Shown here: positions 1-64,000 of the stretch, piece after piece
How positions within the stretch are numbered: the first letter of the stretch is position 1
How the letters are laid out: each line of letters begins with the position of its first letter
Assembly (NCBI RefSeq): GCF_002930645.1
Contig: NZ_PSNW01000002.1
Span: 124,001-188,000, forward strand
Length of the DNA stretch: 64,000 nucleotides
Direction: 5' to 3'
Source of the DNA: Solimonas fluminis
Lineage (GTDB): Bacteria > Pseudomonadota > Gammaproteobacteria > Nevskiales > Nevskiaceae
Position numbers and translations under genes: made by a program
Notes under the pieces: generated by a model
What the model saw: the letters and a program-made list of their open reading frames with translations, nothing else
Databases searched by the model: none
What the model was told of the DNA's origin: nothing

Positions 1-1811
1 TGGAGGCCCGCGCCACCGAGTTGCCGGACGAGATCGACCTGCCGGCCGGACCGGCGCTGCAGCGGCACCCCGACCTGGCGGCACTGCAGCTGCAGCGCGA
101 AACCCTGCAGCGCCAGCTCAAGGACAGCCGCTGGTACGGCCTCGACGGCGCCTTCAACGTCAACGCCAACACGGTCCACGACACCACCAACTCGGAAACC
201 GGCGGCAACGCCTTCGTCGGCGTCAACCTCAGCGCGCCGCTGTCGCTGGGCAGCGCACGCCGCGCCGAGCGCGACCGCCTCAACGCCGAAACCGAGACGC
301 TGACGCTGCGCTACCGGCAGCGCCAGGAGGAACTGGTGGCCGACATCAGCGGCGCGCGCGACAAGCTGGCGCAGCTGCGGGAGGAGACTGCCGCCGCGGG
401 CGAACGCACCCGCGGCGCCCACGAGGCCCTGCGCGAACGCCTGCGCCGCAGCGGCGTCTTCGCCGAGGACGGGATCGAGGCCCTGGGCGGACGCCTGCAG
501 ACCTACTACGCCGCAGCCCTGTCGGAGATCGACGCCCGCACGCGCGGCTGGATCGCCAATGTCGAGGCGCGGGCCTATGCCCTGGCGGTGGCCGAGGACG
601 CCACGCCGCCGCGGCGCCCGCCGCTGCCCGAGGCCGCGCTGGGCCTGCGGCTGGCGGAACCGATCGCCGCGGTGACGCAGCAGCTGGGCAGCAGCCGCTC
701 GCAGTCCGCGCCGCGCACGCCGGAGACCGACACCGGCGGCACCGGGGCGGCGCCGGTCCCGCTGCGCGCGGAGCTGCCGCCGGCGCGCAAGGACGTCGGC
801 ATCGATCCCTCGCGCTGGCTCAAGCCGGTGGAGGCAAGGCCGCTGGCGCGCTTCCAGCTGGCCAGCGCCATGGAAGGCGGCGCCGCCATTCCGGTGGCCG
901 CCTCGATGGACGCGGCCATGCCGCCCGAGGCCATGCCGGTGGCGCACACGACGGCGGCGGTGCCGGACGCGGCCGGGATCGCGGCCGGACACGCGGCCAG
1001 CCGCGGCGCCGTGGTGTCGCGCGGCAAGGGCGACGACATGGCGGTCTACGTCTGGGACAGCCGCGAGCTCTTCAGCCGGCTGCAGAACCGCGAGCGCTAC
1101 TGGAAGTTCCTGCGGCGCCTGTCGATCGACCGCCTGCTGGTGTCGCTGGACGCGGCCCAGATCGCCGAACTGCGGCAGCGCCCGGCGCCCCTGAGCGGCT
1201 TCCTGCAGAACGCGCGCAAGCGCGGGGTGAAGGTGGAGCTGCTGCTCGGCGAGCCGACCTGGATCGAGCCCGAGGGGCGCGAGCAGCTGGTGGAGCTGAT
1301 CGCCGGCCTCTGGGATTTTCCCTTCGACGGCCTGCACCTGGATATCGAGCCGGACCAGATCTACCGGCAGCCGCTGTCGCGCGAGCAGTTCGACAACTGG
1401 GTCAAGAGCATGACCACGGCCGCCAAGGCCTCGCCCTGGCCCACCGCGATCAGCGTGCATCCGCGCTATTTCCGCGATGCGCCCTACCGGGACTGGGGCC
1501 TGGCCGAGCGCCTGCGCGAAGCCGGCGTCGAGGACGTGACCCTGATGATCTTCAACTCGAAGCCGGAGAACGTGGCCGGCGTGGCCAAGCCGATCCTGGC
1601 GGCGGCACCGCAACTGCGCTTCCGCGTGGCGCAGAGCGTCGAGCCTCAGCTCGACGCCACCGAGAGCCACGCAAGGAAGAGCCGCGCGGACTTCGAGAAC
1701 TCGATGGAGCGGCTGCAGCAGCTGCTGCAGCCGCAGGCAAACGCCGACGGCATCGTCGTGCAGGCATGGGCAGACCTGATGAGGATGGGCTATGAAAGTG
1801 AGATTCGTTAA
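1..1811 (+). CDS. TolC-like outer-membrane protein fused to a TIM-barrel-like domain (5' end outside window)
   Basis: The frame is open to the first base, so the gene begins upstream; at least 596 residues are present. The first ~200 residues are rich in long Ala/Arg/Glu/Gln helices and carry a strand-like VGVNLSAPLSLGSARRAERD stretch, as in the periplasmic half of TolC-family export channels. A Pro/Ala-rich linker (~residues 200-335) follows. The last ~260 residues look like an (alpha/beta)8 hydrolase or hydrolase-like barrel: MAVYVWDSRELF opens it, and FDGLHLDIEPDQ carries the acidic strand end typical of glycosidase barrels. The 3' end overlaps the HlyD gene by 20 bases. TolC plus HlyD next to sugar-nucleotide genes suggests polysaccharide export with an attached glycan-acting domain. 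The domain calls are by motif and composition, not by search; the fusion itself is plain in the single frame. Confidence 0.6.
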   Translation, partial: EARATELPDEIDLPAGPALQRHPDLAALQLQRETLQRQLKDSRWYGLDGAFNVNANTVHDTTNSETGGNAFVGVNLSAPLSLGSARRAERDRLNAETETLTLRYRQRQEELVADISGARDKLAQLREETAAAGERTRGAHEALRERLRRSGVFAEDGIEALGGRLQTYYAAALSEIDARTRGWIANVEARAYALAVAEDATPPRRPPLPEAALGLRLAEPIAAVTQQLGSSRSQSAPRTPETDTGGTGAAPVPLRAELPPARKDVGIDPSRWLKPVEARPLARFQLASAMEGGAAIPVAASMDAAMPPEAMPVAHTTAAVPDAAGIAAGHAASRGAVVSRGKGDDMAVYVWDSRELFSRLQNRERYWKFLRRLSIDRLLVSLDAAQIAELRQRPAPLSGFLQNARKRGVKVELLLGEPTWIEPEGREQLVELIAGLWDFPFDGLHLDIEPDQIYRQPLSREQFDNWVKSMTTAAKASPWPTAISVHPRYFRDAPYRDWGLAERLREAGVEDVTLMIFNSKPENVAGVAKPILAAAPQLRFRVAQSVEPQLDATESHARKSRADFENSMERLQQLLQPQANADGIVVQAWADLMRMGYESEIR

Positions 1812-2979
1812 GCCGGAGCAGGGTGACCCTGCCCGCGACCGCGGCATCCAGGTGCCCTATGCGCCGGGCAAGCGCCACCTTGCGCGCTGGCGCTGGTACC
1901 TGATCCTGCTGGTGGTCAGCAGCCCGCTGCTCTACTTCGTCGGCAAGGCGCTGTGGTCCTCGGTGGCGGTGGAAGCCCCCGGCGTGATCGCCCAGGAGCA
2001 GCTGACCGTGCGCACCATGGCACAGGGCTACGTCGAGGAGGTCTACGTCAAGCCCTACGACGAGGTCGCCGAGGGCGATCCGATCGTGCGCCTCAACAAC
2101 CCGGAACTGGCGGTGCGCGCCAGCCAGATCCGCGCCGAGCTCAAGGCGCTGCAGGGCATCCCCGCCAGCATCAGTGCGCCGGCCGGCCCCACGGTGAACC
2201 TGCAGGACCAGATCGAGATCGCGCGCGAGCAGAAGAGCTACCAGAACCAGCGCATGAGTTCGCTGCAGCAGCTCGTGGACGAGGGCGCCGCCACCGAGGG
2301 CGAACTGGCCGAGGCGCGGCGCGAGGAGCAGCAGGCCTCGGCGCGCATCGCCGAGCTCTACCAGGCCATGGCGGTGCAGAACCAGCGTCCGCCCAGCGTA
2401 CCCAACACCGAGCTGCGCACCCGCGTGCTGTCGCTGCGCGCGGAGCAGGCCAAGCTGGAGGAGCAGCTCGAAGGCCAGCTGGTGCGCGCGCCGCGCGACG
2501 GCCGCATCGTCGACCTGGCCGTGGTCAGCGGAGACCAGCTCGCGCTGGGCGGCAAGGTGGCGATGCTGGCGCCGGTCGGCGGCGAGCTGCACATCGATAC
2601 CTACGTGCCGCCGAAGTACGCGAGCTACGCACGCGACGGCCAGCGCGGCACCGTCATCTTTCCGGACGGCAGCCGACGCGACGCGCAGATCGCGGCGATA
2701 CCGGAGGTGGCGCGCGAGCTGCCGACCGGCTACGGCCAGCGCTTCGGCGACAACCAGGTCGGCGTGCTGGTGCGCATGCGCTTCGTCGACGGCAATGCCA
2801 TGCACGGCCGCATCAGCAACGGACTGCCGATCCGCGTCCGCTTCGACAACGGCTGGAACGAGGCGCCACTGCCGAAGCAGGTGGTGGCCCGCCTCGACCA
2901 CGCCTTCGGCGCGCTGCGCGAACGCTTCGCCGCGGACACCGCGGCGCCACCCTCGGTCAACGGCAAGGACTCGCTATGA
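1792..2979 (+). CDS. HlyD/MFP-family periplasmic adaptor protein
   Basis: Encodes 395 residues: a short cytoplasmic tail, one membrane helix at about residues 36-56 (WYLILLVVSSPLLYF), then a split biotinyl-lipoyl-like domain (first half around AQGYVEEVYVKPYDEVAEGD, second around LVRAPRDGRIVDLAVVSGDQ), with a ~120-residue coiled-coil hairpin between the halves and a C-terminal beta-rich region. This is the standard layout of membrane-fusion adaptors that join an inner-membrane transporter or synthase to a TolC channel. It starts inside the preceding TolC-like gene and its stop overlaps the epimerase start, so all three are co-translated. No ABC or RND transporter gene lies downstream; the inner-membrane partner is probably upstream of the window. 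Family assignment is secure; substrate is inference (polysaccharide). Confidence 0.85.
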   Translation: MKVRFVKPEQGDPARDRGIQVPYAPGKRHLARWRWYLILLVVSSPLLYFVGKALWSSVAVEAPGVIAQEQLTVRTMAQGYVEEVYVKPYDEVAEGDPIVRLNNPELAVRASQIRAELKALQGIPASISAPAGPTVNLQDQIEIAREQKSYQNQRMSSLQQLVDEGAATEGELAEARREEQQASARIAELYQAMAVQNQRPPSVPNTELRTRVLSLRAEQAKLEEQLEGQLVRAPRDGRIVDLAVVSGDQLALGGKVAMLAPVGGELHIDTYVPPKYASYARDGQRGTVIFPDGSRRDAQIAAIPEVARELPTGYGQRFGDNQVGVLVRMRFVDGNAMHGRISNGLPIRVRFDNGWNEAPLPKQVVARLDHAFGALRERFAADTAAPPSVNGKDSL

Positions 2980-3971
2980 ACAACTCCGGCAAACACGCGC
3001 GGCTGCGCCGCGTCCTGGTCACCGGCGGCGCCGGCTTCATCGGCTCCCACACGGTCGAGGCCCTGCTGCGGCGCGGCCGTGTCGTGCGGGTGCTCGACGA
3101 CCTGTCCACCGGCAAGGCGGAAAACCTGCCGCTGGGCCATCCGCGCCTGGAGCTGCGGGTGGGCAGCATCCTGGAGCGCGAGACGGTGGACTCCGCCATG
3201 CTCGGGGTGGAGGGCTGCGTCCACCTGGCGGCGCAGGTCTCGGCCGCGCGCTCGGTCGAGGCACCCCTGGCCTCGGCCCGCCGCAATGTCCTGGGCTTCA
3301 TCAACGTGCTGGAGGCGCTGCGGCACGCCGGCGTGCCGCGCCTGGTCTATGCGTCCTCGGCGGCGATCTACGGCGAGCCGCGCTCGCTGCCGCTGGCCGA
3401 GGATGCCGCCGCGCGGCCGGCCAACCCCTACGGCCTGGAGAAATACGTCGACGAGCTCTATGCCGACCTCTACCGGCGCCTGCACGGCACCAGCAGCCTG
3501 GGGCTGCGCTACTTCAACGTCTACGGTCCGCGCCAGGACCCGTCCTCGCCCTACTCCGGCGTGATCTCGCGGTTCGTCGAGCGCCTGTCCGCCGGCGAGG
3601 CCCCGACCGTGTTCGGCGACGGCCGGCAGACGCGTGACTTCGTGCATGTCGGCGACGTGGCCACCGCCAACGCGCTGGCCCTGGAGGCCGGCTGCCAGGG
3701 GGTCTGCAACGTCGCCACCGGCCGCCGCAGCGACCTGCTGGAGCTGCTGCGCCTGCTCGGCGACTGCCTGGGGGCGGCCGTCCGCCCGCAATTCGAGCCG
3801 GAACGCGCGGGCGACATCCGCGACTCCTGCGGCGACGCCACGCGGCTGGAGCAGGAACTGGGCGTCGTCGCCGGGCGCAGCCTGGAAGACGGGCTGGCCG
3901 ACCTGGTCGCCAGCCTGTCGCTGCCACCGCCGGCGTTGCCGCGCCGCGGCCCCCGCCTCGCCTTTCCCTGA
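2976..3971 (+). CDS. NAD-dependent epimerase/dehydratase (UDP-glucose 4-epimerase-like)
   Basis: 331 residues of the extended SDR family. The N-terminus holds the dinucleotide fold signature VTGGAGFIGSHTVEALL, followed by DDLSTGKAENLP. The catalytic Tyr and Lys are in NPYGLEKYVDELY, and the active-site serine region is VYASSAAIYGEP. LRYFNVYGPRQDPSSPYSG and DFVHVGDVA are the usual substrate-binding signatures of UDP-sugar epimerases. ATG overlaps the stop of the HlyD gene (ATGA), and glmS follows after 33 bases. Likely role: interconversion of a nucleotide-activated hexose (glucose/galactose, GlcNAc/GalNAc or an uronic acid) for the surface polysaccharide whose export genes precede it. The exact sugar cannot be read from sequence. 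Confidence 0.85.
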   Translation: MNNSGKHARLRRVLVTGGAGFIGSHTVEALLRRGRVVRVLDDLSTGKAENLPLGHPRLELRVGSILERETVDSAMLGVEGCVHLAAQVSAARSVEAPLASARRNVLGFINVLEALRHAGVPRLVYASSAAIYGEPRSLPLAEDAAARPANPYGLEKYVDELYADLYRRLHGTSSLGLRYFNVYGPRQDPSSPYSGVISRFVERLSAGEAPTVFGDGRQTRDFVHVGDVATANALALEAGCQGVCNVATGRRSDLLELLRLLGDCLGAAVRPQFEPERAGDIRDSCGDATRLEQELGVVAGRSLEDGLADLVASLSLPPPALPRRGPRLAFP

Positions 3972-4004
3972 TCCTTCTTCCGAAACCCTACCCGGAGATT
4001 TCCC

Positions 4005-5837
4005 ATGTGCGGACTCGTTGGCGCGGTCGCAGACCGCAATGTCGTCCCCGTCCTGATGGACGCCCTGCAGCGCCTGGAGTACCGCGGCTACGACTCCGCC
4101 GGCCTCGCCCTGCTGGACGGCGGCCGCGGCGTCGCCGTGGAACGCTGCGTCGGCCGCGTGTCGGAACTGGCGCGGCGCCTCGGCAGCGTCGATCTCCGCG
4201 GCGGCCTGGGCATCGGCCACACGCGCTGGGCCACGCACGGCGAACCGGCGGAGCGCAACGCGCACCCGCACGTCTCCCGCGGCGAGGTCGCGGTGGTGCA
4301 CAACGGCATCATCGAGAACTACCGCGAGCTCAAGCGCGCGCTGCAGGCCGAGGGCTACGTCTTTCTGTCGGACACCGACACCGAGGTGATCGCGCACCTG
4401 GTGCACCGGCACCTGCAGGACCGCCAGCCGCTGGTGGAGGCGCTGCGCGCCGCCAGCGCCGAGCTGAAGGGCGCCTATGCGGTCGCCGTGGTGGCGGTGT
4501 CCGACCCCGAGACGCTGGTGGTGACGCGCCGCGGCAGCCCGCTGGTGATCGGCATCGGCGAAGACGGCCATTACGTGGCCTCGGACGTCACGGCCCTGCT
4601 GCCCGTGACCGGGCGCTTCGTCTTCCTGGAAGAAGGCGACGTCGCCGAGCTGAGCCGCGGCGCGATCTCGATCCGCGACCAGGAGGGCGCGCCGGCGCAG
4701 CGGCCGCCGCGGCAGCTGGCCCTGTCCAGCGAAGACGTGGACAAGGGCGCCTACCGCCACTACATGCACAAGGAGATCCACGAGCAGCCGCGCGCGCTGG
4801 CCGACAGCCTGCAGGACCGCCATACCGGAGCCCGCGTGCTGGAAGATGGCCTGGGCTTCCATGCGCGCGGCCTGGTGAAGCGCGTCCGCGCCATCCATCT
4901 GGTGGCCTGCGGCACCAGCCACCACGCCGGACTGGTGGCGCGCTACTGGCTGGAGGCGATGACCGGCCTGCCCTGCAGCGTCGAACTGGCCAGCGAGTTC
5001 CGCTACCGCCTGCCGGCCGTGCCGCGCGGCTGCCTGTTCGTCGGCATCTCCCAGTCCGGGGAGACGGCCGACACGCTGGCGGCGCTGCGCTACGCCAAGG
5101 AATCCGGCTATCTCTCGACGCTGGCGATCTGCAACGTCGCCGAGAGCTCATTGATGCGCGAAGCCGACCTGGGCCTGCTGACCCGCGCCGGCCCTGAACT
5201 GGGCGTGGCCTCCACCAAGGCCTTCACCACGCAGCTCAGCGCCCTGCTGCTGCTCACCGCCCTGCTGTCGCGCCGCAACGGACCCATCGCCAGCGCCGAG
5301 GGCAGCATCCTGCGGCGCCTGGCCGGGGCCCCTGCCGCGGTGGAAGCGGCGCTGCGGCTGGAGCCGCAGATCGAGAAGCTGGCGCGGCAGATCGCACGGC
5401 ACAACCACGCGCTGTTCGTCGGGCGCGGACCGATGTACCCGGTGGCCCAGGAGGGCGCGCTGAAGCTCAAGGAGATCTCCTACATCCATGCCGAGGCCTA
5501 CGCCGCCGGCGAGCTCAAGCACGGTCCGCTGGCGCTGGTGGACGAGCACATGCCGGTGATCGCGCTGGCGCCGCACAACGACTGCCTCGACAAGCTGCAA
5601 TCCAACCTGCAGGAGATCGCCGCCCGCGGCGGCCGCATCCATGTCTTCGCCGACCGCGCCTGCGGCATGGAGGACGGCCCCGGCATGCAGGTGATCGCGA
5701 TGCCGGAGGCCGACGAACTGCTGGCGCCGCTGAGCTACACGGTGGCACTGCAGCTGCTGGCCTACCATGTGGCGCTGCTGCGCGGCACCGACGTGGACCG
5801 GCCGCGCAACCTGGCGAAGTCGGTGACGGTGGAGTAG
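4005..5837 (+). CDS. glmS: Glutamine-fructose-6-phosphate aminotransferase (isomerizing)
   Basis: 610 residues, full length for GlmS. Met is followed by the catalytic Cys1 (CGLVGAVADRNVVPVL); the glutaminase domain has YRGYDSAGLA, HTRWATHGEP and VVHNGIIENY. Two SIS domains follow: CGTSHHAGLVARYWLE and SQSGETADTLAAL in the first, GRGPMYPVAQEGALKLKEIS in the second, ending in the conserved DRPRNLAKSVTVE. It makes glucosamine-6-phosphate from fructose-6-P and glutamine, the first committed step to UDP-GlcNAc for peptidoglycan, LPS and amino-sugar polymers. GGAG lies 8 bases before the ATG. Its place right after an epimerase and an export pair, not next to glmU or the atp operon, suggests either a second copy for a polysaccharide pathway or a rearranged housekeeping gene. 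No glmS ribozyme-like leader is visible in the 33-base gap. Confidence 0.97.
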   Translation: MCGLVGAVADRNVVPVLMDALQRLEYRGYDSAGLALLDGGRGVAVERCVGRVSELARRLGSVDLRGGLGIGHTRWATHGEPAERNAHPHVSRGEVAVVHNGIIENYRELKRALQAEGYVFLSDTDTEVIAHLVHRHLQDRQPLVEALRAASAELKGAYAVAVVAVSDPETLVVTRRGSPLVIGIGEDGHYVASDVTALLPVTGRFVFLEEGDVAELSRGAISIRDQEGAPAQRPPRQLALSSEDVDKGAYRHYMHKEIHEQPRALADSLQDRHTGARVLEDGLGFHARGLVKRVRAIHLVACGTSHHAGLVARYWLEAMTGLPCSVELASEFRYRLPAVPRGCLFVGISQSGETADTLAALRYAKESGYLSTLAICNVAESSLMREADLGLLTRAGPELGVASTKAFTTQLSALLLLTALLSRRNGPIASAEGSILRRLAGAPAAVEAALRLEPQIEKLARQIARHNHALFVGRGPMYPVAQEGALKLKEISYIHAEAYAAGELKHGPLALVDEHMPVIALAPHNDCLDKLQSNLQEIAARGGRIHVFADRACGMEDGPGMQVIAMPEADELLAPLSYTVALQLLAYHVALLRGTDVDRPRNLAKSVTVE

Positions 5838-5845
5838 CGGCGGCG

Positions 5846-6400
5846 CTATTTCCTCAGCATCTCCGTCAGCAGCTCGATCTGCTTCTGCTGGCGCTCGACC
5901 AGCTCGGCCAGTTGCTCCAGGCGAAGGGCGTCGAGCTTGTCGTGCAGGGCCATGATCTCGATCTCGGACTTGAGGTTGATCTCGTAGTCGTGCGCGGCCA
6001 TCTGGCGGTCCTTGCCGGACTGCCGGTTCTGGCTCATCAGGATCAGGGGCGCCTGCACGGCCGCCAGCATCGACAGCACCAGGTTGAGGAAGACGTAGGG
6101 GTAGGGATCGAAGGCGGTCTTGCCCAGGATCTCGGTATTGAGCACCGCCCAGCCCAGCAGGAAGCAGGCGAACAGGCTGATGAACAGCCAGGAGCCGCCG
6201 AAGGCCGCCACGCGGTCCGCCAGGCGCTCGCCGAAGCGGGCCTGCTCGTCGAGCAGGCGGTTGGGATCCTCGGTGGCCGCCTGGCGCCGGGCCGCATGGG
6301 CGAGCGCCCGGCGCTCCGCCTCGCCCAGGTCGTCCGGGCTGCGGCCGAACCAGCGGGCCGCGGCGTCGAGGTAGTTCAGGGAGGCTTTCGTCTTGGACAT
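5846..6400 (-). CDS. DUF1003 family membrane protein
   Basis: 184 residues from the ATG at 6400, chosen because GGAGA stands about 6 bases before it; a longer frame to 6484 lacks a ribosome site. The central part has two membrane helices (SWLFISLFACFLLGWAVLN and YVFLNLVLSMLAAVQAPLIL) joined by the loop EILGKTAFDPYPY, and SQNRQSGKDRQMAAHDYEIN follows, the DUF1003 signature. The C-terminus is a Glu/Gln-rich coiled coil ending in LTEMLRK. Members are inner-membrane proteins of unknown function. It converges on glmS with only 8 bases between stops, so it is a separate unit. Confidence 0.88.
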   Translation of the reverse strand: MSKTKASLNYLDAAARWFGRSPDDLGEAERRALAHAARRQAATEDPNRLLDEQARFGERLADRVAAFGGSWLFISLFACFLLGWAVLNTEILGKTAFDPYPYVFLNLVLSMLAAVQAPLILMSQNRQSGKDRQMAAHDYEINLKSEIEIMALHDKLDALRLEQLAELVERQQKQIELLTEMLRK

Positions 6401-6542
6401 CGCGGTCTCCAGGGGCACGGCGCCATCCTGATGCCTTCCCGCCGCGCACGGAAGCCGGGAGTCCTGCGGCCTGCGCAAGCGCACATTCTTCCGGGGCCAG
6501 CCGCAACCGCCTGTCCGCCTAGCAATACCGCTCAGGGAAAAA

Positions 6543-6572
6543 CTACTTCAATTTAAGTAGGTTAAATCCTAC
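6543..6572. promoter_or_regulatory. Two overlapping palindromes upstream of the DUF1302 gene
   Basis: CTACTTcaatttAAGTAG (6543-6560) is a perfect 6+6 inverted repeat. GTAGGttaaatCCTAC (6557-6572) is a second perfect inverted repeat that shares GTAG with the first. The block is AT-rich in an otherwise GC-rich stretch and lies 85-115 bases before the DUF1302 start, between two divergently read genes (DUF1003 on minus, DUF1302 on plus). This is what a repressor site for a dimer looks like; the TetR protein encoded downstream at 8695-9342 is the obvious but unproven candidate. Confidence 0.5.
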
Positions 6573-6656
6573 GGGCGATGCAACTATCCCCATGGTCAAT
6601 TAATCGCCGGCCGCCGCGACAATCGCGGCGGACCGGCGCGTTCCATGGAGGAAGAG

Positions 6657-8585
6657 ATGTCGCCGAGCCGTCCCCCTGCCCGCGCGCCGCGCCTTGCCGC
6701 GCCCGCCACCCTGCTGCTGGCCGCCGGCTGGGCAGCCCCTGCCGCCGCCGGATCCTTCGAGCTGTTCGGGCTGGACGCCAGCTACCAGCTGCAGGGCAGC
6801 TATGCCCTGGCGGTACGCACCGAGAAGCCGCATGACGGCATCATCAACACGCCACCGAGCCCGAAGATCCCGATCCCGGACTTCATCAAGTTCAACGAGT
6901 CGCACAACTACGACGACGGCGATCGCAACTTCAAGCGCGGCTCCATCGTCAACAACCGCGTGTCCTTCCTCGGCGAGCTGCAGCTCAGCCGCGACGACTA
7001 CGGCGTGCTGCTGCGCGGCGACGCCTTCTACGATCGCGTCTATCGCGGCTTCAACGACAACGACTCCCTGGACACGATGAACCGCACCGAGGGGCGGCAC
7101 AACTTCCCCAACGTGGGCCGGGCCGACGAGTTCTCCGACGAGGCGGCGTTCTACGACGGCCGCCGCGCGCGCCTGCTGGACGCCTATGCCTACGGTTCGT
7201 GGTACGTCGGCGATTCGGGCGCGCTGAACCTGCGCATCGGCCGCCATATCGCAGCCTGGGGCGAGAGCCTGTTCTTCTCCGGCATCGCGCTGGCACAGTC
7301 GCCGGCCGACGCCACCAAGGCCGCGGTACCGGGCGCCGACGTGAAAAGCATCCTGCTGCCGGTCAACCAGGTGTCGATGCAGTTCGCGCTCAACAGCGAC
7401 TGGACCCTGCTGGGCCAGTACAAGCTGGAGTACAAGGCCACCGAGCTGAATCCGGTGGGCGAATTCTTCTCGGTCAGCGACGTGGTGGGCCCGGGCGCGC
7501 AATTCATCTGGGGCATCGAGAACCCGCTGTACCTGGCCAACCTCTCGGACCTGAACCTGCTGTCCTCGGACCTGCCCGAGACCGTCGACCTGCTCAACGA
7601 CCTGCTGAACCTGAACCTGCCGATCCAGGGCGTGACCGGGCTCCTCGGCGGCCTGCTGGATCGCCTGGACCCGCTGCTGCCCGACCTCAACCTGCCGCTG
7701 GGCGCGATCCAGCAGCCGAACACGCCGCGCTACATCAACGTGGAGCGCAAGCACGACATCCGTCCCAGCGACCACGGCCAGTGGGGCGTGGGCCTGAAGT
7801 ACCAGGTGACGCCGGAGACCAATGTCGGCCTCTACCGCCTGCGCTACCACAACACCACGCCGGCACCGGTGCAGAACTACGACTACGCCGTCCTGCTGCC
7901 GGGCAGCGGCGGCCTGCCGCCGCTGACCACCCAGGCGCTGGGCCTGAAGGTGCCCACCACCTACAACATCCGCTACTTCGACGGCATCGACATGACCGCC
8001 ATGAGCTTCTCCACGACGCTGTTCGGCGTCAGCGTGGGCGGCGAGGCGATCCTGCGCGAGGGCATCGACCTGCTGGTGGACGTGGACGGCGGCCTGCTGG
8101 GCCCGGTGCCCACGCCGAGCCGCGGCGACGTCGCCCAGGGCCTGCTGTCGGGCCTTTACACGATGGGCCCGGCGCTGTTCTGGGACGCGCTGACCCTGGT
8201 CGGCGAGGCCAGCTACATCCACGTGCTGGACGTGGACCAGGCCTGCGGCCCGACCAACTGCTCCAACGACCTGACCTACAACACCGATGCCTGGGGCTAC
8301 TCGCTGCTGGTGCTGATCGACCGCAAGAACGTCGTCGACGGCTGGGACCTGCAGATTCCGCTGTTCTGGCAGGGCATCGGCGACGGCCAGTCCTCGATGC
8401 TGTCGGGCCTGGGTTCGCTGATGGGCGAGGGTGACCGCCGCGCCAGCGTCGGCGCCAACTTCACGCGCCTGCAGCAGTTCACCGTGGGCGTCAGCTACAA
8501 CGCCTACCTGGGCGACCCGCACTTCCGCAAGCGCCCCTATGCCGACCGCGACTTCGCCGCGTTCACGATGAAGTACCTGTTCTGA
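6657..8585 (+). CDS. DUF1302 family outer-membrane protein
   Basis: 642 residues. ATG at 6657 is preferred over the ATG at 6645 because GGAGG sits 5 bases before it. A signal peptide (LAAPATLLLAAGWAAPAAA) precedes a long beta-barrel-like protein with alternating strands, ending ...AAFTMKYLF, aromatic at the C-terminus as in porins. VNNRVSFLGELQLS, WGESLFFSGIALAQSPADAT and QWGVGLKYQVTPETNVGLYR fit the DUF1302 family, found in hydrocarbon- and steroid-using proteobacteria, often beside DUF1329 proteins and RND carriers. Here neither partner is adjacent. About residues 290-355 form an unusual Leu/Asn/Asp-rich stretch (LNDLLNLNLPIQ, LLDRLDPLLPDLNLPLG). A strong terminator follows. Probable role: uptake or export of a hydrophobic substrate across the outer membrane (inference). 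Confidence 0.82.
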   Translation: MSPSRPPARAPRLAAPATLLLAAGWAAPAAAGSFELFGLDASYQLQGSYALAVRTEKPHDGIINTPPSPKIPIPDFIKFNESHNYDDGDRNFKRGSIVNNRVSFLGELQLSRDDYGVLLRGDAFYDRVYRGFNDNDSLDTMNRTEGRHNFPNVGRADEFSDEAAFYDGRRARLLDAYAYGSWYVGDSGALNLRIGRHIAAWGESLFFSGIALAQSPADATKAAVPGADVKSILLPVNQVSMQFALNSDWTLLGQYKLEYKATELNPVGEFFSVSDVVGPGAQFIWGIENPLYLANLSDLNLLSSDLPETVDLLNDLLNLNLPIQGVTGLLGGLLDRLDPLLPDLNLPLGAIQQPNTPRYINVERKHDIRPSDHGQWGVGLKYQVTPETNVGLYRLRYHNTTPAPVQNYDYAVLLPGSGGLPPLTTQALGLKVPTTYNIRYFDGIDMTAMSFSTTLFGVSVGGEAILREGIDLLVDVDGGLLGPVPTPSRGDVAQGLLSGLYTMGPALFWDALTLVGEASYIHVLDVDQACGPTNCSNDLTYNTDAWGYSLLVLIDRKNVVDGWDLQIPLFWQGIGDGQSSMLSGLGSLMGEGDRRASVGANFTRLQQFTVGVSYNAYLGDPHFRKRPYADRDFAAFTMKYLF

Positions 8586-8605
8586 GCTGATCCGGCGCAC
8601 CATGA

Positions 8606-8640
8606 GGCGGCGTCCGCTCCCGGCGGACGCCGCCTTTTTT
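8606..8640 (+). terminator. Rho-independent terminator after the DUF1302 gene
   Basis: A perfect 12-bp stem (GGCGGCGTCCGC / GCGGACGCCGCC) with a 5-base loop is followed by six T residues. It lies 20 bases past the DUF1302 stop. It also shows that the TetR gene must start after it, not at the upstream ATG at 8602. Confidence 0.93.
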
Positions 8641-8694
8641 GATTTCGCACGCCCCATTCGGGGGGGGCGTCGGCGTACCGTGCTTGGAGTACAA

Positions 8695-9342
8695 ATGCAC
8701 ATGACCGTCGCCATCGAAAAAAGACCCGCCCGCTGGTCCCGCCGCAGCGAAGCCCGTCCGGGCGAGCTGGTCCAGGCGGCCCTGGAACTGTTCGTGGAGC
8801 GCGGCTACGCCGCCACCCGGCTGGAGGACGTGGCCCAGCGCGCCGGCGTCAGCAAGGGCACGATCTACCTGTACTACGGCTCCAAGGAAGAGCTGATGCG
8901 CGCGGCGATCCGGCTCGCGGTGCAGCCCAAGCTGCAGTTCGCCGAGGAGGTCATGGAACGCTCCGAGCGCAGCACCCGCGACATGCTGCGCCTGATCGCG
9001 GCCAACTGGATGGAGGACAACAGCCGCTCCTCCAGCCGCGGCATCCTCAAGCTGCTGGTCTCGGAATGCCGCAACTTCCCCGAGCTGGGGCACTTCTACT
9101 GCGAGGAGGTCATGCAGCGCGGCCGTGCCTTCTGGCTGCGCCTGCTGCGGCGGGGCATCGAGCGCGGCGAGCTGCGGGACATCGACCCGGAGGCCTACCT
9201 GGCGGTGGTGACGGCTCCCCTGACCCTGCTGACGATCTGGCAGCACTCCCTGGGCCTGTTCGAGAAACCTTCCATCGATCCCAGGGTCTATCTGGAAACC
9301 TACGTGGACATGCTGTTCCAGGGCCTCGGCAAACCGGCCTGA
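8695..9342 (+). CDS. TetR/AcrR family transcriptional regulator
   Basis: 215 residues from ATG 8695 (GGAG five bases before it; ATG 8701 is an alternative). The N-terminal helix-turn-helix is classical: ELVQAALELFVERGYAATRL, VAQRAGVSKGTIYLYYGSKE. The C-terminal ligand-binding helices carry LKLLVSECRNFPELG and EVMQRGRAFWLRLL, seen in TetR proteins linked to efflux or lipid genes. It has its own leader after the DUF1302 terminator. Likely target: its own promoter and/or the palindromes upstream of DUF1302 (inference). Confidence 0.92.
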   Translation: MHMTVAIEKRPARWSRRSEARPGELVQAALELFVERGYAATRLEDVAQRAGVSKGTIYLYYGSKEELMRAAIRLAVQPKLQFAEEVMERSERSTRDMLRLIAANWMEDNSRSSSRGILKLLVSECRNFPELGHFYCEEVMQRGRAFWLRLLRRGIERGELRDIDPEAYLAVVTAPLTLLTIWQHSLGLFEKPSIDPRVYLETYVDMLFQGLGKPA

Positions 9343-9372
9343 TGGCATGGCCGTTGCACTGAATATTTCGTC

Positions 9373-9579
9373 ATGGATACCCAATACCTCCAGCTGCCCG
9401 AGTGGCACTGCCTCCTGCGCGCCGCCCGCGGCGCTTCCGTCTCCGATGCCGGCCTGGCGGTCCTGGCGCGTCTGGAACGCCTCGGCCTGCTGATGCGCGC
9501 CGGCAGCGGCCGACACCTGGTCACGTCCCGCGGCCTGCAGCTGCTGGAGCGCTCCGCTCCCTCGGCCCGGGCGGCCTGA
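9373..9579 (+). CDS. Small winged-helix-like protein
   Basis: 68 residues starting 30 bases after the TetR stop. No ribosome-binding site is evident. The stretch LARLERLGLLMRAGSGRHL followed by VTSRGLQLLE has the spacing of the recognition helix plus wing of MarR/PadR/ArsR-type domains, but the protein is too short to hold the full domain. It may be a co-transcribed accessory to the TetR regulator, a remnant, or a chance frame. Codon bias is like its neighbours. Function not recognised. Confidence 0.45.
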   Translation: MDTQYLQLPEWHCLLRAARGASVSDAGLAVLARLERLGLLMRAGSGRHLVTSRGLQLLERSAPSARAA

Positions 9580-9633
9580 GCCGGCCACCGTCCTTCCCCT
9601 GCCCCCTTCCGGGGCCGCCGCTGCGCCGCCCAT

Positions 9634-9661
9634 AAAAAAGCCGGCGCATGGGGGCGCCGGC
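9634..9661 (-). terminator. Hairpin with T-run on the minus strand
   Basis: GCCGGCGC (9640-9647) pairs with GCGCCGGC (9654-9661); six A residues at 9634-9639 become a T-run on the minus strand. The shape is that of an intrinsic terminator for leftward transcription. No convincing minus-strand gene ends here, so it may stop antisense or divergent transcripts, or be a structured leader element for the small plus-strand frame at 9698. Confidence 0.5.
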
Positions 9662-9697
9662 AGTCATCCGGTGCTTCCGGATGGAGGAGGAAACGTC

Positions 9698-9847
9698 ATG
9701 GCCGCCATTGTCGGCCAGCGGCTCTCCCCGGCACCTCGTCCACTTGCAGGCGTCTTCCGCGTTCTGCACGGCGTCCCGCCGCAGCGGCTTGCGGCTTGCA
9801 CGCCCGACGGTCGGGCGCTCCCCGCCGTCTGTGACGCAGCTAACTGA
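9698..9847 (+). CDS. Possible 49-residue protein with a strong Shine-Dalgarno
   Basis: ATG at 9698 follows GGAGGAGG by 7 bases, the best ribosome site in this stretch. The frame reads MAAIVGQRLSPAPRPLAGVF and ends in AVCDAAN, two cysteines in all, no membrane helix. A short hairpin ATCCGGtgcttCCGGAT lies just before the SD. There is no recognised family. Composition is close to the genome mean, so it could be chance; the SD is the main support. Confidence 0.35.
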   Translation: MAAIVGQRLSPAPRPLAGVFRVLHGVPPQRLAACTPDGRALPAVCDAAN

Positions 9848-9934
9848 AATCCAAGCGAAAAAGCCTGACGATAACGCCATGTTCGTGGTGGCAAGGAGCT
9901 TGCGCCTGAGCCTTGCAACCACGGGGGAATGAAC

Positions 9935-10165
9935 ATGAAGAACCAGATCACTGCCGCCGCCATCGTCCTGGCCCTGCTCGCCGGGCTGGTGGCCGTACCG
10001 CTGCTGTTCCGCGCGCTGATGGACCTGCTGTTCGTGCAGCCGGGCGGCTGGCAGGTCTGGCTGCTGCTGGGGCTGGCGGTCTTCCTGATCGAGCAGGTCA
10101 GCGCCTGGATGGGCGCGGCCGCGCCGCGGCGGCGGCCACTGGCCAAGGCGCGCGAGCGGGCCTGA
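9935..10165 (+). CDS. Small two-helix inner-membrane protein
   Basis: 76 residues from ATG 9935 (GGGGGA 7 bases upstream; ATG 9929 overlaps that site too closely). Two membrane helices are clear: ITAAAIVLALLAGLVAVPLL and WLLLGLAVFLIEQVSAWMGA, then a basic tail RRRPLAKARERA that would stay in the cytoplasm. No family recognised. The leader contains a hairpin (GTGGCAAGG/CCTTG..CCAC, 9888-9922) just before the SD. Confidence 0.6.
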   Translation: MKNQITAAAIVLALLAGLVAVPLLFRALMDLLFVQPGGWQVWLLLGLAVFLIEQVSAWMGAAAPRRRPLAKARERA

Positions 10166-10204
10166 ACCGCAACAGCCCCAGGCAGGCCCCGAAGAAGTCG
10201 GTTG

Positions 10205-10294
10205 GTATCGAGCCTGCCGAAGCACGGGCGGGCTCTCTGCTCCACGGGTCAACGAGTTACCGCCCACCCTTCGACAGGCTCAGCGCGAACGGCA
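10205..10294. repeat. Dispersed intergenic repeat fragment
   Basis: ATCGAGCCTGCCGAAGC (10208-10224) and CCCTTCGACAGGCTCAGCGC-GAACGG (10265-10290) match a palindromic repeat common between genes in gammaproteobacteria. It lies between the small membrane protein and the 3' end of the GH92 gene. The rest of 10166-10358 shows no gene. Confidence 0.6.
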
Positions 10295-10358
10295 ACTTCG
10301 TCAGGGTTTCCCGGCGCTTCCCGGTGCAGGCGAGAGGCACGACAGGGTCCTTCATGCC

Positions 10359-12761
10359 TCATCGAGCGATCCTGCCTGCCTCGCATCCGAAATCCTCCAG
10401 ACCGTTCGCACTCACCGAAGGCGGCGCGGAATCCGCGGCCCAGCCGGGGTCCGGCAGCGCCGCGGTCTGCAGGCGCACCGTGGCCGCGCCGCGAGGCAAC
10501 CGCAGCCAGCTGCCGCCGATCGCCTCGCCATCCAGCGACAGGCCGTCGACGAAGGGCTGCAGCGGGCCGGCGCCGGGCGCCTCGATCACCAGGTCGCCGC
10601 CGGGACGATGCAGCGTCACCTTCTCGAAGGCGGGGCTGCCGACCACCGCCAGCGGCGCACCGGGATTGATCGGGTAGAGCCCGATCAGCGTCCAGGCCAG
10701 CCAGCCGGACAGCGCGCCGAGATCGTCGTTGCCGGGCAGCCCCAGCGGCGTCGGCGCGAACAGCGCGGCGGCGGACCGCGCCACCACCTGCGTCTTCCAG
10801 GGCGCGCCGGCGTAGTTGTAGAGATAGGGCGCCTGCAGGTCGTGCTCGTTGCCCGGCGCGTACTGGTTGCCGTAGTAGAACAGGCCGAACAGCGTCAGCT
10901 GGTTCTGCACGAAGGGCCAGGCCCCGGGCAGCAGGCTCGCCGGCAGCAGGAAGAAGGTGTCGAGCCGGCGCTGCACCTCGGCATTGCCGCCCATGCGCTC
11001 GAACAGCCCCGGCAGGTCGTGCATCGCCAGCCAGCTGTACTGCCAGGAAGTGCCCTCCTGGAAGCCGTAGGGCAGTTCCGGCAGGAAGGGAGCGAGCCAG
11101 CTGCCGTCCTCGTGGCGAGGACGGATGAAGCCGCTCTGCGGATCGACCAGGTTGCGGTAGTTGAGCGACTGCTGTGCCAGGCGCTGCGCCTCGGTTCCGT
11201 CGCCGCTGCTGGCCGTCATCAGCGCCAGGGCGAAGTCGGCGATGCCGTACTCCAGCGTGGTGCCGGCTTCGCGCGCACCGCCGGCGAAGACCGCCAGTGG
11301 ATTCGCCGGCTTCTCCACCGGCAGGTAGCCCGGCGCCAGGGCCTCGCGCCGCGAGCGTTCCAGCGCCTGCATCGCCGCCAGCAGCGGCGCGCGCTCGGCG
11401 GCCGGCAGCAGGCCGCGGCACCAGCCTTCGCCGATGAAAGGAATCACCGGATCGCCGGACATGTGCGAGGCATCCACCGGCCCCTGCTGCCAGCGCGGCA
11501 GCCGGCCGCCCTGGACGTGGAAGTCCAGCAGCGAAAGCACCATGTCGCGGTATCGCGCGGGCTGGATCTCGGCCAGCATCTGGTTCTGGCCCCGGTAGCT
11601 GTCCCACAGCGAATACTGGCTGTAGTGGGGACGCACGGAGGCATGCACGGCGTTGTCGGGCCCGCGGTAGCGGCCGTCGATGTCGCCGTGCAGGTTGGGA
11701 AACTGCTGGATGCGGTACAGCGCGGTATACAGCGAGCGGCGCTGCAGTTCCGTGCCGCCCTCCACCTCCACGCGCGCCAGCTCGCCCTGCCATTGCTCGC
11801 GCAGCCGGCCGCGCTGCGCGTCGAAATCCCAGTGCGGCAGCTCGGCGAGATTGCGCCGCGCGCCGGCCAGGTCGGTATAGGACACGGCGATCTTCGCCTG
11901 CAGCGTCCGCGGAGCGCCGTCGAAGTCCAGCAGCAGGGCCAGGCGCTCGCCCTCCACCACGGCCCCCGGCTGCAGCGCCTGCCCCTCGCGCGTGGCGGCG
12001 CGGAACGGCGCATCGAGCTGCAGGGCGAAATACAGGGTGTAGCCGTCGCCGGTATCGACGCTGCCGGAGACCAGGCCGTCCGGCTCCAGTTGCGCCCGCG
12101 CCGGGTGGTAGCCGGCGAGATCGCGCGAGACGTCGAGCAGCAGGCGCGGCGCGCCGCGGCTGTAGTGGTAGCGGTGCAGCGCCACGCGCTCGCTGGCGGT
12201 GATCTCGGCGGTGGTGCCGTAGCGCAGCAGGCCGACGCGGTAGTAGCCCGCCTCCGCGCGGTGATCCAGCGGGTTCAGCGGCGAGGCGTAGGCCGGCACC
12301 GGGTTGGGCCAGCCGAGCTGCGACAGGTCGCCCGGCGTCAGTTCGCCGGTGAACGGCAGCAGCGCGAACTGCCCGCCCTTGGGCGCACCGGCCGACATGT
12401 GCACCTGCGAGAAGCCGGTGACCAGCAGGTTCTGCACGGAGTAGCCGCCGTAGTTCAGCGGCCCCTCGGTATCCGGCCCGGGCTGCACCATGCCGAAGGG
12501 CGCGAAAGGCCCGGGGTTCACGAAGCCGGGCGGGAAGCTGCCGATGAAGGGATCGACATGGGCCGCCAGGTCGCCGCGGGCCGCGGGCGGCGTGTCCGGC
12601 GGCGAGGCCGCGCCATCGCCCGAGGACGGCGCGCCGCTGCGCGCGCCGCAGGCCGACAGCCAAAGGGCCGCCAGCACGGCGGCGAATAAAGTCCGGACCC
12701 GCAAAACGCCCCCCGACGTTGCACGAGCCGGTGTCCCCTTCTTGCCACGGGGAAAAATCAT
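10359..12761 (-). CDS. GH92 family glycosidase (alpha-mannosidase type), lipoprotein
   Basis: 800 residues from ATG 12761 (GGGGAGG 11 bases upstream); a TTG at 12704 preceded by GGGGGG would give a tighter signal peptide and is a real alternative. TLFAAVLAALWLSACG is a lipoprotein signal with lipobox LSAC. The mature part opens with AAHVDPFIGSFPPGFVNPG and carries GH92 landmarks: QVHMSAGAPKGGQFALLPF, QYSLWDSYRGQNQML, DASHMSGDPVIPFIGEGW and LPGNDDLGALSGWLAWTLIG near the C-terminus, then YPINPGAPL. Known family members are calcium-dependent exo-alpha-mannosidases acting on N-glycans or mannans. A surface lipoprotein would trim mannose from host or fungal glycans. It is alone in its unit but shares an upstream box with the ceramidase operon next door. 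Exact linkage specificity is not readable. Confidence 0.88.
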   Translation of the reverse strand: MIFPRGKKGTPARATSGGVLRVRTLFAAVLAALWLSACGARSGAPSSGDGAASPPDTPPAARGDLAAHVDPFIGSFPPGFVNPGPFAPFGMVQPGPDTEGPLNYGGYSVQNLLVTGFSQVHMSAGAPKGGQFALLPFTGELTPGDLSQLGWPNPVPAYASPLNPLDHRAEAGYYRVGLLRYGTTAEITASERVALHRYHYSRGAPRLLLDVSRDLAGYHPARAQLEPDGLVSGSVDTGDGYTLYFALQLDAPFRAATREGQALQPGAVVEGERLALLLDFDGAPRTLQAKIAVSYTDLAGARRNLAELPHWDFDAQRGRLREQWQGELARVEVEGGTELQRRSLYTALYRIQQFPNLHGDIDGRYRGPDNAVHASVRPHYSQYSLWDSYRGQNQMLAEIQPARYRDMVLSLLDFHVQGGRLPRWQQGPVDASHMSGDPVIPFIGEGWCRGLLPAAERAPLLAAMQALERSRREALAPGYLPVEKPANPLAVFAGGAREAGTTLEYGIADFALALMTASSGDGTEAQRLAQQSLNYRNLVDPQSGFIRPRHEDGSWLAPFLPELPYGFQEGTSWQYSWLAMHDLPGLFERMGGNAEVQRRLDTFFLLPASLLPGAWPFVQNQLTLFGLFYYGNQYAPGNEHDLQAPYLYNYAGAPWKTQVVARSAAALFAPTPLGLPGNDDLGALSGWLAWTLIGLYPINPGAPLAVVGSPAFEKVTLHRPGGDLVIEAPGAGPLQPFVDGLSLDGEAIGGSWLRLPRGAATVRLQTAALPDPGWAADSAPPSVSANGLEDFGCEAGRIAR

Positions 12762-12896
12762 GATCGCGATCGCCTCCCCACGGCGGTCGCAGGCGCGGCG
12801 CGCATCCTTTCCGGGATACGCGCCGGCTGCTTCCCCGCCTCTCCTCCCCACCCGGATGCCTGGGCATGCCCGGCATCGCTGTATTCGTATGGCTTC

Positions 12897-12941
12897 GAGT
12901 CTAGGACCGCGGCGGCCGGCGCCCCGATAGTAAATTTCGAC
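12897..12941 (-). promoter_or_regulatory. Promoter region of the GH92 gene with shared upstream box
   Basis: Read on the minus strand: GTCGAAATTTACTAT (12941-12927), 21 bases, then CCTAGACTC (12905-12897), whose TAGACT is a fair -10. The same arrangement stands before the ceramidase operon (17960-17918) with 20 bases between. The upstream box is AT-rich and too far from the -10 to be a plain -35, so it looks like an activator site. Confidence 0.55.
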
Positions 12942-12976
12942 TTTTGTCAGCCCTGCTGCGGGCCGCGGGCAGCGGC

Positions 12977-13020
12977 AAAAAAGCAGGGCCTGCGGCGCGC
13001 CCCCCGACGCACCGCAGGCC
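12977..13020 (-). terminator. Rho-independent terminator of the ceramidase operon
   Basis: On the minus strand GGCCTGCGG (13020-13012) pairs with CCGCAGGCC (12995-12987), followed shortly by six T residues (12982-12977). It lies 13 bases after the stop of the second ceramidase-like gene. Confidence 0.8.
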
Positions 13021-13032
13021 TGCCCGGCACCG

Positions 13033-15978
13033 TCAGCGCAGTTCGTGCGTGCCGGTGTTGCCGTCCTGGTCGACTGCGCGCAGGCGCGCATGGTCGCCGT
13101 CGCCGAGCTTCACGCTGACGCGGCAGGCCTTGCCTCGCGCACTGCAGGACGCGGCCAGGGTCTCGCTAGCGCCGCCGGCGCGCGTCACCAGCAGCTCGGC
13201 GCGCTGGAACCAGCCGCGCTGCGCCCAGGGACGGAACGTGCACTGGTCGCAGATGCGCGGGTCGCCGTTGTCGGAGACGAAGGGAAAGGGGCTGCCCTCG
13301 TAGCTGCGCGGGTAGACGATGTCCGCCACGTCGAAGCTCACCGCGTCGGCACCGGCCGAGACGTTGGCGAAGCCGATGCCGTCCCAGACCGTGACGGCGA
13401 AGGGTTCGGAGCAGAAGGCGTAGGGTACGGTGCTGAAGGACTGGCGCGACTTGCCTTCCACGCAGAAGCGGTAGTGGCCGGGCGCGGTACTGCCGAGCCG
13501 CGCCGGGAAGGCGGTGTAGGCCTCGTAGCTGGCGCTCCAGACCCATTCCTGCATGCCGGTGTAGGTGCGCAGCACGCCGGGCAGGCCGTCGGGGAACTCG
13601 ACGCGCACGGGAATCTCGCCGCTCTGGTCGGCATGCGGCAGCCACACGCCGGGTGCGGACTCGCGCTCCACCCGCACGCGCGGGTTGTCCACCGCGGTGG
13701 AGCCGCCGCGCCACTGGAAGTGCGCGGCCTGGAAGCGCGTGATGGACTGCGGCTGCTGCAGCGCCTCCGGGGTACCGGCGTCGTTCGGCAAGCCCGCGTT
13801 CCAGGCCTCGTAGGCCGCGCCGCTGAGCGCGCCCACGGTGGTCGAGACGATCTGCTGTCGCAGTTCGTCCACCGCCGCCAGCGGGTCGAGCAGCTCGCCG
13901 GACAGCGCCGCGCCGCCCTGCATGTAGGCCGCCATGCGCACCAGGCGCGTGACCATGTAGTCGGCCGTGTGCGCGCCGTAGGAGGTCAGCGCCTTGCGGT
14001 AGCTGTCGCGGTTCATGTACTCCCGGTAGCTGAGCGTGTAGCCGTTGTAGTCACCGGCATGGCCGATGCCCACGGCCAGCTTGTAGCCCGGCGCGTCGAG
14101 GTCCTGCACTTCCTCGCGCGTGAAGTTGCCCCAGATCCGGGTGATGTCCGCGGGCTCGCTGTTGGCGGCCAGCGCGTTCTGCGGCAGGTCCCAGCCGCGG
14201 GCATCGTTGTGCACCTGGGCGCGCATGCGCGCGATGGCCTCCGGCGCGAAGTTGTCGCCGGGGATGGCCGTGGCGTTCTCCGGATCGGCCGGATCGAAGT
14301 AGGACTCCTGGATCGCGCAGGCGGCGGCATAGGCCGGATCGTCCTTGAACTCCGGGATCAGGCAGGCCCAGTCGAAGCCGGCGTAGATGTCGCCGCGCCT
14401 GCGGTTGAGGCGCGATTCCAGGTTGAGGATGAGGTCGGACTGCGCCTCGCAGGCACAGGACGCCAGCAGCACGTCGCCGAGCCGGAAGGTCTGCAGCTTG
14501 AGCCGCAGGTTCTCCTCGACCACGCCGGCCGAGGGCGCGTCGTAGTGGTCCGGCACCGGGATGTTCTCGGCCTTCAGCAGGGCGTAGAGCTGGCCGGCGC
14601 GCCCCAGGATCGGGTCGGCGCCCGGGATCTGGATGCGCGTGCAGTCCGGCAGGCCGATCACCGGCACCCCGATGTCCCCCCCCGCGGTGGGTTCCGTGCG
14701 GCAGTTGGAGACGCTGGGATAGGGATGCGACAGCGGCCCCGGCACCCAGGCGGTGAGGTGGTCCACCTCGAAGTCGCCGGACAGCGGCACCCGCGCCTGC
14801 GGACCGCCGATCTGCTGCCAGGCCTTGCGGATGTCATCGGCGAGATAGCGGGCATTGCGCTCGGTCTGCACGTAGCCCGAGTGCTGCCAGTCGCGGATCA
14901 CGCCCTGGCCAGGCGGGCAGCCGTTGCGCTCCGGCGCCTCGGCGTCGCCCTTCCAGCGGCCGCAGACGCGGGCCCGGTCGTCGAGCATCTCCTCCGGGTC
15001 GCCGCTATTCTCGGCGCTGCCGACGTCGCCCTGGCTGAATACCAGCGGCGCGCCGATCTCGCGGTCGATGAAGCGCTCCAGGGGGCCCAGGTAGTCGGCG
15101 CTGTGCAGGTCGTGCGGGTCCAGGCTCTCGGGGTGCTCGCCCCAGTTGACCCAGACCGCCAGCGGCTTCGGCTGCGCCGGATTGCTGAGGTCGTCGAAGC
15201 GCATCACCACCAGGCCGTGGTCGTTGTACTCGCGCGGATAGCCGGCCGGCGTGCCGTCGTCGGCCGTGGCGGTGCGCACGACATTGCCCTTGTAGACGCG
15301 GTGCCGGATCTCTGTGGCGCCCATGCGCGCGGGCTTGAGGCTGGCCGCCGCGCTCTCGATGGCGCTGGCCATGGCCCGGGCCTGGTGCTCGAAGAAGCGC
15401 GCGTCGAACACGTCCTGGAACACGAACAGGCCCACCGCCAGCGTCGAGGCGTAGGCGGAGCTGTGGTCGTGGGTGACGTGGTACAGGATCTGGTCGTAGC
15501 CGATGCCGGAATCGCCCTGGTCCAGCAGCTGGCCGACGCGGCGCAGCAGCATGTCCTGCGCCAGGTAGTTGTCGGTCTTCAGCAGCGCGATGCGCTTGCC
15601 GTTGCTGCCTTCCACCACGATGGCGCGCGCCGTGGGGCGCGACTGCACGCCATAGCTGGCGTGCTTGAGCTTGTGCGTCAGGAAGGGATCGAAGTCGCCG
15701 TTGATGAGGCCGCCGAGCGTGTCGGTGGCGTACTCGCAGTACTGGCCGGCGCAGTAGCCGATGTCCGCCGTCATGTCGGCCACGCCGACGCCGGCCCGGA
15801 CCTTCGGGGCACCGGCCGGCGGCTGGCCGCTGTCCTCGCCGCTCACGGAGTCGCTGCGGCCGGTGCAGGCGGCGAGCGCGAGCGCCGTGGCACAGAGCGC
15901 TGAAACCAGCCAGCGCGCACGTCTCCCCTCTCCCTCCGGGAGCAGGAGGCCATGGCCGCGGGTCGCCTCGGCGTTCAC
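13033..15978 (-). CDS. Large ceramidase-family lipoprotein
   Basis: 981 residues from a GTG at 15978 that overlaps the stop of the upstream gene (GTGA), so translation is coupled. No other usable start lies before the signal peptide. SALCATALALAACTG ends in lipobox LAAC. The mature N-terminus VRAGVGVADMTADIGYCAGQ matches the opening of neutral/alkaline ceramidases. HVTHDHSSAYAS sits where the family has its HxH..SG zinc site, and WVNWGEHPESL where it has the next His. VFSQGDVGSAEN is the family's later conserved loop. The C-terminal third (GDYNGYTLSYREYMNRDSY; a beta-rich end with many Cys) resembles the ceramidase Ig-like tail. Known members hydrolyse the N-acyl bond of ceramide. It is 300+ residues longer than bacterial ceramidases and divergent at the zinc site, so substrate is uncertain. 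The first 24 residues include LLLPEGEG, encoded by a piece of a dispersed repeat. Confidence 0.78.
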   Translation of the reverse strand: MNAEATRGHGLLLPEGEGRRARWLVSALCATALALAACTGRSDSVSGEDSGQPPAGAPKVRAGVGVADMTADIGYCAGQYCEYATDTLGGLINGDFDPFLTHKLKHASYGVQSRPTARAIVVEGSNGKRIALLKTDNYLAQDMLLRRVGQLLDQGDSGIGYDQILYHVTHDHSSAYASTLAVGLFVFQDVFDARFFEHQARAMASAIESAAASLKPARMGATEIRHRVYKGNVVRTATADDGTPAGYPREYNDHGLVVMRFDDLSNPAQPKPLAVWVNWGEHPESLDPHDLHSADYLGPLERFIDREIGAPLVFSQGDVGSAENSGDPEEMLDDRARVCGRWKGDAEAPERNGCPPGQGVIRDWQHSGYVQTERNARYLADDIRKAWQQIGGPQARVPLSGDFEVDHLTAWVPGPLSHPYPSVSNCRTEPTAGGDIGVPVIGLPDCTRIQIPGADPILGRAGQLYALLKAENIPVPDHYDAPSAGVVEENLRLKLQTFRLGDVLLASCACEAQSDLILNLESRLNRRRGDIYAGFDWACLIPEFKDDPAYAAACAIQESYFDPADPENATAIPGDNFAPEAIARMRAQVHNDARGWDLPQNALAANSEPADITRIWGNFTREEVQDLDAPGYKLAVGIGHAGDYNGYTLSYREYMNRDSYRKALTSYGAHTADYMVTRLVRMAAYMQGGAALSGELLDPLAAVDELRQQIVSTTVGALSGAAYEAWNAGLPNDAGTPEALQQPQSITRFQAAHFQWRGGSTAVDNPRVRVERESAPGVWLPHADQSGEIPVRVEFPDGLPGVLRTYTGMQEWVWSASYEAYTAFPARLGSTAPGHYRFCVEGKSRQSFSTVPYAFCSEPFAVTVWDGIGFANVSAGADAVSFDVADIVYPRSYEGSPFPFVSDNGDPRICDQCTFRPWAQRGWFQRAELLVTRAGGASETLAASCSARGKACRVSVKLGDGDHARLRAVDQDGNTGTHELR

Positions 15979-17786
15979 TGCAGCGACTCGTCGTCGTCGA
16001 GCAGGCCGCAGATCGCCGGCGACAGGCTCAGCAGGCTGCAGAGGCTGGTGACGGGCAGCTTCGGATCGATCAGGCCGCAGAAGGCTTCCGGCGCGCCGGC
16101 GTCGATGCAGTTCTGCGCGAACTGCGTCTGCACGTACTCCAGCTGCAGGGCGATGTCGCTGACGATGCAGTCGCCGCTGCCCGGCGCGGTGCAGGCGCGG
16201 AGGTTGGCCGGCAGGTACTCGATGGGCGAGGCGTCGAACAGCGGCAGGTAGCCCTGCAGGCGCAGCAGCGGCGCCGTCAGCGGGCCCATCGACACGAACT
16301 CCTCGTAGCCGGTGAAGGGGATCAGGAAGCCGGTGTCGCCGGAGGCGTCGATGTAGCTGAACTCCTCTTCCGGCAGGATGTAGCCGAAGGAGTTCTGCGT
16401 GAGGCCGAACAGCATCACGCCGGCGCCGGGGTTGGCGCCTTCCGCCAGGCCCCGGATGAACTGGCCGAAGGTGTTGGTGGCCTCGCCGGGGATGGTGGCG
16501 ATCTCCAGCCCCCCGGCGCCGCCCAGGCTGATGCGCGTCACCAGCGTCTCCGCTGTCAGCGGCGCCTGCCCGATCTGCGTGGTGACCGTGCCGAGGATCT
16601 CGTGCAGCACCGGGATGTCGGTGAGCTGGCGCGGCGTGAAGTCGTAGTAGCGGTTGAAGGCGCCCAGCGGCGCGGCCACCGCGAACAGCGGGTTGGTCAC
16701 GGGCAGGATGACGTTGGCGTTGCGCAGCGACAGTTCCGGCGCCAGCTCGCGGCGCGGCTGCTTCAGGGCAAAGGCGGCGAGGTCGCGGCCGCGGCAGCGC
16801 ACGCTCTCGTAGGCATCGGGCTCGGCGAAGGGACACTCGCCGCCGCGCGGCGAGGCGTCGGCGATGGGGCCGTTGTAGTACAGGCCGACGCCGCCCTGGC
16901 GCTCCAGCTCCTTCATCGCGCCGTAGACATAGTCGGCATGCGGGATGCGCGGGTCTTCGTCGATGCTGGTGGGGTGCGCGGCGTACTGCAGGATCTGCAG
17001 GATCGGCCGGCGGCTGCGCGCATCCTCGAAGCGCAGCAGGCTGACCGCCGGATCGGCATCGTCCGCCGGGTTCACGCGCGGACGGCGGTAGTTGTTGAAG
17101 TCGGAGTTGATGCCCTGGCCCAGGCTGGCCCTGGCGCGGGCGCGGCCGGCGATGGCCTCCCTCGTCGCCTGCGCGGCGCCGGCATAGAGCACGTCGGTGA
17201 TCCACTGCTGCGGCACGCCGCCCCAGAGGCCCTGCAGGTCGGCGCCGGCATGGGTGTGGGTCTGGCCGAAGACCACGTGGTCGGCCTCGATGCACCATTC
17301 CAGCGCACAGCTGGCTTCGACCACGGCGGCGCGCAGGCCGTCCTGGATCAGGTTGCCGGCGCCGATGGCGTCCAGCGTGACGAAGGCGATGCGCGTCCCG
17401 CCCTGCTCCACCACCGCCAGGCGCAGCCAGGTGTGCTCGTCGTCGCGGTAGCGCGGGCTGCGGTGCACCCGCTCCTGCGCCGGCTGGGTCAGGCTGGGCC
17501 CGAGCTGCGCGAAGGGGTTGGGCAGGTTCTGGATCGGGTTGATGCCGTAGCCGCCCAGGTTGAACTGCTGCAGCTTGGTGCCGAGGAACAGGCGCGATTC
17601 CTCGATGCCGTCGATCTGCTCCTGGCTGGGACTGACGATGGCCCTGGCCGCCCCCACGCACCAAGCGCCCGCCTCGCAGGGCGTGGCCGCCGCCCCGTGG
17701 CCGGCGGCGCCGTCCACGGGCTCACTGCTGTGACAGCCCGCCAGCATCGCCAGCGACAGGGCCGCCCCCATCCGCAACATCCGCAT
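15975..17786 (-). CDS. Ceramidase-family lipoprotein
   Basis: 603 residues; ATG 17786 has GGGGGAGA 8 bases upstream. The signal MGAALSLAMLAGCHS is a lipoprotein type (lipobox LAGC). Landmarks of the neutral/alkaline ceramidase N-terminal domain: CVGAARAIVSPSQ at the mature start, FVTLDAIGAGNLIQD, the zinc-binding FGQTHTHAGADLQGLWGG, and LQILQYAAHPTSIDEDP with the next His. GLTQNSFGYILPEEEF corresponds to the conserved late motif with Tyr. It is first in a two-gene operon with a larger, more divergent paralogue. Likely a surface hydrolase of ceramide or a related N-acyl lipid; the reaction is inferred from family. Codon use is like its neighbours, so no sign of recent transfer. Confidence 0.82.
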   Translation of the reverse strand: MRMLRMGAALSLAMLAGCHSSEPVDGAAGHGAAATPCEAGAWCVGAARAIVSPSQEQIDGIEESRLFLGTKLQQFNLGGYGINPIQNLPNPFAQLGPSLTQPAQERVHRSPRYRDDEHTWLRLAVVEQGGTRIAFVTLDAIGAGNLIQDGLRAAVVEASCALEWCIEADHVVFGQTHTHAGADLQGLWGGVPQQWITDVLYAGAAQATREAIAGRARARASLGQGINSDFNNYRRPRVNPADDADPAVSLLRFEDARSRRPILQILQYAAHPTSIDEDPRIPHADYVYGAMKELERQGGVGLYYNGPIADASPRGGECPFAEPDAYESVRCRGRDLAAFALKQPRRELAPELSLRNANVILPVTNPLFAVAAPLGAFNRYYDFTPRQLTDIPVLHEILGTVTTQIGQAPLTAETLVTRISLGGAGGLEIATIPGEATNTFGQFIRGLAEGANPGAGVMLFGLTQNSFGYILPEEEFSYIDASGDTGFLIPFTGYEEFVSMGPLTAPLLRLQGYLPLFDASPIEYLPANLRACTAPGSGDCIVSDIALQLEYVQTQFAQNCIDAGAPEAFCGLIDPKLPVTSLCSLLSLSPAICGLLDDDESLQ

Positions 17787-17917
17787 CCTGAGTTCTCCCC
17801 CAGCGCGGGGGTACGCCGCGGATCGCCGCCGGTCGCCCCCTCTGGATCTTCTGATGACGGCCCGGGGCCGCCCGCTTCCGCGCCGTCCTGCCGCGGAATT
17901 CTCTTTTTGTTACAAGG

Positions 17918-17960
17918 GAGTCTAGGTCGCCGCCGGGGGGCGTCACATAGTAAATTCGAC
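17918..17960 (-). promoter_or_regulatory. Promoter region of the ceramidase operon with shared upstream box
   Basis: Minus strand: GTCGAATTTACTAT (17960-17947), 20 bases, then CCTAGACTC (17926-17918). This matches the GH92 upstream region box for box. The operon ATG is about 130 bases further on. Confidence 0.55.
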
Positions 17961-18059
17961 CTCGAAGGCGAGCCGCCATTCGGCGCCTGGGTTCTTGCGG
18001 CGGTGCAACAAGAGGATTAACGTGCGCGCCCTTGACGGCATGATGGGACAGTCCCTGTC

Positions 18060-19433
18060 GTGAAAATCATCATCCTTGGTGCGGGACAGGTCGGCACGAC
18101 ATTGGCCGAGAATCTCGCCAGCGAGCAGAACGACATCACCGTCGTCGACCAGAGCGTGTCCTCGCTGGAGGACCTGCAGGAGCGGCTGGACATCCGCACG
18201 GTGGAGGGCAACGCGGCGCATCCGGACGTGCTGCGCCGCGCCGGCACCGACGACGCCGACATGCTGATCGCGGTCACCGACAGCGACGAGACCAACATGC
18301 TCGCCTGCCAGATCGCCTACACGCTGTTCCAGACGCCGACCAAGATCGCGCGCGTGCGCGCCGCCGAGTACCTCAAGGAGCCGCGGCTGTTCGGCCCCGG
18401 CGCGCTGCCGGTGGACATGCACATCTCGCCCGAGCAGCTGGTCACCGACTACATCCGCCGCCTGATCGAGTACCCGGGCGCGCTGCAGGTGGTGGACTTC
18501 GCCGACGGCAAGGTGCGGCTGGTGGGCGTCAAGGCGCATTTCGGCGGCCCGCTGGTGTCGCGCCAGCTCAAGGAGCTGCCGGGCCACCTGCCGGGCGTGG
18601 ATGCCCGCGTCGCCGCGATCTACCGCCGCGGCCGCCCGATCATCCCGGAGGGCGACACCGTGATCGAGTCCGACGACGAGGTGTTCTTCGTCGCCGCGCG
18701 CGACCACATTCCCAAGATCATCGCGGAGCTGCGCCGCCAGGACAAGCCGGTGAAGCGCATCATGCTGGCCGGCGGCGGCAACATCGGCCTGCGCCTGGCG
18801 CGCGGCCTGGAGGACAAGATCCAGGTCAAGCTGATCGAGCGCTCGCGCGACCGCGCGCGGCATCTCTCCGGCCAGCTCAACCACGCCATCGTGCTCTGCG
18901 GCGACGCCGCCAACGAGGCGCTGCTGCGCGAGGAGAACATCGAGGACATCGACGTGTTCTGCGCGGTGACCAACGACGACGAGGCCAACATCCTGTCGGC
19001 GATGCTGGCCAAGCGCCTGGGCGCGCGCAAGGCCCTGTGCCTGATCAACCGCGTGTCCTACGTGGACCTGGTGGAGGGCAGCTCGATCGACATCGCGATC
19101 TCGCCGCAGCAGTCCACGGTCTCCGCCCTGCTGGCGCACGTGCGCCGCGGCGACGTGGTCAAGGTGCACGCGCTGCGCCGCGGCGCCGCCGAGGCGATCG
19201 AGGCCGTGGCCCACGGCGACCGCCACAACTCCAAGGTGGTTGGCCGCCGGCTCGACGAGATCAAGCTGCCGCCGGGCACCACGATCGGCGCCATCGTGCG
19301 CGGCGACGAGGTGATCATCGCGCACCATGACACGGTGATCGAGGCGGAGGACCACGTGATCCTGTTCATCGTGGACAAGAAGCACGCGCGCGAGGTCGAG
19401 AAGCTGTTCCAGCTGGGCCTGCGCTTCCTCTGA
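18060..19433 (+). CDS. trkA: Trk system potassium uptake regulatory protein TrkA
   Basis: 457 residues starting at GTG. Two RCK modules in tandem: the first begins [20 protein letters not shown], the second [19 protein letters not shown] near residue 237. Each has an NAD-binding Rossmann half and a TrkA_C half ([40 protein letters not shown]). The length equals full E. coli-type TrkA. It is the cytosolic gating subunit of the Trk potassium channel and senses nucleotides. Stop and start overlap with trkH (TGATG), so the pair is one operon. Confidence 0.97.
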
Positions 19434-20923
19434 TGCCGCGCACCCTGTCCAACGGCCGGCCCCGCTACCACCGCTACGCGGGCGTGCAGCGCATCATGGG
19501 CATCCTGCTCATGGTGTTCAGCCTGTCCATGCTGCCGCCGCTGGCCATGGACCTGTTCTGGGCGGAGGAGACCACCACGCCGTTCCTCGGCGGCCTGTGG
19601 ATCACCCTCACCACCGGCGCGCTGCTATGGTGGCCGGTGCGCCACGAGCGCAGCGAGCTGAAGGTGCGCGACGGCTTCCTCATCACCACCCTGTTCTGGG
19701 CGGTGCTGGGCCTGTTCGGCTCGATTCCCTTCTATTTCTCCGATGAAGGCTGGCACAGCATCTCCGAGGCGGTGTTCGAGTCGGTGTCCGGCCTGACCAC
19801 CACCGGCTCCACCACCATCGCCAACGGCCTGGATGAACTGCCTCACTCGCTGAAGTACTACCGCAGCCAGCTGCACTGGCTGGGCGGCATGGGCATCGTC
19901 GTGCTGGCGGTGGCGGTGCTGCCGATGCTGGGCGTCGGCGGCATGGGCCTGTACAAGGCGGAGACGCCGGGCGTCATGAAGGATGCCAAGCTGACGCCGC
20001 GCATCACCAGCACGGCGCGCGCGCTCTGGCTGGTGTACCTGGCCCTGACCATTGCCTGCGGACTGGCCTACTGGTGGGCGGGCATGACGCCCTTCGACGC
20101 CCTTTGCCACGCCTTCTCCACCATCGCCAATGGCGGCTTCTCCACCCACGACAACAGCATCGGCCACTACGGCACCCTGCGCGTTGAACTGGTGGCGATG
20201 TTCTTCATGCTGGTGGGCGCCACCAACTTCGCCCTCCACTACATCGCCTTCAGCCGCCGCAGCCTGGGCAGCTACCTTCGGGACGGCGAGTTCCGCGTCT
20301 TCCTGTCGCTCTACTTCGCCATGGGCGTGCTGGTCTGCGTGCCGCTGATCCTGGCGGGCCCCTACGACGACCCGCTGACGGCCGTGCGCCATGGCATGTT
20401 CCAGGTCATCGCCTACGGCAGTACGGCGGGCTTCGCCACCGACAACCCCACGACCTGGCCGATGTACGTGCCGCTGCTGCTGGTGATGTGCACCTTCATG
20501 ATGTGCTGCGGCGGCAGCACCGGCGGCGGCGTCAAGGTGGTGCGCCTGATGCTGTTCGTGCGCCAGGCCTTCCGCGAGCTGAAGCTGCTGGTGCACCCCA
20601 ATGCCGAGGTCTCGATCAAGCTGGACGGCAAGGTGGTGCCCAACGACGTGGTCTACGCCGTGGGCGGCTTCTTCTCGGTCTACATCGGCATGACCCTGGC
20701 CCTGACCGGCCTGATGCTGACCACGGGGATGGACGGCATCACCGCCTTCTCCGCCGTGGCGGCCAGCATCAACAACGCCGGCCCCGGCCTGGGCGAGGTC
20801 AGCGCCAACGTCGCCACGGTCACCCCCTTCGGCAAGTGGGTGCTGATCTTCGCCATGCTGGCCGGCCGCCTGGAGGTCTTCACCCTGCTGGTGCTGTTCA
20901 CCCCGGCGTTCTGGCGGCGGTAG
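19433..20923 (+). CDS. trkH: Trk system potassium uptake membrane protein TrkH
   Basis: 496 residues with about ten membrane helices. The four pore-loop filters of the TrkH/KtrB fold can be seen: SGLTTTGSTTI, FSTIANGGFSTHDNS, AYGSTAGFATDNPT and ASINNAGPGLGEV. It forms the potassium pathway and pairs with TrkA encoded directly upstream. Start ATG 19433 shares bases with the trkA stop. About 110 bases without a gene follow before thrB. Confidence 0.97.
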   Translation: MPRTLSNGRPRYHRYAGVQRIMGILLMVFSLSMLPPLAMDLFWAEETTTPFLGGLWITLTTGALLWWPVRHERSELKVRDGFLITTLFWAVLGLFGSIPFYFSDEGWHSISEAVFESVSGLTTTGSTTIANGLDELPHSLKYYRSQLHWLGGMGIVVLAVAVLPMLGVGGMGLYKAETPGVMKDAKLTPRITSTARALWLVYLALTIACGLAYWWAGMTPFDALCHAFSTIANGGFSTHDNSIGHYGTLRVELVAMFFMLVGATNFALHYIAFSRRSLGSYLRDGEFRVFLSLYFAMGVLVCVPLILAGPYDDPLTAVRHGMFQVIAYGSTAGFATDNPTTWPMYVPLLLVMCTFMMCCGGSTGGGVKVVRLMLFVRQAFRELKLLVHPNAEVSIKLDGKVVPNDVVYAVGGFFSVYIGMTLALTGLMLTTGMDGITAFSAVAASINNAGPGLGEVSANVATVTPFGKWVLIFAMLAGRLEVFTLLVLFTPAFWRR

Positions 20924-20976
20924 CAGCCGGCATGCCCCTCGTAAGGGGACGAAACGGCGGAAACGGCCGGCGCGGG

Positions 20977-21005
20977 TGACGAACCAAGGGGGACTTTGCT
21001 CTAAT
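20977..21005 (+). promoter_or_regulatory. Putative promoter of thrB
   Basis: TGACGA (20977-20982), a 17-base spacer and TCTAAT (21000-21005). A transcript would begin near 21012, leaving only ~26 bases before the ATG, with no SD sequence in them. Confidence 0.4.
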
Positions 21006-21037
21006 TCGGCCTCTCCCCGGCCATCCGCCCCCTTTTT

Positions 21038-21976
21038 ATGTCCGTCTTCACCAAGGTCAGCCACAGCGAACTGCAGGAATTCCTGCGCCAGTACCCCGTG
21101 GGGGAACTGCTGGGCTTCCAGGGTATCGGCGAGGGGGTCGAGAACACCAACTACTTCGTCGATACCAGCGACGGACGCTGGGTGCTGACCCTGTTCGAGC
21201 GCCTCAACTACGCCGACCTGCCCTTCTTCCTGGGCCTGATGGAGCACCTGGCCACCCGCGGCTTCCCGGGCGCCATGCCGGCCCATACCCACGAGGGCAA
21301 GTCGCTGACCACGCTCAACGGCAAGCCGGCCGCCCTGGTGCGCCGCCTGACCGGCCAGAGCGTGCTGTTCCCGGACATCGAGCAGTGCCGGCAGGTGGGC
21401 CGGGCGCTGGCCGAACTGCACATCGACGGCCAGTCCTATGCCGGCCGCTGCGAGAACTCGCGCGGCGCGGCCTGGCGCCTGGAAACCGGCCGCCTGATCG
21501 CCCCCAAGGTGGACGCCGGCGCCCGGGCCCTGATCGAGGACGAGCTGGCGGCCCAGCAGAAGCTGGACCTGTCGACCCTGCCCCAAGGCGTGATCCATGC
21601 CGACCTGTTCCGCGACAACGTGCTGTTCGTGGACCAGCGGCTGACGGGCGTGATCGACTTCTACTACGCCTGCAACGATTCGCTGGCCTACGACCTGGCC
21701 GTGACGCTCAACGACTGGTGCTTCGAACCCGACGGCGAGCTGAACCCGGCACGCTGGGACGCGATGCTCTCCGCCTACCGCGGCCGCCGCGAGCTGACCG
21801 CCGCCGAGCGTACCGCCTGGCCCCTGGTGCTGCGCGCGGCCGCGCTGCGCTTCTGGCTGTCGCGCCTGTACGACTGGGTGTTCCCGCGCGGCGGCGACAT
21901 GGTGCACATCAAGGACCCCAACCAGTACCGCCGGATCCTGGAGCATCACCGCAATACGCCGCCGCCGGCATTCTGA
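21038..21976 (+). CDS. thrB: Homoserine kinase (APH-like type)
   Basis: 312 residues. Opens MSVFTKVSHSELQEFLRQY, typical of the pseudomonad and xanthomonad type of ThrB that belongs to the aminoglycoside phosphotransferase fold, not the GHMP fold. Nucleotide loop: FQGIGEGVENTNYFVDTSDG. Catalytic loop HADLFRDNVLF and metal loop GVIDFYYACNDSLAYDLAV are intact. It phosphorylates homoserine on the way to threonine. The ATG is preceded by a pyrimidine run and no SD, so initiation may be weak or leaderless-like. No thrA or thrC is adjacent. Confidence 0.95.
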   Translation: MSVFTKVSHSELQEFLRQYPVGELLGFQGIGEGVENTNYFVDTSDGRWVLTLFERLNYADLPFFLGLMEHLATRGFPGAMPAHTHEGKSLTTLNGKPAALVRRLTGQSVLFPDIEQCRQVGRALAELHIDGQSYAGRCENSRGAAWRLETGRLIAPKVDAGARALIEDELAAQQKLDLSTLPQGVIHADLFRDNVLFVDQRLTGVIDFYYACNDSLAYDLAVTLNDWCFEPDGELNPARWDAMLSAYRGRRELTAAERTAWPLVLRAAALRFWLSRLYDWVFPRGGDMVHIKDPNQYRRILEHHRNTPPPAF

Positions 21977-22020
21977 AACGCCCCGAGAGGCGCAAGACAC
22001 GGATCTGAGGGGAACAAGGG

Positions 22021-23313
22021 ATGAGCAACACTGCAGCAGGCGCGGCGCCGTCCGGCAACTCTCCGGCCAAGGTGCTGTTCGCGAGCCTGATCGGCACCAC
22101 GATCGAGTTCTTCGACTTCTACATCTACGCCACCGCCGCGGTGCTGGTGTTTCCCAAGCTGTTCTTCCCCGCCGCCGATCCCACCTCGGCGACGCTGCAG
22201 TCGCTGGCCACCTTCGCCATCGCCTTCTTCGCGCGGCCGGTGGGCTCTGCGCTGTTCGGGCATTTCGGCGACCGCATCGGCCGCAAGGCCACCCTGGTGG
22301 CGGCGCTGCTGACCATGGGGCTGTCCACCGTCGTCATCGGCCTGCTGCCGACCCATGCGCAGATCGGCGTGCTCGCCCCGGTCCTGCTGGCGCTGTGCCG
22401 CTTCGGCCAGGGCCTGGGCCTGGGCGGCGAGTGGGGCGGCGCGGTGCTGCTGGCCACCGAGAACGCCCCGCCGGGCAAGCGTGCCTGGTACGGCATGTTC
22501 CCGCAGCTGGGCGCGCCGCTGGGCTTCATCCTCTCCGGCGGCTCCTTCCTGATCCTGGCCGAGACGCTGACCGACGAGCAGTTCTTCGGCTGGGGCTGGC
22601 GCATCCCCTTCATCGCCAGCAGCCTGCTGGTGCTGGTGGGCCTGTGGGTGCGCCTGTCGATCAGCGAGACGCCGGTGTTCCAGAAGGCCATCGACCACGC
22701 CGAGCGCGTGGAAGTGCCGATGCTCACGGTGTTCCGCGAACACGGCCGCGCGCTGGTGCTGGGCACCGTGGTGGCCATCGCCACCTTCGTGCTGTTCTAC
22801 CTGATGACGGTGTTCGCGCTGACCTGGGGCACCAGCGCCCTGGGCTACAAGCGCCAGGAATTCCTGATGATCCAGCTGTTCGGCGTGCTGTTCTTCGCGC
22901 TGACCATCCCGCTGTCCGCCGTGCTGGCGGACCGCCACGGCCGCCGCCGCACGCTGATGTGGGTCAGCGCCGCCATCGCCGGCTTCGGCCTGCTGTTCAC
23001 GCCGCTGTTCGGCAGCGGCAGCCTGGCCGGGGTGCTGGCCTTCCTGGCGCTGGGCCTGGCGCTGATGGGCATGACCTACGGCCCGCTGGGCACCGTGCTG
23101 TCGGAACTGTTCCCGACCGCCGTGCGCTACACCGGCTCCTCGCTGACCTTCAACCTCGCCGGCATCTTCGGCGCCTCGCTGGCACCCTACATCGCCACCA
23201 CGCTGGCGACGAAGTACGGCTTGCACACCGTGGGCTGGTATCTCAGCGCCGCCGCGCTGCTGACGCTGGCCGCGCTGTGGGCCACGCGCGAGACCAAGGA
23301 CGACGTGCTTTGA
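22021..23313 (+). CDS. MFS transporter, metabolite:H+ symporter type (ProP/ShiA-like)
   Basis: 430 residues, 12 membrane helices. The start of TM1 is ASLIGTTIEFFDFYIYATAA, the hallmark of the MHS family. The loop 2-3 motif is GHFGDRIGRKATLVAALL; GQGLGLGGEWGGAVLLATEN is the MHS motif in TM4-5; a second GRRRTL loop lies mid-protein. Members carry shikimate, proline/betaine, dicarboxylates or aromatic acids with protons. The 3' neighbour is another MFS carrier but a 106-bp repeat separates them. Substrate unknown. Confidence 0.9.
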   Translation: MSNTAAGAAPSGNSPAKVLFASLIGTTIEFFDFYIYATAAVLVFPKLFFPAADPTSATLQSLATFAIAFFARPVGSALFGHFGDRIGRKATLVAALLTMGLSTVVIGLLPTHAQIGVLAPVLLALCRFGQGLGLGGEWGGAVLLATENAPPGKRAWYGMFPQLGAPLGFILSGGSFLILAETLTDEQFFGWGWRIPFIASSLLVLVGLWVRLSISETPVFQKAIDHAERVEVPMLTVFREHGRALVLGTVVAIATFVLFYLMTVFALTWGTSALGYKRQEFLMIQLFGVLFFALTIPLSAVLADRHGRRRTLMWVSAAIAGFGLLFTPLFGSGSLAGVLAFLALGLALMGMTYGPLGTVLSELFPTAVRYTGSSLTFNLAGIFGASLAPYIATTLATKYGLHTVGWYLSAAALLTLAALWATRETKDDVL

Positions 23314-23333
23314 GCCCCTCCATCGCAGCCGGT

Positions 23334-23439
23334 CCGTTCATGGCGAGTAGCCTCGTGAGCGCAGCGAGCGTGCGTATCGAGCCGCACTGGCGCCGCCCCT
23401 CGATACGCGACGCTGCGCGGCGCTACCCGGGGTGAACGG
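23334..23439. repeat. 106-bp palindromic repeat element, copy 1
   Basis: Starts CCGTTCATGGCGAGTAGC and ends GCTACCCGGGGTGAACGG, so its 18-base ends are imperfect inverted repeats. Inside, CGTATCGAG and CTCGATACG form a second inverted pair. A second copy of the same length lies in opposite orientation at 37466-37571, nearly identical over its first 48 bases. It carries no coding frame. Confidence 0.85.
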
Positions 23440-23478
23440 TCCTCCTGCGGATACCACCAGCAGCCAGATACCAGCGCA

Positions 23479-24780
23479 ATGCTCAACATGACCCGCTACC
23501 AGTGGACCGTCCTGTTCGCCGCCTGGCTGGGCTGGGGCTTCGACATCTTCGACAGCCTGCTGTTCAACTACGTCGCGCCCAACTGCGTGCCGACGCTGCT
23601 GGGCCTGACCATCGGATCGCCCGAGGCCAAGCAGGCCACGCTGTACTGGACCGGCATCCTCACCTCGGTGCTGCTGCTGGGCTGGGCCGCCGGCGGCATC
23701 CTGTTCGGCTGGGTCTGCGACCGCATCGGCCGCACCCGCACGCTGCTGCTGACCATGCTGATGTACGCGCTGGGCACCGCGGCCTGCGCCTTCGCCGACA
23801 ACATCTGGATGCTGCTGGCGTTCCGCATCGTCGCCAGCCTGGGCATCGGCGGCGAGTGGGCGGCGGGCGCCTCGATGGTCGCGGAGGTGGTGCCGGAGGA
23901 CAAGCGCGTGGAGGCCGGCGCCCTGCTCTACACCGCCGCGCCCTTCGGCCTGTTCCTGGCCACCTTCGTCAACTTCCAGGTGGCCGGCAACTGGATGGCC
24001 GCCAGCCCCGAGACCTCTTGGCGCTACGTCTTCCTGTTCGGCCTGCTGCCCGCCGCCATCGCCTTCCTGGTGCGCCTGTTCCTGAAGGAGCCGGAACGCT
24101 GGACGCAGGCGCGCGAGAACACGCGGCCGCCGCGCATCGCCGAGCTGTTCGGCCCCTCCGTGCGGCGCTACACCCTCAGCGGCTTTCTCATGGCCCTGGT
24201 GGCGCTGATCACCTGGTGGAGCTGCAACGCCTTCATCCCGGTGGTCTCCGCCGGCCTGGCGCAGAGCGAGGCCGCGCTGCGCGGCCTGGACAAGGCCGGC
24301 ACGCTGGCGCTGGTGGAAAGCTGGAAGCTCACCGCCACCGCCGCCTTCAACTTCGGTGGACTGGTCGGCACGCTGCTGACCATCCCGGCCGCCAAGCTGC
24401 TCGGCCGCCGCGCGATGTTCGCGATCTACTTCGCCGCCTCCGCCGCCGCGATCTTCGCCGTCTTCGGCCTGGACCTGCCGGGCGAGACGCGCCTCTACAT
24501 GTACTTCGCCATCGGCCTGTCGGTGTTCGGCGTGTTCGGCAGCTTCACCTATTACCTGCCGGAACTGTTCCCGACGCGCCTGCGCGGCACCGGCGCCGGC
24601 TTCTGCTACAACGCCGGCCGCGTGTTCGCCGCCGCCGGCCCCTTCCTGGTGGGCATCATCGCCGCGCGGGGTGTCGATGCGGCGGTGGGCGTATTGTTCT
24701 GGGTGGGCGTGGTGCCGCTGGCGGCGCTGCTGATGATGCCCTGGGTGATCGAGACGAAGGGACAGCGGCTGGCGGACTGA
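23479..24780 (+). CDS. MFS transporter (aromatic acid/sugar-acid carrier-like)
   Basis: 433 residues, 12 membrane helices, a different subgroup from its upstream neighbour. TM1 reads VLFAAWLGWGFDIFDSLLFN; the loop motif is GWVCDRIGRTRTLLLTML; TM4-5 has ASLGIGGEWAAGASMVAEVV; and LPELFPTRLRGTGAGFCYN precedes TM10-11. This pattern matches AAHS/sialate-type carriers. A second ATG nine bases in (MTRYQW) is equally possible; neither has a clear SD. Substrate unknown. Confidence 0.88.
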   Translation: MLNMTRYQWTVLFAAWLGWGFDIFDSLLFNYVAPNCVPTLLGLTIGSPEAKQATLYWTGILTSVLLLGWAAGGILFGWVCDRIGRTRTLLLTMLMYALGTAACAFADNIWMLLAFRIVASLGIGGEWAAGASMVAEVVPEDKRVEAGALLYTAAPFGLFLATFVNFQVAGNWMAASPETSWRYVFLFGLLPAAIAFLVRLFLKEPERWTQARENTRPPRIAELFGPSVRRYTLSGFLMALVALITWWSCNAFIPVVSAGLAQSEAALRGLDKAGTLALVESWKLTATAAFNFGGLVGTLLTIPAAKLLGRRAMFAIYFAASAAAIFAVFGLDLPGETRLYMYFAIGLSVFGVFGSFTYYLPELFPTRLRGTGAGFCYNAGRVFAAAGPFLVGIIAARGVDAAVGVLFWVGVVPLAALLMMPWVIETKGQRLAD

Positions 24781-24805
24781 CGCCGCCCACGGCAAGGGAG
24801 TGCGC

Positions 24806-25129
24806 ATGAGCGAAGGACTGACGCTGGCGCTGGTGGCAGGAGGCTTCGCCGTGCTCGGCAGCCTGGTCACCGGCTGGTTCACCTACATCACCTCCGTGAA
24901 GCAGGAGCAGAGCGAGCGCTACAAGCGCAGGCTGCTGCAGGCCTACGCCGATATCGCGGCCTTCCACCGCCTGGAGGAGCGCTACACGCGCGCGCTGGAG
25001 ACGGAGGACCGCAGCGCCGAGTCCTGGAAGCGCGAGATGCGCCGCCGGCTGCGCGACGAGGGCTTCGGCTCGCCCAGCGAGGAAGCCACGGCCCAGAAGG
25101 CGGAGCAGCGCATCGCCGAGCTGGGCTGA
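24806..25129 (+). CDS. Small membrane-anchored coiled-coil protein
   Basis: 107 residues; AAGGGAG ends 5 bases before the ATG at 24806. One N-terminal membrane helix (LALVAGGFAVLGSLVTGWFT) is followed by a highly charged helix to the end (VKQEQSERYKRRLLQAYADI). The pattern is that of a single-pass anchor with a cytoplasmic coiled coil. No family recognised. Followed by a secreted protein 36 bases later. Confidence 0.65.
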   Translation: MSEGLTLALVAGGFAVLGSLVTGWFTYITSVKQEQSERYKRRLLQAYADIAAFHRLEERYTRALETEDRSAESWKREMRRRLRDEGFGSPSEEATAQKAEQRIAELG

Positions 25130-25164
25130 TGCCGCTCCCGCCACTCCCGACACCCAGGAAACGC

Positions 25165-25608
25165 ATGTCCCGATCCTTCCCTCCCGTTGCCGCGCTGCTG
25201 CTCGCGCTCTCCCTGCCCGCCGCCGCGCAGGCCCCGGCCAGCCAGGACGATGCCGGCCTGGCCGCCCGGTTCCTCGACTGCGGCTACTACTTCGCGCTGC
25301 TGCCTTCGCTGTCCGACCGGAATGCGCAGGGCGAACAGCTCGCCAGCGTCAAGGAGCTGGAGAACTTCAGCCGCCTGGCGGCGCTGGCCCTGGTCGGCCG
25401 CGACGAAGCGCGGCTGGCCTCGTCCGTGGCCCGCAACGGCTTCTCCGAGGAATTGCGGCAGGCCGACGCCCAGGGCGAGGAAGCCGTGCTGCGGTTCCTG
25501 CAGTCGCGCTCCGAGCGCTGCAGCGCGCTGATGAAGGACAAGGCCCCCGTGGTCGCGCCGCGCATCGAGGCCTACATCGCCGCGGACGAGGCCGGAACCG
25601 CGCCATGA
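25165..25608 (+). CDS. Secreted protein of unknown function
   Basis: 147 residues from ATG 25165 (CAGGAAA just upstream). Signal peptide FPPVAALLLALSLPAAAQA; mature chain of alpha-helical character with two Cys (FLDCGYYF and RCSALM), which may form a disulphide. The stop overlaps the next start (ATGA). No family recognised. Confidence 0.75.
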   Translation: MSRSFPPVAALLLALSLPAAAQAPASQDDAGLAARFLDCGYYFALLPSLSDRNAQGEQLASVKELENFSRLAALALVGRDEARLASSVARNGFSEELRQADAQGEEAVLRFLQSRSERCSALMKDKAPVVAPRIEAYIAADEAGTAP

Positions 25609-25964
25609 TCTCCCCCGAGCAGGCCGAGACCTTTGCCGCCGAATGGATCGCCGCCTGGAACAGCCATGACCTGGCGCGCATCCTGTCGCACTACGCCGAG
25701 GACTTCGAGTTCTCCTCGCCCTTCATCGTGCAGATCGCGGGCGAACCCTCGGGGCGCCTGCGCGGCCATGCCGCGGTGGGCGCCTACTGGGCCGCGGCCC
25801 TGCAGCGCATCCCGGACCTGCGCTTCGAGCGAGAGTCGGTGCTGCGCGGCATGCACAGCCTGGTGATCTTCTACCGGCGCTTCGACGGTCGCCGCTCGGC
25901 GGAGTGGTTCGAGTTCGGCGCGGACGGCAAGGTGATCCGCTCCGCGGCGCAGTACGCGGACTGA
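25605..25964 (+). CDS. NTF2-fold/SnoaL-like protein
   Basis: 119 residues. Opening helix and loop AAEWIAAWNSHDLARILSHY with EDFEFSSPF is the standard start of SnoaL/ketosteroid-isomerase-like folds, followed by GRLRGHAAVGAYWAAALQR and the last strands EWFEFGADGKVIRSAAQY. Such proteins are small isomerases, hydrolases or binding proteins; no catalytic set is evident here. Translationally coupled to the secreted protein before it. Confidence 0.85.
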   Translation: MISPEQAETFAAEWIAAWNSHDLARILSHYAEDFEFSSPFIVQIAGEPSGRLRGHAAVGAYWAAALQRIPDLRFERESVLRGMHSLVIFYRRFDGRRSAEWFEFGADGKVIRSAAQYAD

Positions 25965-26041
25965 ACCGGCAGACCCGTCGTCCGGCAGCCAATCTGCTAC
26001 ATCATCTGCCGTCCAAGAGCCTTCGACCGAGAGAACTCCCG

Positions 26042-26494
26042 ATGCCTGCCATCCGCCGCATGATGCTGCCCTCTGCCTGCCTGCTCGCAGGGGTCGCCCT
26101 GGCCTGGGCCGCCGCCACCCCGGCGGGCGAAGCGCCCCAGGGGCATGAACATCATCATCACGACCACAGCGCGCTCGAATTGGACGCGAAGAGCGCACCT
26201 TCCGTCTCGTTGAAGGCAGAGCGCGATCCGATGGGCGGCTGGAACCTGCGCATCGATACGCCGGGCTTCCGCTTCGCGCCGGAGCACGTGAACCAGGCCA
26301 ATGTCCCCGGCGAAGGGCATGCCCATCTCTACGTCGACGGCGTGAAGCGCGCGCGCCTCTATGCGCCCTGGTTCCACCTGGAAGCGCTCGGCGCGGGCGA
26401 ACACCGGCTGCGCGTCACGCTCAATGCCAACTCCCACCAGGAACTGAGCACCGGCGGCAAGCCGATCCAGGCGGAAATCGCCGTCCGGGAGTAG
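26042..26494 (+). CDS. Histidine-rich periplasmic protein
   Basis: 150 residues from ATG 26042. A signal peptide (MLPSACLLAGVALAWAAATP) is followed directly by a metal-binding-like HEHHHHDHSALELD stretch. The rest is a beta-sandwich-like domain with NVPGEGHAHLYVDGVKRARL and LYAPWFHLEALGAGEHRLRV, a pattern seen in small cupredoxin-like or DUF4399-type secreted proteins. Role in metal binding is suggested by the His cluster only. A GTG-started membrane protein follows after 3 bases. Confidence 0.72.
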   Translation: MPAIRRMMLPSACLLAGVALAWAAATPAGEAPQGHEHHHHDHSALELDAKSAPSVSLKAERDPMGGWNLRIDTPGFRFAPEHVNQANVPGEGHAHLYVDGVKRARLYAPWFHLEALGAGEHRLRVTLNANSHQELSTGGKPIQAEIAVRE

Positions 26495-26497
26495 GCC

Positions 26498-27103
26498 GTG
26501 TCCAAGGAGCTGCTCAGCGCCGCCGGCATCGCCCTGACGCTGGCGATCTTCCTGCCGTACGCCCTGTCGGTCCACCGCGGCCGGACCCGGCCGCATGTGT
26601 TCTCCTGGGTGATCTGGGCGCTGGGCACCTTCGTGGTGTTCCTGGCCCAGCTGGCCGGCGGTGCCGGCATCGGCGCCTGGCCCATCGGCGTGTCGGGCCT
26701 GATCACGATGGCCATCGCGGTGCTGGCCTGGCGGCGGCGCGCGGACCTGGAGATCACGCGCGGCGACCGGCTGTTCTTCGCCGCGGCGCTCGCCGCCCTG
26801 CCCTGCTGGCTGCTGACCTCCGATCCGCTGTGGGCGGTGGTGATCCTGACCGGCGTGGACCTTGCCGGCTTCGGCCCCACCTTCCGCAAGGCCTGGCAAC
26901 GGCCATGCGAGGAGCCGCTGTGGTTCTACGCGCTGGGGGCCGTCCGCAACCTGCTGGTGCTGCTGGCGCTGGAGCGCTGCTCCGCGACCACCGCGCTGTT
27001 CCCGGCGGCGGTGGGCCTGGCCTGCGTGGCGCTGGTCATCCTGCTGGCCTGGCGCCGCCGCGGCCCGCCGGCCGGACCTGGCGCGCGAACCTTCCGGACC
27101 TGA
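26498..27103 (+). CDS. Polytopic membrane protein, PQ-loop/SWEET-like
   Basis: 201 residues from GTG, with six or seven membrane helices. YALSVHRGRTRPHVFSWVIW followed by ALGTFVVFLAQLAGGAG resembles the repeating unit of PQ-loop/SemiSWEET transporters, but the PQ pair itself is replaced (RPH). The similarity is by eye and the call is tentative. It follows the His-rich periplasmic protein by 3 bases, so the two probably act together or share a transcript. Confidence 0.6.
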   Translation: MSKELLSAAGIALTLAIFLPYALSVHRGRTRPHVFSWVIWALGTFVVFLAQLAGGAGIGAWPIGVSGLITMAIAVLAWRRRADLEITRGDRLFFAAALAALPCWLLTSDPLWAVVILTGVDLAGFGPTFRKAWQRPCEEPLWFYALGAVRNLLVLLALERCSATTALFPAAVGLACVALVILLAWRRRGPPAGPGARTFRT

Positions 27104-27179
27104 CGGCAACGGGCTGGACGGCCTGCCTGCGGCATGCTGAACTTCAAACACTTTCCGGCACCAGACCAGCAGGAGCGCC

Positions 27180-27590
27180 ATGGAGCAGCAAGGACGCGAG
27201 GGCGGTTGCCAGTGCGGCAACATCCGCTACCGGATCAGCGGCGATCCGATGCTGGCCGCCATCTGCCACTGCACGATGTGCCGGCGCGCCAACGCCGCCC
27301 CCGCAGTGGCCTGGGCCATGTACGCGCAGGATCAGGTGCGCTTCACCGGCGAACAGCCCCAGCCATACGCGTCGTCGCCCGAAGCGCGGCGCGGCTTCTG
27401 TCCGCGCTGCGGCACGCAGATCAGCTTCACCGCCAGCTTCCTGCCGGGACTGATCGACATCACCATCGGCAGCCTGGACCGCCCCGAGGCGGTGGCGCCG
27501 ACCCTGCACTACTGGCACTCGGAACACCTGGGCTGGGTCGAATTCGCCGACGGCCTGCCGCGCTTCCCGGAGCTGCCGCCGTTCGAATGA
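27180..27590 (+). CDS. GFA family (glutathione-dependent formaldehyde-activating enzyme-like) protein
   Basis: 136 residues; CAGGAGCGCC before the ATG. Zinc-binding cysteines are all in place: GGCQCGNIRYRI, ICHCTMCRRANAA and FCPRCGTQISF. Members bind two zinc ions; a few act on S-hydroxymethylglutathione, most are unassigned. No formaldehyde dehydrogenase gene lies nearby, so a general name is safer. Confidence 0.92.
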   Translation: MEQQGREGGCQCGNIRYRISGDPMLAAICHCTMCRRANAAPAVAWAMYAQDQVRFTGEQPQPYASSPEARRGFCPRCGTQISFTASFLPGLIDITIGSLDRPEAVAPTLHYWHSEHLGWVEFADGLPRFPELPPFE

Positions 27591-27606
27591 GCCGCTGCGA
27601 TTGCCG

Positions 27607-27912
27607 ATGAATCCCGCCGCCCGCCATGTGGTCATCTTCCGCGCCCGCGTCCGCCGGATGGACGCGGAGTACGGCGCGCTGGCGGCCCAGCTGCGCGAGC
27701 TGGCACTGTCGCAATTCGGCTGCCTGGAATTCGTCGCCGCCACCGAGGGCGACCAGGAGATCGCACTGTCGTACTGGCGCGACGAGGCCGACATCCGCCG
27801 CTGGAAGGCGCAGGCCGACCACCTGATGGCCCAGCGTCTCGGCCGCGAGCGCTGGTACGGCTCGTACCGCGTGCAGGTGGCCGCGATCCAGCGGGAGTAC
27901 GGGTCGCCGTGA
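27607..27912 (+). CDS. ABM-domain (antibiotic biosynthesis monooxygenase-like) protein
   Basis: 101 residues from ATG 27607. RHVVIFRARVRRMDAEY, LSQFGCLEFVAATEGDQEIA and LSYWRDEADIRRWKAQADH form the ferredoxin-like fold of ABM proteins, where a Trp/His set near the end is usual. The stop overlaps the next start (GTGA). Confidence 0.85.
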   Translation: MNPAARHVVIFRARVRRMDAEYGALAAQLRELALSQFGCLEFVAATEGDQEIALSYWRDEADIRRWKAQADHLMAQRLGRERWYGSYRVQVAAIQREYGSP

Positions 27913-28442
27913 GCCAGCCGATCCTGCTGCTTCCCGGGATCGGCAACTCCGGGCCCGACCACTGGCAGACGCTGTGGCAGCAGGCCGAGCCGCGCATGCG
28001 CCGCGTGGGCCAGCACGACTGGGAGCAGCCGCAGCTCAAGGACTGGCAGGAGGCCCTGGAAGCCGCGGTGGCCGGCACCGCCGGCGACGCCATCCTGGTG
28101 GCGCACAGCCTGGGCTGCCTGCTGGTGGCGCACTGGGGCCTCCAGACCCGGCGGAAGATCGCCGGCGCGATGCTGGTGGCGCCGCCGGACCCTTCGGGGC
28201 CCGCCTTCCCCGCCGCGGCGCGCAGCTTCGCGCCCCTGCCGCAGCAGAGGCTGCCCTTCCCCAGCATGGTCGTGGCCAGCAGCAACGACCCCTACGGCAG
28301 CATCGCCTTCTCGCGCAATGCCGCCCGCGCCTGGGGCAGCCTGTACCGCTCGGTGGGCCCCTGCGGGCATATCAACGCGGCCAGCGGCCTGGGCCACTGG
28401 AAAGCCGGCCGCATGCTGCTCTGGGAACTGAGCGCGAGCTGA
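27909..28442 (+). CDS. RBBP9/YdeN-type serine hydrolase
   Basis: 177 residues from GTG. Oxyanion loop LLLPGIGNSGPDHWQTLWQQ, nucleophile elbow VAHSLGCLLVAH, Asp in SSNDPYGS and His in GPCGHINAASGLGHW make a full catalytic triad. Family members are small esterases of unknown physiological substrate. Coupled to the ABM gene. Confidence 0.92.
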   Translation: MSQPILLLPGIGNSGPDHWQTLWQQAEPRMRRVGQHDWEQPQLKDWQEALEAAVAGTAGDAILVAHSLGCLLVAHWGLQTRRKIAGAMLVAPPDPSGPAFPAAARSFAPLPQQRLPFPSMVVASSNDPYGSIAFSRNAARAWGSLYRSVGPCGHINAASGLGHWKAGRMLLWELSAS

Positions 28443-28487
28443 AAAAAAGGAACCCGCCCGGCCTGACGATGAGCAGGAACGGGCGGG
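28442..28487 (-). terminator. Terminator of the minus-strand hydrolase gene
   Basis: CCCGCCCG (28453-28460) pairs with CGGGCGGG (28480-28487); seven A residues at 28442-28448 become a T-run on the minus strand. It lies between the convergent hydrolases and directly abuts the plus-strand stop. Confidence 0.65.
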
Positions 28488-28528
28488 AGAGGAGTCCGCG
28501 CGGTGCGACGCGCGCGAGGGACAAAGGA

Positions 28529-29380
28529 TCAGGCGGCGCGCGGCAACTCCGGCGCAACCCGCTCGGGCGCCAGGAAGGCCATCACCCGCTGCACTACGCG
28601 CTCGTCGGTGAGGATTCGCCAGTGGCCGAGGCGGCTGGTGCTGTACAGCTCCGCACCCGGCCAGGCCGACGCCAGCGCGGCGCCGTCGCCGTAGGGCACG
28701 GTGTCGTCGTCGCGGTCATGCACGATCAGCGCGGCAGGCCTGAGCCGCGGCGCGGTGCGCACGCCGTCGAGGTCGTCCAGCGGCACGCCGGTGTAGTCCT
28801 CGACTTCCTGCAGGAAGCGCGCGTGCGCCGCCTGCGGCAGGCCGACGAATCCGGCGAAGCGGTGCAGCACGCCGCGCAGCGAGGACGGGCCGCCCAGCAG
28901 CACGACACGATCCACGTTGAGCCCCTGGCCCAGGGCGTAGACCACGGCGCCGGCACCCATCGAGTGCCCGACGACGGCCTCCAGCTTCTCGATCTCCGGC
29001 ACCACCTCCATCAGGGCATAGGCGAAGCTGACGACGTTGGCCTCGTCGCCCGGCGACTGGCCATGCGCCGGGCCTTCCAGCGCGATCACCTGGCGGCCGG
29101 CGGCGAGCAGCGGCGCCACGAAGCGCCCGAACTGCGAGGGGCGGCCCTCCCAGCCGTGCAGCATCAGTACCACCGGGTCCCCGGCCTTGCCCCAGCGCAG
29201 GCCCGAGAGCCCGAAGCGGAAATGGATACGCTGTGCCGCGGCCAGCGCCGGCTGCTCCCAGTCCCGCGGCGGCAGGCGCCGCGGCCGCATCATCAGGCGG
29301 CGCGCCGAGCGCACCGCGAACTGCGGGGCGAACAGGCCGGCAAGGGTGTGATAGGTCTGCAGGGTGCTGAGACTGGCCAT
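28529..29380 (-). CDS. Alpha/beta-hydrolase
   Basis: 283 residues from ATG 29380 (CCGGAG 7 bases upstream); a GTG at 29413 overlapping the upstream stop would add 11 residues. MLHGWEGRPSQFGRFVAPLL is the oxyanion loop, VVGHSMGAGAVVYALGQG the nucleophile elbow, VHDRDDDTVPYGDGAAL carries the Asp and LGHWRILTD the His. Type: lysophospholipase/lipase-like esterase. It follows an NTF2-fold gene by 29 bases. Confidence 0.88.
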   Translation of the reverse strand: MASLSTLQTYHTLAGLFAPQFAVRSARRLMMRPRRLPPRDWEQPALAAAQRIHFRFGLSGLRWGKAGDPVVLMLHGWEGRPSQFGRFVAPLLAAGRQVIALEGPAHGQSPGDEANVVSFAYALMEVVPEIEKLEAVVGHSMGAGAVVYALGQGLNVDRVVLLGGPSSLRGVLHRFAGFVGLPQAAHARFLQEVEDYTGVPLDDLDGVRTAPRLRPAALIVHDRDDDTVPYGDGAALASAWPGAELYSTSRLGHWRILTDERVVQRVMAFLAPERVAPELPRAA

Positions 29381-29409
29381 GGCGATGCTCCGGTTACCGA
29401 GAACCTCTT

Positions 29410-29790
29410 TCACGCGACTTGAAGGGCGACCGCGGCCGGCTGCGCCGGGTCGTACTGGATGTGTTCCTCGACGATGCGGTCGCCGCGCCAGTGCTGATGC
29501 ACGACTTCCTCCTGGCGGTGGCGGCGGCCGTCGTGGCCCGTGAACTCGTAGATCCAGCGGATCCGCGTGCGGTCGCCGTCGAGCATCCAGTCCGCGGCCC
29601 GGACCCGCAGGCCGCGCACGGAGCGCAGCAGGTGCTGGGCGTTGGCGATCAGGCGGTGGCGGCCCAGCAGCGGCGGCTCCTGGTTGTCCTGCGACCGCGC
29701 GTCCTCGGCGTAGAACTCGTGCAGGGCGTCGATCAGCATGCCCTCCTCGACGAGGGCGACCAGGGCGGCGACACGTTCGCGATGAGGCAT
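29410..29790 (-). CDS. NTF2-fold/SnoaL-like protein
   Basis: 126 residues. LIDALHEFYAEDARSQDNQE is the typical helix and loop of this fold; RIRWIYEFTGHDGRRHRQEE and VVHQHWRGDRIVEEHIQYDP form its last strands. First gene of a two-gene unit with the alpha/beta-hydrolase. Catalytic role not evident. Confidence 0.82.
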   Translation of the reverse strand: MPHRERVAALVALVEEGMLIDALHEFYAEDARSQDNQEPPLLGRHRLIANAQHLLRSVRGLRVRAADWMLDGDRTRIRWIYEFTGHDGRRHRQEEVVHQHWRGDRIVEEHIQYDPAQPAAVALQVA

Positions 29791-29894
29791 GGGATTTCTG
29801 GATCTCGTCGGGTTTCCGGTCCGGCCCGCCCGCGCAGACGCGGGGGAGAGAGGAGGAGGGTCGGCGTGGGCGGACCGGGCGGGAAAGGGATGGG

Positions 29895-30116
29895 TCAGGG
29901 AACGATCTGGAAAGCCGGCGACAGTCGGCGGATCACCTGCTCGCGGCGGGTGCGCGCCTGCTGCAGGCGGTCGTCGGGGCCCCGGACCACGGTCACGGAG
30001 TCGGCGCCGCCCGCCGCTGCCGCCGTCGGCTCGGCGGCGCTGGCCTCCGCGGCCGCCAGGGTCAGCAGGACCAGCCCTGCGGCAGCTCCGGTCACGGTCA
30101 ACAGGTTGCGGGTCAT
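29895..30116 (-). CDS. Small secreted protein
   Basis: 73 residues: signal peptide LTVTGAAAGLVLLTLAAAEA, then a short, charged mature part with DDRLQQARTRREQVIRRLSP. Divergent from the LysR gene, with ~125 bases between. No family recognised. Confidence 0.6.
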   Translation of the reverse strand: MTRNLLTVTGAAAGLVLLTLAAAEASAAEPTAAAAGGADSVTVVRGPDDRLQQARTRREQVIRRLSPAFQIVP

Positions 30117-30242
30117 GGCGTCACTCCGGGTTCGGACTGATGCCTAGACTATTTACTTCCGCAGCATTGATAAGATGGGGTATAAGACTTTTATTGTTTC
30201 CGCCATGGAATGAATGATCCGGCAGGATCGGGAGTGGGGACC

Positions 30243-31172
30243 ATGGAAGACCTGAACTACGTGCTGACCTTCACCCGCGTGGTGCAGGCCGGCAGCTTCG
30301 CCGCCGCCGGCGAGCGCCTGAAGCTGGCGCCCTCGGTGGTCAGCAAGCATGTCGCCAAGCTGGAGAAATCCCTGGGCGCGCGGCTGCTGCAGCGGAGCAC
30401 GCGCAAGCTCTCGCTGACCGATGCCGGCAGCGCCTACTTCGAGCATTGCGCGCGCATCGTGGAGGAACTGGAGCAGTCGCAGCATGCCGTGGCGCGGCTG
30501 CAGGCCGAGCCCAGCGGCAAGCTGCGCGTCAGCAGCCTCAACTCCTTCGTCGACGCGGTGGTGGCTCCGCTGCTGCCGGAGTTCTTCCGGCGCTATCCCA
30601 AGATCGAGCTGGAGATCGTCACCAACGACCGCACCGTGGACCTGGCCGAGGAAGGCTTCGACATGGCGCTGCGCCTGGCTCATGCGCCGGGCCCGCTGCT
30701 GGTGGCGCGCAAGCTGGCGCCGATCCACTTCGTGGTCTGCGCCACGCCGGAGTACCTGGCCCGCCACGGCACGCCGCAGCACCCGGACGACCTGCGCGGC
30801 CACAATTGCCTGGGCTTCCCCAGTCCCCTGGAGCGCAACTTCCATTTCCTGCGCGACGGAGAGGCCTTCACCGTGCCCATCGCCGGCAACTTCCGCGTCA
30901 ACAACATCAACGCGCTGCGCACCGTGCTGCTGGCCCACGCCGGCATCTCGCTGCTGCCGACCTACTGCATCGGCCCCGACCTCGCCGCGGGGCGCCTGGT
31001 GGCGCCGCTGCGCGGCTGGTACGGCTCCGACGCCACCTCGGTCTATGCCGTGCACTTGCCCAACCGCTACGGCTCGCCCAAGCTGCGGGCCTTCGTCGAC
31101 TACCTGCAGCAGTGCATCGGCGATCCGCCGTACTGGGACCGGGGGCTGGACATCAGCAAGGGGGCCGCATGA
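30243..31172 (+). CDS. LysR family transcriptional regulator
   Basis: 309 residues from ATG 30243 (GTGGGGA before it); an in-frame ATG at 30210 is less likely. Helix-turn-helix: FTRVVQAGSFAAAGERLKLA and PSVVSKHVAKLEKSLGARLL. LRVSSLNSFVDAVVAPLLPE opens the effector domain, close to the CrgA/AaeR-like subgroup. Its stop overlaps the start of the YjdF-like gene (ATGA), which is unusual for LysR regulators and suggests autoregulated co-transcription. Confidence 0.92.
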   Translation: MEDLNYVLTFTRVVQAGSFAAAGERLKLAPSVVSKHVAKLEKSLGARLLQRSTRKLSLTDAGSAYFEHCARIVEELEQSQHAVARLQAEPSGKLRVSSLNSFVDAVVAPLLPEFFRRYPKIELEIVTNDRTVDLAEEGFDMALRLAHAPGPLLVARKLAPIHFVVCATPEYLARHGTPQHPDDLRGHNCLGFPSPLERNFHFLRDGEAFTVPIAGNFRVNNINALRTVLLAHAGISLLPTYCIGPDLAAGRLVAPLRGWYGSDATSVYAVHLPNRYGSPKLRAFVDYLQQCIGDPPYWDRGLDISKGAA

Positions 31173-31912
31173 GAGTCGAACGCACGCAAGCCTGGCGCAA
31201 CTATGTCGGCGGCCTGATCGTCGCCTACTCCCTGCTGTGGCTGTGGCTGGGCATCGCCCCGCTGCACCGCAAGGACTGGATCCTGGAGAACGTGCTGGTG
31301 CTGGTCTTCGGCGTGGCGCTGTGGGCCAGCCGCCGGGCCTTCGTGTTCTCGCGCGTGTCCTACACGCTGATCTTCGTGTTCCTGTGCCTGCACTCCATCG
31401 GGTCGCACTACACCTATGCCATGGTGCCCTACGACCAGTGGTGGGAGAGCCTCACCGGCCATACCTTCAACAGCCTGTTCGGCTGGGAGCGCAACCACTT
31501 CGACCGGCTGGTGCACTTCTCCTATGGCCTGCTGCTGGCCTATCCGCTGCGCGAGATCTTCCTGCGCGTGGCGGAAGCGCGCGGCTTCTGGGGCTACTTC
31601 CTGCCGCTGGAATTCACGCTGGCCACCTCGGCGATCTACGAGCTGATCGAATGGGCCGCCGCGGAGGTCTTCGGCGGCGAGCTGGGCGCCGCCTACCTCG
31701 GCACCCAGGGCGACATCTGGGACGCGCACAAGGACATGGCCCTGGCCGGCAGCGGCGCCCTGCTGGCGATGCTGATAACCGCCGCGATCAATCGCGCCCT
31801 GCAGCGCGATTTCGCCCGCGACTGGAGCAACAGCCTCAAGGTGAAGGATTCGCGCCCCTACGGCGAGAACGAGATCAAGCGCATGCTCGACGAGCGGGTG
31901 GAGGGCCCCTGA
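31169..31912 (+). CDS. YjdF-like inner-membrane protein (DUF2238)
   Basis: 247 residues with five or six membrane helices. HYTYAMVPYDQWWESLTGHT, FGWERNHFDRLVHFSYGLLL and YLGTQGDIWDAHKDMALAGS are the conserved DUF2238 motifs, rich in Asp/His/Trp. Function of the family is unknown. Coupled to the LysR gene before it and followed by a transglutaminase-like gene after 1 base. Confidence 0.9.
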   Translation: MRVERTQAWRNYVGGLIVAYSLLWLWLGIAPLHRKDWILENVLVLVFGVALWASRRAFVFSRVSYTLIFVFLCLHSIGSHYTYAMVPYDQWWESLTGHTFNSLFGWERNHFDRLVHFSYGLLLAYPLREIFLRVAEARGFWGYFLPLEFTLATSAIYELIEWAAAEVFGGELGAAYLGTQGDIWDAHKDMALAGSGALLAMLITAAINRALQRDFARDWSNSLKVKDSRPYGENEIKRMLDERVEGP

Positions 31913-31913
31913 G

Positions 31914-32540
31914 TTGGCCGCGCTGATCGCCGAACCGCACCTGCAGCCCTACCTGCGGCCCACGGCCGTGATCGACTGGCAGCAGCCGCAGGTGCTGGCG
32001 CAGGCCCGCACCCTGTCCGCCGCCAAGCCCGTGGATACCGCGCGCCACTGCTTCGAGTGGGTCCGCGACCGCGTGCTGCACAGCGCGGACCACCGCCGCA
32101 ACCCGGTCACCTGCACCGCCTCGGAGGTGATCCAGCACCGCACCGGCTACTGCTACGCCAAGAGCCACCTGCTGGCCGCGCTGCTGCGCGCCAACCACAT
32201 CCCCGCCGGCTTCTGCTACCTGCGCCTCAGCATCAACGACGACGGCGCGCCCTACTCCCTGCACGGTTTCAACGCGCTCTACCTGCAGCCCTGGGGCTGG
32301 GTGCGCGTGGATGCCCGCGGCAACCGGCCCGGCCTCGACACGCGCTTCGATCCGCCGAACGACTCCCTGGCCTTCGGCGGCAAGCTGTACGGGGAGTGCA
32401 CCTTCGCCAACGTGCTGGCGGAGCCGCTGCCGGTGGTGGTGCAGGCGCTGCAGGCGGGAACCAGCTGGGACGCGATGCTGAAGCGGCTACCGGACGTGGA
32501 GCCGGGGGAGTACGGGTCGCTCGGGCTCAAGCCCGCCTGA
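31914..32540 (+). CDS. Transglutaminase-like cysteine protease family protein
   Basis: 208 residues from TTG 31914. Cys in HRTGYCYAKSHLLAALLRAN, His in LHGFNALYLQPWGW and Asp in VRVDARGN form the papain-like triad of the transglutaminase core. Members in bacteria are peptidases or amidohydrolases. Last gene of the lysR-yjdF unit; convergent with the thioesterase. Confidence 0.85.
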   Translation: MAALIAEPHLQPYLRPTAVIDWQQPQVLAQARTLSAAKPVDTARHCFEWVRDRVLHSADHRRNPVTCTASEVIQHRTGYCYAKSHLLAALLRANHIPAGFCYLRLSINDDGAPYSLHGFNALYLQPWGWVRVDARGNRPGLDTRFDPPNDSLAFGGKLYGECTFANVLAEPLPVVVQALQAGTSWDAMLKRLPDVEPGEYGSLGLKPA

Positions 32541-32546
32541 GCCGCA

Positions 32547-32966
32547 TCACTTCACCGGCAACGCGTAGCTCCCCGTCACATGCGCCACCGGCATCGGGTC
32601 GCCGCCGGTGGTGATCGACACTTCCATCACCGCGAGCCGGCGCCCGAGCTTGAGCAGCTTCGCCTCGGCCAGCACGTCGCCCGGCCGGCCCTTGTTGAGG
32701 AAGTTGATGTTGAGATTGGACGTCACCGCCATCAGCTCGGGGCCGACGTGCGACAGCACCAGGGCGTACATCGCCGAGTCCGCGGCGCTGAACAGCGTGG
32801 GGCCGGAGATCACGTTGCCGGGCCGCAGCATCTTCTCGTGGAAGGGCAGGCGCACGCGCGCATAGCCCGGACGCACCTCCTCCACCGTGAAGCCGCTGTT
32901 GCCCACCGCCGGCAGGCCGCCGCGAATCAGCGCCTGCACCTGTTCCGCCGTCAGCTTCAGATCCAC
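32547..32966 (-). CDS. PaaI-type hotdog thioesterase
   Basis: 139 residues from GTG 32966 (GAGGGG before it), overlapping the end of the TauE-like gene by 10 bases. EKMLRPGNVISGPTLFSAAD is the hotdog helix with its catalytic-region Asp; ELMAVTSNLNINFLNKGRPG and AVMEVSITTGGDPMPVAHVT form the following strands. Likely an acyl-CoA thioesterase; substrate unknown. Confidence 0.85.
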   Translation of the reverse strand: MDLKLTAEQVQALIRGGLPAVGNSGFTVEEVRPGYARVRLPFHEKMLRPGNVISGPTLFSAADSAMYALVLSHVGPELMAVTSNLNINFLNKGRPGDVLAEAKLLKLGRRLAVMEVSITTGGDPMPVAHVTGSYALPVK

Positions 32967-33703
32967 CCCAATCCCCTCGATGCGTCCCACAAGAGTTTCA
33001 GCGACAGCACGACCAGGATCAGCTTGAAGATCCGGTCGAACTGCGTCTGGTCGATGCGTCCATTGAAATGCTTGCCCAGCGCCGTGCCGGCGATCACCGA
33101 GGCGCACAGCGGCAGCAGCCGTTCCGGCTGCGCCAGCGCGCTGAAGCCGACCCAGCCGAAGGCCGCCACGCGCAGCCCATGCCCGAACATCTGGGTCAGC
33201 GCCAGCGTGCCGATCACGGTTTCCTTGCGCCACTGCGGCAGGAAGAACAGTCGCCCCACGAACAGGCCGGTGGCGCCGACGAACATGCCGAGCACGCCGT
33301 TGAGCGCGCCCGCGGTAAGAAAAGCCGGCGTCGGCGGCATCAGCGCCCGGTCGCCGCGCCCCGGCGCCAGCGAGGCCAGGATCAGGCCGGCCAGCAGCAA
33401 CTGCACCCAGTTGGCGTCCACCCCCACGGCATGGGGCGCCACGAGGAAGGTGGTGGGCACGGCGGCCAGCAGGAACCAGCCGGCGGCCTTCCACTCCACG
33501 TGCCTTACGTAGGCCACGGTGCGCGAGGTGTTGGAGACGAACTGCACCGCCGCGAACAGCGGCACCGCCTCGGCCGTGCCCATGCCGATGGCGTAGAACA
33601 AGCCGATCAGGATCGTGCCTCCGCCGAGGCCGGCGGCGCCGGACAGCGCGGAGGTCAGGAACCCGGCGAGGGTGATGACGGCGATGAGGGGGAGGTCGGT
33701 CAT
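32957..33703 (-). CDS. TauE/SafE family anion exporter-like membrane protein
   Basis: 248 residues, about eight membrane helices. AGFLTSALSGAAGLGGGTIL and LTAGALNGVLGMFVGATGLF are the two halves of the internally repeated TauE/SafE signature. Members are thought to export sulfite, sulfoacetate or related anions. Start ATG 33703; its SD (GGGAGAGGG) is part of a dispersed repeat hairpin. Confidence 0.88.
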   Translation of the reverse strand: MTDLPLIAVITLAGFLTSALSGAAGLGGGTILIGLFYAIGMGTAEAVPLFAAVQFVSNTSRTVAYVRHVEWKAAGWFLLAAVPTTFLVAPHAVGVDANWVQLLLAGLILASLAPGRGDRALMPPTPAFLTAGALNGVLGMFVGATGLFVGRLFFLPQWRKETVIGTLALTQMFGHGLRVAAFGWVGFSALAQPERLLPLCASVIAGTALGKHFNGRIDQTQFDRIFKLILVVLSLKLLWDASRGLGWI

Positions 33704-33709
33704 GTCTTG

Positions 33710-33827
33710 CCCTCTCCCGCCGGGAGAGGGTGGCCGCAGGCCGGGTGAGGGGCTCGGCCTGATCTGGCTACAACGTCTGGATTCAAGCGTGTCCCTCACC
33801 CCTGCCCCTCTCCCGGAGGGAGAGGGG
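33710..33827. repeat. Paired palindromic repeat (GGGAGAGGG type)
   Basis: First hairpin CCCTCTCCCgccGGGAGAGGG (33710-33730), then GTGAGGG..CCCTCAC as an outer pair (33744-33750/33793-33799), then CCCCTCTCCCggaGGGAGAGGGG (33805-33827). The two hairpins are related and face each other. Shorter members stand at 39881-39899 and 15930-15942. Confidence 0.85.
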
Positions 33828-33843
33828 AATCACAGCGCATATT

Positions 33844-35025
33844 CTAGAGCACGAAGGCCGCCGCCAGGCCCAGCATCAGGCCCATTCCGGCGATATCGGT
33901 GCCGGTGGTCAGGAAGATGCTGGAGGCCGTGGCCGGGTCGGCACCGAAGCGGCGCAGCGTCAGCGGCACCATCACGCCGAACAGGCCGCTGAGCACGCAG
34001 GCGCCGGTCATGGCGGCGAGGATCACCGCGCCCAGCAGCGGCGCCTGCTCGTTGCCGTCGCGCGCGGCGGTCCACCACATGGCGGCGCCGGCGACGAGGC
34101 CGGTGAGGAAGCCGTTGAGCCCGCCCAGCAGCATCTCCTTGCCGAGCAGCTTGCGCAGCGGGAAGCCGTCCATGTCGCCCAGCGTCAGGCCGCGCAGGGT
34201 GATCGCCAGCGTCTGGCAGCCGTTGTTGCCGCTCTGGCCGGCCAGCACCGGCAGGAAGGCGGCGAGCGCCACGACCTTGGAGATGGTGTCCTCGAAGGCG
34301 CCGACCACGAAGGCAGCGAGGAAGGCGGTGAGCAGGTTGATCTGCAGCCAGGGATGGCGCTGCCGGAAGGCTTGCCACAGCGGCGTCTGCACGCGCTCTT
34401 CCTTGTCGAGGCCGACCATGGTGCCCGACTGCGCGCTGATCTCCACCGCCTGGCGCTCGAACAGCTTCCAGCCGCGGACGATGCCGGTCAGCCCGCCCTC
34501 GGCGTCCACCACCGGATACACCGGGTAGTGGCGGTAGACCGCGGCCTTGATCGCGTCGCCGGCCGGCATGTCGGCCGTCAGCGCGAAGGGATCGGGCAGC
34601 ATCACGCTGGCCAGCGTCTGCCCAGGCTGCGCCAGCAGCAGGTCGCGGATCACCACCATGCCCGCCAGGCGCTTGCCGCGGGTGACGTAGAGGTAGGTGA
34701 TCTGCTGCGGGTTGTCGTGCCCGCGCAGGTAGGCGATGGCCGCCTCCACCGTGGTGCCGGCGTCGAGCACGCCCACCGCGGGCTCCATCATCTCGGCCAC
34801 GGTGCCGGGAATCTCCAGTTCCGTGGTGGTCTCGCCGCGTCCGTCGGGGCAGAGGTGATCCGGCAGGTGCTGCTGGATCTCCGCGGCGAGCTGGGCCGGC
34901 AGCTCGCGCAGGACTTCCGCCACCGTCTCCACCGACTCGCGGCTCAGCAGCTGGGCGGCATCCAGGGGGACGCGCGTGCGGACAGCGCGCAGCAGCTCCG
35001 TATGCGAATGCGACGAGGTTTCCAT
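33844..35025 (-). CDS. mgtE: Magnesium transporter MgtE
   Basis: 393 residues. The N-terminal helical domain is short (~70 residues versus ~130 in the common form); two CBS repeats follow (ITYLYVTRGKRLAGMVVIRD, YPVYPVVDAEGGLTGIVRGW). The C-terminal five-helix channel has PVLAGQSGNNGCQTLAITLR, the MgtE signature with its GN motif, and the ion-binding region near VLSGLFGVMVPLTLRRFG. Divalent cation (Mg2+) channel gated by the cytosolic domains. Divergent from a TetR gene. Confidence 0.92.
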   Translation of the reverse strand: METSSHSHTELLRAVRTRVPLDAAQLLSRESVETVAEVLRELPAQLAAEIQQHLPDHLCPDGRGETTTELEIPGTVAEMMEPAVGVLDAGTTVEAAIAYLRGHDNPQQITYLYVTRGKRLAGMVVIRDLLLAQPGQTLASVMLPDPFALTADMPAGDAIKAAVYRHYPVYPVVDAEGGLTGIVRGWKLFERQAVEISAQSGTMVGLDKEERVQTPLWQAFRQRHPWLQINLLTAFLAAFVVGAFEDTISKVVALAAFLPVLAGQSGNNGCQTLAITLRGLTLGDMDGFPLRKLLGKEMLLGGLNGFLTGLVAGAAMWWTAARDGNEQAPLLGAVILAAMTGACVLSGLFGVMVPLTLRRFGADPATASSIFLTTGTDIAGMGLMLGLAAAFVL

Positions 35026-35119
35026 GAGGCTGTTTTCCCCTCTGTTTTCCGGATTATGCCGGGCAGCATTGACATCGTCGCGGCAGGCCAGATACTAGCC
35101 GGTATGCAGGATTTTCCAC

Positions 35120-35728
35120 ATGCCCGCCGCCGCGCCTAAGCGCCAGCCCGACGTCACCCGCCAGCGCCTGCTGGAATGTGCGTTCGACGAGATATACCGA
35201 TGCGGGTTCCGTGCCGCCAGCCTCGACGCGATCCTGCGCGACTCCGGCGTGACCAAAGGCGCGCTTTACCACCATTTCGACAACAAGACGGCGCTGGGCT
35301 ATGCCGTGGTGGACGAGATCGTCCGCCCCTGGATCGAGGAGAGCTGGCGCCCCCTGATCGGTACCGACGACATCGTCGGTACGGCGCTGGCCCTGAGCCG
35401 CGACCTGCTGCGCGAGCGCGGCGACAAGGTGTTGGCCTACGGCTGCCCGCTGAACAACCTGATCAACGAGATGGCGCCGGTGGACGAGGGCTTCCGCACG
35501 CGCCTGGAGTCGATCCTGGACGACTGGCGCGCAGGCCTTGCCGAAGCGCTGCGCCTGGCGCAGAAGCGCGGCCAGCTGCGCCGCGGTTTCGACGCGAATG
35601 CCGCGGCGGACTTCGTCATCGCCTGCATCGAGGGCGGCTTCGGCCTGGCCAAGCTGAGCCAGTCGCCGCAGGTCGTGCAGTCGGTGATGCGCGGGCTCGG
35701 AGACTACCTGGAGCAACTGCGCGCCTGA
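35120..35728 (+). CDS. TetR family transcriptional regulator
   Basis: 202 residues. TRQRLLECAFDEIYRCGFRA and DSGVTKGALYHHFDNKTALG form the DNA-binding domain. The C-terminal part (GCPLNNLINEMAPVDEGFRT) resembles regulators with a TetR_C tail that include a Cys-Pro pair. Convergent with a LysR gene; the target is unknown. Confidence 0.92.
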   Translation: MPAAAPKRQPDVTRQRLLECAFDEIYRCGFRAASLDAILRDSGVTKGALYHHFDNKTALGYAVVDEIVRPWIEESWRPLIGTDDIVGTALALSRDLLRERGDKVLAYGCPLNNLINEMAPVDEGFRTRLESILDDWRAGLAEALRLAQKRGQLRRGFDANAAADFVIACIEGGFGLAKLSQSPQVVQSVMRGLGDYLEQLRA

Positions 35729-35733
35729 GCGCC

Positions 35734-36648
35734 TCAGGGCGGCTGACGCCCCATCAGGGCCCGGATGGCCGGCTCCTCCAGGATGCGGTCGCGGAACCAC
35801 TGCAGCGCGCGCCCCTCCTCGCCGGAGCGCCAGGCCAGGTGCATGGTCACCGGCGAGCGCTCGGCGGCCACCTGCCGCTCCACCAGCCGCCCGGCCTCGA
35901 TGTGCGGGCGGGCGAGGTGCTCGGGCAGGTATCCCACGCCCAGGCCGGCGATCTGCGCCGCGGCCTTGGCGGCCAGCGAAGACACCACCAGCACCTCCTG
36001 CCCCGGCTGGATGCCGTTGCTGCGCGCCGGCAGGCGGCGCGAGGAGTCGGCCGCGGCGATGCTGCGGTAGCGCGCCACGATCTCCGGCAGCAGCGGCTCC
36101 GGCGCGTCGGTCAATGGATGATGCGGCGCCACCACGAAGACGAAGGGAATGATGCCGATCTGCCGGGTCAGCAGGCCGTAGCCATGCGGGGCGTCGCCGC
36201 CGGCACCCACGGTGAGGTCGGCACGCCGGTCGATCAGCGCGTCCCAGGTGCCGCCGAAGATCTCCTGGGTGAAGCGCAGCCGCGTGCCGGTCATCAGCGC
36301 GTCGAAGGCGGAGATCACCGGGAACAGGGCTTCGATGGGGATGATGTCGTCCACCGCGATCACCAGCTGCGTCTCCCAGCCGTGGCCGGCGCGCTTGACC
36401 GAGTTCTCCAGGCTCTCGGCCTGGCGCAGCAGTTCGCGCCCGCGCTCCAGCAGCACGCGGCCCGCCGCCGTCAGCTTGGCGCGGCGGCCGCTGCGGTCGA
36501 ACAGCGGGACGCCCATGTCCGACTCCAGCTTCTGCACGGTGTAGGTCACGGCGGAGGGAACGCGGTGCAGCGCCTCGGCCGCGCGGGCGAAGCTGCCGTG
36601 CTCTTCGATGGCGTCCAGCGTCTCCAGGGCTTCCAGCGTCAGGCGCAT
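35734..36648 (-). CDS. LysR family transcriptional regulator
   Basis: 304 residues. ALETLDAIEEHGSFARAAEA and PSAVTYTVQKLESDMGVPLF make the helix-turn-helix. The effector domain begins at WETQLVIAVDDIIPIEALFP. Divergent from the pirin gene over a 104-base gap with several palindromes, a typical LysR-target arrangement. Confidence 0.93.
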   Translation of the reverse strand: MRLTLEALETLDAIEEHGSFARAAEALHRVPSAVTYTVQKLESDMGVPLFDRSGRRAKLTAAGRVLLERGRELLRQAESLENSVKRAGHGWETQLVIAVDDIIPIEALFPVISAFDALMTGTRLRFTQEIFGGTWDALIDRRADLTVGAGGDAPHGYGLLTRQIGIIPFVFVVAPHHPLTDAPEPLLPEIVARYRSIAAADSSRRLPARSNGIQPGQEVLVVSSLAAKAAAQIAGLGVGYLPEHLARPHIEAGRLVERQVAAERSPVTMHLAWRSGEEGRALQWFRDRILEEPAIRALMGRQPP

Positions 36649-36656
36649 ATTCAGCT

Positions 36657-36732
36657 CGTTTGAATGTTCGCTTCGAAACTTTCCGCTTTTTTGACCTTAG
36701 GTCAAGTCATACATTGGGTTTGACCATTCAAA
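36657..36732. promoter_or_regulatory. Operator-like palindromes between the lysR and pirin genes
   Basis: TTGACCTtAGGTCAA (36691-36705) is a perfect 7+7 palindrome. TTTGAccatTCAAA (36719-36732) is a second inverted repeat. GTTTGAATGTTC at ~36657 matches the reverse complement of that second site (GTTTGAATGGTC), so the two flank the gap as an inverted pair. Consistent with binding by the divergent LysR protein. Confidence 0.6.
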
Positions 36733-36752
36733 CTCATTGACGGAGCCCCGCC

Positions 36753-37451
36753 ATGCAAGCCCTGATACGCAGCGATGAACGCGGCCACGCCGACCGCGGC
36801 TGGCTGGAGTCCTGGCACAGCTTTTCATTCAGCGACTACTACGACCCGCAGCGCATGGGCTTTGGCGCCCTGCGCGTGATCAACGAGGACATCATCGTGC
36901 CCACGGCGGGCTTCCCGCCGCACTCCCACCAGGACATGGAGATCATCACCTATGTCCTGGAGGGCACGATCCGCCACCGCGACTCCACCGGCGGCAGCGG
37001 CGACCTGCGCCATGGCGAACTGCAGGTGATGCATGCCGGCGGCGGCATCACCCACAGCGAGATCAATCCCTCGGCGCAGGAGCGCACGCACCTGCTGCAG
37101 ATCTGGATCCAGCCCGACCGCCGAGGCCATGCCGCCGGCTACGAGCAGGCACCGCTGGATGCCGAAGCGCTGCGCCGCGGCTTTGCCACCGCGGTGGGGC
37201 CGAAGGGCAGCGGCGCGCCGTTCCAGATCAACCAGGACGCGCGCCTGGACATCGCCTGGCTGGCCGACGGCCAGGTGGCGGAGAAGGCCCTGGACGCGCA
37301 GCGGCTGTACTACCTGCACGTGGCGCGCGGCCAGGTCGTGATCAACGGCGAGACCTTCTCGGCCGGCGATGCCCTGGCGCTGAAGGACGAGGCGAAGCTG
37401 GCGGTGACGGGCCGCGGGGAGGCGGAGGTGCTGCTGTTCGACTTGGCGTGA
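36753..37451 (+). CDS. Pirin family protein (bicupin)
   Basis: 232 residues; GGAG 8 bases before the ATG. N-terminal pirin motif FSFSDYYDPQRMGFGALRVI, metal-binding FPPHSHQDMEIITYVLEGTI and QVMHAGGGITHSEINPS with the three His and Glu. This is the YhhW-like short pirin group, some of which oxidise quercetin. Likely controlled by the divergent LysR protein. A stress or detoxification role is inference. Confidence 0.93.
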   Translation: MQALIRSDERGHADRGWLESWHSFSFSDYYDPQRMGFGALRVINEDIIVPTAGFPPHSHQDMEIITYVLEGTIRHRDSTGGSGDLRHGELQVMHAGGGITHSEINPSAQERTHLLQIWIQPDRRGHAAGYEQAPLDAEALRRGFATAVGPKGSGAPFQINQDARLDIAWLADGQVAEKALDAQRLYYLHVARGQVVINGETFSAGDALALKDEAKLAVTGRGEAEVLLFDLA

Positions 37452-37465
37452 TGACGACAACCGGG

Positions 37466-37571
37466 CCGTTCACACCGGGTAGCGCCGCGAAGCGTCGCGC
37501 ATCGAGGTGCGCATGGCGCGTGCCTCGATACGCACGCTCGCTGCGCTCACGAGGCTACTCGGCATGAACGG
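37466..37571. repeat. 106-bp palindromic repeat element, copy 2
   Basis: Reverse-oriented copy of the element at 23334-23439. Its ends are CCGTTCACACCGGGTAGC and GCTACTCGGCATGAACGG. The arm AGCCTCGTGAGCGCAGCGAG is identical on the reverse strand; the central segment is more divergent but keeps the CTCGAT palindrome. Confidence 0.85.
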
Positions 37572-37590
37572 TTCATGATGTTCCAAGCAC

Positions 37591-38553
37591 CTACCGCGGC
37601 GCCAGCGTCAGCCCGACGTGGACCGAGAAGTCCGGCGAGGACTTGGTGATCAGGTCTTCCTGGAAGGCGATGTCCAGGGCCCAGGTCTTCTCGATCCAGC
37701 GCCCGCCGAACACCAGCTGCAGGCCGGCGCGGTCGAGCTGGTCCAGGGCGGAGTCCTTGTAGAGCGGGCCGTGGGCATAGAGCTGGGCGCCGAGTTCGAT
37801 CTCCTGGGTGGCGCGCAGGAAGGCCCCCGCGCCGCCGAAGGGCACCAGGGTTTCCTGCTGGTCCTCCAGCACGTCGCCCTTCTGGTTCAGCGACAGGCCC
37901 GCCGAGGCAAAGCCGCTCCAGCGGCTGTCGATATCGAAGGGCAGAGCCCAGTCGGCCCAGAGCGCGCCGCCGAGGTTGCCGCCGGTGAGCTTGTCCTCGT
38001 CGCCGGTGGGCAGCTTGAGTTCCGCGCGCAGGGCGAGGTTCTCGCTGGCGGCCCAGCCGCCGGAAACGCGGACGTCGCCCAGGGCCCAGCCCTCTTCCGT
38101 GCGGTCCAGCCGCACCGCGCCGTCCTTCTCGTAGCGGTACTGGTAGCGGTCCTGCGGCACCAGCTCGCGGCCGCCGTTGGGCAGGCCGAAGAAGTCGTGC
38201 CAGCCCTCGATGAAGCTGTCCATGAAGCCGCCCCCGACGTGCACCGCCGACAGCTCCGCCCCCCACTCCCAGCCGCCGCCGAGGCCGGCGCGGTAGCGGC
38301 CGGTGAGGCGGGCCGTCTCGCCGTCCAGGGTGATGGTTTCGGTGCCCGCCGTGTCGGTGGTGTATTCGCTGGTCAGGTCCAGGCTGAAGCGGCTGGCGCT
38401 GTCGCCCTCCGCCAGCACGTGGCCATGGCCGATCACCGGCAGGGCGAAGCCCTGCGCCAGCGCGCCCTGGTTGTTGGTATCGAAAGGGGCGGCCTGGGCC
38501 GCCGGGGCCAGCGCCGCCAGCAGGGCCGCAAGCGGCAGGATCGGACGGATCAT
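37591..38553 (-). CDS. DUF3187 family outer-membrane-like protein
   Basis: 320 residues. Signal peptide ILPLAALLAALAPAAQA; the mature chain opens DTNNQGALAQGFALPVIG, the DUF3187 start, and continues as a beta-barrel-like protein (ELSAVHVGGGFMDSFIEGWH, LALRAELKLPTGDEDKLTGG) ending HVGLTLAPR. Function unknown. The leader (38554-38580) is AT-rich. Confidence 0.85.
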   Translation of the reverse strand: MIRPILPLAALLAALAPAAQAAPFDTNNQGALAQGFALPVIGHGHVLAEGDSASRFSLDLTSEYTTDTAGTETITLDGETARLTGRYRAGLGGGWEWGAELSAVHVGGGFMDSFIEGWHDFFGLPNGGRELVPQDRYQYRYEKDGAVRLDRTEEGWALGDVRVSGGWAASENLALRAELKLPTGDEDKLTGGNLGGALWADWALPFDIDSRWSGFASAGLSLNQKGDVLEDQQETLVPFGGAGAFLRATQEIELGAQLYAHGPLYKDSALDQLDRAGLQLVFGGRWIEKTWALDIAFQEDLITKSSPDFSVHVGLTLAPR

Positions 38554-38693
38554 GGGGTTCCTGTGATTATTTATTGATTAATGAATCAAATGATTTCTTT
38601 TAATCTCGAGCGGCAAGGTCCTGTGCGGAGCACCGCGCGGCGGCGCCGCCGCCGCAGTATGCCGCAAGCCGGCGACGGAACCGCCCCCGCGCG

Positions 38694-38722
38694 TTTTGCC
38701 GCCCCCCGGCCTTTGCTATAGC
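38694..38722 (+). promoter_or_regulatory. Putative promoter of the DAHP synthase gene
   Basis: TTTTGC (38694-38699), 17-base spacer, TATAGC (38717-38722), about 36 bases before the ATG. No TrpR- or TyrR-like box is obvious. Confidence 0.45.
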
Positions 38723-38758
38723 ATCGCCCTCCCCTTTTGCTTGACAAGCGGTTAGCCG

Positions 38759-39823
38759 ATGTTTGCCACCGAAAATACGCGGATCAGCTCCGTCCGCCCC
38801 GTCTCCACGCCGGCCCAGGTCCAGGCCGAGTTCCCGCTGACCGAGAATGCGGCCCGGACGGTGTTCGAGACCCGCAAGGAAATCCAGGACATCCTGCACG
38901 GCCGCGACAGCCGCCTGCTGGTGATCGTGGGGCCCTGCTCGATCCACGATCCCCAGGCCGCGCTGGAGTACGCCGCGCGCCTGAAGGCCTTCCGTGAACA
39001 GGTGAAGGACGACCTGCTGGTGGTGATGCGCGTGTACTTCGAGAAGCCGCGCACCACGGTGGGCTGGAAGGGCCTGATCAACGACCCCAAGCTCAACGAC
39101 AGCTACGACATCGAGCAGGGCCTGCGCGTGGCGCGCAAGCTGCTGGTGACGCTCAACGACATGGGCGTGCCGGCCGGCGTCGAGTTCCTCGACATCCTGA
39201 CGCCGCAGTACCTGGCGGACCTGGTGAGCTGGGGCGCCATCGGCGCGCGCACCACCGAGTCGCAGCTGCACCGCGAGATGGCCTCGGGCCTCTCCTGCCC
39301 GGTGGGCTTCAAGAACGGCACCGACGGCAGCGTGAAGGTGGCGGTGGACGCCATCGTCTCGGCGCAGAGCCCGCACCGCTTCCTGTCGCTGACCAAGGAC
39401 GGCCAGATCTCGATCTTCGAGACCGCCGGCAATGCCGACTGCCACGTGATCCTGCGGGGCGGCAGCAGCGGCACCAACTACGACGCCAAGAGCGTGGACG
39501 CGGCCTGCGCCGCGCTGACCAAGGCTGGCCTGAAGCCGCAGGTGATGATCGACTTCTCGCACGCCAACAGCCAGAAGCAGCACAAGCGCCAGGTCAACGT
39601 CGGCGAGGACGTGGGGCACCAGATCGCCGGCGGCGACGAGCGCATCGTCGGCGTGATGATCGAATCGCACCTGGTGGAAGGCCGCCAGGACATCGGCCCG
39701 GACATGGTCTACGGCCAGTCGATCACCGACGCCTGCATCCACTGGGACGACACCACCCAGGTGCTGGGCGGCCTGGCGGCGAGCGTGGCCAAGCGCGGCA
39801 AGCGGCTGGTGAAGAGCGCCTAG
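38759..39823 (+). CDS. aroG: 3-deoxy-7-phosphoheptulonate synthase (class I DAHP synthase)
   Basis: 354 residues, standard for the AroF/G/H family. RLLVIVGPCSIHDPQAALEY binds PEP and metal; RVYFEKPRTTVGWKGLINDP, GSSGTNYDAKSV and MIDFSHANSQKQHKRQ carry the metal Cys/His/Glu/Asp set region. It joins PEP and erythrose-4-P, the first step of aromatic amino-acid synthesis. Which amino acid inhibits it cannot be told from sequence by eye. A strong bidirectional terminator follows. Confidence 0.95.
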   Translation: MFATENTRISSVRPVSTPAQVQAEFPLTENAARTVFETRKEIQDILHGRDSRLLVIVGPCSIHDPQAALEYAARLKAFREQVKDDLLVVMRVYFEKPRTTVGWKGLINDPKLNDSYDIEQGLRVARKLLVTLNDMGVPAGVEFLDILTPQYLADLVSWGAIGARTTESQLHREMASGLSCPVGFKNGTDGSVKVAVDAIVSAQSPHRFLSLTKDGQISIFETAGNADCHVILRGGSSGTNYDAKSVDAACAALTKAGLKPQVMIDFSHANSQKQHKRQVNVGEDVGHQIAGGDERIVGVMIESHLVEGRQDIGPDMVYGQSITDACIHWDDTTQVLGGLAASVAKRGKRLVKSA

Positions 39824-39843
39824 CCGTCTTTGCTTCGCTGCAA

Positions 39844-39873
39844 GCAAAAGGCCCGCTTTCGCGGGCCTTTTGC
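39844..39873. terminator. Bidirectional terminator between aroG and the acyl-CoA reductase gene
   Basis: A 13-bp perfect stem (GCAAAAGGCCCGC / GCGGGCCTTTTGC) with a TTTC loop and A/T tracts in both arms. It serves aroG on the plus strand and the minus-strand reductase gene. Confidence 0.93.
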
Positions 39874-39880
39874 GTTTCCC

Positions 39881-39899
39881 CCTCTCCCTCCGGGAGAGG
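39881..39899. repeat. Short GGGAGAGG-type palindrome
   Basis: CCTCTCCCtccGGGAGAGG, 8+8 arms, next to the aroG terminator; same family as 33710-33827. Confidence 0.75.
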
Positions 39900-39912
39900 C
39901 AGGACGGTCTGG

Positions 39913-41895
39913 CTAGAAATACTCCCCCTTGAACACGTTGGCGAACACCACCTGCTCCAGCGTCGGCTTGCCGCCTTCCTTGCGTCCCTTCGCCGCGGTG
40001 GACGAGGGAAACAGGCGGAAGCCGCGGTTGAGCATGCTGTCGTTGAGCTTGGGCCACAGCGCGTAGGACACGGCGGCAACGGTACCCAGCGGCGTGGCGA
40101 TGGACTTCGGCCGACGCAGCACCGACTCCAGCACGGTATCGCCGGCCTTCTCCGGCGACCAGGCCGGCACGTAGTCGTAGAGCTTGGTCGGTGCGATCAT
40201 CGGCGTGCGCACCAGCGGCATGTAGATCGCGGTGACCTCGATGCCGCGATGCTTCACCTCGGCCGACAGGCAGCGGCTGAACGCGTCCAGCGCCGCCTTG
40301 CTGGCGACATAGGCGGAGAAGCGCGCGGCGTTGGTCAGCACACCGATCGAACTGATGTTGACGATGTGGCCGTCGCGGCGCTTGGCCATCCCCGGCAGGA
40401 AGTTGAGGATCATGCGGATCGCGCCGAAGTAGTTCAGCTGCATCGTGCGCTCGAAGTCGTGGAAGCGGTCCAGCGACTCGAACACGGCGCGGCGGATGGA
40501 GCGGCCGGCATTGTTGATCAGGATGTCGACGTGGCCGAAGTCCTTCAGGATCTCGGCGCAGCAGTTGTCGATGGCCTGCATGTCGTTGAGGTCGCAGGGA
40601 TAGACATGCGCCTCGCCGCCGGCCATCTGGATGATCTTCTGCGTCTCCTCCAGCTTCTCGCGCGTACGCGCCACCAGGATCACCTTGGAGCCGGCGGCGG
40701 CGAACTTCTTGGCGGAGATGAAGCCGATGCCCGAGGAAGCGCCGGTGATGACCACGACCTTGCCGGCCAGCTTGCGCTCGGCGCCCTTCGGCACCTTGGC
40801 GTGGATGTCGAGGAACTGTTCCCAGTAGGCCCAGAGCTTGTCGGCGTAATCCTTGATGTCCGGGCAGTTGATGCCCGAGCCCTTGAGGGCACGGCGCGCG
40901 TTCTTGTCGTCGAACACCGCCGGGTTGGTGACGTAGCCCAACACCGAAACCGGCACGCCGATGGCCTTGGAGATGTTCTTGCCGACGGAGGACGGGATGC
41001 GCTCGCCGAGCCGGTTGGCGAGGTTGCGCGCGGCGGCCGGGATCGCCGGCAGCTCGAACTTGGCGGCGAACTGCGGGCCATGGGCCGCTTCCATCAGCGT
41101 CTGCAGCAGGCTGCCGACCGTGGGCGAGTCCGACTGGATCAGGCAGAAGACCTGGCCGTCTAGGCCATCCTTGTGCGCGATGTGGTCCATGGCCCTGGCC
41201 ACGTAGTCCACCGGCGCCAGCGGCACGCGGCCGCCCTCGATGCCGAGCAGCGGCAGCCACTTGGGCACCGCGTAGGACAGCTTCTGGATGGTCTTGAAGA
41301 AGTAGTAGGGGCCGTCGATCTTGTCCATCTCGCCGGTCTCGGAACTGCCGACCACGGCACCCGGGCGGTAGATGCGGAACGGCGCCTTGCATTCCTCCCG
41401 GACGATCTGTTCGGACTGGAACTTGGTGCGGAAGTACGGGTGCGCGACGCGCTGGCCCTCGTCGAACATGTCCTCGGTGAAGCGGCCGTTGAAGTCGCCG
41501 CCGGCCACCGCCACGCTGGACGCGTGGTGCAGCTTCACCGCGCCGCCGAGATCGTTGACGAAGGCCACGAGGTTGCGCGTGCCCTCGTTGTTGATGCGGT
41601 CGCCGGTGGCGTCGTCCATGCCCATGTCGTAGACGGCCGCCAGGTGGAAGACGTGATCGATCTTGCCCTGCAGCTTCTTGAAATCGGCCGCGGAGACCAG
41701 GCCCGGCGTGGTGATGTCGCCATAGACCGCATGCAGCCGCGAGCCGGCTTCGCCGTAGCGTTCCTGCAGCGCCGCGAACTTGTCCTTGGACGACTCGCGC
41801 ACCAGGACATGCACCTGCGCCTCGGGCCGGCGCAGCAGCTGTTCCAGCAGGAACTTGCCGATGAAACCTGTCGCCCCCGTCACGAAATAGTTCAC
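39913..41895 (-). CDS. Fatty acyl-CoA reductase (two-domain, Marinobacter type)
   Basis: 660 residues from GTG 41895 (GGGAGG 7 bases upstream), giving the start VNYFVTGATGFIGKFLLEQL that matches the Marinobacter enzyme. First domain: male-sterility/thioester-reductase SDR (TGATGFIG at 7-14; Tyr and Lys in HPYFRTKFQSE ~154-158; FRIYRPGAVVGSSETGEMDK). Second domain: classical SDR (TGASSGIG at ~384-391; NNAGRSIRR; INISSIG-type VNISSIG; catalytic YVASK at ~529-533). The two-domain enzyme in Marinobacter reduces fatty acyl-CoA through the aldehyde to the alcohol with NADPH and feeds wax-ester synthesis. Similarity is recalled, not computed, but extends over both domains including the linker. No wax synthase is in the window. 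Confidence 0.9.
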   Translation of the reverse strand: MNYFVTGATGFIGKFLLEQLLRRPEAQVHVLVRESSKDKFAALQERYGEAGSRLHAVYGDITTPGLVSAADFKKLQGKIDHVFHLAAVYDMGMDDATGDRINNEGTRNLVAFVNDLGGAVKLHHASSVAVAGGDFNGRFTEDMFDEGQRVAHPYFRTKFQSEQIVREECKAPFRIYRPGAVVGSSETGEMDKIDGPYYFFKTIQKLSYAVPKWLPLLGIEGGRVPLAPVDYVARAMDHIAHKDGLDGQVFCLIQSDSPTVGSLLQTLMEAAHGPQFAAKFELPAIPAAARNLANRLGERIPSSVGKNISKAIGVPVSVLGYVTNPAVFDDKNARRALKGSGINCPDIKDYADKLWAYWEQFLDIHAKVPKGAERKLAGKVVVITGASSGIGFISAKKFAAAGSKVILVARTREKLEETQKIIQMAGGEAHVYPCDLNDMQAIDNCCAEILKDFGHVDILINNAGRSIRRAVFESLDRFHDFERTMQLNYFGAIRMILNFLPGMAKRRDGHIVNISSIGVLTNAARFSAYVASKAALDAFSRCLSAEVKHRGIEVTAIYMPLVRTPMIAPTKLYDYVPAWSPEKAGDTVLESVLRRPKSIATPLGTVAAVSYALWPKLNDSMLNRGFRLFPSSTAAKGRKEGGKPTLEQVVFANVFKGEYF

Positions 41896-41970
41896 GGCCA
41901 ACCTCCCTCGAAGTGATGTTGGGTTCATTCTGGGAGATCGATATTACCGAAGGACATGGCCGCAGAGACA

Positions 41971-41997
41971 CAAACGCCGGCGGGGTTTCCGCCGGCG
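41971..41997 (-). terminator. Terminator-like hairpin after the small SH3 protein gene
   Basis: CGCCGGCGG (41975-41983) pairs with CCGCCGGCG (41989-41997); on the minus strand it is followed by only TTTG, so it is a weak terminator. Confidence 0.5.
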
Positions 41998-42021
41998 CTG
42001 GTAAAACGAACCCTGCAGCGA

Positions 42022-42330
42022 TCACTGTGACAGTGCGGACTCCTGGACCCAGCCGCTGTAGTGCTGGTACTCGGTGTACCACCAGGCGCCGTCGCGATTG
42101 GACTGGCGGACCTGCAGCTTGAGGCCCGCGCCGGCCGGCACCGGTCCTTCGACGGTGGACTGATGCTGCGGCCGCGCACGCAGCACGGTGGCCTGCCGGG
42201 TCTTCGCCGGCCCCGGCATCAGGGCCGGCGGCGGCGCGACCACCGGCGGCGCCACGATCATCACCGGCAGCCGCGCCTGCGCCGGAAGCACCAGGCCCGC
42301 CAGCACGGCGGCCCACAGGATTCTCTTCAC
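42022..42330 (-). CDS. Small secreted SH3-like protein
   Basis: 102 residues from GTG 42330 (GGGGAGAACATC upstream). Signal VKRILWAAVLAGLVLPAQA, a Pro/Val-rich linker, then a bacterial SH3-like tail: VPAGAGLKLQVRQSNRDGAW and WYTEYQHYSGWVQESALSQ. The same tail occurs in the broken copy at 42393 and in the barrel protein at 42608. Cell-wall or peptide binding is the usual role of such domains (inference). Confidence 0.75.
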   Translation of the reverse strand: MKRILWAAVLAGLVLPAQARLPVMIVAPPVVAPPPALMPGPAKTRQATVLRARPQHQSTVEGPVPAGAGLKLQVRQSNRDGAWWYTEYQHYSGWVQESALSQ

Positions 42331-42356
42331 GATGTTCTCCCCGCTTGTTGTCTGAA

Positions 42357-42380
42357 GCGGCCCGCCCCCCGGCGGGCCGC
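42357..42380. repeat. GCGGGCC hairpin after the broken SH3 copy
   Basis: GCGGCCCGCC / GGCGGGCCGC, 10-bp perfect stem with a CCCC loop. A related hairpin follows the barrel gene at 42569-42604. Confidence 0.7.
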
Positions 42381-42392
42381 CCCGACAGCTTA

Positions 42393-42510
42393 TTACTGCA
42401 CGAGGGCGCTGTCGCTCAGCCAGCCGGTGCTGCCGTTGTAGTCCTCGAACCACCAGGCACCGCCGGCGTTCGGCAGGCGCTGCTTGATGTTCACCGTGGC
42501 CAGGGGGCCT
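42393..42510 (-). pseudogene. Truncated SH3-tail copy
   Basis: The last ~38 codons read GPLATVNIKQRLPNAGGAWW then FEDYNGSTGWLSDSALVQ and a stop. This aligns to the C-terminal tails of both flanking genes (VPNAQGVWWYASYNGMSGW in the barrel). Upstream of GPLAT the similarity stops at once at GCCTGAGCGGATCGAAGGGC (42507-42526), a dispersed-repeat sequence, and there is no signal peptide or start. So it is the 3' remnant of a third family member. Confidence 0.75.
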
Positions 42511-42568
42511 GAGCGGATCGAAGGGCATCGAGGGGCGATACCGCGCCCAGGCCGCCGCCGTCGGCTCG

Positions 42569-42604
42569 GCGCAGGCGGCCCTCCGGATGGCGGGCCGCCT
42601 GCGC
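42569..42604. repeat. Long hairpin after the SH3-tailed barrel gene
   Basis: GCGCAGGCGGCCC (42569-42581) pairs with GGGCCGCCTGCGC (42592-42604), 13-bp stem, 4 bases after the stop of the barrel gene (minus strand). No T-run follows, so a Rho-independent terminator is uncertain; it may stabilise the 3' end. Confidence 0.65.
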
Positions 42605-42607
42605 GGT

Positions 42608-43576
42608 TTACTTCAGCGCGCTTTCGCTGACCCAGCCGGACATGCCATTGTAGGACGCATACCACCAGACACCCTGAGCGTTGGGCACACGCTGCAGCAG
42701 CTGCAGCTCGGCACCAGCCGGGATACTGCCGTCGATGGGGGCACCCGAGCGCGGCTGGCGCAGCAACATGGTGGGCTGGGCCGTCAGGCGTACGCCGGCC
42801 GCCACCATGCCGCCGGGCAGATCGGGTTTGATGGTGCTGGAAGCGGACGTGGGTTGCGAAGCCGCCGGAATCGAGGTGGGGGCGGCCGTTGCAGGATGCG
42901 GCGGCTGGGACTGGATGGCAGGAACAACCGGCGCCGGGGCCGCAGCAGGCGGGTAGGCCGGCTGGTACGCCGGAGCAGGTGCCGGCGCATAGCTGGACGG
43001 CAGCCGCGACGTGCCGCTGGGAAGCTCCAGCACCACGCCCAGGCTTATAACAGTGACGTTGCTTTCCCCTGCATCGCTATCCGGGAAATCGCTGAAGTCC
43101 CTGACGTCGACATAGTTCTCGAGATCGAAACGCAGGCCGAACCAGGGCGTGAGCTTCCAGTCACCGCCGAGGCCGTAAGTGAATCCGCTGGAGGAAGCCG
43201 ACCTGTCGGCAAAGGGGGTATTGGTCAGCTCCAGATCGGCATCGCCATCGTAGTAACCACCCTTGAGCCATACGCCGGAGCCCTTGGAGTCGAGCTTGGC
43301 GAAGTAGCCCAGCGATCCGCGCACCCCCGAGAACTTGAGGCCCACGCCAGACGGCAGTCCCCTGATATCGTGCTTGCCGGCATCCGTGTAGGCCACCTCC
43401 AGCATCAGCGGCACCTGATCGAACCGGTAACCCGCGAATGCCGCGAAGCTCGTCGCGTCGTCCACGTCTTCGTATTCGTACTGACTGAAGGTGCCGGCAC
43501 CGCCGACATAAGGCCCCGCCACCGCCACGCCGCTCATCGCCAGGGCACCCAGCCCCAGCCAGTTCACGAACTTCAT
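42608..43576 (-). CDS. Outer-membrane beta-barrel protein with C-terminal SH3-like domain
   Basis: 322 residues. Signal FVNWLGLGALAMSGVAVAGP; an eight-strand-type barrel (YVGGAGTFSQYEYEDVDDAT to NVTVISLGVVLELPSG, residues ~22-185) of the OmpA-like/OmpW-like class; a Pro/Ala/Ser linker (~190-260); and an SH3-like tail (SIPAGAELQLLQRVPNAQGV, WWYASYNGMSGWVSESALK). A barrel that carries a periplasmic SH3 domain would tether the outer membrane to the cell wall (inference). Two related tails follow downstream. Its leader has GATAGAGT as a possible -10. Confidence 0.82.
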   Translation of the reverse strand: MKFVNWLGLGALAMSGVAVAGPYVGGAGTFSQYEYEDVDDATSFAAFAGYRFDQVPLMLEVAYTDAGKHDIRGLPSGVGLKFSGVRGSLGYFAKLDSKGSGVWLKGGYYDGDADLELTNTPFADRSASSSGFTYGLGGDWKLTPWFGLRFDLENYVDVRDFSDFPDSDAGESNVTVISLGVVLELPSGTSRLPSSYAPAPAPAYQPAYPPAAAPAPVVPAIQSQPPHPATAAPTSIPAASQPTSASSTIKPDLPGGMVAAGVRLTAQPTMLLRQPRSGAPIDGSIPAGAELQLLQRVPNAQGVWWYASYNGMSGWVSESALK

Positions 43577-43648
43577 GCATCCCCCCGGTGAATGGCCTGA
43601 CGGCCAGATCTGATTTTTCGCAACTCTATCTTGCCGTCATAACGTCGG

Positions 43649-43671
43649 AAAAACAGCTAGCCGGATGGCTA
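43649..43671 (-). terminator. Terminator of the haem-protein operon
   Basis: On the minus strand TAGCC-atcc-GGCTA is followed by GCTG and five T. Short stem but well placed, ~30 bases after the stop of the last operon gene. Confidence 0.5.
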
Positions 43672-43702
43672 ATACGCCGGAACCCGGCCGGGGTGGTTTC
43701 CG

Positions 43703-44569
43703 TCAGTAGTCGCCCTCGTGGTGCTTCGCCGCCTCGCGCAGTTCGGCCCGCTGCCGCAGGCGCTGGGCCCGGTCCTTGTCCGAGCGCCAGATCACGTCGG
43801 GGAACAGCAGCACGCGCAGCAGGCCCACCAGCATGAACAGGTAGCTGAAGCTGAACAGGAGGCCGCAGAACATCGACACCCATTCGAAGCTCGGCGCCAC
43901 GTACTTGATGCCCCACCAGGACATGACGTCCACCACCGAGGCGGTCAGGCCCACCGGGAAGATCCACTGGTAGGACTGGAGCTGGTTGAACTGCATCGAG
44001 AAGGGGATGCCGATGATGAAGAAGCTGGTGGTGAAGCCGAACAGGTGGGCGTGGGTGAAGGCGATCAGCTTGCCCAGCGACATCTGCTCGAAATAGGCCT
44101 GGGCCGTGCCGTGCAGGCGCAGCTGGTACCAGATCTCGGAGGCGCCGAAGCAGAAGGCGATGCCGAACATCACCACCGCCATGGCGATGCCGCGCTTGGC
44201 CGCCGGCGGCAGCTCGCGCAGGTTCAGCTCGACGCTGTGGGACTCGAAGGGGATGAACCACCAGACCGCCGCCAGGATCACGAAGAACACCGCGATCAGC
44301 GCCAGCGGCCCGCCCACGGTCAGCCACAGCGGCTTCTCGGGCGGCAACTCGACGATGGCCGTGCTCTCCACCGGCTTGTCGCTGAAGAAGTCGAAGTCGT
44401 CGCCGGCGGGCGTCTCCTGCTGCTCCGCCGCCGCGGGCGGCGCGGCATCCGCTTCGGCCGCCGACACGGCGAGGCTGCGCGCCAGCAGGAACACGGCGAG
44501 GAAGAAGGCGGCCACGCCGAACTCGAACAGGCGCACGGCGCCCTTCCCGGCCGGCCGCACGCTACGCAT
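43703..44569 (-). CDS. Polytopic membrane protein of the cytochrome operon
   Basis: 288 residues. N-terminal helix (LFEFGVAAFFLAVFLLARSL), an acidic Pro/Ala periplasmic stretch (~40-75), then about five helices. Conserved-looking histidines lie in LRLHGTAQAYFEQM and LIAFTHAHLFGFTTSFFIIG, the latter two in or at a membrane helix, so a haem or metal site is possible. WIFPVGLTASVVDVMSWWGI is aromatic-rich. No family recognised. Overlaps the mono-haem cytochrome gene by 8 bases; last in a five-gene unit. Confidence 0.78.
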   Translation of the reverse strand: MRSVRPAGKGAVRLFEFGVAAFFLAVFLLARSLAVSAAEADAAPPAAAEQQETPAGDDFDFFSDKPVESTAIVELPPEKPLWLTVGGPLALIAVFFVILAAVWWFIPFESHSVELNLRELPPAAKRGIAMAVVMFGIAFCFGASEIWYQLRLHGTAQAYFEQMSLGKLIAFTHAHLFGFTTSFFIIGIPFSMQFNQLQSYQWIFPVGLTASVVDVMSWWGIKYVAPSFEWVSMFCGLLFSFSYLFMLVGLLRVLLFPDVIWRSDKDRAQRLRQRAELREAAKHHEGDY

Positions 44570-45320
44570 TCTTGAGCCTCACGTACAGCAGCGTGCCGGC
44601 CTTCTTCACCGCCGCGGTGATCGCCGCGTCCAGGTCGCTGCCGGCCGCGGCGGGCAACTGGTCCACGGCCACGCCGCTGAACTTCGCGTAGACCTTGCTC
44701 TGCGCCGCGGCGGGCACCTGGCTGCTGTTCATCGCCCTGACCTGAGTGACCTTGAGCTGGCGGTCGGTCACCAGCAGCAGGAAGAAGGTCTTGCCCTTGA
44801 ACTCCGCCGGGAAGATCAGCGCGGTACCGGCCGGGCGCTTGTCCTGCAGCGGCACGTAGATGGTGTTCTCGTCGGCCTTGCCCAGGACGGCGCCCAGGGT
44901 CTTGGCCCGGGCGATGTCGGCCTCGGTCAGGATCGCGTCGCGCGGCAGGTACTCGCGCACGCCGGGGAAGGCAGCCTGCACCTCGCGCGGGATCAGGCTG
45001 GCGGTATCCAGCCAGTCACCCTTGCTGGCCGGCGTGGAACTTCGGTTGCCGGGATTGGCGCGGGCCTGGGCCTCGGCGCCATTGGCGGCACCGTCGCCGT
45101 CGGCATCGTTGCCGGCGATCTTCGCGAAGGACCCGGCGTTCATGCCGGCAGTCTTGAACTGCTGTCCGTAGGCGTTCAGCGGCGTGCCGCCGCCGTCCTT
45201 GTGGCAGGCGTTGCAGGACGGCGCATAGCCGTACTCGGCCTTGTACATCCGGGCGAAGGCGGGTTCGGCCTGGGCCTGGGGGAACGCGAGAACCAGCAGC
45301 AGGGGCAACAAACGCTTCAC
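44562..45320 (-). CDS. Mono-haem c-type cytochrome with C-terminal domain
   Basis: 252 residues. Signal LLPLLLVLAFPQAQA; haem site CNACH (residues 36-40) in GYAPSCNACHKDGGGTPLNA. A calcium-loop-like segment AGNDADGDGAANGAEAQARA follows at ~69-88. The C-terminal ~130 residues (YVPLQDKRPAGTALIFPAEF, FFLLLVTDRQLKVTQVRAMN, AAITAAVKKAGTLLYVRLKN) form a separate alpha/beta domain, faintly like FMN-binding domains of RnfG/NqrC type but without their flavin Thr motif. Electron carrier in the periplasm. Confidence 0.82.
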   Translation of the reverse strand: MKRLLPLLLVLAFPQAQAEPAFARMYKAEYGYAPSCNACHKDGGGTPLNAYGQQFKTAGMNAGSFAKIAGNDADGDGAANGAEAQARANPGNRSSTPASKGDWLDTASLIPREVQAAFPGVREYLPRDAILTEADIARAKTLGAVLGKADENTIYVPLQDKRPAGTALIFPAEFKGKTFFLLLVTDRQLKVTQVRAMNSSQVPAAAQSKVYAKFSGVAVDQLPAAAGSDLDAAITAAVKKAGTLLYVRLKNA

Positions 45321-45331
45321 CGCGTCCCTCC

Positions 45332-47050
45332 TCAGAAATCGAACAGCCCGGGCACCGTGGCGCGCATGCGCTCCAGCAGCTGCGGGTCCTTCTTCAGCGC
45401 CGCCTCCAGCGCGGTGCGCTGCGGCGAATCCGCCGGCGGCATCAGCGTATGGGCCTTGTCGCTGCCGCGGTAGCGCTCCCAGTCCAGCACGTCGCGGATC
45501 TTGGCGGTGGCCCTGACCTGCTCCAGCACCTCGGCCTCGCTGCGCCCGCCCATGAAGTCCAGGCGCCTGGCGGGGTTGCCGCGATGGCAGCTGAAACAGT
45601 ACTCCTCGAAGGGATGCAGCGGCGAATCCGCGGCCAGCTTCAGCGGCGGGCCGCCGCTGGCCTGCGGCGGCGACATCTCGGCGGTGGCCAGGCAGCAGTA
45701 GGCCGGCGCCGTCTTCTCGCCCAGCACGGTCAGCAAGGCCTGCATCGTCTTCACCCGCGAGAACGGGCCAGGGCGGAACAGTGCCGGGTCCAGGCGGTCC
45801 ACGGCGGCCTCCAGCGCCTCGGGACCGAGGCCGCCGGCCTGCTCCAGGCGACGGCGGTCCCCCTCGCTGAACAGCGCCGCCAGGCCATAGATGCCGTCGA
45901 TGTCAGCCGCCGTCAGCAGGCGCTTGGGCGGGCGCGGCGTCAGCGGGTCCAGGGACGCAGGCAGTTTCGGCAGGCGGTCGAAGGCCACCAGGTCCTCGTT
46001 GTTGCGCGCGCCCTCGCCCGGCTTCGGTTCCGGGGTGAACAGGCCGCGGATGCGGTTGCGCAGGCCGCGCCGCTCAGCCAGCGGATCGCGGTTGCGCAGG
46101 TCGGACTCCGGCACGGCGATGCCTTCGGCAGGCCAGGCCGCGGCCTGCATCCGGCGCAGCTCTGCGGCCTGCGACCCCTGCGCGTCGAAGCTGCCGGGGT
46201 CGGAGAGGTAGCGCAGCGCCAGCTTGAGCATCAGGCGCCGGCAATCCGCGCCCCCGGCACCGCAGGCGTCGATCCACAATTGCTGCGTCACCGCGACGAA
46301 GGCCCCGGTGTCGGTCAGTTCATCGAAGCGCTCCGGCGAAGCCAGCGGCTGGGCGGTGGGCATGCCGAGATAGGGCTCGCCGCGGCGCGCCGCGGCGATC
46401 TGCGCGGCGATCTCGGGCTGGCCGTTGGTCTCGGCCCAGGGACGCTGCGGGAAGATCGGCGTGGCGCCCTGGTGGCAGGTGGTGCAGACCGCGCGCCGCG
46501 CGTAGACGATGCGGCGCGCGCCGGTGGCGGAGTAGTCCTGCACCAGCTGGAACTCGAAGCGGCCCGCCGCCTCGTTGTAGCTGAGCACCTCGATCTCGTT
46601 GGCCTCCTCGACGAAGCCGAGGAACAGCTGGCCGCGCGGCGCCAGGCCCAGCGAGGCCGGCGTGCCCGGCGCCTGGAAATCGGCCGCCACCAGCACGCGC
46701 GGATGGCGGAAGTCCGCCTGTGCCTTCAGCAGTGAGCGGCCCTGCGGGATCATCAGGGTCACCGGCATGCGTCCTTCCGGATCCTGCTTGCGCAGCATCT
46801 CCACCAGCTTTTCGAAGGGATACGGCAAGCCGTCGTTCTGCGCCACCAGGTGGTCGAACAGCGAGCGCGTGCCGGCCGGGGGCAGATCCTCGCTGGCGAT
46901 CAGCTTCGCGCTCAGCCGCGGCGCGGCCTGCGCCGGCTGCTGCGCGCTGCGCGCGACGATGTCGGGCCCGCGCGGCCCCGGCGCCGGGCGCAGCCACAGC
47001 CAGGCGGCGACGCCCAGCGCAGCGACCAGCAGCACGAGGGCGCGCTTCAT
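45332..47050 (-). CDS. Di-haem c-type cytochrome, membrane-anchored
   Basis: 572 residues. ATG 47050 overlaps the upstream stop (ATGA). N-terminal anchor or signal ALVLLVAALGVAAWLWLRP with no clear cleavage site. Haem site 1 CTTCH (189-193) in RAVCTTCHQGATPIFPQRPW; site 2 CFSCH (485-489) in FEEYCFSCHRGNPARRLDFM. A Cys pair also stands in DACGAGGADC and YCCLATAEM. RYRGSDKAHTLMPPADSPQ near the end could supply the axial Met. No family recognised beyond cytochrome c. Third gene of the operon. Confidence 0.82.
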   Translation of the reverse strand: MKRALVLLVAALGVAAWLWLRPAPGPRGPDIVARSAQQPAQAAPRLSAKLIASEDLPPAGTRSLFDHLVAQNDGLPYPFEKLVEMLRKQDPEGRMPVTLMIPQGRSLLKAQADFRHPRVLVAADFQAPGTPASLGLAPRGQLFLGFVEEANEIEVLSYNEAAGRFEFQLVQDYSATGARRIVYARRAVCTTCHQGATPIFPQRPWAETNGQPEIAAQIAAARRGEPYLGMPTAQPLASPERFDELTDTGAFVAVTQQLWIDACGAGGADCRRLMLKLALRYLSDPGSFDAQGSQAAELRRMQAAAWPAEGIAVPESDLRNRDPLAERRGLRNRIRGLFTPEPKPGEGARNNEDLVAFDRLPKLPASLDPLTPRPPKRLLTAADIDGIYGLAALFSEGDRRRLEQAGGLGPEALEAAVDRLDPALFRPGPFSRVKTMQALLTVLGEKTAPAYCCLATAEMSPPQASGGPPLKLAADSPLHPFEEYCFSCHRGNPARRLDFMGGRSEAEVLEQVRATAKIRDVLDWERYRGSDKAHTLMPPADSPQRTALEAALKKDPQLLERMRATVPGLFDF

Positions 47051-47691
47051 GCCGCGCTCCCGCGCTCGGCCCAGGCCGCGGCGGCGGCAAAGGCCAGGTA
47101 GCCGGCCAAGGCCATCGCGGCGACGGCGCGGGCATCGTCCATCAGCCAGGGTCCCAACGTATGCGCGGCCTGTACCACCGACAGCACCGCGGCGAGCGTC
47201 CAGGCACGCCGCGCGTGCCGCGGCAAGGTCCGCGCGTACAGCGCCGTGCTGCCGAGCAACAGGACCAGCTCCAGAGCCAGCTCCGGCACCGGGTAGTTCC
47301 ACAGGCCCAGGCCGAGCTTGTGCTGGTTGCCGTACAGGGGCAGGTCCGGCGCATGCACCAGCAGGTCCAGGAACCAGTGCGAGGCCACCGCGGCCGCCAC
47401 CGCCAGCGCCGCCGCACGGCCGTCGCCGCGCCGCAGGGCATGCCAGGCCAGGCCCAGGGCCGCGGCCCAGGCCGCCGTCGCCAGCAGGCTGTGCGTATAG
47501 GGCATGTAGTAGAGGTCCACCGGAAAGGCCGCGGTGAAGCCCGGGACCACCCGCGCCTTCTCGATGCCCGCCATCACCAGCAGCGCCCAGCCGATGTCCA
47601 CCGCCTGCACGGCGAGGAACATCGCCCACAGCGGCACCCTCGGCTGCGAGGCCTTGAGCGCGAAGGCGGCGCTGTAGTGGCCGACGAACAT
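47047..47691 (-). CDS. Membrane-bound hydrolase-like protein (YdjM/DUF457-like)
   Basis: 214 residues, five or six helices. MFVGHYSAAFALKASQPRVP opens it with an early His; LYYMPYTHSLLATAAWAAAL and VASHWFLDLLVHAPDLPLYG supply the HS..H..D histidine/aspartate set of the YdjM-like metal-dependent family. Role unknown. Lies between two di-haem cytochrome genes, 7 bases after one and overlapping the next, so it belongs to the same unit. Confidence 0.75.
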   Translation of the reverse strand: MFVGHYSAAFALKASQPRVPLWAMFLAVQAVDIGWALLVMAGIEKARVVPGFTAAFPVDLYYMPYTHSLLATAAWAAALGLAWHALRRGDGRAAALAVAAAVASHWFLDLLVHAPDLPLYGNQHKLGLGLWNYPVPELALELVLLLGSTALYARTLPRHARRAWTLAAVLSVVQAAHTLGPWLMDDARAVAAMALAGYLAFAAAAAWAERGSAA

Positions 47692-47698
47692 GCGTCCG

Positions 47699-50098
47699 CT
47701 ACATCAGCTTGAGGAATTCGCGCAGCGCCAGCTTGTCGTCCTTCGACAGCGACACGCCGAACTGGTGCCCCTTGTTCTCCACCAGGTCGTCGCATTTCAT
47801 GAACAGCGGCGAGTGCGGATCGGAGGAGGTGAAGGCGGCGATCGGCGTACCCTTCTTGACCGTCAGGCGGATCGGGCCCTGCTGGTCCTCGCGCGGCGCC
47901 AGCTTGATGTCGCGGTCGGTGACGCTGATCTTCTGCGGACGGTGCGGCGTGACGTTGGGATTGTCCGAGGTCAGCAGCTCGTCGAAGGCGATCTCGAACT
48001 GCTTCACGCGGCCACGCACGGTGTAGTCGATCGCGCCGTTCTTCAGGTGCGTCAGCTCGCCGATGGCATTGTTGTGCAGGAACGGCGCGGTGGCCCAGGC
48101 CGACAGCAGCGAGAAATTGCGCAGGTAGCCGCTGCCGCCCTCGATCTTCTTCTCGCCCATCACGCGCCCGCCCAGCCCCGGGACCATGCGGTTGAGCACC
48201 TGTGGCACCGAGCCCGGCGAGGGCCGCTGGCGGAAGGTCTCGGAAGCGAACTGCTCCCAGATGTGCCCGGCGTTGTGGTTGTCATGCATCGCGCGGCACA
48301 TGTTGGTGCCGATGATGTTGAACGGCACCGGCTCGTCGTTGGCCAGCCAGTCCTGGCCGAGGAAATCCTTGCCGACGAACTGGCGCGGGCGCAGCCTGCC
48401 GCTCTGCGGGTCCTTGGCCAGGTACTTGGCCTGGAAGGCCGCCGAGTTGCGCTCGGCCTCGCTGAACTCGTATTGCCAGTAGTCCTCGGCACCGAAGACA
48501 TGGCCCTCGTAGTAGCGCTCCAGCGCGGCCTTGTCGGCACGCACATTGTCCGGCGCGAACTTGGAGCTGTGGCAGCCGGCGCATTCGCGGGCGAAGACCT
48601 TGCGCCCCTGCGGCACCCTGGCCAGGTCGATGAAGGCGGAGCCGGGCGTGCCGTCGACGTCCGTGGCCTTCAGCAGGTAGGTCGGCCCGCCGGTCATCAG
48701 GAAGGAGGCCAGCTCCGGCATCTTGGCGTCGGCGTAGTTCCAGGCCTCGCAGTCCTTGGCGCATTGCGCGATGTCGAAGGGCTTCTGGCGCGCCTGGTCG
48801 CCGAAGAACGTGCCCGGCTTGGGGAACTTGGGCGTCCAGCATTCCTCGGTGCACATGCCGATGTTGACGTAGACGCGGATCAGCGCCAGGTGCTCGCCGA
48901 CGCTGTCCTCGCCGCCCTTGAGCACGTGGCGCGTGCGGGCCTTGGAGATCTTGCCGGTGACCGGATCCTTCATCTGCTCCTCGAACAGCCGCTTGTTCGA
49001 GAAGTCCATGATGTTGTTCTGGGTGCCGGGGTTGTGCTGGAAGTCGGTGGCCACCAGCGAAGTGTCGATGGTGCCCACGCGATGACCCAGGCCCAGCACC
49101 TGCCGCGACAGCGAGTCCTGCGGCGTGCCCATCACGTACTGCATCGGCTGCATGGTGTACTGGTTGCCGATGGTGGCGTGGATGTTCTCCCACCTGGGCT
49201 GGTTGGGGTCCTTGGGCGGGTTGGTGGGGTCGAAGGCCACGTGGCACTGCACGCAGGGCCCGCCCAGCACGTAGCGCAGGTTCTTCTGCAGCTCGTCCTT
49301 GCGGTAGGGTGAAGTGGCCGGATCGAAGGTCACCTTGCCCGAGGCGTCCCGGGTCGGGTCCTGGTAGTACTTGCGGTAGCCCAGCACGCCGGAACTGTGG
49401 GCGTCGGGGCAGCGGTCGTACCAGTGGGTGCTGGCGTCGCCTTCCGTGCAATCCGGGTCGTTGATCATTCCCCACTTGGTGAAGCGGTGCTTGCGCTCGC
49501 GCGTATCGAGCCAGGGATACCAGACGTTGTCCTTGCCCACGGTGCGCGTGGTGTGCAGGTATTCCTCGTCCTGGTTGCCGAAGCTGCCCTTGAACCAGAC
49601 GTCGCGGCCGCGACGCACCTGTTCGCGCGCCAGCTGGGCCGCGGCGGGGTTGGTCTTGGCCAGGTCCTTGAACAGCTGGTTGACGTAGCGGCAGGACTCG
49701 GCGTCGTAGCCGGTGGGCTGCGGCTGGTCGCAGGGCGGCGGCGGCGCCTGCGGGATCGGCACGATGTCCCAGGTGATCGGCCCCTGGAACGGCGGGTAGT
49801 GCGGCGGGGAGCTGCCGTCGCGCCAGACCTTGCGGGCGGCCAGGGTGTCGTAGAAATGGGCGTCGTACCAGGCGCGGTCCTTCTGCACCTTGGGCGAACC
49901 CTGCCAGGTGCCGGTGGTCAGGTTCAGCCGGACCAGGTCGTCCAGGGAAATGGACCGGTAGGTGGCGGTGTAGGGCGCATCGGGCACCGGATAGAGGCCG
50001 GCGCCCCCGGGCGAGGCATAGGGCGCGGGAGCGGCGGGCGGCGCGGCCAGCGCCACGGGTGAAGACAGCAACAGCGCCCACAGCAGCCGCTTGACCAT
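47699..50098 (-). CDS. RoxA-like di-haem c-type cytochrome (MauG/CcpA superfamily)
   Basis: 799 residues; GAGGGGA before the ATG. Signal LLWALLLSSPVALAAP. Haem sites CVQCH (282-286) and CAGCH (506-510), 224 residues apart. The C-terminal half has IGTNMCRAMHDNHNAGHIWE and QFASETFRQRPSPGSVPQVL, then GGSGYLRNFSLLSAWATAPF and LHNNAIGELT, which are the landmarks of the peroxidase/oxidase fold in RoxA-type rubber oxygenases and their relatives. RoxA of Xanthomonas cleaves polyisoprene with oxygen; it has two haems ~200 residues apart. This protein is longer by 100+ residues and has extra Cys (GMCTEECW; QCAKDCEAW). Substrate unknown. First gene of a five-gene unit. Confidence 0.78.
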   Translation of the reverse strand: MVKRLLWALLLSSPVALAAPPAAPAPYASPGGAGLYPVPDAPYTATYRSISLDDLVRLNLTTGTWQGSPKVQKDRAWYDAHFYDTLAARKVWRDGSSPPHYPPFQGPITWDIVPIPQAPPPPCDQPQPTGYDAESCRYVNQLFKDLAKTNPAAAQLAREQVRRGRDVWFKGSFGNQDEEYLHTTRTVGKDNVWYPWLDTRERKHRFTKWGMINDPDCTEGDASTHWYDRCPDAHSSGVLGYRKYYQDPTRDASGKVTFDPATSPYRKDELQKNLRYVLGGPCVQCHVAFDPTNPPKDPNQPRWENIHATIGNQYTMQPMQYVMGTPQDSLSRQVLGLGHRVGTIDTSLVATDFQHNPGTQNNIMDFSNKRLFEEQMKDPVTGKISKARTRHVLKGGEDSVGEHLALIRVYVNIGMCTEECWTPKFPKPGTFFGDQARQKPFDIAQCAKDCEAWNYADAKMPELASFLMTGGPTYLLKATDVDGTPGSAFIDLARVPQGRKVFARECAGCHSSKFAPDNVRADKAALERYYEGHVFGAEDYWQYEFSEAERNSAAFQAKYLAKDPQSGRLRPRQFVGKDFLGQDWLANDEPVPFNIIGTNMCRAMHDNHNAGHIWEQFASETFRQRPSPGSVPQVLNRMVPGLGGRVMGEKKIEGGSGYLRNFSLLSAWATAPFLHNNAIGELTHLKNGAIDYTVRGRVKQFEIAFDELLTSDNPNVTPHRPQKISVTDRDIKLAPREDQQGPIRLTVKKGTPIAAFTSSDPHSPLFMKCDDLVENKGHQFGVSLSKDDKLALREFLKLM

Positions 50099-50176
50099 GC
50101 CAATCCCCTCGTCTTTCGTTCTTGGTGTGCTGGAGCCGGATGGCCCTGGCCCGCCTCGGACGGGCGGTGCCGGGCC

Positions 50177-50206
50177 AGTCTAGGGACCCGCCACGGGGGG
50201 AAGCAA
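50177..50206 (-). promoter_or_regulatory. Putative promoter of the cytochrome operon
   Basis: Minus strand: TTGCTT (50206-50201), 18-base spacer, TAGACT (50182-50177). The ATG of the first gene lies ~80 bases further. Confidence 0.5.
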
Positions 50207-50240
50207 GCCAAGGGACTGCCAACCCTGCCGCCATCGGTGC

Positions 50241-50348
50241 GCCGCCCTGCGGGCAGCCTTCGGGGCGACCGCCTTGGCGCAGGGCGGCATCCCGAGACGC
50301 GCGGCGGACAAGACGTACATCAGCGGCCCCGGGGCGCCGCCCTGCGCC
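50241..50348. repeat. Intergenic repeat with GCCGCCCTGCG arms
   Basis: GGCGCAGGGCGGC (50276-50288) and GCCGCCCTGCGCC (50336-50348) are perfect 13-base inverted arms; GCCGCCCTGCG also occurs at 50241-50251. This type of repeat is widespread in xanthomonad-like genomes and often gives false reading frames. No gene between 50099 and 50391. Confidence 0.7.
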
Positions 50349-50391
50349 GAAACGATCTCCGTCGCAGCGAGCGCGGCGGAGTTGACGGTCC

Positions 50392-50862
50392 CTACTGGTC
50401 GGCCGGCGGAGTGACGGCGGGAGCCACCGTGCGCAGCGGCATCAGCGGCAGTTCCAGCCGCGGCAGCAGGCGCTCGATCTGCGCCAGCGCCTCGCCCTCC
50501 GAGTAGGGCTTGGCCGGGTGCTTGCCCCAGACCGGAGAGGGCCAGGCGGCGTCGGTGGTGAAGCGCACGATATGGTGCATGTGCAGCTGCGGCACCACGT
50601 TGCCCAGCGCCGCGATGTTGAGCTTGTCGCCCTTGTAGGCCTGCGCCAGGGCGCGGCTCAGGATCATCGATTCCCGGAACAGCTGGGTCTGGTCGGCCGC
50701 ATCCAGCTCGTGGATCTCGCGGACGTCGTTGCGCCGCGGCACCAGGATGTACCAGGGATACCGGCTGTCGTTCATCAGCAGCAGCCGCGACAGCGGCCAG
50801 TCGCCGGCCACGATGCAGTCGGCGTTGAGTCGGGGATGAAGGGTGAAGGACACGGAAGTCAT
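50392..50862 (-). CDS. HIT domain protein
   Basis: 156 residues. SRYPWYILVPRRNDVREIHE and NVVPQLHMHHIVRFTTD hold the histidine triad region (HxHxH followed by hydrophobics). Members hydrolyse or transfer nucleotides (e.g. adenylylated compounds). Divergent from the NAD(P)H-binding oxidoreductase gene. Confidence 0.9.
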   Translation of the reverse strand: MTSVSFTLHPRLNADCIVAGDWPLSRLLLMNDSRYPWYILVPRRNDVREIHELDAADQTQLFRESMILSRALAQAYKGDKLNIAALGNVVPQLHMHHIVRFTTDAAWPSPVWGKHPAKPYSEGEALAQIERLLPRLELPLMPLRTVAPAVTPPADQ

Positions 50863-50959
50863 GGGCCATCCTTGGCGTCAGGCCGCTTTTGACCAGCCGA
50901 CGCCGCCGCAGTTTCAATACCGGCGGTTACACTGCCGGCCATCGATTGAGGATAGCACC

Positions 50960-51610
50960 GTGAACGAGACCAAGACCGCCCTGCTGGCCGGGGCCACCGG
51001 CGCCGTCGGCCAGAAGCTGCTGCCGCTGCTGCTCGCCTCCCCCGACTACGGCCGGATCAAGGTGATCGGCCGCCGACCGCCGGCCCAGCGCCATCCCAAG
51101 CTGGAAGCGATCAGCAGCGACTTCGGCGACCTGCCGGCGCTGGGCGCGAGCCTGGCGGCGGACGACGTCTACTGCTGCCTGGGCACCACCCAGGGCAAGG
51201 CCGGCCGTGACGGCCTGGAGCGGGTGGACCATGACTACGTACTGGCCCTGGCCGCCGCCGCCCTGGCACAGGGCGCCCGCCAGTTCTTGGTCGTGTCGGC
51301 CATCGGCGCCTCGGTCCATTCGCCCTCGTTCTATTCGCGCGTGAAGGGCCGCATGGAGCAGGGCCTGGCGGCACTGGGCTACCCCTCGCTGCGCATCGTG
51401 CAACCCTCGCTGCTGCTGGGCGAGCGCGACGAGCACCGCCCCGGCGAGGCCTTCGCCCAGAAGCTCAGTCCCCTGCTGTCGCCTCTGCTGGCGGGGCCGC
51501 TGGCCAAGTACCGGCCGATCACGACGCAGGCGGTGGCCGAGGCGCTGCTGACGCTGTCGCGGCGGCCTTACCAGGGGACAAGGATTCATACGCTGCCGCT
51601 GCGGGGATAA
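50960..51610 (+). CDS. NAD(P)H-binding protein, HTATIP2/YwnB-like
   Basis: 216 residues from GTG 50960 (GAGGATAGCACC upstream). TALLAGATGAVGQKLLPLLL is the nucleotide loop; VIGRRPPAQRHPKLEAISSD, DDVYCCLGTTQGKAGRDGLE and FLVVSAIGASVHSPSFYSRV with the Tyr/Lys pair are typical of short atypical SDR proteins. Probably a reductase or redox-sensing protein. No operon partner. Confidence 0.88.
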   Translation: MNETKTALLAGATGAVGQKLLPLLLASPDYGRIKVIGRRPPAQRHPKLEAISSDFGDLPALGASLAADDVYCCLGTTQGKAGRDGLERVDHDYVLALAAAALAQGARQFLVVSAIGASVHSPSFYSRVKGRMEQGLAALGYPSLRIVQPSLLLGERDEHRPGEAFAQKLSPLLSPLLAGPLAKYRPITTQAVAEALLTLSRRPYQGTRIHTLPLRG

Positions 51611-51742
51611 GCACCGGGGCACATTCCGCTGTCGGGTTTAAGGGCGGACACCGCGCCGTCGTATCACATGCGCGGATCCACGAGGGCGGGAGTCCCCGCC
51701 TGTCGCGGAAGGCGGGATGCTCCGCTCTGCGGCTCAGGCCGG

Positions 51743-52633
51743 CTACCGATCCTTGCGCAGCTTCTCCCGCATCTCGTCGAAGCGCAGCTTCTCCTCCGGT
51801 TCCAGCTCGGGGTAGCGCAGGTCCAGCTTCTTGAGGCTGGAGACGATCAGCTCGGCCACGGTGGCACGCATGAAGGGCTTGTTGTCCGCCGGGATCGCGT
51901 ACCAGGGCGCCCAGGGGCGCGAGGTGGCATTGAGCGCGGCCTCGTAGGCCTTCATGTACTCGCGCCAGAAGCCGCGCTCGGTGATGTCCCCGCTCTCGAA
52001 CTTCCAGTTCTTCTCCGGCTCGTCCAGGCGGGCGAGGAAGCGCTGGCGCTGCTCCTCGCGCGACACGTTGAGCCAGAACTTGAGGATCAGCGTGCCGTTT
52101 CGCGCCAGGTGCTTCTCGTGGTCGCGGATCGATTCGTAGCGCTCCTCCCAGAGATCGTCCAGCTTCTTGGGGATGCGCGGCAGCTTCTGGTACTTGAGGA
52201 ACTCCGGGTGCACGCGCACCGCCAGGACCTCCTCGTAGTAGCTGCGGTTGAACACGCCGATGCGTCCGCGCTCCGGCAGGCGCGCGGACGTACGCCAGAG
52301 GAAATCGTGGTCCAGCTCCTGCAGCGAGGGACGCTTGAAGGAATGCACGTCGCAGCCGGCCGGGTCCACGCCGGTGAGCACGGCGCGGACGGTGCTGTCC
52401 TTGCCGGCGGCATCCATCGCCTGGAAGATCAGCAGCACGCTGTGATAGTCGTTGGCGTAGAGGATGTGCTGCAGCGCCGACAGTTCCTCCACCGCTTCCG
52501 CCAGCCAGAGCTTGCAGGTCTCCTTGTCGGCGCGCTTGGCCGGCGGCCTGGTGGCCGCGCGGGCCACGCGGAACGTGCCGTCGTAGGGGACGAGGTAGGG
52601 ACTGCGGACCGCGGCGAAACCGTTCTTGGGCAT
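51743..52633 (-). CDS. ppk2: Polyphosphate kinase 2
   Basis: 296 residues. Walker A in LLIFQAMDAAGKDSTVRAVL, Walker B region IGVFNRSYYEEVLAVRVHPE, lid DEPEKNWKFESGDITERGFW and PWYAIPADNKPFMRATVAEL. One-domain PPK2, class I or III, that moves phosphate between polyphosphate and nucleoside di- or monophosphates. Converges with the reductase gene; a haemolysin III-like gene precedes it. Confidence 0.95.
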   Translation of the reverse strand: MPKNGFAAVRSPYLVPYDGTFRVARAATRPPAKRADKETCKLWLAEAVEELSALQHILYANDYHSVLLIFQAMDAAGKDSTVRAVLTGVDPAGCDVHSFKRPSLQELDHDFLWRTSARLPERGRIGVFNRSYYEEVLAVRVHPEFLKYQKLPRIPKKLDDLWEERYESIRDHEKHLARNGTLILKFWLNVSREEQRQRFLARLDEPEKNWKFESGDITERGFWREYMKAYEAALNATSRPWAPWYAIPADNKPFMRATVAELIVSSLKKLDLRYPELEPEEKLRFDEMREKLRKDR

Positions 52634-52675
52634 GGGCTCTCCTCTTCTGCCGGGAGTCTGGGGCCCTGCGGCCGC

Positions 52676-53359
52676 TCAGTCCTGGGGCCCGGGAATCACG
52701 TACAACAGGATCGCAAAGAAATGCAGCACGCTGCCGGCCAGCACGAACAGGTGCCATACCGCATGGTGGTAGCGCAGGCTGGTCCAGGTGTAGAAGGCCA
52801 CGCCGCCGCTGTAGGTCAGCCCGCCCGCGAACACCAGCCACAGCGCCGCCGGCTCCAGCGCCACGAGCAGCGGCTTGATCGCCACCAGCGCGCACCAGCC
52901 CATCAGCAGGTAGATGGCCAGCGAGACCTTCTCGAACTTGCCGGTGGCGAAGATCTTGAACACCACGCCGGCCAGGGCCAGCCCCCAGGTGAAGGCAAAC
53001 AGGCCCCAGCCCCAGGGTCCGCGCAGGGTGATCAGCGTGAACGGCGTGTAGGTGCCGGCGATCAGGAAGTAGATCAGGGAATGGTCGATCACCCGCAGTA
53101 CGCGCTTGGCACCCGGCAGCGGGATCGAGTGGTACAGCGTGGAGGCGGCGTACATCAGCACCAGGGTGCTGCCGAAGATCGCCGCCGCCACGATATGCCA
53201 GGCGTCGCCGTAGAGGGTGGCCTTGGCCACCAGCACCACCAGCCCGACGATCGACAGCACGACGCCCAGGCCATGGGTCACGGCATGGCTGATCTCCTCC
53301 CCCAGCGAGTACAGGTTCTCGGCGCCGGTGATGTGCGGCGGCTGCAGCGGATGCCGCAG
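52676..53359 (-). CDS. Haemolysin III/YqfA-like membrane protein (start uncertain)
   Basis: About 227 residues, seven membrane helices. ENLYSLGEEISHAVTHGLGV is the family N-terminus; AASTLYHSIPLPGAKRVLRV, DHSLIYFLIAGTYTPFTLIT and YHHAVWHLFVLAGSVLHFFA carry the conserved Ser/His/Asp/His of the progestin-receptor/HlyIII fold. No ATG, GTG or TTG lies between the upstream stop and the conserved start. I place the start at CTG 53359, which has AAGGG 7 bases before it; a GTG at 53479 would overlap nfeD by 91 bases. Stop and product are firm. Confidence 0.8.
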   Translation of the reverse strand: MRHPLQPPHITGAENLYSLGEEISHAVTHGLGVVLSIVGLVVLVAKATLYGDAWHIVAAAIFGSTLVLMYAASTLYHSIPLPGAKRVLRVIDHSLIYFLIAGTYTPFTLITLRGPWGWGLFAFTWGLALAGVVFKIFATGKFEKVSLAIYLLMGWCALVAIKPLLVALEPAALWLVFAGGLTYSGGVAFYTWTSLRYHHAVWHLFVLAGSVLHFFAILLYVIPGPQD

Positions 53360-53388
53360 CGGGGTGCCCTTGGCGTGTTCGGGCTCGA

Positions 53389-53817
53389 TTATGCCGGCTC
53401 CACGTGCAGGGTGGCGCCATCGGCACGGGTGACCCGCACCTGCGTGCCGGCGGGCACGTCGGGGCCGGTGATGCGCCACTGCGAATCATCCACGCGCAGC
53501 TTGCCGACGCCGTTCACGATCGGGTCCTTCAGCGTGAAGTTGCGGCCGATGTAGGACTGGCCGCGTCGGTTGAGCATGGGCTGGTCGCTTTCCTGCGCCG
53601 GCGGACGGAACTTCTTCCACACCAGGAAGCTGGCCAGCGACAGTGCCGCGAACAGCACCAGCTCCAGCTCCCAGTTCAGCGGCAGCACCCAGCTCAGCGC
53701 ACCGACGATGATCGCCGAAGCCCCGATCCACAGCAGCACGAAGCCGGTGGGCAGCAGCATCTCTGCCACCAGCAGCACCAGCCCGAGGACCCACCAGTGC
53801 CAGTAAAGCACGTCCAT
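53389..53817 (-). CDS. NfeD family membrane protein
   Basis: 142 residues. Two or three helices (WWVLGLVLLVAEMLLPTGFV, LWIGASAIIVGALSWVLPL) and a C-terminal OB-like domain (YIGRNFTLKDPIVNGVGKLR, GTQVRVTRADGATLHVEPA). Short NfeD proteins pair with SPFH proteins; the QmcA-like gene is 18 bases upstream. Confidence 0.92.
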   Translation of the reverse strand: MDVLYWHWWVLGLVLLVAEMLLPTGFVLLWIGASAIIVGALSWVLPLNWELELVLFAALSLASFLVWKKFRPPAQESDQPMLNRRGQSYIGRNFTLKDPIVNGVGKLRVDDSQWRITGPDVPAGTQVRVTRADGATLHVEPA

Positions 53818-53835
53818 CGCGTCTCTCCGCTGCGC

Positions 53836-54786
53836 TTACTTCGGGGCGCCCGAAGCGGCCTTCTTGGTCAACTCGGCGATGCCGCCGAGGGCGCCGATGA
53901 CGTTGCCGGCTTCCAGTGGCATCAGCACCAGCTTTTCGTTGGGGCTGGTGGCGATGCGGCCCAGTGCCTCGATGTACTTGGTGGCGACGAAGTAGTTGAT
54001 CGCCTGCACGTCGCCCTTCTCGATGGCCTGCGACACCATCATGGTCGCACGGGCCTCGGCCTCGGCCTGGCGCTCGCGCGCCTCGGCGTCGCGGAAGGCG
54101 GCTTCCTTGCGGCCTTCGGCATCCAGGATGGCCTGCTGCTTCTCGCCCTCGGCGATCAGGATCTGCGACTGGCGCTCACCCTCGGCCTTGAGGATCGCGG
54201 CCTGGCGGAAGCCTTCGGCTTCCAGGATGTTGGCGCGCTTCTCGCGCTCGGCCTTCATCTGGCGCGCCATGGAATCGACCAGGTCGGTCGGCGGACGGAT
54301 GTCCTTGATCTCGATGCGGGTGACCTTGATACCCCAGGGCGTGGTCGCCTCGTCCACCACCGACAGCAGCTTGGCGTTGATGTGGTCGCGCTGGCTCAGC
54401 AGCTCGTCCAGGTCCATGGACCCCATCACGGTGCGCAGGTTGGTCATGGTGAGCTGCATGATCGCCAATTCCAGGTTCTGCACCTCGTAGGCCGCCTTCG
54501 GCGCGTCCAGGATCTGGAAGAACACCACGCCGTCCACGCCGACCATGGCGTTGTCCTTGGTGATGACCTCCTGCGAGGGCACGTCCAGCACCTGCTCCAT
54601 CAGCGACAGCTTGCGGCCGACGCGGTCCACCCAGGGCACCAGCCAGTGCAGTCCGGGGGTGAAGGTGGCGCGGTACTTGCCGAAGCGCTCGATCGTGTAT
54701 TCCTTGCCCTGCGGCACGGTGACTACACCCTTGAACAGGGTGACGATCGCGAAGATCACCAGTGCATAGAAGAAGAAGACGCCCAT
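53836..54786 (-). CDS. qmcA: SPFH/band-7 protein QmcA
   Basis: 316 residues. N-terminal anchor FFFYALVIFAIVTLFKGVVT, SPFH domain (VPQGKEYTIERFGKYRATFT, IEIKDIRPPTDLVDSMARQM) and a long Ala/Glu coiled coil (ILEAEGFRQAAILKAEGERQ repeats). Forms membrane microdomain scaffolds with NfeD and modulates FtsH-type proteolysis in relatives. Confidence 0.95.
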   Translation of the reverse strand: MGVFFFYALVIFAIVTLFKGVVTVPQGKEYTIERFGKYRATFTPGLHWLVPWVDRVGRKLSLMEQVLDVPSQEVITKDNAMVGVDGVVFFQILDAPKAAYEVQNLELAIMQLTMTNLRTVMGSMDLDELLSQRDHINAKLLSVVDEATTPWGIKVTRIEIKDIRPPTDLVDSMARQMKAEREKRANILEAEGFRQAAILKAEGERQSQILIAEGEKQQAILDAEGRKEAAFRDAEARERQAEAEARATMMVSQAIEKGDVQAINYFVATKYIEALGRIATSPNEKLVLMPLEAGNVIGALGGIAELTKKAASGAPK

Positions 54787-54831
54787 CGCCGCTACTCCTT
54801 TGTGGATGGAGCCGATTCTATCGGCCCTGTG

Positions 54832-55251
54832 TTACGCGCGCGCAAGCTCCTGGCGCGCGATGTTCTGGATCCGCTCGACCATAGAATAGAAGCCATTGCG
54901 GCGGTTCATCGTGATATGGTTCTCCAGTCCGAGGCGGGTGAAGATCTCGCCGATGTCGGAATCCGCGATCTCCCGCGGCGTCTTGCCGGAAACCACCGCA
55001 AACAGCAATGCGATCAGGCCCTTGACGATATGGGCATCGGAATCGCCGCGGAATTCCAGGGTGGGGGGTGTCCCCGGCCTCAGGCTGTGCGCAAACCAGA
55101 CCTGCGACATGCAGCCTCGCACCTTGTTGGCCTCCGTGTGCTCCTCCGCCGGCATCGGCGGCAGCTTGCGCCCCAGGTCGATCAGGAAGCGGTAGCGCTC
55201 CTCCCAGTCGCCCAGGAACTCGAAGGTTTCGATCAGTTCGTCCAGCTCCAT
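54832..55251 (-). CDS. sufE: SufE family sulfur-transfer protein
   Basis: 139 residues. [20 protein letters not shown] is the SufE opening; the acceptor Cys is in [39 protein letters not shown] and [16 protein letters not shown] follow. Receives persulfide sulfur from a SufS-type desulfurase for Fe-S cluster assembly. No other suf gene is adjacent. Confidence 0.93.
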
Positions 55252-55364
55252 ATGCTCGTTCGTCCGCGTTTCATGCTGCAGCGTCCGGACATTATGACAG
55301 CGACGAACGGCGGGCATCCGGCGGTGTCACACTGGCGCCATCCAGGAAGCCGCCCGGAGCGTCC

Positions 55365-56336
55365 ATGCTGATCCGTATCCTGCCGCCGTCCGCCGTACCG
55401 CCCAGCGACATCACGCCGGAACCGGCCTACTACCGGCGCCGCGAGATCCTGGCCCGCATGGGCCTGGGCGCGGCGGCGCTGCTGGCCGCCGGCTGCGGGG
55501 ACGCCGCGGCGCCCGCCGCTCCGGCCGCCCCCGCGAACACGGCCGCGGGCCTGAAGATCGCCCGCCGCAGCGAGCAGGCCGGCGGCGAGACGGTGACCCC
55601 GTTCGAGACCACCAGCACCTACAACAACTACTACGAATTCGGCACCGACAAGGGCGACCCCTCGCGCAGCGCGCACAGCCTGCGCACCCGCCCCTGGTCG
55701 GTGGCGGTGGACGGCGAATGCGAGGCGCCGGGCCGCATCGACCTGGACGCGCTGATCCGGCCGCACGCCCTGGAGGAGCGCATCTACCGCCACCGCTGCG
55801 TGGAGGCCTGGAGCATCGTGGTGCCCTGGCTGGGCTTCCCGCTGGCGGACCTGCTGAAGCGCTTCAAGCCGACCTCGAAGGCGAAGTACGTCGCCTTCGA
55901 GACCCTGTACGACAAGGAGCAGATGCCGCTGGCGCGCTGGAGCGGCCTGGATCTGCCCTACAGGGAGGGCCTGCGCATCGACGAGGCCATGCACCCGCTG
56001 GCCTTCGTTTCGGTGGGCATGTACGGCAAGGTCCTGCCGAACCAGAACGGCGCGCCGCTGCGCCTCACCATTCCCTGGAAGTACGGCTACAAGAGCATCA
56101 AGTCGGTGGTACGCATCCGCTTCACCGAGAGGCAGCCCGTCACCACCTGGAACCAGATGGCGCCGCAGGAATACGGCTTCTACTCCAACGTGGACCCGGC
56201 CGTGGACCACCCGCGCTGGAGCCAGGCCACGGAGCGGCGCCTGGGCGAGCTGTTCAAGCGCAAGACCCTGCCCTTCAACGGCTATCCCGAGGTGGCCCCG
56301 CTCTACGCCGGCATGGATCCGAAGAAGCTCTACTGA
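55365..56336 (+). CDS. msrP: Protein-methionine-sulfoxide reductase catalytic subunit MsrP
   Basis: 323 residues. [20 protein letters not shown] is a twin-arginine signal, and it runs into [10 protein letters not shown], which also fits a lipobox. [20 protein letters not shown], the molybdopterin Cys in [20 protein letters not shown] and [20 protein letters not shown] are family landmarks. Molybdenum enzyme that repairs oxidised Met in periplasmic proteins, fed by MsrQ. Stop overlaps the msrQ start (TGATG). Confidence 0.96.
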
Positions 56337-56956
56337 TGGCGGCATTCCGGCGACCGCTGCTGTGGTGGCGGCTGGCCGCCTGGACGCTGGGCGGAGCCCC
56401 GCTGCTGTGGCTGGCATGGCGCGTGGCCACGGCCCGCCTGGGCGCCAACCCGGTGGAATTCCTGGAACACCAGACCGGCCTCTGGTCGCTGCGCCTGCTG
56501 CTGGCCACGCTGGCGATGACGCCGCTGCGCCGGCTGAGCGGCCGCTCCGAGGCGATCCAGGTCCGTCGCTTGCTGGGCCTCTGGGCTTATGCCTGGATCA
56601 CCCTGCACTTCGCGATCTATCTGACCTTCGACCTCGAGTGGTCGACGGCGCAATTGGCCAAGGACCTGGTGAAGCGCAGCTACATCACCCTGGGCTTTTC
56701 GGCCTGGCTGCTGCTGCTGCCGCTGGCACTGACCTCCACGCGCGGCTGGCAGCGGCGGCTCAGGCGCCGCTGGACCCTGCTGCACCGGCTGGTCTACCCG
56801 GCGGCGATCCTGGCCTGCCTGCATTTCCTGTGGCTGGTGAAGTCGGATGTGCGGGAGCCGGCGATGTATCTGGGGATTCTGGCCGTGTTGCTTGCCGCCA
56901 GGCTGGGGCGGCGGGGCAAGGCCCCCTCGGACGCGCAGGGTTCCCGTTCACGCTGA
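56336..56956 (+). CDS. msrQ: Haem b membrane subunit MsrQ
   Basis: 206 residues, six helices. GLWSLRLLLATLAMTPLRRL, GLWAYAWITLHFAIYLTFDL and LHRLVYPAAILACLHFLWLV carry the haem-ligand histidines. Passes electrons from the quinone pool or flavins to MsrP. The last residues (GSRSR) are encoded by the first arm of an intergenic hairpin repeat. Confidence 0.95.
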   Translation: MAAFRRPLLWWRLAAWTLGGAPLLWLAWRVATARLGANPVEFLEHQTGLWSLRLLLATLAMTPLRRLSGRSEAIQVRRLLGLWAYAWITLHFAIYLTFDLEWSTAQLAKDLVKRSYITLGFSAWLLLLPLALTSTRGWQRRLRRRWTLLHRLVYPAAILACLHFLWLVKSDVREPAMYLGILAVLLAARLGRRGKAPSDAQGSRSR

Positions 56957-57094
56957 GCCTGCCGGACCGTGGACGGGAACCCGTTGACCGCCGGCGATGG
57001 AATCCGTCCGTACCTCGACCGTCTCGGTACGAACGGACTCCTGGGGCCTGCCATCCCTTTCCCCGTCGCTGCGACGGGGGAAGGGATGGCAGGC
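56938..57094. repeat. Three consecutive hairpins between msrQ and the acylase gene
   Basis: Hairpin 1: GGGTTCCCGT / ACGGGAACCC (56938-56947/56973-56982). Hairpin 2, imperfect: GTCCGTACC / GGTACGAACGGAC (57006-57014/57026-57038). Hairpin 3: 24-base arms 57046-57069 and 57071-57094 around one base, pairing at every position but one (a G-T). No T-run. Lies between convergent genes. Confidence 0.85.
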
Positions 57095-57108
57095 CCTGGA
57101 GCTTTCGC

Positions 57109-59595
57109 TTATTCGCTCAACCGGTATTTCCGGATCGCATCCGCCTCGATCTGCTCCGCCCTGAACGGCAGCTTGTGCCAGCGCTTGGCCGAGTATTCGC
57201 GGGTGTAGTCGGAGAAGTGCGGATTGGCCGGATCGGTGGACTCGGAGTAGGTGAGGAAGCCCTCGGCCTCCACGCCGTCCTCGCCCCAGGTCACGGTCTG
57301 GATGTAGCTGTTGCCGTAGTCGATGTTGTAGCCCTCTTCGGAGATCGGGCCGGCGACCACCACGGTGAAGGCACCCTCGAAGTCCTCGCCGCCGAAGATC
57401 GGGATGGCCTTGTCGATGAAGCCGGGATGCTGGATCTCGCCCATCGGGGCATCCGGCGCAAAGCCGGCATCGGCAACGGCCTTTACCGCGTCGGCGAAGG
57501 CCACGCTCACCGTCGGCAGCAGCACGTTGATGCCGCGCGGCGTGTTGACCGGGTCGCTGGCCGAGAACGGCGTCAGGTACAGCAGCGGGTTCTCGGGCCC
57601 GATCGGCAGCGGCAGCAGCGGGCCGGCGACGCGGCGGTAGAACTCGCGCCAGACATGCGCACCCCTGGAATCCAGATTGGCCTTCAGGTCCCAGTTGCGC
57701 AGCGCCTCGCAGGCGGCGGCCACGTTCACCGGGCCGGAACTGCCCACCAGGGTCGGCAGGCGGCAGAGCGTGCCCACCACCGTATCGCGCTCCATCTGCG
57801 CCGACAGGATCTGGCTGGACAGCGCCACGTCCTGCAGCGTGGGAATGTCGAAGCGGTTGCCGGGCCGGCCGTCGGTGCCGCCGAGACGCCGGGTGATCTG
57901 CTGGATGCACAGGCGCGTGCGCAGCGAGCGGGCACTGCGTTCCGAGCCGATGATGCCGGCGTAGCCCTCCAGCGGCTCGGCCGGGTTGGTCAGCCAGTAG
58001 CTGTCGTTGCAGTTGTGCACCCAGTCGTCGCGCTGGATCTTCGGCAGGTTCGAGGGGCCGAAGATGCCCGGCCGCGGCGCATCCTCGTCGGTGTCCCATT
58101 CGCAGGCCGAGCGCGAGCCGTCCAGCAGCGGCAGGCCCGGCGCCAGCAGCTGCACCACCTGGTGCAGCGGCACCGCCTGGCAGGTGGTGACCTTGGAGTC
58201 GGGGACGTTGGGAACCACGCTGATGTCGCCGTAGTAGGCCTTGCCGCCGGGGCCGCTGGCCACGGTATTGACCCAGGGAATGCCCAGCACCTCGCCGTGC
58301 AGGCGGATGAACTCGTCCAGGCTCGCCGCCTGGTTCCAGCGCGCGAACTGGTTGATCAGGCTGTCGTTCTCGGCATTGGCGTCACGCAGCGCGTAGGCCT
58401 TGAGGTTGTTCCAGCCCAGGATCGGGATGCCGGCGGCCTTCAGCACCAGCACCGGGCCGTAGTGGGTCTTGTACAGCGTGCGCGTTTCCTGCGAGAGGCT
58501 GCCGTCGCCGTTCTTCACGTCGATGGTGAGCGGCACGGCCGTCATGTCGCGCATCTGACCGTCGTAGAGATACTGCGTCGGGTTCAGCGGATTCAGCGTC
58601 AGCTCGTAGAAGGTGAAGCGGTAGGCAGTGGAGACCGTGTGGCTCCAGGCAACGTGGTCGTTGAAGCCGATCAGGATCGCCGGCACCCCGTAGAGCGAGG
58701 CCCCCATGATGTCGAACTTGCCGGGGATCGTGGCATGGGCCAGGTACAGCCGCTCGGTGCCGATCCAGGGGAAATGCGGATTGCCGTAGACCACCGAGCG
58801 CCCGTCGGTGGTGGCGTCCTTGCCCAGGGCGTACATGTTGCTGCCGAACTTCCGGTCCTTCTGGAAGAAGCGGAACGGGCCCGGATCGCTGCGCAGCGCG
58901 GCGGCTTTCTGCTCCGCCGTGGGCTCGGCGGCCGGCCGGGCCCGCGCCGCGGCGGCGCTGGCGGCCGGCAGAGACAGCGGCGGCGGCTGTGCGGTGGCGA
59001 TCTCGTTGATCCAGACCGAGCCGGAAGCGATCAGCGCCAGGCGGTAGTAGCGCCGGTACATGTCGTTCTCTTCGATCTCGAAAAGCCAGTCGGCACCGCG
59101 GCAGGCGGCATGGCGCCCTTCGTGGCCGCCGGCCTTCAGCTCGCGGATGTAGCGGTTGTAGCCGTCGACGAAGCCCCTGGTGACGGCCTTGTAGTCCGGC
59201 AGGGTGTGGTCGCGCGCCGGGGCGATGGCTTCGTCGGTGGCGCTGCTGCGCCAGTAGAAGTCGCTGTCGACGTTGTTCGCGGTGGTGCCGTTGGGCTGGA
59301 TCGTATAGCTGCCGTCGCGGCCGAAGTAGCGCGCCCGCAGGCCGCGGATGGTGACGAAGTCCTCCTGCATCACGCAGAGGTTGTCTTCCGCGAAGGCATA
59401 GCCGTAGCCATAGCCCAGGCTGCCAAAGTCCTGTGCCTTGATGTGGGGAATGCCCAGGGAAGTGCGGGTGATGTCGACGCCGTACTTCACCCCGCCCGGA
59501 CCGGGCCCTTCCGTGGCGGTCTTTTCATCGGACCGGCTGCAACCGCCCACGAGCACCACCGCGGCCACCAGGCCGCCCACCAACCCCTTGCGCAT
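57109..59595 (-). CDS. Penicillin-acylase family (Ntn hydrolase) lipoprotein
   Basis: 828 residues. Signal VGGLVAAVVLVGGCS with lipobox VGGC. Opening ITRTSLGIPHIKAQDFGSLG and YGYAFAEDNLCVMQEDFVTI is the family N-terminus. The self-cleavage site is FGSNMYALG, Ser252 becoming the N-terminal nucleophile of the beta chain; GNPHFPWIGTERLYLAHATI and GFNDHVAWSHTVSTAYRFTF hold the His and oxyanion Val/Asn region. This pattern is of the acylase group that cuts acyl-homoserine lactones or other acyl amides; substrate cannot be told here. Alone in its unit. Confidence 0.9.
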   Translation of the reverse strand: MRKGLVGGLVAAVVLVGGCSRSDEKTATEGPGPGGVKYGVDITRTSLGIPHIKAQDFGSLGYGYGYAFAEDNLCVMQEDFVTIRGLRARYFGRDGSYTIQPNGTTANNVDSDFYWRSSATDEAIAPARDHTLPDYKAVTRGFVDGYNRYIRELKAGGHEGRHAACRGADWLFEIEENDMYRRYYRLALIASGSVWINEIATAQPPPLSLPAASAAAARARPAAEPTAEQKAAALRSDPGPFRFFQKDRKFGSNMYALGKDATTDGRSVVYGNPHFPWIGTERLYLAHATIPGKFDIMGASLYGVPAILIGFNDHVAWSHTVSTAYRFTFYELTLNPLNPTQYLYDGQMRDMTAVPLTIDVKNGDGSLSQETRTLYKTHYGPVLVLKAAGIPILGWNNLKAYALRDANAENDSLINQFARWNQAASLDEFIRLHGEVLGIPWVNTVASGPGGKAYYGDISVVPNVPDSKVTTCQAVPLHQVVQLLAPGLPLLDGSRSACEWDTDEDAPRPGIFGPSNLPKIQRDDWVHNCNDSYWLTNPAEPLEGYAGIIGSERSARSLRTRLCIQQITRRLGGTDGRPGNRFDIPTLQDVALSSQILSAQMERDTVVGTLCRLPTLVGSSGPVNVAAACEALRNWDLKANLDSRGAHVWREFYRRVAGPLLPLPIGPENPLLYLTPFSASDPVNTPRGINVLLPTVSVAFADAVKAVADAGFAPDAPMGEIQHPGFIDKAIPIFGGEDFEGAFTVVVAGPISEEGYNIDYGNSYIQTVTWGEDGVEAEGFLTYSESTDPANPHFSDYTREYSAKRWHKLPFRAEQIEADAIRKYRLSE

Positions 59596-59632
59596 GAATC
59601 TCTCCTCGGAATACTGCAGACCTTCGGGGGTC

Positions 59633-59685
59633 TGTCATGTTTCTGACACGATCATAGCCGCTGCCCGGCGCGCCCGCCGTATAAT
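59633..59685 (+). promoter_or_regulatory. Promoter region of rph
   Basis: A TATAAT at 59680-59685 without a clear -35; upstream, TGTCAtgtttcTGACA (59633-59648) is a small inverted repeat. The transcript would begin ~20 bases before the ATG at 59712. Confidence 0.4.
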
Positions 59686-59711
59686 TCGCGGCCCTTAGGC
59701 GAGATTTACAT

Positions 59712-60428
59712 ATGCCCACCCGTGTCTCCGGCCGCACGCCGGACCAGCTCCGTCCGGTTTCGATACAACGCCAGTTCACCCGCCACGCCGAAGGTTCGGT
59801 GCTGGTCAGCTTCGGCGACACCCGCGTGCTCTGCACCGCCAGCGTGGAGGAGCGCGGCCCGGCCTGGAAGAAGGAAGGCGGCTGGGTCACGGCCGAATAC
59901 GGCATGCTGCCTCGTGCCACCCATACCCGCGGTCGCCGCGAGGCCGCGCAGGGCAAGCAGTCCGGCCGCACCCAGGAAATCCAGCGCCTGATCGGCCGCT
60001 CGCTGCGAGCCTGCGTCAACCTGGAAGCGCTGGGCAACTACACGATCACCCTGGACTGCGACGTGCTGCAGGCCGACGGCGGCACCCGCACCGCCGCGAT
60101 CACCGGCGCCTACGTGGCGCTGGCCGACGCGGTGAACGCCATGCTGAAGAAGGGCCAGATCAAGAAGAACCCGCTGTTCGGGCAGGTGGCCGCGGTGTCC
60201 GTGGGCATCTCCGGCGGCCAGCCGGTGCTGGACCTGGACTACGCCGAGGACTCGGGCTGCGAATGCGACATGAACGTGGTCATGAACGAGGCCGGCCAGT
60301 TCATCGAGGTACAGGGTACGGCCGAGGGCCACGCCTTCCGCCGCGAGGAACTCGACGCCCTGCTGGACCTGGCCACGGCCGGCATCCTCCAGCTGATCGA
60401 GTTGCAGCGAGAGGCGTTGAAGGCGTAG
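59712..60428 (+). CDS. rph: Ribonuclease PH
   Basis: 238 residues, full length. [40 protein letters not shown], the phosphate-site [20 protein letters not shown] and [20 protein letters not shown]. Trims tRNA 3' ends with phosphate. rdgB starts 4 bases after the stop. Confidence 0.97.
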
Positions 60429-60432
60429 CGGC

Positions 60433-61026
60433 ATGCCCACCGAAGTCGTCCTCGCCAGCCGCAATGCCGGCAAGCTCAAGGAGATGCAGGCCCTGCTGGC
60501 GCCGCTGGGCTGGGAGCTGCGCCTGGTCACCGACTTCAGCGACGAGGAGCCGGAGGAAAGCGCGCCGACCTTCATCGAGAACGCGCTGATCAAGGCGCGC
60601 CACGCTTCGAAGGTCTCGGGCCTGCCCGCGATCGCCGACGACTCCGGCATCGAGGTCGATTTCCTCGACGGCCAGCCCGGCGTGCATTCCGCGCGCTATG
60701 CCGCCAAGGGCGCCGGCGACCGCGCCAACAACCGCAAGCTGATGGGGGCCCTGGAAGGCGTGGCCGAGCAGGATCGCGGCGCGCAGTTCGTCTGCGTGAT
60801 GGTGTTCCTGCGCCACGCGGCGGATCCCACGCCGCTGATCGCCCAGGGCGCCTGGCGCGGCCGCATCCTGCACACGCCGCAGGGCGAAGGCGGCTTCGGC
60901 TATGACCCGCTGTTCTGGGTGCCGGGCCATGACTGCAGCGCCGCCCAGCTCGACCCCGCCGTGAAGAACCGCCTCTCGCACCGTGCCCAGGCCGCGGCCG
61001 AGCTGCTCGACATGCTGCGTGACTGA
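60433..61026 (+). CDS. rdgB: Non-canonical purine NTP pyrophosphatase (RdgB/HAM1)
   Basis: 197 residues. VLASRNAGKLKEMQALLAPL, IADDSGIEVDFLDGQPGVHS, GEGGFGYDPLFWVPGHDCSA and NRLSHRAQAAAELLDML. Cleaves dITP, XTP and relatives, keeping them out of DNA. Second gene of rph-rdgB-hemW. Confidence 0.97.
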   Translation: MPTEVVLASRNAGKLKEMQALLAPLGWELRLVTDFSDEEPEESAPTFIENALIKARHASKVSGLPAIADDSGIEVDFLDGQPGVHSARYAAKGAGDRANNRKLMGALEGVAEQDRGAQFVCVMVFLRHAADPTPLIAQGAWRGRILHTPQGEGGFGYDPLFWVPGHDCSAAQLDPAVKNRLSHRAQAAAELLDMLRD

Positions 61027-61029
61027 GAC

Positions 61030-62214
61030 ATGAACCCCGGCGCCGCCGGCCCCGGCGCAGCTCCCGTCCCCGGTCCAGACCCGGCGATCCCGCTGGCGCT
61101 GTACCTGCACTTCCCCTGGTGCGTCCAGAAGTGCCCCTATTGCGACTTCAACTCCCACGCCCTGCGCGGCGAGACGCCCGAGGACGCCTACGTCGAGGCC
61201 CTGGTCCGCGACCTGGAGCATGAGTTGCAGGACGGCGAGCGACGCCCGCTGGCCTCGATCTTCATGGGCGGCGGCACTCCCAGCCTGTTCTCCGGACGCG
61301 CCATCGGCCGCGTGCTGGAAGAGGTGGGCAGGCGCCTGAGCTTCGCGCCCGGCATCGAAATCACGCTGGAGGCCAACCCCGGCACCGCCGACGCCTCGCA
61401 TTTCCGCGGCTACCGCGCCGCCGGGGTGAACCGCCTTTCCATCGGCGCGCAGAGCCTGGATGCCGCGCAGCTGAAGAAGCTGGGCCGCATCCACGATCCC
61501 GGGCAGGCCGTGGACGCGCTGCGCCTGGCCCGGGCCGCCGGCTTCGACAACATCAACCTGGACCTGATGTTCGCGCTGCCGCAGCAGACGCAAACCGAGG
61601 CCCTGGCCGACCTGGACGGGGTGCTGGCCCTGCAGCCGGAGCACGTCTCCTGGTACCAGCTGACGCTGGAGCCCAACACCGAGTTCGCCGCGCGCCCGCC
61701 GCCGCTGCCCGACGACGATGCCGTGGCAGCGATGTTCGACGCCGGCCAGCAGCGCCTGGCCGACGCCGGCTACGCGCAATACGAGGTCTCGGCCTATGCC
61801 CGCCCCGGCCGCCGCGCCCGGCACAACCTGAACTACTGGGAGTTCGGCGACTACCTGGGCATCGGCGCCGGCGCCCATGGCAAGCGCAGCGGCCCGGCCG
61901 GCGTCGTCCGCCGCGCCCGGCACAAGCATCCGAGGCGCTACCAGGAGACCGCCGGGACCCCGGCCGCCGTGCAGGAGCAGCGCCGGCTCTCCGCCCAGGA
62001 AATGCCGGTGGAATTCATGCTCAACGTGCTGCGCCTGAACGCCGGCGTGGCGGCAAGCCTCTGGGAACAGCGCACCGGCCTGCCGCTGTCGGCCCTGGAC
62101 CTGCCCCTGGCCGAGGCCCGTCGCCGGGGCCTGATGGAGGCCGATCCGGCCCTGCTGCGGCCCACGGCGCTGGGGCACCGGCACCTGAACCGGCTGCTGG
62201 AGCTGTTCCTCTGA
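61030..62214 (+). CDS. hemW: Radical SAM haem chaperone HemW
   Basis: 394 residues. HFPWCVQKCPYCDFNSHALR holds the CxxxCxxC cluster ligands and the following Cys/Phe typical of HemW-type proteins; FMGGGTPSLFSGRAIGRVLE and GINRLSIGAQ-like VNRLSIGAQSLDAAQLKKLG follow. Often misnamed oxygen-independent coproporphyrinogen oxidase; HemW delivers haem to proteins. Third gene of its operon, 3 bases after rdgB. Confidence 0.95.
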   Translation: MNPGAAGPGAAPVPGPDPAIPLALYLHFPWCVQKCPYCDFNSHALRGETPEDAYVEALVRDLEHELQDGERRPLASIFMGGGTPSLFSGRAIGRVLEEVGRRLSFAPGIEITLEANPGTADASHFRGYRAAGVNRLSIGAQSLDAAQLKKLGRIHDPGQAVDALRLARAAGFDNINLDLMFALPQQTQTEALADLDGVLALQPEHVSWYQLTLEPNTEFAARPPPLPDDDAVAAMFDAGQQRLADAGYAQYEVSAYARPGRRARHNLNYWEFGDYLGIGAGAHGKRSGPAGVVRRARHKHPRRYQETAGTPAAVQEQRRLSAQEMPVEFMLNVLRLNAGVAASLWEQRTGLPLSALDLPLAEARRRGLMEADPALLRPTALGHRHLNRLLELFL

Positions 62215-62250
62215 GCCAGAATCGGCCGCACGGCCGGCTGTGAGAACACC

Positions 62251-62436
62251 ATGCTCGAAGAAGCCGTCGTCACCTGCCCGGCTTGCTGGGAACAGATCGT
62301 GCTGGAGCTCGATCTGTCCGGTGGATCAGCGGTTTACGCCGAGGACTGCCCTGTCTGCTGCCGGCCGATGACGGTCCGGCTGACGGTAGGCGAAGACGGC
62401 GGGTTCGAGGTGCAGGTGGAAGCCGAAGAAGGCTGA
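62251..62436 (+). CDS. CPXCG-motif cysteine-rich protein
   Basis: 61 residues. TCPACWEQIVLELDLSGGSA and YAEDCPVCCRPMTVRLTVGE carry the paired Cys motifs of a single zinc ribbon. Small family widespread in gammaproteobacteria; function unknown. 36 bases after hemW, likely the same transcript. Confidence 0.88.
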   Translation: MLEEAVVTCPACWEQIVLELDLSGGSAVYAEDCPVCCRPMTVRLTVGEDGGFEVQVEAEEG

Positions 62437-62569
62437 GCCGCCCGGTCGAGGCCCTCGGGGCGCCATCCAGGGCGGAAGTTCATCACCGGGTCCGGCCGCG
62501 GCCCGGCCCTTCGTGGCCGGGCTTCGACGGGGCGAAGGTCCGCTGGACCTTCGCCTTCTCCGCCTCACC

Positions 62570-62598
62570 TTGCCTCCGCCCGCCCTTACCATTACACT
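62570..62598 (+). promoter_or_regulatory. Putative promoter of rpmE2
   Basis: TTGCCT (62570-62575), 17-base spacer, TACACT (62593-62598), 34 bases before the ATG. The rest of 62437-62569 holds GC-rich palindromes (CCGGCCGCGGCCCGG) and no gene. Confidence 0.5.
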
Positions 62599-62632
62599 GC
62601 GCGCCCTTTTAGTTTTGCCGGAAGCTGCTGTC

Positions 62633-62878
62633 ATGAAAGAAGGCATCCACCCCGAATACCGCCCGGTCGTGTTCCGCGACTCGTCCATCGGCCAGAACTT
62701 CATCATCCGTTCGACCGTGAAGACCAAGGACAAGATCACCCTCGACGGCCAGGAATACCCCCTGGTGAACCTCGATACCTCCAGCGCCTCGCACCCGCAC
62801 TACACGGGCAAGCAGAAGGTGGTGGACACCGGTGGCCGCGTGGGCAAGTTCAACGCCCGCTACGCGCGCAAGTCCTAA
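62633..62878 (+). CDS. rpmE2: 50S ribosomal protein L31 type B
   Basis: 81 residues. [20 protein letters not shown] and [20 protein letters not shown] are the type B signature; the zinc Cys of type A are absent. Type B L31 replaces type A under zinc starvation where both exist; no Zur box is obvious in the leader. Confidence 0.97.
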
Positions 62879-62896
62879 GCCGCACCCGAGCTTCAC

Positions 62897-62926
62897 GCAA
62901 GGCCGCCCCCTGGGCGGCCTTGCCGT
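62897..62926 (+). terminator. Terminator of rpmE2
   Basis: GCAAGGCCGCCC / GGGCGGCCTTGC, 12-bp perfect stem with a CCT loop, followed by CGTTT. Confidence 0.75.
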
Positions 62927-63041
62927 TTGTACCCCCCGCTTCAAACCACGGCAGCCGAACCCTGCCGGGCAGTACCGCTGTACCGGCCAGGTTCCAGCCG
63001 CCGTTCCATCCACGCGTATCCAGGCAGAAGGCACTGCGCGC

Positions 63042-64000
63042 ATGAACGACCAGCTGAAGAAGTCCGCTCTGGACTATCACGAGTTTCCGAGCCCCGGAAA
63101 GCTCGGCATCGCCATTACCAAGCCCTTTGAGACGGCCGCCCAGCTGTCGCTGGCCTACACCCCCGGCGTCGCCGAGCCGGTACGCGAGATCCAGGCCGAT
63201 CCCGAGAACGCCTACCGCTACACCGCCAAGGGCAACCTGGTGGCGGTGATCTCCAACGGCACCGCCGTGCTGGGCCTGGGCGACTGCGGGGCCCTGGCCG
63301 GCAAGCCGGTCATGGAGGGCAAGGCGGTCCTGTTCAAGAAGTTCGCCGACATCGATGTCTTCGACATCGAGGTGGATGCGAAGGAGCCGAAGGACTTCAT
63401 CGACACGGTGGCGCGCATCGCCCCGACCTTCGGCGGCATCAACCTGGAGGACATCGCCGCGCCCAGCTGCTTCGAGATCGAGGAAAAGCTGATCGAGCGC
63501 TGCGACATCCCGGTGTTCCATGACGACCAGCACGGCACCGCCATCGTGCTCTGCGCGGGCCTGCTGAACGCCCTGGAACTGGTGGGCAAGAAGATCGAGG
63601 ACGCCCGCATCGTCTGCCTGGGTGCCGGCGCGGCCGGCATCGCCTCCATGCGCCTGGCGGTGGACCTGGGAGCGCGCCGCGAGAACATGCTGCTGGTGGA
63701 CCGCAAGGGCGTGATCCACCGCGACCGCGAGGACTTCTCCTCGCTGAACAAGGAAAAGCTGGAGTTCGCCTCGGCCGCGGCAGCCGAGCGCCGCAGCCTG
63801 GCGGGCGCCTTGGCCGGTGCCGACGTGTTCATCGGCGTGTCCGGCCCGGGCCTGATGAAGCCGGAATGGCTGATGCTGATGGCGGAAAAGCCCGTCATCT
63901 TCGCCCTGTCCAACCCGGACCCGGAGATCCGTCCGGAGGACGCCCTGGCGGTCCGCAAGGACCTGATCATGGCCACCGGCCGCAGCGACTACCCCAACCA
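63042..64000 (+). CDS. maeB: Malic enzyme (MaeB type), 3' end outside window
   Basis: 320 residues seen. [40 protein letters not shown] (catalytic Tyr), [20 protein letters not shown], metal-binding [20 protein letters not shown] and nucleotide loop [20 protein letters not shown]. Oxidative decarboxylation of malate to pyruvate with NAD(P)+. In MaeB a phosphotransacetylase-like domain follows; the window ends before it. Confidence 0.95.

Follow-up and report, generated by a model that had tools for sequence, protein, structure and literature searches.

Within the window analysed here, the whole stretch of 64,000 nucleotides of Solimonas fluminis DNA, four minus-strand genes (A, C, D and E) form a conserved cassette, which might encode a periplasmic redox enzyme together with its own electron route from the membrane to the enzyme, possibly acting on lipid; we regard this reading as plausible, if somewhat short of probable. 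The genes, the haem-binding sites and the neighbouring features are as follows.

47699-50098, minus strand: gene A, the lead gene, a RoxA-like di-haem protein of 799 residues with a signal-peptide-like start
49241-49255, minus strand: haem site 1 of A, CVQCH, residues 282-286
48569-48583, minus strand: haem site 2 of A, CAGCH, residues 506-510
47047-47691, minus strand: gene B, 214 residues with about four hydrophobic segments, an optional insert outside the core
45332-47050, minus strand: gene C, a di-haem protein of 572 residues with a hydrophobic N-terminus
46472-46486, minus strand: haem site 1 of C, CTTCH, residues 189-193
45584-45598, minus strand: haem site 2 of C, CFSCH, residues 485-489
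44562-45320, minus strand: gene D, a mono-haem protein of 252 residues with a GTG start and a signal-like start
45201-45215, minus strand: haem site of D, CNACH, residues 36-40
43703-44569, minus strand: gene E, an integral membrane protein of 288 residues with about five hydrophobic segments
44036-44053, minus strand: motif HAHLFG of E, residues 173-178
43657-43672, minus strand: weak terminator-like hairpin 3' of E, from a hairpin scan and folding

As the original prediction stated, five closely spaced minus-strand genes carry five CxxCH sites (2 + 2 + 1), A and B being 7 bases apart and C and D 11 bases apart, with overlaps of 4 bases between B and C and 8 bases between D and E. The promoter-like site placed before the unit was not recovered, as a sigma-70-type scan of 42500-51500 found 0 candidates (shuffle mean 0.7). 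A terminator-like hairpin is indeed present 30 bases past E, but such hairpins are not in excess in the region (3 against a shuffle mean of 3.9), and folding of 43640-43710 gave z = -1.73. The proposed five-gene unit is real as a co-conserved unit, but its core comprises the four genes A-C-D-E, with B optional: all five genes are rarely found together, as only 5 of the order's 33 genomes with the cassette have B inside it, whereas the four core genes are widely found together. B was therefore rejected as a core member, also because B-like genes occur away from the cassette, in G014, G027 and G046, which all lack it, and in G050, which carries it. Against the YdjM putative hydrolase family (Pfam PF04307), B scored 19.6 bits, below the cut-off of 29. 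A fatty acyl-CoA reductase-like gene downstream (39913-41928) was rejected as a partner since 79 of 85 genomes have it, whether they carry the cassette or not; its cluster lies near the cassette in 17 of 48 loci.

The core genes are arranged in the order A, C, D, E on one strand in 42 of the 48 named loci, with an identical count by single-sequence search, and the hosts among these loci include Nevskiaceae, Moraxellaceae, Limnobacter, Leptospiraceae bins and others. A and E share the same 33 of the 85 genomes of the order, C is present in 32 of those 33, and, across 36 loci, the pairwise identities of the four proteins are correlated with one another (0.77-0.89). In the tree of A, Leptospiraceae sequences are nested among those of Moraxellaceae and Perlucidibacaceae (support 95/91), and Limnobacter is nested among Nevskiaceae. 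The cassette appears to be mobile and to have moved intact between phyla, which suggests that its function is likely useful and self-contained. A is not linked to C-D-E in G065; D and E are absent beside A-C within the 12 kb taken in G121 (the genome of locus L075), where E lies on another contig; and G296 has a relative of C and no match to A. The genes lying between D and E at L063 seem unrelated, as judged by eye. C had no match in the plasmid collection.

Both haem-binding motifs of A (C282, C285 and H286; C506, C509 and H510) are invariant in all 26 aligned sequences, that of the window included, and the sites are 224 residues apart (H286 to H510). A falls below every curated Pfam and NCBIfam cut-off. 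Its match to NF040606 spans residues 490-688 with 40.2 bits against a cut-off of 150, and all 26 aligned members match this model, which stands for a region of the bacterial cytochrome c peroxidase/MauG superfamily, in the C-terminal haem domain, likewise below cut-off; A as a whole is about 800 residues long. At E 0.01, RoxB is matched by 16 of the 26 members, RoxC by 5 and RoxA by 1, each below the NCBIfam cut-off (900, 900 and 1000 bits, respectively), while CCP_MauG, which we take to be the Pfam family for bacterial di-haem cytochrome c peroxidase/MauG, matched none of the 26 at E 0.1. Being far under the RoxA, RoxB and RoxC cut-offs, A was rejected as a rubber oxygenase proper. An oxygenase for a polymer, as once suggested, gains no direct support either: A reaches only 15.8 bits against RoxB and proteins over the RoxB cut-off are found at other places of the same genome.

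The landmarks of A emerge from a bridged alignment with ten Rox-type proteins of the same genome, in which both CxxCH motifs line up, WATAPFLHNN of A stands against WATAPYLHNG, and the terminal GHxF..EFLK stands against GHDF..EYLK. The MauG-motif stretch reads PF[LM]HNN in all eight cassette A proteins aligned, with the His and the first Asn kept and GSVP absent, and H778 of A (GHQF) aligns with the GHxF His in 10 of 10 Rox-type proteins; by position, H778 would be the equivalent of RoxA H641, RoxA itself lying outside the alignment. W421 of A is invariant and lies 89 residues before H510, and its column in the ten Rox-type proteins holds Trp (2), Phe (5), His (2) and Gln (1). Comparison of A with the same ten proteins by hhalign was poor (probability 22%, haems unaligned). 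The structure model of A has low confidence (pLDDT 64.9), and a fold search with it returned non-significant hits only, with MauG entries topmost; a PDB profile search with A matched cytochrome c stretches around haem 2. The placement of the lead protein near RoxA and MauG is thus upheld by the aligned landmarks, though below curated cut-offs, and curated models do not place it with the ordinary cytochrome c peroxidases, a grouping that had been named as speaking against the prediction.

Judged by the alignment and by the available excerpts of the literature, RoxA, RoxB and RoxC resemble A in being large proteins with two c-haems, a MauG-type His-Asn motif and a GHxF His before the C-terminal helix; they carry PYxHNGSVP where A has PF[LM]HNN, and the haem spacing is 199-245 residues in RoxA and PA2077/PA2078 against 224 in A. 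RoxA-type di-haem enzymes have been reported to function in rubber cleavage and fatty-acid oxygenation, with a RoxC branch of no known function in the excerpt, and in published RoxC proteins the place of W302 is taken by Phe (PMC10837239). PA2077 of Pseudomonas aeruginosa, a member of the RoxA group, and PA2078 act as oleate 10S-dioxygenase and 7,10-diol synthase in a two-enzyme pathway; both are periplasmic RoxA-related di-haem proteins, in which 245 and 235 residues separate the haem sites, likened to A here by description, and the available part of the paper mentions no C, D or E partners (PMC4496055). The ten Rox-type genes in the genome of the window are spread over five other places, and the stretches taken there contain nothing that matches C, D or E. 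A could be a lipid or isoprenoid dioxygenase that is self-sufficient in the manner of RoxA or PA2077, its partners in the cassette only priming its haem or carrying electrons from later product oxidation. The Rox landmarks of A are in keeping with this, as are the oxygenation of oleate by the fatty-acid dioxygenase PA2077 (PMC4496055) and the description of RoxA, in part of a review, as holding dioxygen at its N-terminal haem and having no peroxidase activity (PMC6311187). However, dedicated redox partners go unmentioned in the available parts of the reviews on Rox proteins (PMC10837239, PMC6311187), such an enzyme would leave the membrane protein and three haems surplus, and the equivalents of RoxA F317 and W302 have no confident assignment in the sequence of A, so that a self-sufficient dioxygenase seems unlikely, while deserving serious consideration. 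A di-haem oxidoreductase is also named in a Leptospira paper, the available part of which places its gene with imelysin genes and not with C, D and E (PMC13066512). No description of the cassette was found in the open-licence literature searched, in agreement with the earlier statement that no described pathway has this gene set.

Among the partners of A, C has two haem motifs (C189, C192 and H193; C485, C488 and H489) that are invariant in all 26 aligned sequences (window included). C has no family over the Pfam or NCBIfam cut-off, and its structure model (pLDDT 84.9) matched no fold in the PDB at E<=0.001. With hhalign probabilities of 2% against A and 6% against the Rox-type set, C was rejected as a relative of either. 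In D, C36, C39 and H40 are invariant in 25 of 25 aligned sequences (window included), and a conserved DxDxDGxxN..E loop is accompanied by a C-terminal domain; an FMN-binding-like nature of this domain was considered by eye, but no such match was returned by Pfam. D scored 58.5 bits against the GEGP di-haem protein NF041762 over residues 32-99 only (cut-off 300) and has one CxxCH, and PDB profile searches with C and D gave weak, chance-level matches. E carries the motifs HAHLFG and DxxSWWG, and the His pair noted earlier in the former motif is confirmed, H173 and H175 being invariant in all 24 aligned sequences (window included); a single conserved His pair, two residues apart, counts against an ordinary b-haem. 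E had no Pfam family and no match in the PDB profile search, and CxxCH is present in 8 of 8 distant relatives fetched. Haem-c membrane proteins with HIHLFG..D..SWW, for which no named family was found, share the HxHLFG and D..SWW region with E, whereas they have a CxxCH domain of their own, which E lacks, and, unlike E, no A, C or D match nearby.

Outside the cassette, A-like proteins mostly adjoin GMC oxidoreductases, a family that comprises both dehydrogenases and oxidases, and several also adjoin patatin-type proteins. A GMC gene adjoins the A-like gene in 4 of the 6 fetched gammaproteobacterial neighbourhoods and in all three rhizobial plasmid regions; it follows immediately at L158, and none was seen at L157 and L159, the latter sequence stopping just past the A-like gene. 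Patatin-type proteins were recognised by Pfam at L154 and L178, and by similarity to the L154 protein at L155, where Pfam made no patatin call at E 0.001, and at L179, where the protein is fused to GMC. These GMC-associated di-haem proteins are the nearest relatives of A found beyond the cassette, with profile matches that extend along most of A, at E values from 1e-55 to 1e-91 in small ORF sets, and 27-31% identity over the main matched stretch (30-32% for the rhizobial proteins); they differ in having GMC oxidoreductases, often with patatin-type proteins, in place of the cassette partners, and the MauG-motif His is missing in 2 of 5 aligned. They possibly provide a clue to a lipid substrate, which comes from distant relatives with other partners and not from the cassette. 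The activity of PA2077, the fatty-acid dioxygenase of the RoxA group, is in line with such a substrate (PMC4496055).

At the distant locus L157, the A-like gene is paired with a C-like gene, which would suit a MauG- or MbnH-like A that uses peroxide to oxidise residues in a protein partner, be it C, D or a different one, the cassette building a modified cofactor. The motif PFLHNN and the MauG entries heading the non-significant fold list point the same way; nevertheless, a substrate protein bearing a known modified motif was not recognised, and the MauG entries have chains of 354-355 residues, about half the length of A, which makes this role improbable. Reverse electron flow, in which the cassette would act as a dehydrogenase conduit, electrons taken by A from a substrate being fed through C, D and E into the respiratory chain, could draw on the adjacency of distant A relatives to GMC oxidoreductases and is just as improbable, as the cassette itself holds no substrate clue and, to our knowledge, the RoxA/MauG/peroxidase group uses oxygen or peroxide and is not known for dehydrogenases.

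In the preferred reading, that of a periplasmic redox enzyme with its own electron route, A would be a divergent RoxA-type di-haem protein, in which, by analogy with RoxA, the N-terminal haem (H286) may be the reactive, ligand-open site and the C-terminal haem (H510) the electron-transfer site, with H778, close to the C-terminus, as the likely second ligand. E would lie in the inner membrane and exchange electrons, probably with quinone, and the mono-haem D and the anchored di-haem C might pass them on to A, which would reduce either a peroxide, be it hydrogen peroxide or a lipid peroxide, or oxygen together with a substrate. The substrate would most likely be a lipid or fatty-acyl compound of the envelope. 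Dedicated electron carriers, as originally proposed, are likely, since A is kept together with a membrane protein and three further haems, and distant relatives of E bear CxxCH; the term secreted went beyond its evidence, which is limited to the signal-peptide-like start of A and the N-terminal hydrophobic stretch of C. A fuller version, in which a horizontally moving four-component envelope system joins a new RoxA-type branch to the quinone pool via E, whose relatives bear haem, with a calcium-loop D and a C of unseen fold, and performs peroxide-dependent chemistry on envelope lipids, is possible but doubtful.

A would represent a further, separate RoxA-type branch with a fixed partner set, and through these partners the source or destination of the electrons of such enzymes becomes directly accessible to study. 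Because none of the partners scores above a curated family cut-off and the model of C lacks a fold match, the cassette points as well to cytochromes and membrane proteins of new types.

The five genes that the original prediction placed in one minus-strand unit (window 43703-50098) match it in position, spacing and number of CxxCH sites: A (799 aa, RoxA-like di-haem protein), B (214 aa), C (572 aa, di-haem), D (252 aa, mono-haem) and E (288 aa, membrane protein). A sigma-70-type scan returned no promoter-like site before the unit; the terminator-like hairpin fits in position, but the count of such hairpins is not above chance and its stability is mild. The grouping of all five genes held for four of them. 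The genome-contig search with A as query returned 48 named loci, and A-C-D-E lay in order on one strand in 42 of these by profiles whose member sequences came, for each protein, from the window plus 23-25 of the same 48 loci; the count was 42 of 48 again with the window's own proteins as single-sequence queries. In several of the 42 loci the contig start cuts A, and in L063 and L071 D and E are about 2.5 kb apart. Cassettes are incomplete at or close to a contig end in L043, L047 and L052, while L064 has A-C-D with E absent from the next 3.9 kb. L075 carries A-C, with E on another contig of the same genome (G121), and L065 carries A alone, with C-D-E together on a different contig of the same genome (G065). 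The conserved unit is A-C-D-E, and B is an insert, found within the cassette in 5 of 33 genomes of the order (G000, which contains the window, G051, G052, G044 and G058) and, among the named loci, in L031, L032, L036 and L070; any match to B occurs in 9 of 85 genomes of the order. Literature searches limited to openly licensed papers found no description of the cassette. Other genes in the window are as follows:

42022-43576, minus: outer-membrane beta-barrel protein lies within, with a C-terminal SH3-like stretch (SH3 match just under the cut-off)
42393-42665 and 42022-42528, minus: two shorter ORFs after the beta-barrel gene, whose ends resemble repeats of the SH3-like stretch by eye
39913-41928, minus: 671 aa fatty acyl-CoA reductase-like protein with NAD_binding_4 and short-chain dehydrogenase domains (79 of the order's 85 genomes have a match)

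In whole-genome searches of the 85 genomes of the order, A was present in 33, E in the same 33 and C in 32. The one A/E genome without C (G025) holds a decaying relic of the cassette (L185), in which an N-terminal piece of A and a C-terminal piece of D are left and E is split across two frames. In the class sample of 369 genomes, where only the best few candidates per genome were scored, A was found in 12 (five of full-length cassette type, seven distant or partial), C in seven (the five cassette genomes, G214 and G296, the last with no A match) and E in 13 (the five cassette genomes and eight distant).

The closest named record found was Solimonas sp. SE-A11, whose A is 94-95% identical. A tree of A was computed from the window, one outgroup and 43 locus sequences; its rooting is unsafe, the outgroup branch being very long. 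In it, three Leptospiraceae sequences nest among Moraxellaceae and Perlucidibacaceae (joining branch support 95/91), and four Burkholderiales sequences nest among Nevskiaceae. Each of the four Leptospiraceae loci recovered (L048, L057, L073 and L078) has A-C-D-E, with A cut in L078. When three Leptospiraceae loci were compared with eight Moraxellaceae-group and five Nevskiaceae loci, mean identity to the former versus the latter was 75.1% versus 64.1% for A, 61.3% versus 51.6% for C and 59.4% versus 47.9% for E, with a smaller gap for D (57.0% versus 52.2%). Taxa are given as labelled in the records, which include many metagenome bins, and the neighbours of L048 were judged by eye.

Gene A reached no curated family; its best partial match was the di-haem peroxidase model NF040606, which all 26 aligned members match at the C-terminal haem domain, with a best E of 4.7e-13. 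The genome containing the window (4.67 Mb, 34 contigs) encodes ten further Rox-type (RoxA/RoxB/RoxC-like) proteins, a large set for one genome, at five places:

C12:371-379 kb: Rox-type place L094
C1:674-679 kb: Rox-type place L095
C1:196-199 kb: Rox-type place L096
C29:235-238 kb: Rox-type place L097
C23:329-337 kb: Rox-type place L098

All three Rox-type proteins scored (of 13 candidates) exceeded the RoxB model cut-off. Eight of the ten have a third CxxCH-like site, an N-terminal CRxCH, resembling the N-terminal CRxCH described for RoxC proteins in PMC10837239. Alignment of A to the ten via five intermediates showed the two haem sites, a PF[LM]HNN stretch like that of MauG and a terminal GHxF ahead of a helix. 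The invariant W421 of A, whose column in the ten holds Trp (2), Phe (5), His (2) and Gln (1), may correspond to W302 of RoxA. Direct profile-profile comparison of A with the ten was weak and left the haems unaligned, which counts against a relation. In RoxA, the N-terminal haem binds O2 and the C-terminal haem is bis-His, according to PMC6311187; these roles serve as a model for A, by analogy, and not as a result. Moreover, C601, H605, H608 and H612 are invariant among cassette A proteins, in a CRAxHxNHxxGH cluster (residues 601-612, window 48263-48298) that also occurs in the distant L157 protein and could be an extra metal site.

Protein C has a hydrophobic N-terminus and two invariant haem sites, with a lipobox-like Cys in several relatives by eye. 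Its haem-free predicted model is fairly confident (pLDDT 84.9, pTM 0.85); against the PDB it gave no hit at E 0.001, the best chain having E 0.39, although a missing match is not proof of a new fold. Protein D has one haem and a DxDxDG loop resembling TSP3 (PF18884 matches 13 of 25 members at E 0.1), while its C-terminal domain gave no match. Protein E has about five hydrophobic segments. Because all eight distant relatives fetched carry a CxxCH 34-36 residues ahead of the HIHLFG motif, E is grouped with membrane proteins that look like electron-transfer components, its own CxxCH haem having been lost or never present; D may supply in trans the haem that E is without. A membrane protein family of about 256-286 aa (L160-L166, L153) combines a CxxCH domain with SHIHLFG..D..SWW, and the membrane part of the three members scanned had no Pfam or NCBIfam family over the cut-off.

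A RoxA-type dioxygenase is not known to need an external electron chain, whereas the cassette retains the membrane protein E and three haems beyond those of A. We therefore prefer a reading in which A would be a peroxide- or oxygen-using enzyme supplied with electrons by the membrane along a path E-D-C-A, with carrier order and direction inferred.

Distant relatives of A outside the cassette (A-like proteins) have other neighbours. On Rhizobium johnstonii plasmid pRL11 (L178, 429-12781), a same-strand run encodes an NADH:flavin oxidoreductase, a RoxA-like di-haem protein, a small protein, a second RoxA-like di-haem protein, the A-like di-haem protein, a GMC oxidoreductase and a patatin-like phospholipase; L177 (Sinorhizobium fredii) resembles it in gene order, and such a run is possibly a second lipid redox cluster. 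On Mesorhizobium onobrychidis plasmid pOM4 (L179, 8291-12979), a single gene of about 1,560 residues, annotated as GMC oxidoreductase, adjoins the A-like gene and matches GMC and patatin queries alike, an apparent fusion. Among six A-like neighbourhoods fetched (L154-L159), a GMC oxidoreductase gene directly adjoins the A-like gene in L154, L155, L156 and L158; in L157 the A-like gene is accompanied instead by a relative of C (E 4.3e-83) and a gene of lipoprotein type, and L159 stops just past the A-like gene. In the plasmid collection, A-like matches came from 21 records, every one of them rhizobial, at 30-32% identity among the matches listed; GMC was adjacent in all three regions examined. 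Patatin was recognized by Pfam in L178 (43.6 bits) and L154 (30.6 bits; cut-off 27.7); the L155 neighbour had no Pfam patatin match at E 0.001 and matches the L154 patatin protein at E 5e-58. Cassette A is 27-31% identical to the five A-like proteins compared over the main stretch. The neighbours of these relatives, rather than the cassette itself, suggest lipid chemistry for the wider A family.
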